DNA of 12,646 nt from a bacterium (lineage in GTDB: Bacteria; BMS3Abin14), in contig JARGFV010000077.1 in the NCBI GenBank assembly GCA_029210545.1, positions 1 to 12,646 of the forward strand, written 5' to 3'. Positions 1 to 12,646 of this stretch are shown one piece after another. The stretch's first letter is position 1. Each line of letters opens with the position of its first letter. A program made the translations under genes and the position numbers. Under the pieces are notes generated by a model, which saw nothing but the letters and a program-made list of their open reading frames with translations, did no database searches and had not been told where the DNA came from.

Positions 1-80
1 GTGCCATTCCCATTTATCTTTAATTGCCACACAGTTAGCTGACATCTCATTTGCATCATGAATAATGCGGGCTAGGGAGT

Positions 81-115
81 AGGCAGAAGGCAGAAGGCAG
101 GAGGGAGAAGGGAGA
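81..115. repeat. Heptanucleotide tandem repeat, 5 copies
   Basis: Units read AGGCAGA, AGGCAGA, AGGCAGG, AGGGAGA, AGGGAGA with an exact 7-nt period. The tract is purine-rich on the plus strand. The same period recurs in other spacers of this window (1090-1117 and 11891-11918) with different sequences. Confidence 0.85.
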
Positions 116-123
116 AACCCCTG

Positions 124-168
124 ACACGGTGACGCGGAGACACGGGGAAGAGGGGAAGAGGCGAAGAG
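124..168. repeat. Octanucleotide degenerate tandem repeat, about 5.6 copies
   Basis: Units of 8 nt follow the pattern A-x-x-x-G-G-x-G: ACACGGTG, ACGCGGAG, ACACGGGG, AAGAGGGG, AAGAGGCG, then AAGAG. It begins 8 nt after the heptad tract at 81-115, so two different-period repeats sit back to back. Confidence 0.75.
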
Positions 169-232
169 AGTTGCTCTTTAGCGCAGTCGTCAAGTCGAAC
201 GGTTTCACTGCGCCCTGCGCCCTGAACTTCGT

Positions 233-958
233 TCAGTCCCTCTTCATCTGGGCCTGGTTTGCCCTTTCTATTTCGTCCTCCAGGCGCTGGGCCAGGAAGT
301 TTCCGGGATCGATCCGCTTGATGTTGACCAGACAGTCGAACGCCTTGATCAGGTCGCCTGTCTGCATGAACCGCATACCGAGATCGAAGAACCACCGGGT
401 GATCTCCTCTTCAGGGGTGATGATGCCCCGTCCTTCGGCCATCATCTCACCGATGTTGAAGATAGCGCTCTCGTCCCCCTGTTCGGCTGCCAGCCGGAAC
501 CATTTTTCCGCCAACTCGTCGCTCTGCCCGAGCCCGAGCCCGTCCAGGTACAGCTTTGCCAGGAACGCCTGGGCGTAGGGGTGACCCTTTTCGGCGGACG
601 CTGCGATGGCTCTGATCGCCGAAGACCCCTCGGTAAATCCCCGCCCCAGGATGATCATGGACCCCAGTTTCATCCTGGCCCCGAGGTCCCCCTGCTCAGC
701 GGCCTGCCAGAACCAGAGGGCTGCCTCTCCTGGATCGGCACGGGTACCGAGACCCTTATCGAACATGATCCCGAGGTTGAACATGGCGGTGACCTCACCC
801 TGTTGGGCAGCCTTCAGGAACCACGAAAAGGCCCCCTCCAGATCCTCGTCAAGGTGCTCTCCCGTGGCCATGAGGAGCCCGAGCTGCGTCTGTGCCTCAG
901 CGTTGCCCGCCTCGGCGGCGCTTTTAAGTTCATCGAGATGTTTTTCAATGTCAGTCAT
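233..958 (-). CDS. Sel1-like repeat (SLR) protein, cytoplasmic
   Basis: The product is a 241-residue alpha-solenoid of about five Sel1 repeats. Each begins AExG-xxxAxxxLGxxxxxG and ends in an aromatic helix such as AFSWFLKA or AEKWFRLA. Repeat starts are near residues 15, 51, 87, 122 and 158. A charged C-terminal helix pair follows. No signal peptide or membrane segment is seen, so it is probably cytosolic. Sel1 solenoids generally act as protein-binding scaffolds; the partner cannot be read from sequence. I chose the ATG at 958 because AGGA lies 6 nt upstream. The adjacent ATG at 961 leaves only 3 nt, and the farther ATG at 1000 lacks a ribosome site and would add a non-helical stub. The gene is divergent from the DUF429 gene and stands alone on its strand. 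Confidence 0.88.
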   Translation of the reverse strand: MTDIEKHLDELKSAAEAGNAEAQTQLGLLMATGEHLDEDLEGAFSWFLKAAQQGEVTAMFNLGIMFDKGLGTRADPGEAALWFWQAAEQGDLGARMKLGSMIILGRGFTEGSSAIRAIAASAEKGHPYAQAFLAKLYLDGLGLGQSDELAEKWFRLAAEQGDESAIFNIGEMMAEGRGIITPEEEITRWFFDLGMRFMQTGDLIKAFDCLVNIKRIDPGNFLAQRLEDEIERANQAQMKRD

Positions 959-1089
959 CATCTTTCCTTTCCCCTGCGTTGAGTGGGCGCATATTAACAT
1001 GGAAACGGGTTGCTATGGTATGGTGTATACATGGAAGCGACGGATGCAAAGCCGCTGGTCGAGTTAGCTGTCAGCAGCCGGCAAAAAAA

Positions 1090-1123
1090 CTCCTCCCTCC
1101 TCCCTCCTCCCTCCTCCCTGCCC
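1090..1123 (-). repeat. Perfect CTCCTCC x4 repeat; G-quadruplex motif on minus strand
   Basis: Four exact copies of CTCCTCC fill 1090-1117. On the minus strand this gives GGG runs at 1095-1097, 1102-1104, 1109-1111 and 1116-1118, separated by 4-nt AGGA loops, with a fifth run at 1121-1123. This satisfies the G3-N1-7 four-run quadruplex rule. The tract lies between the divergent Sel1 and DUF429 genes, about 20 nt before the DUF429 start codon. Confidence 0.8.
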
Positions 1124-1142
1124 TGCGACGAAGGGGATCGCT

Positions 1143-1832
1143 ATGCCCATAGTCGCAGGCATTGACAGCTGCCCGGGTGGCTGGCTGGCAGTGCTGGTCA
1201 CCTTTTACGAGGAGATCGTCGAAGAACGGCACTATCGTTTCGGGCGGTTCGAGGAGATCTTCACCGTTAAAGAGCCTCCCGGCTTTGTAGGGGTGGATAT
1301 TCCCATCGGGCTCCTTGAAGAACCCGAAGAAGGCGGACGTGAGTGCGACAGGGCGGCGCGAAAGGTCCTGGGGCGCCCTCGCTCGGCGAGCGTTTTTTCA
1401 CCGCCGGTCAGGCCCTCCCTTGAGTGTGAAACCTTTGACCAGGGTCGTGAGTTCGGCCTTAACCTGCAAACCTTCGGGATCCTCCCCAAGGTCCGTGAGC
1501 TGGACCGGATCATGACCCCTGACCTCCAGAAGCGGATAAGGGAGGTCCATCCCGAGATCTGTTTTTTCACTATGGCAGGGCTCGTCCCGGCTGCCGAAAC
1601 CAAGAAGAAGGCGACGGGGCGCGATGAGAGAACACGGCTGCTGGGCAGCTTCTTCTACCAGGTTCCCGAGGGGCTGTCCCGCTTTCCCACCCGGGAGGCG
1701 GGCCCGGACGACGTCCTCGACGCCTATGCCTGTGCCTGGACCGCCATGAGGCTCTTCAGGGGCGAGGCCGGCTGCCTGCCCGACCGTCCTCCCCGGGATG
1801 AAAAAGGGCTCGAGATGGCGATCTGGTACTAG
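1143..1832 (+). CDS. DUF429 family protein (predicted RNase H-fold nuclease)
   Basis: The 229-residue protein matches the DUF429 family along its length. It has GIDSCPGGW with a likely catalytic Asp8, VDIPIGL with Asp52, GRECDRAARKVLGRPRSASVF (given here as a motif at 65-85), EVHPEICF at 134-141 and a C-terminal DDVLDAYACAW with Asp189, Asp190 and Asp193. These acidic residues fit the RNase H-like fold predicted for the family; the substrate is not established. No signal peptide is present. The start ATG follows AAGGGGA at a good distance (1131-1137). It runs opposite to the Sel1 gene and no partner gene follows. Its stop codon lies inside the left arm of a perfect hairpin (1827-1866). Confidence 0.9.
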   Translation: MPIVAGIDSCPGGWLAVLVTFYEEIVEERHYRFGRFEEIFTVKEPPGFVGVDIPIGLLEEPEEGGRECDRAARKVLGRPRSASVFSPPVRPSLECETFDQGREFGLNLQTFGILPKVRELDRIMTPDLQKRIREVHPEICFFTMAGLVPAAETKKKATGRDERTRLLGSFFYQVPEGLSRFPTREAGPDDVLDAYACAWTAMRLFRGEAGCLPDRPPRDEKGLEMAIWY

Positions 1833-1866
1833 AATTCGGCAGGATTCGTACTGGTGAATTCTAGTA
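1827..1866 (+). repeat. Perfect 11-bp inverted repeat spanning the DUF429 stop codon
   Basis: Left arm TACTAGAATTC (1827-1837) pairs exactly with GAATTCTAGTA (1856-1866) around an 18-nt loop. The TAG stop (1830-1832) is in the left arm. No T-tract follows, so it is not a classic intrinsic terminator. It could protect the 3' end of the mRNA or mark an insertion scar. Confidence 0.75.
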
Positions 1867-1900
1867 GTACTAAGAGCTAAGTGCTATGAAGTCAGCTAGA

Positions 1901-2123
1901 CCCTCAGCTGTAAGCCGAGGGCTTGAAGTGGCGCGTCGAATGCATTCGACTTGAAGCGCCACTTGATACCGACGTCTTCAGACGGCGGTACTTCAAATTA
2001 CAATCCATCGTCGGAATCCCCCCGACTTCAGTCGGGGGATGGCAAACCATCGTCCCCTTCGGGGACTTCAGGAAAACCTGCTTCGCCTGAAGGCGAGGGG
2101 TTTCCACCATCCCCGAAGGGGAC
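1901..2123. repeat. Dense palindrome cluster, IS200/IS605-end-like (possible non-autonomous element)
   Basis: At least seven hairpins sit in 223 bp. They are 1901-1921 (CCCTC/GAGGG), 1926-1964 (AAGTGGCGC/GCGCCACTT around a 16-bp self-complementary core at 1935-1950), 1967-1990 (TACCG/CGGTA and CGTCT/AGACG), 2019-2038 (CCCCCGAC-TTCA-GTCGGGGG), 2052-2066 (GTCCCC-TTC-GGGGAC), 2084-2095 (CGCC-TGAA-GGCG) and 2110-2123, which is the exact reverse complement of 2052-2065. Several share a CTTCAG or CTTCGG apex. The GACTTCAGTC hairpin with long C/G arms resembles ends of IS200/IS605 elements. No tnpA or tnpB is present, so at most this is a remnant or a non-autonomous derivative. Confidence 0.55.
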
Positions 2124-2222
2124 ACTAAGGGGTCCACAGCTCCTGTTTGTCACGAAAAACCTAAAACCTGTTACCCGAAACTTTTGACATTGCCGCAGGC
2201 CGGAGGAGTATGATTGCCCCTG

Positions 2223-2248
2223 CCCTCTGTAGCTTTAGCGTAGGAGGG
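2223..2248 (+). repeat. REP-like 26-nt palindrome, copy 1
   Basis: The layout is 6-nt arm CCCTCT, GTA, GC, TTTA loop, GC, GTA, 6-nt arm GGAGGG. The arms pair with one G-U. Copy 2 at 2307-2332 has the same 6-3-2-4-2-3-6 layout with different arm bases that still pair. The right arm can alternatively form a 7-bp hairpin with CCCTCCT at 2253-2259. Confidence 0.55.
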
Positions 2249-2268
2249 TCCTCCCTCCTGCCTCCTCC

Positions 2269-2287
2269 CCCTTCGGCAGGCTCAGGG
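2269..2287 (+). repeat. Short CCCT...AGGG palindromic element
   Basis: CCCTTCGGCAGGCTCAGGG has complementary ends (CCCT/AGGG) and an inner GGC/GCT near-palindrome. It lies between the two REP-like copies and resembles dispersed intergenic repeats of the form CCTTCGACARGCTCAGG that I recall from many GC-rich genomes. No function is shown by the sequence. Confidence 0.35.
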
Positions 2288-2306
2288 CCTCCGGCTTCTC
2301 CCCCTG

Positions 2307-2332
2307 TCCGCCATAGCCTTGGCGGCGGCGGA
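2307..2332 (+). repeat. REP-like 26-nt palindrome, copy 2
   Basis: The layout is arm TCCGCC, ATA, GC, CTTG loop, GC, GGC, arm GGCGGA, with a perfect 6-bp outer stem. It shares the architecture and the TAGC-TT-GCG core with copy 1 (2223-2248), and arm changes in both halves keep pairing. It ends 48 nt before the -10 element of the next gene. Confidence 0.55.
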
Positions 2333-2379
2333 TCCCCCCTCCCCCCCCTTTTTTCCCCGCAAACCCTCACTGATTGAGG

Positions 2380-2423
2380 TATAATAGAAACACGACCGCA
2401 GCGGGAAAGGGGGTGTCGCGGTC
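2380..2423 (+). promoter_or_regulatory. -10 element and structured leader of the first TPR gene
   Basis: A perfect TATAAT lies at 2380-2385. No good -35 hexamer is found at 16-18 nt upstream. Transcription would start near 2392. The short leader forms a 6-bp hairpin, GACCGC (2394-2399) with GCGGTC (2418-2423), that ends directly against the ATG and holds the ribosome site (AAAGGGGG, about 2406-2413) in its loop. Melting of this stem could affect initiation. Confidence 0.5.
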
Positions 2424-4097
2424 ATGAGGAGGAGGTTACCGTTCCACTTGTTCGCAGCCCTGATAGCTGCCATTGTGCCGGTGTGGCTGTGCCTGTCGAG
2501 CATTACAGCCCGCGCTGAGCCCTTGCCCGCCCATTCGCCTTTCCACTTTTCGTCCATCAATAACTCCAATGGAACGCTGACAACAGGTCAGGGCTGCATC
2601 GTCTCAACCAGGGGGATCTCTATTGTCCCCGTGTCGATGCTCGAAGAAGCAGATCATGCCACCGTGGTTCTCCCCGGCGGAAAGGCGATCCCCATCGAGG
2701 AGGTCGAAGCGGTGGACGAAGCGAGCGGCCTTGCCCGGATACGTCTGGGAAGGGCGGCACCGGGGTCCGCCGGAAAACTTTCGGTCAAGCCCGCACCTGC
2801 GGAGGGTCAGGGGATCACCGTGATCACGGTCGGCAGTGATGGTTCTACGGTTCGTACGCAGTGCACCGTAAAGTCGATCAGGGAGATCCCGTATTTGTCC
2901 GGTTTTTATCACCTGGAAGCCTCCCAGGCGCTTCCGCCTCCGGGAGGGGGGATCTATGCGGAAGATGGAGCCCTTGTAGCGGTTGTGATCCGGGGGGCCG
3001 ATGGTCAGGGTGCGGGTGTCGTGGTCTCCACCGAGGTCATCGTAAGGGTTGTCGGAATGAGATCCAGCAAAGAGAGTCTCGGGCAATGGTCCTCCGGTCA
3101 CCCCGCAAGGTGGTCCAAGGGCACTGTTTCCCGATACGTGGAGGCGCAAACGGAGATATGGTCCGGTCGCCATGGCAGGGCTATCGAGCTTCTCGAGCCG
3201 GCCCTTGGATCTGCCGGAACCATGGATGGCGCTGTGGCGGCCCTCCTGGGAGAATCTTACCTGGCCATGAACCTGCTGCCCGAGACGATCGTAGCGCTCA
3301 AGAGCGCTATTGAAAACGGTGTGGTGACGTGCCGGATATACCAGCATCTGGCCTGGGCTTACATGGAGACAGGTCAATATGACGAGGCAAAAAAGTTCAG
3401 CGAAAAGGTGATCACAGAGCAGGGCGAAAAACCCATAGGATACCTTCTTCTCGCCCGCCTCAGCAACCTGCGGGGAGACCACGCAAAGGCTGTTTACGAG
3501 GCCCGGCGGGCGCTTAAACGGCAATCCGATTGCCAATGCGCCCATTTTGAGAGGGGTATCGCCTACCTGAGCCAGGGTCGATTCGAATCTGCCATCGAAT
3601 CGCTCCGTATGGCGACCGCCCTTGACCCCACCGATGCGGACGCGCTTCGATTCCTGGGTTACGCGTACCTGAGAAATGGGAGCCTGTCGGAAGCTTTTGA
3701 TGCGCTCAGGGCGGCGCTGGAACTGAATCCGGAGATGGCCGATGCCTGGAAGGACCTGGGAGAGGCCTGTTCCAGGGCCAACCGGGGCGAGGAGGCTCTT
3801 GAGGCCTATCGACAGGCGATATGCGCCGATCCGGAGGACCAGGGTGCCTACTATCGGCTGGCTTCCGAGTGCATACGGCAGGGACATTACCAAGAGGCCA
3901 TCCTCATCCTCGACCAGGGACTGGGCAGCTGTGGAGACTCCGCCTGGCTCACCTACCAGCTCGGCAAAGCCTACTGCTGCGCCGGCCAGGTGGCCGAGGC
4001 CCGCCATCAGGTGAAACGACTGTCGACCATGAACACCGCACTGGCTGAACAGCTCCACCGGTATATAGAGATTTCCGCCGAGGGTGATGGAGGATGA
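2424..4097 (+). CDS. Exported pseudo-HtrA (trypsin-like) + TPR repeat protein
   Basis: The 557-residue protein starts with a signal peptide (RRR, hydrophobic 9-27, likely cut near ARA-EP at 31). Residues about 45-210 follow the HtrA/DegP serine-protease pattern: GQGCIVSTRG, ATVVLPGG, then GGGIYAEDGALVAVVI. The triad appears lost. The His site reads Ser71 (VPVSML), the Asp site Gly102 (SGLARI) and the GNSGGP serine loop PPPGGG (173-176). Residues 240-545 are about eight TPRs, including YLSQGRFESAIESLRMATAL and NGSLSEAFDALRAALELNP. It is most likely a periplasmic scaffold. A paralogue lies 230 bp downstream. Start: ATG with AAAGGGGG 10 nt upstream. The TPR assignment is firm; the pseudo-protease assignment rests on manual pattern matching. 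Confidence 0.85.
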   Translation: MRRRLPFHLFAALIAAIVPVWLCLSSITARAEPLPAHSPFHFSSINNSNGTLTTGQGCIVSTRGISIVPVSMLEEADHATVVLPGGKAIPIEEVEAVDEASGLARIRLGRAAPGSAGKLSVKPAPAEGQGITVITVGSDGSTVRTQCTVKSIREIPYLSGFYHLEASQALPPPGGGIYAEDGALVAVVIRGADGQGAGVVVSTEVIVRVVGMRSSKESLGQWSSGHPARWSKGTVSRYVEAQTEIWSGRHGRAIELLEPALGSAGTMDGAVAALLGESYLAMNLLPETIVALKSAIENGVVTCRIYQHLAWAYMETGQYDEAKKFSEKVITEQGEKPIGYLLLARLSNLRGDHAKAVYEARRALKRQSDCQCAHFERGIAYLSQGRFESAIESLRMATALDPTDADALRFLGYAYLRNGSLSEAFDALRAALELNPEMADAWKDLGEACSRANRGEEALEAYRQAICADPEDQGAYYRLASECIRQGHYQEAILILDQGLGSCGDSAWLTYQLGKAYCCAGQVAEARHQVKRLSTMNTALAEQLHRYIEISAEGDGG

Positions 4098-4104
4098 TAA
4101 AGCC

Positions 4105-4131
4105 CAGTCACAGCCACAGTCACAGTCTCAG
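4105..4131 (+). repeat. Hexanucleotide tandem repeat, 4.5 copies
   Basis: Units CAGTCA, CAGCCA, CAGTCA, CAGTCT and CAG follow the TPR gene stop at a distance of 8 nt. In one frame the tract encodes alternating Ser-Gln. That short frame (from GTG 4084) has no other protein-like feature, so I treat the tract as non-coding. Confidence 0.75.
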
Positions 4132-4174
4132 CAATCCCGAAATCGGTTGCACCCGGCACAGTCCATAAAACGTT

Positions 4175-4202
4175 TTGAAGCGGGTTGGGTCGCTGTTATA
4201 CT
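4175..4202 (+). promoter_or_regulatory. Sigma-70-type promoter for the second TPR gene
   Basis: TTGAAG (4175-4180) is followed after 16 nt by TATACT (4197-4202). TGT directly before the -10 makes it an extended -10. Transcription would begin near 4209, leaving a leader of about 120 nt to the start at 4328. So the second paralogue can be expressed independently of the first. Confidence 0.6.
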
Positions 4203-4327
4203 GATGGCCAGGAACCAGGCGGGGCGGGTCCGGCCGGGTTCCGTTGATGAGGAAGCAGCCGACACAACCCGCGACATTTGAAAGGCAATCTTCCCTACGC
4301 TGACGCCCGGCCGATCAAAAGGTCCGG

Positions 4328-5704
4328 GTGACGGGACCGTTTCCGATGATGAACGCGCTGACCAGAACACGGGTGACCCTTCTTGTGGCGGCCCTTATCA
4401 TGGCCGTTTCTGCAGGAGATCTGCACGGGAGCCTGGACGGGCCGGGGAGGCTTACCCGCAAGAGGCTCAGTTCGTCGGTGGTCCAGGTGTCCGTGTATGA
4501 TTGGCGGGGGATCTTTGTCCGCCAGGGATGGGGATTTTTCATCAACAAGGAGGGGGAGGTCGTCACGCCACGGAGCCTGCTGGAAGGCGGTTCCTACGTG
4601 GAAGTGACCACGGTCAAAAGGGAAACCTTCATGGTGGACCGGATCCTCGAGGAGGATGTGGAGGGGAACTTCGTGCGCATGGGCCTCGAGTACCCCCCCG
4701 AGCGTTTTGCCTACCTGACGAAATCAGCCCCGGTGCCCGATGTCGGCGACAGGATCCTCATTGGGGGTGGCACAGGCTGTGAGCCGGGCGCTTTTCTGGA
4801 TGGTACCATCGAAGATCTCCGCAAGGTGCCGATGTACGGCTTCCTGATGAAGATCGGTTCCCCGTTTGCCACCGTTGGCAGCCCTGTCTTCAACGAGAGC
4901 GGAGTCATCGTCGGGATCGTCATGTTCAGACTGGAAAACGGCGTCAGCGCCGCCTGGGCGGTTCCGGTGGGAAGGATCTCCAAGGTCATGACCGGGGATG
5001 TGCGGCCGGTGGACCACCTGGCCTGGGCCGAGCGCCGGCATGGCAGCTGGGAAGACACGACGGTGGGCGGTTACATGACGGGATTTGCCTGTTACTGGAC
5101 AGGCCAGTACGCGCGTGCCATTCCAGGGCTTCAGAAAGCCACTGCGGATGAGAGGTTCCGAAAAGAGGCCTTCTTCCTCCTGGGGTGCTGTAACGACGCG
5201 GTTGGGCATTTCAAGGACTCGGCCGCCGCCTACTCCATGGCGGTCAAGCTCGGGGATTCCTCCCACGAGGCCTACATGAAGCTCGCCCGCGCGCTTCTGG
5301 TCGAGGGGGAAAACACCAGGGCTCTCGACGCGGTCTGGGCGGCCGTGAGGTCGCAGCCGAACAGCTACGATGCCTACACTCTTCTGGGGGAGGTCAACAA
5401 TACCCTGGGATTTTACAGGGACGCCCTGGCCGGGGTATACGTGGCCATCAAGATTGACCCCCGAAGGGCGGAAGCCTGGCATCAGCAGGGCATATCTTTC
5501 CGCGGGCAGCAGAGTTATCCGGAGGCCATTTCAGCCCTTAAAAAGGCCATCGAACTTGATCCCGAACTCAAGCGCGCCTATTGGGACCTGGCCTTCACGT
5601 ACTATCGGAGCGGGGACAAACGCTCAGCGGCCGACATATGTTCCGCCCTGGAAAAGATGGACCCGGAACTTTCCCGGCAGCTCATGAGCGAGGTCAACCC
5701 CTGA
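4328..5704 (+). CDS. Exported pseudo-HtrA (trypsin-like) + TPR repeat protein, paralogue 2
   Basis: The product is up to 458 residues with a signal peptide (hydrophobic 16-29). Residues about 45-220 follow the HtrA layout: QGWGFFINKEGEVVTPRSLL, VPDVGDRILIGGG, VGSPVFNESGVIVGIV. The triad appears lost: His is Ser83 (TPRSL), Asp is Asn114 (EGNFVRM) and Ser is Val183 (ATVGSP). Residues 245-450 are about six TPRs, with clear units at ISALKKAIELDPELKRAYWD and ALAGVYVAIKIDPRRAEAWH. Domain order matches the gene at 2424-4097, and both share P-x-S-[ML]-L-E at the lost His, so they look like tandem duplicates that diverged. The GTG at 4328 follows AAAGG by about 5 nt; ATG 4346 or 4349 are alternatives with weaker sites. 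Both leave the signal peptide intact. Confidence 0.84.
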   Translation: MTGPFPMMNALTRTRVTLLVAALIMAVSAGDLHGSLDGPGRLTRKRLSSSVVQVSVYDWRGIFVRQGWGFFINKEGEVVTPRSLLEGGSYVEVTTVKRETFMVDRILEEDVEGNFVRMGLEYPPERFAYLTKSAPVPDVGDRILIGGGTGCEPGAFLDGTIEDLRKVPMYGFLMKIGSPFATVGSPVFNESGVIVGIVMFRLENGVSAAWAVPVGRISKVMTGDVRPVDHLAWAERRHGSWEDTTVGGYMTGFACYWTGQYARAIPGLQKATADERFRKEAFFLLGCCNDAVGHFKDSAAAYSMAVKLGDSSHEAYMKLARALLVEGENTRALDAVWAAVRSQPNSYDAYTLLGEVNNTLGFYRDALAGVYVAIKIDPRRAEAWHQQGISFRGQQSYPEAISALKKAIELDPELKRAYWDLAFTYYRSGDKRSAADICSALEKMDPELSRQLMSEVNP

Positions 5705-5819
5705 TCCGGTTCATCCGGTCTCACCACGGATCCAGCCCTGTTCCGACGTCGAGGACCTCTTCCGGAAATGCCGGACGTCCCCAATGGCGGTCATTTACTG
5801 CATCATCTGACCTTTCTGA

Positions 5820-6395
5820 ATGACACCTTTATCCGGCAACCTTTCTACAGCGGCGATCCTTTCCATTGCAACGGCCCTGGCCATGGACGCTTTCGCTGTG
5901 TCCCTTTCCTGCGGTCTGATCACGCGGAGAGCGGCGACCCCCCGCATCCTTCGCATGCCCCTGGCTTTCGGCTTGTTCCAGGCGGGAATGCTGGCCATCG
6001 GGTGGTCCATGATCACCGGGATTCAGGCAGCCATCGCCGCGGTGGATCACTGGGTGGCTTTTGCCCTCCTGCTCGCGGTGGGCGGGCACATGGGAGTCAG
6101 CGCATTCAGGGGCGAGGTGAAGGGCGAGCGTGACCCCCTGCAGCTCACGGTCCTTTTCGTTCTCGCCCTCGCAACGAGCATCGACGCCTTCGCCGTCGGT
6201 ATGAGCCTGTCCATCGTGCAGGTCCCTGTCTTCACACCGGCCCTTGTAACAGGGGTTGTGACCTTTACACTTTCGTCTGTTGCGGTATACATTGGAAACC
6301 GCACGGGTCCCCTGCTGGGAAGGAGCGCCGAGGCGGCAGGCGGGCTCGTACTCATTGCCATCGGAGTCAGGATACTCATGGACCACATCGGTTAG
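5820..6395 (+). CDS. mntP: Manganese efflux pump MntP
   Basis: The 191-residue, mostly hydrophobic protein has about six membrane segments and the two internal repeats of the MntP (YebN, DUF204) family. The marks are ALAMDAFAVSLSCG (Asp23), FGLFQAGMLAIGW, GGHMGVSAFR, ALATSIDAFAVGMSLS and GGLVLIAIGVRILMDH at the end. MntP exports Mn2+ across the inner membrane and protects against manganese excess. The ATG at 5820 is the only sensible start because an in-frame TGA (5817-5819) abuts it. No Shine-Dalgarno sequence is visible before it. I looked for a yybP-ykoY manganese riboswitch in 5705-5819 and did not find its conserved bases. The PIN-PhoH gene starts 48 nt after the stop and may be co-transcribed. 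Confidence 0.93.
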   Translation: MTPLSGNLSTAAILSIATALAMDAFAVSLSCGLITRRAATPRILRMPLAFGLFQAGMLAIGWSMITGIQAAIAAVDHWVAFALLLAVGGHMGVSAFRGEVKGERDPLQLTVLFVLALATSIDAFAVGMSLSIVQVPVFTPALVTGVVTFTLSSVAVYIGNRTGPLLGRSAEAAGGLVLIAIGVRILMDHIG

Positions 6396-6443
6396 CGGCC
6401 GCCGCCCGGGCAAAACGGAACGCCGTCGGAAAGGAGACAGCCC

Positions 6444-7823
6444 TTGAAAAACTTCGTTCTCGACACCAACGTCATCCTCTACTCCCCCAACTGCCTCGAA
6501 ACCTTCCAGGAGAACAACGTCATTATCCCTTCGATGGTCCTCGAGGAACTCGACAATTTCAAGAGGCACTACGATCCGAGGGGGTTCGCGGCACGCCAGT
6601 TTTCCAGGCAGCTCGACGATCTGCGCCAGCGGGGCGACCTTCTCAAGGGGGTAGAGACCGACGCCGGCGGCAAGCTTTTCGTCCGTTTCTACGACGAGGA
6701 TGTCCATCTGCCCCGGGAGATGCAGGTCACCAGCGCCAAGACCGCTTCGGACAACATGATCCTGAACGTGGCCCTGAGTGTCCAAAAGGAGTCCAATCTT
6801 CCCACCATTGTGGTGAGCAAGGACATCAACGTACGGATCAAGGCCAACATCCTCGGAGTGGAGTCCGAGGACTACTACCACAACAAAACCATCTCCAGCG
6901 TGGAAGAGGACACCCTGTTCGTCCTGGTGCCCTCTGACTTCATCGACCGGCTTTACCAGGAAAAGGTCCTCCCGGTAGCCGGGTACAGGAGCGACAGTAC
7001 CGAGCTTTCCCCTTATTCAAATGACTATCTGCTGCTCAAGAACGAGACCGACCTGAACCAGAGCGCCCTGGTCCAGTTCCGGAAAAACGAACGGGGTGAC
7101 GGGAATTTTCACCTGCTGGAGAAGATGGACGATGTGTTCGGGATCCGTCCCCGCAACCACAAGCAGCGTTTCCTCATGGACGCCATCCTCACGGAAAACA
7201 CGGACCTCGTTTTCGCCATGGGCATCGCCGGCAGCGGCAAGACCCTGGTGTCCCTCGCCTGTGCCCTTGAGATGGTCCTCGAGGAGCGGTTCAAGCGCCT
7301 GATCATCGCCAGGCCCATCATCCCCATGGGGCCGGACCCGGGGGCACTGCCCGGCACGGAGTACGAGAAGGTGCGCCCCTGGCTTCAGCCTATCTACGAT
7401 AATCTGGAGTTCCTGGTTGACAACCTGGCCAACGGAGGGGGGCACGGCAAGGGGAAAGACCTTACCCATGGAGCCCGGGACATCACCCTCCAGTATCTGT
7501 TCGACGCCAAGCTCATCGATGTCCAGACCCTGGCCTACATCCGTGGCCGCAGCGTTTCCAACGGGATCTTCATGATCGACGAAGCCCAGAACCTGACCCC
7601 CCACGAAGTCAAGACCATCATTACCCGGGCGGGCGAGAACACCAAGATCATCATGACCGGCGACATCTACCAGATCGACAGCCCTTACATGACCTCGGCG
7701 GACAACGGCCTTGCCGTTGCCTCGGAAAAGTTCAGGCTTTCCGATGTGGACATTTCGGCCAGCATATTCCTGGACAAGGGAGAGAGGAGCCGTCTGGCCA
7801 CCATGGCCGCCAATATCCTGTAA
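6444..7823 (+). CDS. phoH2: PIN-PhoH fusion protein (PhoH2/YlaK type)
   Basis: The 459-residue protein joins an N-terminal PIN ribonuclease domain (1 to about 145) to a C-terminal PhoH ATPase (about 235-459). PIN acidic residues are Asp7 (LDTNVIL), Glu34/Glu35 (LEELD), Asp103 (SDNMIL) and Asp127 (SKDINVRIKA). PhoH has Walker A GIAGSGKT (260-267), the ARPIIPMGPDPGALPG segment and Walker B FMIDEAQN (376-383), then MTGDIYQID. Related PhoH2 proteins unwind and cleave RNA using ATP. The start is TTG at 6444 with a strong AAGGAG 7 nt upstream; the protein N-terminus MKNFVLDTNV is typical for the family. No antitoxin-like gene precedes it, unlike actinobacterial phoH2 loci. All key residues look intact. 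Confidence 0.93.
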   Translation: MKNFVLDTNVILYSPNCLETFQENNVIIPSMVLEELDNFKRHYDPRGFAARQFSRQLDDLRQRGDLLKGVETDAGGKLFVRFYDEDVHLPREMQVTSAKTASDNMILNVALSVQKESNLPTIVVSKDINVRIKANILGVESEDYYHNKTISSVEEDTLFVLVPSDFIDRLYQEKVLPVAGYRSDSTELSPYSNDYLLLKNETDLNQSALVQFRKNERGDGNFHLLEKMDDVFGIRPRNHKQRFLMDAILTENTDLVFAMGIAGSGKTLVSLACALEMVLEERFKRLIIARPIIPMGPDPGALPGTEYEKVRPWLQPIYDNLEFLVDNLANGGGHGKGKDLTHGARDITLQYLFDAKLIDVQTLAYIRGRSVSNGIFMIDEAQNLTPHEVKTIITRAGENTKIIMTGDIYQIDSPYMTSADNGLAVASEKFRLSDVDISASIFLDKGERSRLATMAANIL

Positions 7824-7835
7824 AAGCCACCGGCT

Positions 7836-8958
7836 TTGCCCAGGAAGAGAGGCCGGTCAGTTATCAGGCGGTATCTGCAACAGATCCTGGTTTTTTGCCT
7901 CGCCCTTTTGGCCGGGTTGCCCGGTCCGGTTGCCTGCGATGAGAGGACAGGCATGGAGGAGAACCTCGAGAAATGGGGTGAGCTGGCACCCATACGGGAC
8001 AGGACCGGGTATCGCTGGCTCCCATCTTCGCCTACGAACCAACTTTCGGGACCGTGTGGGGAGGGGCTTTTTTCTCGACCGGCCGACGGATCCGAGGTTA
8101 TGGATGTTCGCCCGGCTCGCCTTTTCCACCGGCGGAGAGTACAGCACCAAGTTCAACCTCAAGCGGTGGATGGGCGAAGGCGTTTTCTTTGACCTGGACA
8201 TCGAGCTGGACGACTTTGCGCGTCCCTATTACGGGGAGGGGATGGACACGGATGCTTCGGAGAGCATTTTTATTGAGGGGGCGGTGACCAGGGTTCAGTA
8301 CTTTCTGAAGTGCATGAAGAACGGGAAGGTTGTTTTTGGCCCCTTCCTGGACTACCGGGGCGCCGAATTCGAGGGCACCGACGGGACCGATATCGCCCCC
8401 CCCTGAATACGAAGAACGCTTCCTTGGATTCGGTCTGTGCATGTACTACGACGGCCGGAACAATCAACTGAACCCGACAAGGGGCGTTTACGACACCCTT
8501 ACTTTAAAGATCGTGCCCGACTGCCTGACCACCTATGACGGGAGCAGGACCTTTTCCCAGGCTGAGGTAGACCACCGGATCTTCACATCCCCTGTTTCCG
8601 GCCTCGTTCTGGCAGGCCGGCTGGCCCTGGCAGGCAGTTGGGGACGACCCAGCTACCAGCACCGCTACAGCCTCGGGGGGCCCTACGCGCTGAGAGGCTA
8701 CTACACGAACCGCTTCCGGGGGGACAGCTATTATGTCCTCCAGGGAGAGGCGAGGAAGAAGCTGTTCTGGATCTTCAGTGGAGCCCTGTTTGCCGAAGCG
8801 GGAGCGGTCACCGAGGACCGATTCGGAGGGCCCGAGGTCTCTGCCGGGGCCGGCCTGCGCATGACCCTGCCCCCCGATCACATCGCCAAGGCCCGCCTGG
8901 ACTTTGCCTGGGCCGAGGACCAGCCGCTGTTTACTTCCTGTTCGGGGAAACGTTCTGA
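7836..8958 (+). pseudogene. BamA/TamA-type (D15) outer-membrane beta-barrel protein, frame broken 4 times
   Basis: Joining three frames gives one barrel protein of about 374 residues. It has a signal peptide (QILVFCLALLAGLPGPVA), a typical opening (GYRWLPIFAYEPTFGTVWGG), barrel strands, the D15 motif SLGGPYALRGY...RFRGDSYY near 8668-8740 and a terminal strand DQPAVYFLFGETF ending in Phe at 8955. The breaks are a missing base at CCC 8021-8023, one missing T at T6 8068-8073, one extra C in C8 8396-8403 and a missing base at CC 8924-8925. Between them the protein reads well. The TTG at 7836 is the likely start, 12 nt after phoH2, with no clear ribosome site. Barrel-only D15 proteins are outer-membrane pores or assembly factors. 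This is either a recent pseudogene or a sequence-error artefact. Confidence 0.8.
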
Positions 8959-9050
8959 TTCCCCGGTTAAACAGGCGCCTCTTTTCTCCTGACCCCAGAC
9001 CCTCAAGACCAGATCGTGCTATTAAATGCCCCCATTCCCCCATGCACTTT

Positions 9051-9080
9051 GCCGGCCTTTCCTCCGGCCGTCTTTTTTCT
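9051..9080 (+). terminator. Intrinsic terminator after the outer-membrane gene
   Basis: GCCGG (9051-9055) pairs with CCGGC (9064-9068) around an 8-nt loop, and CGTC-TTTTTT-CTT follows. The stem is short but GC-rich and the T-run is clear. It lies 93 nt after the reconstructed stop at 8958 and would close the upstream transcription unit. Confidence 0.6.
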
Positions 9081-9108
9081 TGAAACAAGCTCGGCAAGGG
9101 AGTAAATT
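9080..9108 (+). promoter_or_regulatory. Candidate sigma-70 promoter for the YkgJ-like gene
   Basis: TTGAAA (9080-9085) and TAAATT (9103-9108) are 17 nt apart, directly behind the terminator. Transcription would begin near 9115, just before the proposed GTG at 9127. The -10 is imperfect, so this is tentative. Confidence 0.4.
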
Positions 9109-9126
9109 TCCAATCTTCCTACCGAG

Positions 9127-9571
9127 GTGGGGACTCTTTCCCTCCTCTTTGTGTTAGGTCGGCGTCCGCCGGCCGGAGGTTATTCCGTTGGCTTTGGAGA
9201 TTCAACAGGTATGAAAAGCCGTGGTCGTGGTGCGAAAGAGACGGCCTGGATCTGCCGTGGAGGGATCATGTCCTGGGCTGCTCAAGGCGCAGGGTTCTCA
9301 AGAGGCGGCGGGACGGTTCGTGCTGCCTGCTGGGGGAGAAGGGTGTGTCCTGGATCTTGAAACCCGCCCCCTGGTGTGCAGATTGTACCCCTACGAATAC
9401 ATGCCCGAGGGTATCCAGGGCCTTTATCACGCCTGCCCTGCCTCGAAGGACCCTTTCCCTGACAAAGCTCTGGAGCAGATGGGGATGAGATCTGACAGGG
9501 TGAGTATCTGGCACCGGACCCTCTACGAAGAGCTTTCCAGGACTCGACGTTCCCGACGGAGCACCGGGTAG
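9127..9571 (+). pseudogene. YkgJ-like cysteine-cluster protein, frameshifted remnant
   Basis: The clear part is the C-terminal half: GCVLDLETRPLVCRLYPYEY, followed by GLYHACPAS. This is the hallmark of the YkgJ/CxxCxxCC (putative zinc or iron-chelating) family. Just upstream, in another frame, DGSCCLLGEKG supplies the expected Cys and leads into it if GGG at 9341-9343 had one more G. Further upstream that frame reads RYEKPWSW and DLPWRDHVLGC, which is protein-like. Near 9150-9195 the bases can be aligned with a CxxCGxCC cluster only by restoring several bases, so the metal-binding N-terminus looks destroyed. The GTG at 9127 is a guess. Either decay or local sequence errors could explain it, as for the gene upstream. 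Confidence 0.5.
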
Positions 9572-9719
9572 TATTTTTCAAGGCTCGTGGGCACACCGAA
9601 GATCCGCATCTTCACGATGGCGTAACGGCCTGAACTGGAAGAGTCGGGTAATATATTCCCGAGGGGGAACCAGACCCGGGATTCGTTCCGGGGCCGTTCT
9701 TGACTTGGTGAAGTGTTTG

Positions 9720-9766
9720 TATCATCATAATCTGAACTGGAATTATTCCAGATTACCATGATGATA
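9720..9766 (+). promoter_or_regulatory. Long inverted repeat enclosing the DUF6599 start codon
   Basis: Left arm ATCATCATAATCTG (9721-9734) pairs with CAGATTA-cc-ATGATGAT (9749-9765), with a 2-nt bulge. A second perfect palindrome CTGGAAT-T-ATTCCAG (9737-9751) lies inside and overlaps the right arm, so two folds compete. The ATG (9758-9760) is within the right arm and no Shine-Dalgarno is visible. It could be a repressor operator or an RNA switch. Confidence 0.5.
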
Positions 9767-10552
9767 ATCCGTCTCCTCATACTGTTTTTCCTGGCCGGTG
9801 CCCTGCCGGTCCAGGCGGGTCCCGTCCTCCCCGAGGCCTTCGGCACAGTTGTCCGGCTGAGCATGGCGGATAATGTCCGGGAATGGCCGCCGGAGACCAT
9901 TTACGAGCACGTCAACGGGGAAGCCGAGCTCCTCAAGCGTTTCGGGGCCGTCTCGTTGTCCTACGCTCTTTACGAGGGCTCCGGAGAGACCACCCTGAGC
10001 GTGGACCTTGTCGACCTGGGGGTTCCGGAAAACGCCTTCGGACTCCTTTCCCTTTACACAGGCTGTGACGCCAGCCCCGAAGAGATCTCGGGGACCCTTG
10101 TGTTCATCGGGACCTATACATCCTATGCTCGCAGGGGCCCGTTTTTCATCAGGGTCGATGTGGACGCCGAGGATGGTGCTTCCTTGACGCGGGAGTTCCT
10201 GAAGGTACTGTCAGGGGTGCTTCCTGCGCCCGAGGCGCTTCCACCCGTTCTGGGCGTTCTGCAGCAGGCCGCCAGGGCCCCGTGCGAAGTCGGTTATCAC
10301 CCCGAGGATGTGGATTACGATCTCGAAGCCGGCCCGGGGTACCTCTGGACCGCTCCGGGGGGGCAGGAGTGCTTCGCCAGGCTGTTTCCATCCGGGGATG
10401 AAGCGAACACATTTGCATCGAAGCTGGAAAGCAAGGGCATCGAGACGGTTATGACAAGGGAAAAGGCCGTAGCCTGGTCAAAAACGGCCAGCGAAGGCAC
10501 CAGAATTTACCTGGATAAAACTCTGGACAAGGTGGTGGAGGTGGTCAGGTGA
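9758..10552 (+). CDS. DUF6599 family exported protein
   Basis: The 264-residue protein begins with a signal peptide (IIRLLILFFLAGALPVQA, likely cut near residue 20). It then shows the DUF6599 pattern: TIYEHVNGEAELLKRFG (47-63), where many relatives read IYEYINGGAE, followed by VDLVDLGVPENAFGLLS (82-98) and YTSYARRGPFFIRVDV. No enzymatic function is established for the family and I see no metal or catalytic signature. Its stop overlaps the start of the Tat-exported aldo/keto reductase in GTGA, so the two are translationally coupled and probably work together in the periplasm. The start ATG lacks a ribosome site and lies in a long inverted repeat. ATG 9761 is an alternative that changes one residue. 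Confidence 0.78.
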   Translation: MMIIRLLILFFLAGALPVQAGPVLPEAFGTVVRLSMADNVREWPPETIYEHVNGEAELLKRFGAVSLSYALYEGSGETTLSVDLVDLGVPENAFGLLSLYTGCDASPEEISGTLVFIGTYTSYARRGPFFIRVDVDAEDGASLTREFLKVLSGVLPAPEALPPVLGVLQQAARAPCEVGYHPEDVDYDLEAGPGYLWTAPGGQECFARLFPSGDEANTFASKLESKGIETVMTREKAVAWSKTASEGTRIYLDKTLDKVVEVVR

Positions 10553-11700
10553 AGATCAGACGCCGCGAATTCCTCAGGAAATCGGGCTCTTTTATGGTTG
10601 CGCTCTTGACGCACAGTGCCCTTCGCCCCTTGTCCTCCGTAGCCCTGGCGAGGGAAGATGAGCCTGGCCGTGCGACGGAAGGAGTTACCATGCCTTCCAG
10701 GGTACTCGGCCGCACCGGGGCCATGGTCTCGGTCCTGGGGTACGGCGCCATGCAGTGCGGGGACTCCTCGGCAATCCGCCATGGCCTGGAGCAGGGGATC
10801 ACATACATCGACACGGCGAACTGTTACATGGGGGGGAGGAACGAAAAGCTCGTAGGGGAGGCCGTCGCCGGGATCAGGGACAAGGTTTTCATCGCCACCA
10901 AGGTTCACATCGGCCGAGAGGAAAGGATGAGGTCCTCGGTGGACCGGAGCCTGGCCTCCCTGGGCGTTGACAGGGTGGACCTGATGCAGCTCCACGGGGT
11001 CTCTTCGAGGCAACAGATCCGGAACAAGGATGTCCAGAAGATCATGGAAGCCATGAAGAGAGAGGGCAAGTTCCGGTTCGCCGGGGTCACCACCCACGGA
11101 AACCAGCAGGAAGTGCTGGAGGCCGTGATGGACGACGGATATTACGATACGGTGCTGGTTGCGGTGAACTTCCGGTCGCCTCCCGCTCTTTTTGAGGCCA
11201 TCGAAAAAGGAGCGGCAAAAGGGGTGGGCATCATTGCCATGAAGACTCAAAATGGCGGGTTTAAAAGCGAGTCGTACCCCGGGTTCTCACCCCACCAGTC
11301 GGCCCTTCGTTATGTGGTGGAGCAGCCCGGTGTCCACCTCGCCGTTCCAGGCATGCTAAGCCGGAAGATGGTGGACGAGAACGTGGCGGCCATCAAGGGC
11401 AAGGGGGGGCTCTCCGACCTTTTCCTGCTAGACGCGTACCGGGCGGATCTCGAGGGGAAGGCGTGTTCTTTCTGCTCGAAGTGCCTCGACCAGTGCCGGT
11501 ATCAAACGGGCGGCCTGGACGCGGCCCGTATCGCCATGTACCGGGAAGGGTATAAAGACCCACGCCTGGCCGCGGAAAGGGCGGTTCATGCCGCCTCGGC
11601 GGTCAGGACCTGCGCCGATTGCGAGGGGTGCACCGTCGAGTGCAGCCAGGGGATCGATATCAAGGACGCGGCCCGGCGTGCTGTCCGGTTCCTGGCCTGA
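10549..11700 (+). CDS. Tat-exported aldo/keto reductase with two C-terminal [4Fe-4S] motifs
   Basis: The 383-residue protein starts with a twin-arginine signal (RRREFLRKSG, then a hydrophobic stretch to about residue 33). The aldo/keto reductase barrel (about 47-300) keeps the whole tetrad: Asp88 and Tyr93 in IDTANCYMGGRNEKL, Lys118 (ATKVH) and His149 (LMQLHGV). VPGMLSRKMVDENVAAI matches the family's C-terminal cofactor region. The tail carries two CxxCxxCxxxC motifs: Cys306, 309, 312, 316 and Cys355, 358, 361, 365, the second followed by SQGIDI as in iron-sulfur aldo/keto reductases. The reductase is therefore predicted to be folded with cofactors before export. The GTG start at 10549 overlaps the previous stop by 4 nt. 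The substrate is unknown. Confidence 0.9.
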   Translation: MKIRRREFLRKSGSFMVALLTHSALRPLSSVALAREDEPGRATEGVTMPSRVLGRTGAMVSVLGYGAMQCGDSSAIRHGLEQGITYIDTANCYMGGRNEKLVGEAVAGIRDKVFIATKVHIGREERMRSSVDRSLASLGVDRVDLMQLHGVSSRQQIRNKDVQKIMEAMKREGKFRFAGVTTHGNQQEVLEAVMDDGYYDTVLVAVNFRSPPALFEAIEKGAAKGVGIIAMKTQNGGFKSESYPGFSPHQSALRYVVEQPGVHLAVPGMLSRKMVDENVAAIKGKGGLSDLFLLDAYRADLEGKACSFCSKCLDQCRYQTGGLDAARIAMYREGYKDPRLAAERAVHAASAVRTCADCEGCTVECSQGIDIKDAARRAVRFLA

Positions 11701-11890
11701 CCGAGTCAATCCCGGATTCCCAATTTCAAAGCCCAACATTCCTGTAAAAACGGCAAAAGCCTTAACGCAGGGGACGCAGAGCAACCGCCGAAAGGCTGCA
11801 CTGCCCGTCTTCGTTTTGAGACGTCGCCAAATGGCCATGCCCTCACAAGTCAGCTTGGATACGGCAGACAGGGTTACGAGGTGTAAACAT

Positions 11891-11918
11891 CCTGGATCCT
11901 GGATCTGGGACCCCGGAT
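11891..11918. repeat. Heptanucleotide tandem repeat, 4 copies
   Basis: Units CCTGGAT, CCTGGAT, CTGGGAC, CCCGGAT keep an exact 7-nt period; the first two are identical. It is the third 7-nt-period tract of at least four copies in spacers of this window. Confidence 0.75.
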
Positions 11919-11991
11919 CGTTCCCCTTTGAGATCTGAGATCAGCAGCAGTTCTCACCTGTCCCCCTTGCGGCCATGCTATAGGCAAAAAT

Positions 11992-12065
11992 TATACTTGC
12001 GATTTGTTTTACAAATAGATTAAGGTGTTTCCCGGTAAGGCCTGCGTTACCCCCACTATCGATAG
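11992..12065 (+). promoter_or_regulatory. Promoter and operator-like palindromes before the MauE/DoxX gene
   Basis: TATACT (11992-11997) is a good -10; the best -35 candidate, TTGCGG, is 19 nt upstream and weak. Directly after it lies ATTTGT-TTT-ACAAAT (12002-12016), a perfect palindrome over the expected start of transcription, as expected for a repressor site. Two more follow in the leader: GGTAA/TTACC (12034-12051) and CTATCGATAG (12056-12065). The leader would be about 85 nt. Confidence 0.45.
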
Positions 12066-12088
12066 GACCTGATCCCTGACGTAAAAAC

Positions 12089-12574
12089 ATGAGCTTATTG
12101 AATTGGACATACAGGCTCGTCCGCTGGGCTATCGGGGGTCTTTTCCTTTACGCCGGCCTCCTGAAGCTGGCCGACCCGGACACCTTTGCCGTGCTGATCG
12201 ACGCCTACGGCATCGTCCCTGAAAGCCTGCTCATGCCCGTGGCCGTTGCTCTGCCGGCTTTGGAGGTGTTTGCGGGGATCGGGCTCATCCTCGACATCGA
12301 GGGGAGCCTTTCGATTATCGCAGGCCTTCTGCTGTTTTTCATCGTCCTGCTGCGCTGCGGAATATGGATGGGTCTGGACATTGAATGCGGATGCTTCGGC
12401 CCGGGCGATCCCGAGGCCGAGGCATTTCATGGCCTGTGGCAGGCGATTTATCGGGACCTGGCCATGTTATGCGGCGTCGCTTTGCTTTACGGCCAGCGCC
12501 GCTTCAAAAGGGTTGAAACGGTCAGAGCCAGAGCCATCATCAACGCGCCCCGCGCGGGGCGCCCAAATCAATGA
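12089..12574 (+). CDS. MauE/DoxX-like membrane protein
   Basis: The 161-residue protein has four predicted membrane helices, near residues 10-28, 45-68, 73-94 and 118-136. The opening RWAIGGLFLYAGLLKLADPDTFA matches the DoxX/MauE superfamily (motif at 12-34). GLDIECGCFG with Cys100 and Cys102 is the MauE hallmark. MauE in methylamine utilisation is linked to disulfide formation in the periplasm; related proteins occur in many bacteria without that pathway, and no mau genes are visible here, so a general role in thiol or quinone redox is inference. The ATG at 12089 has no clear ribosome site. The last ten codons fall in an 18-bp palindrome and its flank, so the C-terminal tail (INAPRAGRPNQ) looks acquired from the adjoining repeat. 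Confidence 0.82.
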   Translation: MSLLNWTYRLVRWAIGGLFLYAGLLKLADPDTFAVLIDAYGIVPESLLMPVAVALPALEVFAGIGLILDIEGSLSIIAGLLLFFIVLLRCGIWMGLDIECGCFGPGDPEAEAFHGLWQAIYRDLAMLCGVALLYGQRRFKRVETVRARAIINAPRAGRPNQ

Positions 12575-12646
12575 CAAGCCGCGCCTGGGAGAGGCGCTCG
12601 GATCGATGACCCGTGAAAACTGCCGCGCCTGGGAGCGGCGCCCGGA
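12545..12646 (+). repeat. GC-rich hairpin repeats, three related units, running off the window
   Basis: An 18-bp perfect palindrome lies at 12545-12562. Two 25-nt direct repeats follow at 12578-12602 and 12622-12646, differing at two positions and sharing GCCGCGCCTGGGAG; each forms a hairpin. After the first palindrome and after the second unit comes the same trailer, GGCGCYCRRATCRATGAC (14 of 18 identical). The stop codon of the MauE/DoxX gene is in the first trailer. More units may lie beyond the edge. Confidence 0.7.

Follow-up and report, generated by a model that had tools for sequence, protein, structure and literature searches.

Neighbouring pseudo-HtrA/TPR proteins: a conserved, probably exported pair in which both members lack the catalytic triad

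Several HtrA-type domains of bacteria have given up proteolysis, and those of MamO, PflC and RsgI9 were turned into metal-binding, structural and sensing parts, respectively (PMC4794232, PMC12222027, PMC12203970). In MamO of magnetotactic bacteria, a Trypsin_2 domain is no longer proteolytic and has taken on metal binding instead (PMC4794232). PflC, a flagellar medial-disk protein of Campylobacter jejuni, is a periplasmic, triad-less HtrA homologue serving as a scaffold (PMC12222027), and the outer domain of RsgI9 from Clostridium thermocellum was reported to bind cellulose (PMC12203970). Triad-intact fusions of HtrA and TPRs (Trypsin_2 plus TPR; for example L038, L099, L100, L101, L103, L110) were found in several other families. 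Bacterial pseudo-HtrAs and widespread triad-intact HtrA-TPR fusions are already known; new is a conserved neighbouring pair in which both proteins are dead, each carries TPRs and relatives show intermediates. No paper on a tandem pseudo-HtrA/TPR pair was found in the open-access literature.

The window, meaning the whole stretch of DNA that was analysed (12,646 nucleotides), is the entire contig C77, and the genome has a size of 2.72 Mb and a completeness of 97.5%. The two proteins, named P1 and P2 here, have the following features.

2424..4097, + strand: P1, pseudo-HtrA/TPR protein, probably exported, 557 aa (open reading frame; orthologues in G003, G008 and G002)
2424..2516, + strand: signal-peptide-like start of P1 (MRRR, hydrophobic stretch, ARA followed by E; by reading of the sequence)
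2520..3068, + strand: HtrA-like fold domain of P1, approximately residues 33-215 (AlphaFold; DegS-like, Z 17.3)
2634..2636, + strand: Ser71 of P1, catalytic His site (register with triad-intact relatives)
2727..2729, + strand: Gly102 of P1, catalytic Asp site (register with triad-intact relatives)
2940..2942, + strand: Pro173 of P1, catalytic Ser site (register with relatives; Pro in 4/4 P1 orthologues)
3159..4094, + strand: TPR region of P1 (Pfam TPR models)
4328..5704, + strand: P2, pseudo-HtrA/TPR protein, probably exported, 458 aa from GTG 4328 (open reading frame)
4466..5008, + strand: HtrA-like fold domain of P2, approximately residues 47-227 (Pfam Trypsin_2; AlphaFold; DegP, Z 22.6)
4574..4576, + strand: Ser83 of P2, catalytic His site (register with triad-intact relatives)
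4667..4669, + strand: Asn114 of P2, catalytic Asp site (register with triad-intact relatives)
4874..4876, + strand: Val183 of P2, catalytic Ser site (register with triad-intact relatives)
5096..5701, + strand: TPR region of P2 (Pfam TPR models)

The likely start of P2 is ATG 4346, giving 452 aa, as its closest orthologue, in G003, starts at the aligned Met (MMN). Judged by their N-termini, both proteins are probably exported. Several TPR motifs were found above the Pfam cut-off in P1 as well as in P2 (TPR_2, E 7.5e-28 and 2.3e-15, respectively). Trypsin_2 (PF13365) was matched by P2 with 27.7 bits at a cut-off of 27.6, a margin of 0.1 bit, and no Pfam protease family was among the 25 of 31 families listed for P1. 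The two proteins align with each other over 388 aa at 23% identity (E 6e-21). Using alignments with 16 relatives as input, AlphaFold yielded models of the N-domains with a pLDDT of 91.2 and a pTM of 0.87 for P1 and of 89.3 and 0.88 for P2, which are not independent of HtrA homology, since triad-intact HtrAs were among the input alignments. For both models Foldseek placed the S1C domain of RsgI9 on top, followed by DegS, DegP, Deg1 and others. Comparison with DegS/DegP-type chains by VIA-align gave Z 17.3 over 165 residues at 2.9 A for P1 and Z 22.6 over 188 residues at 2.7 A for P2. According to these predictions, both N-domains have the HtrA-type double beta-barrel fold. The architecture put forward for both proteins in the preliminary description (signal-peptide-like start, HtrA-like region, TPRs) agrees with the open reading frames, the Pfam TPRs and the predicted folds; its proposal of a trypsin/HtrA fold likewise held, as confident models matching DegS/DegP speak against a fold that is not trypsin-like. 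The PDZ domain that usually follows the protease domain in HtrA is absent from P1 and P2, and their C-terminal parts match TPR models.

The triad sites were placed in register with L038 (NWHVLQG, EGDI, GSSGSP) and more than 20 other triad-keeping relatives. At the positions of His, Asp and Ser, P1 reads Ser71/Gly102/Pro173 and P2 Ser83/Asn114/Val183. All of these sites are as first described except the third one of P1, for which Gly had been claimed and Pro173 (PPPGGG) was found. Orthologues in G003 and G008 have also lost all three triad residues, with open frames: P2 orthologues read S/N/V in G003 and S/N/A in G008, and in all P1 orthologues S or C is followed by G and then P. No intact triad at shifted positions was seen among the homologues; those in the clade of the pair are without a full triad, and in more distant HtrA-TPR proteins the triad occupies its usual positions. 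In G001 the copy located between DUF429 and PhoH has kept His (TWGHLL) and Ser (ATSGSP) and has Gly at the Asp site, and its two dispersed copies have Glu/Gly/Ala and Glu/Gly/Arg at the three sites. Triad loss was probably stepwise, since in this fourth genus the single copy at the locus is without Asp only. The preliminary description had also taken P-x-S-[ML]-L-E for a shared replacement of the His motif. This did not hold, as the motif does not extend beyond the two proteins of the window: in P1 orthologues the stretch is VSMCTLEG, VSVSTLEG or VPICAIER, and four of them have S, C, S and C where His would be. Its L-E part looks inherited, because HVLEG, HVIEG or HVVEG stands there in other HtrA-type proteins.

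Compared with the described systems, P1 and P2 share the domain order of the triad-intact HtrA-TPR fusions, in which, by sequence, the His, Asp and Ser missing from the pair are all present. Outside the family, L038 (G012) is the closest relative that was found; like the pair, it has the W-x7-W-x7-Y junction leading into its first TPR. MamO resembles the pair in having a second trypsin-like protein in the same cluster, but it differs by a Thr at the nucleophile site, metal-binding histidines, a TauE domain and the partner MamE; in P1/P2, unlike MamO, both members are dead and TPRs follow. PflC has an Asn at the Asp site like P2, but carries two PDZ domains and no TPRs, where P1 and P2 have TPRs instead of PDZ. 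The S1C domain of RsgI9 (PDB 7sjy) is the best solved match both by sequence profile (E 4e-33) and by Foldseek. Its sites read His, Asp and Thr in the alignment, and unlike P1/P2 it belongs to a fusion with an NTF2-like domain and with an anti-sigma factor. A cytoplasmic anti-sigma domain of the RsgI type with a membrane helix before the S1C domain is absent from P1 and P2, which have only a short signal-peptide-like stretch. A further Trypsin_2-TPR protein, from a different family (L104:1375-2709, genome G158), reads Arg/Asp/Leu and resembles the pair in its degenerate sites, but has kept Asp; His and Ser were lost separately there, which suggests repeated loss in the Trypsin_2-TPR architecture. 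With the present pair, the short list of bacterial HtrA pseudoproteases gains a case with intermediates, from intact (in another family) via loss of Asp only (G001) to full loss.

Twelve genomes of a single family constituted the collection sample of the phylum. An alignment-based contig scan detected three relatives, CP070698, CP070719 and CP070682 (MAG isolates bin582, bin47 and bin676); the scan with a single sequence yielded none. The syntenic pair of P1 and P2 occurs in three genera of this only sampled family, with the order DUF429, P1, P2, PhoH in G000, G003 and also G008, where DUF429 is shortened. In the latter genome, DUF429 beside the pair (L033:5501-5821) consists of the last 106 residues and abuts an open reading frame of 562 aa that looks RecN-like by eye. 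In G002 the pair is present too, but P1 contains an in-frame stop and P2 is interrupted at a run of N. The two pieces of this P2 are on opposite strands and separated by 165 kb (252.6 kb and 418.1 kb; L088 near 3655-4005, L089 near 8135-8720). A true inversion within P2 was considered and not used as evidence; the broken ends abut runs of N, and a scaffold misjoin or masking is likelier. The start of P2 in G005 lies at a contig edge, and the interval from there to the Sel1 gene gave no match to P1. Sel1 adjoins PhoH in G004, G009 and G006, and DUF429, P1 and P2 are absent. In the phylogenetic tree all ten ingroup sequences split from the outgroups (100/100). The copy at the G001 locus fell with P2 (100/98), and the dispersed G001 copies fell with P1 (99/99). 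This grouping places the duplication before the split of these genera; either P1 may have come to lie beside P2 later, or the dispersed copies may have left the locus. Of the claim of a duplicated pair, the homology of P1 and P2 stands, and a recent tandem event is rejected, as P1 and P2 group with different G001 copies. No second tandem pair elsewhere was among the matches listed for the P1-type profile (193 genomes) and the P2-type profile (386 genomes), both of which are samples only.

Conservation of the two proteins was found to be unequal. Between orthologues, the dead domain of P2 shows 66-76% identity and its TPRs 57-64%; the corresponding values for P1 are 30-47% and 39-52%, on a scale where PhoH reaches 87-91%. 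Invariant positions of P2 were enriched in the former active-site loops (41/53 versus 73/128 in the rest of the domain, Fisher p 0.011), the loops being hand-chosen and one of them after viewing the alignment; omitting that loop the counts are 27/35 versus 87/146. Conserved loops at the former cleft of P2 are PRSLLEGG, EDVEGNF, GGGxGCEPGAFLDG and SPFA. The unequal conservation speaks for retention of a surface in P2 and, in P1, mainly of the TPR coil. A role for the cleft of P1 is doubtful, because its domain is weakly conserved.

We lean towards the reading that P1 and P2 descend from an HtrA-TPR protease, are exported and no longer proteolytic, and serve together in the cell envelope for binding or as a scaffold. 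Such an ancestor would have lost its triad in steps, Asp first, with His and Ser gone in the paired forms. Selection would have preserved the former active-site face of P2 for the binding of a peptide or another ligand, and the TPR coil of P2 may bind a second partner. In P1 the fold would serve mainly as a platform for the better conserved TPR array, and both proteins, if exported, may act jointly at the envelope. The role as "sensor or scaffold" in the preliminary description is plausible, and the maintenance of the pair across several genera suggests a reuse of former protease domains for binding. As the two dead partners have diverged, with the active-site face kept in one and mainly the TPRs in the other, reuse of the cleft is directly testable. 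A more specific form, a paired recognition device of the envelope in which a peptide or damage signal is received by the dead cleft of P2 and both TPR coils relay it to, or hold, a common partner, we regard as unlikely.

Alternatively, P1 and P2 might regulate or decoy active HtrAs, either by forming hetero-oligomers with the intact HtrAs of the cell or by presenting substrates to them. HtrAs work as trimers and larger cages, and LbcA is a TPR-type lipoprotein. The window genome encodes three HtrA-like proteins with intact triads (L001-L003), and LbcA is reported to activate the periplasmic protease CtpA (PMC8764530). A genetic link to an active HtrA is absent, however, and we consider this reading rather doubtful. 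Binding of metal by the former protease domains, with the TPRs organising an assembly, would follow the precedent of MamO (PMC4794232), but is quite improbable: the P2 alignment is without a conserved His pair, its conserved candidates being Cys151 and acidic residues, the window is without magnetosome genes, and the MamO model (NCBIfam NF040961) is absent from the 18 matches of P2 (E up to 0.01) and from the 25 of 31 listed for P1. Matches of the TPRs to MamA were not counted for this reading, since they lie far under the cut-off and are shared with other TPR proteins. The low identity of the P1 N-domain between orthologues and the in-frame stop in G002 might indicate decaying remnants, yet three genomes have open frames and third codon positions differ most (P2: 0.23/0.18/0.55). 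G002 is also a poor witness for decay because a run of N interrupts its P2. Decay is very improbable, and the earlier view that the changes are not random decay stands with open frames and proteins conserved across genera. An unusual catalysis kept by P1 and/or P2, for instance via Ser83 or a dyad, might be read from the His and Ser of the G001 copy, but is very improbable given that the window proteins are without His, Asp and Ser at the respective sites and that all P1 orthologues have Pro at the nucleophile position.

The local gene order is Sel1-repeat protein (- strand), DUF429, P1, P2, MntP, PIN-PhoH protein and Omp85-like protein. Co-expression of P1 and P2 is putative only, because a gap of approximately 240 bp with a weak promoter-like site lies between them. 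A functional link to the neighbours DUF429, MntP, PhoH and Omp85-like was sought and none was found; the set varies between genomes. Upstream of P1, at 1827-2123 of the window, three inverted repeats were observed, one of them perfect (GTCCCCTTCGGGGA / TCCCCGAAGGGGAC, spacing 44 nt), with no matches in an Rfam search. The gene between P2 and PhoH (5820-6395) encodes a manganese efflux protein of the MntP type; it is present in the window genome only, no match having been found in the G003, G008 and G001 stretches. The Omp85-like gene (7836-8992) is split across reading frames and contains at least one, probably two frameshifts, real or from assembly, as the frames differ along the gene; its version in G008 is a single frame of 335 aa (L033:11157-12164).
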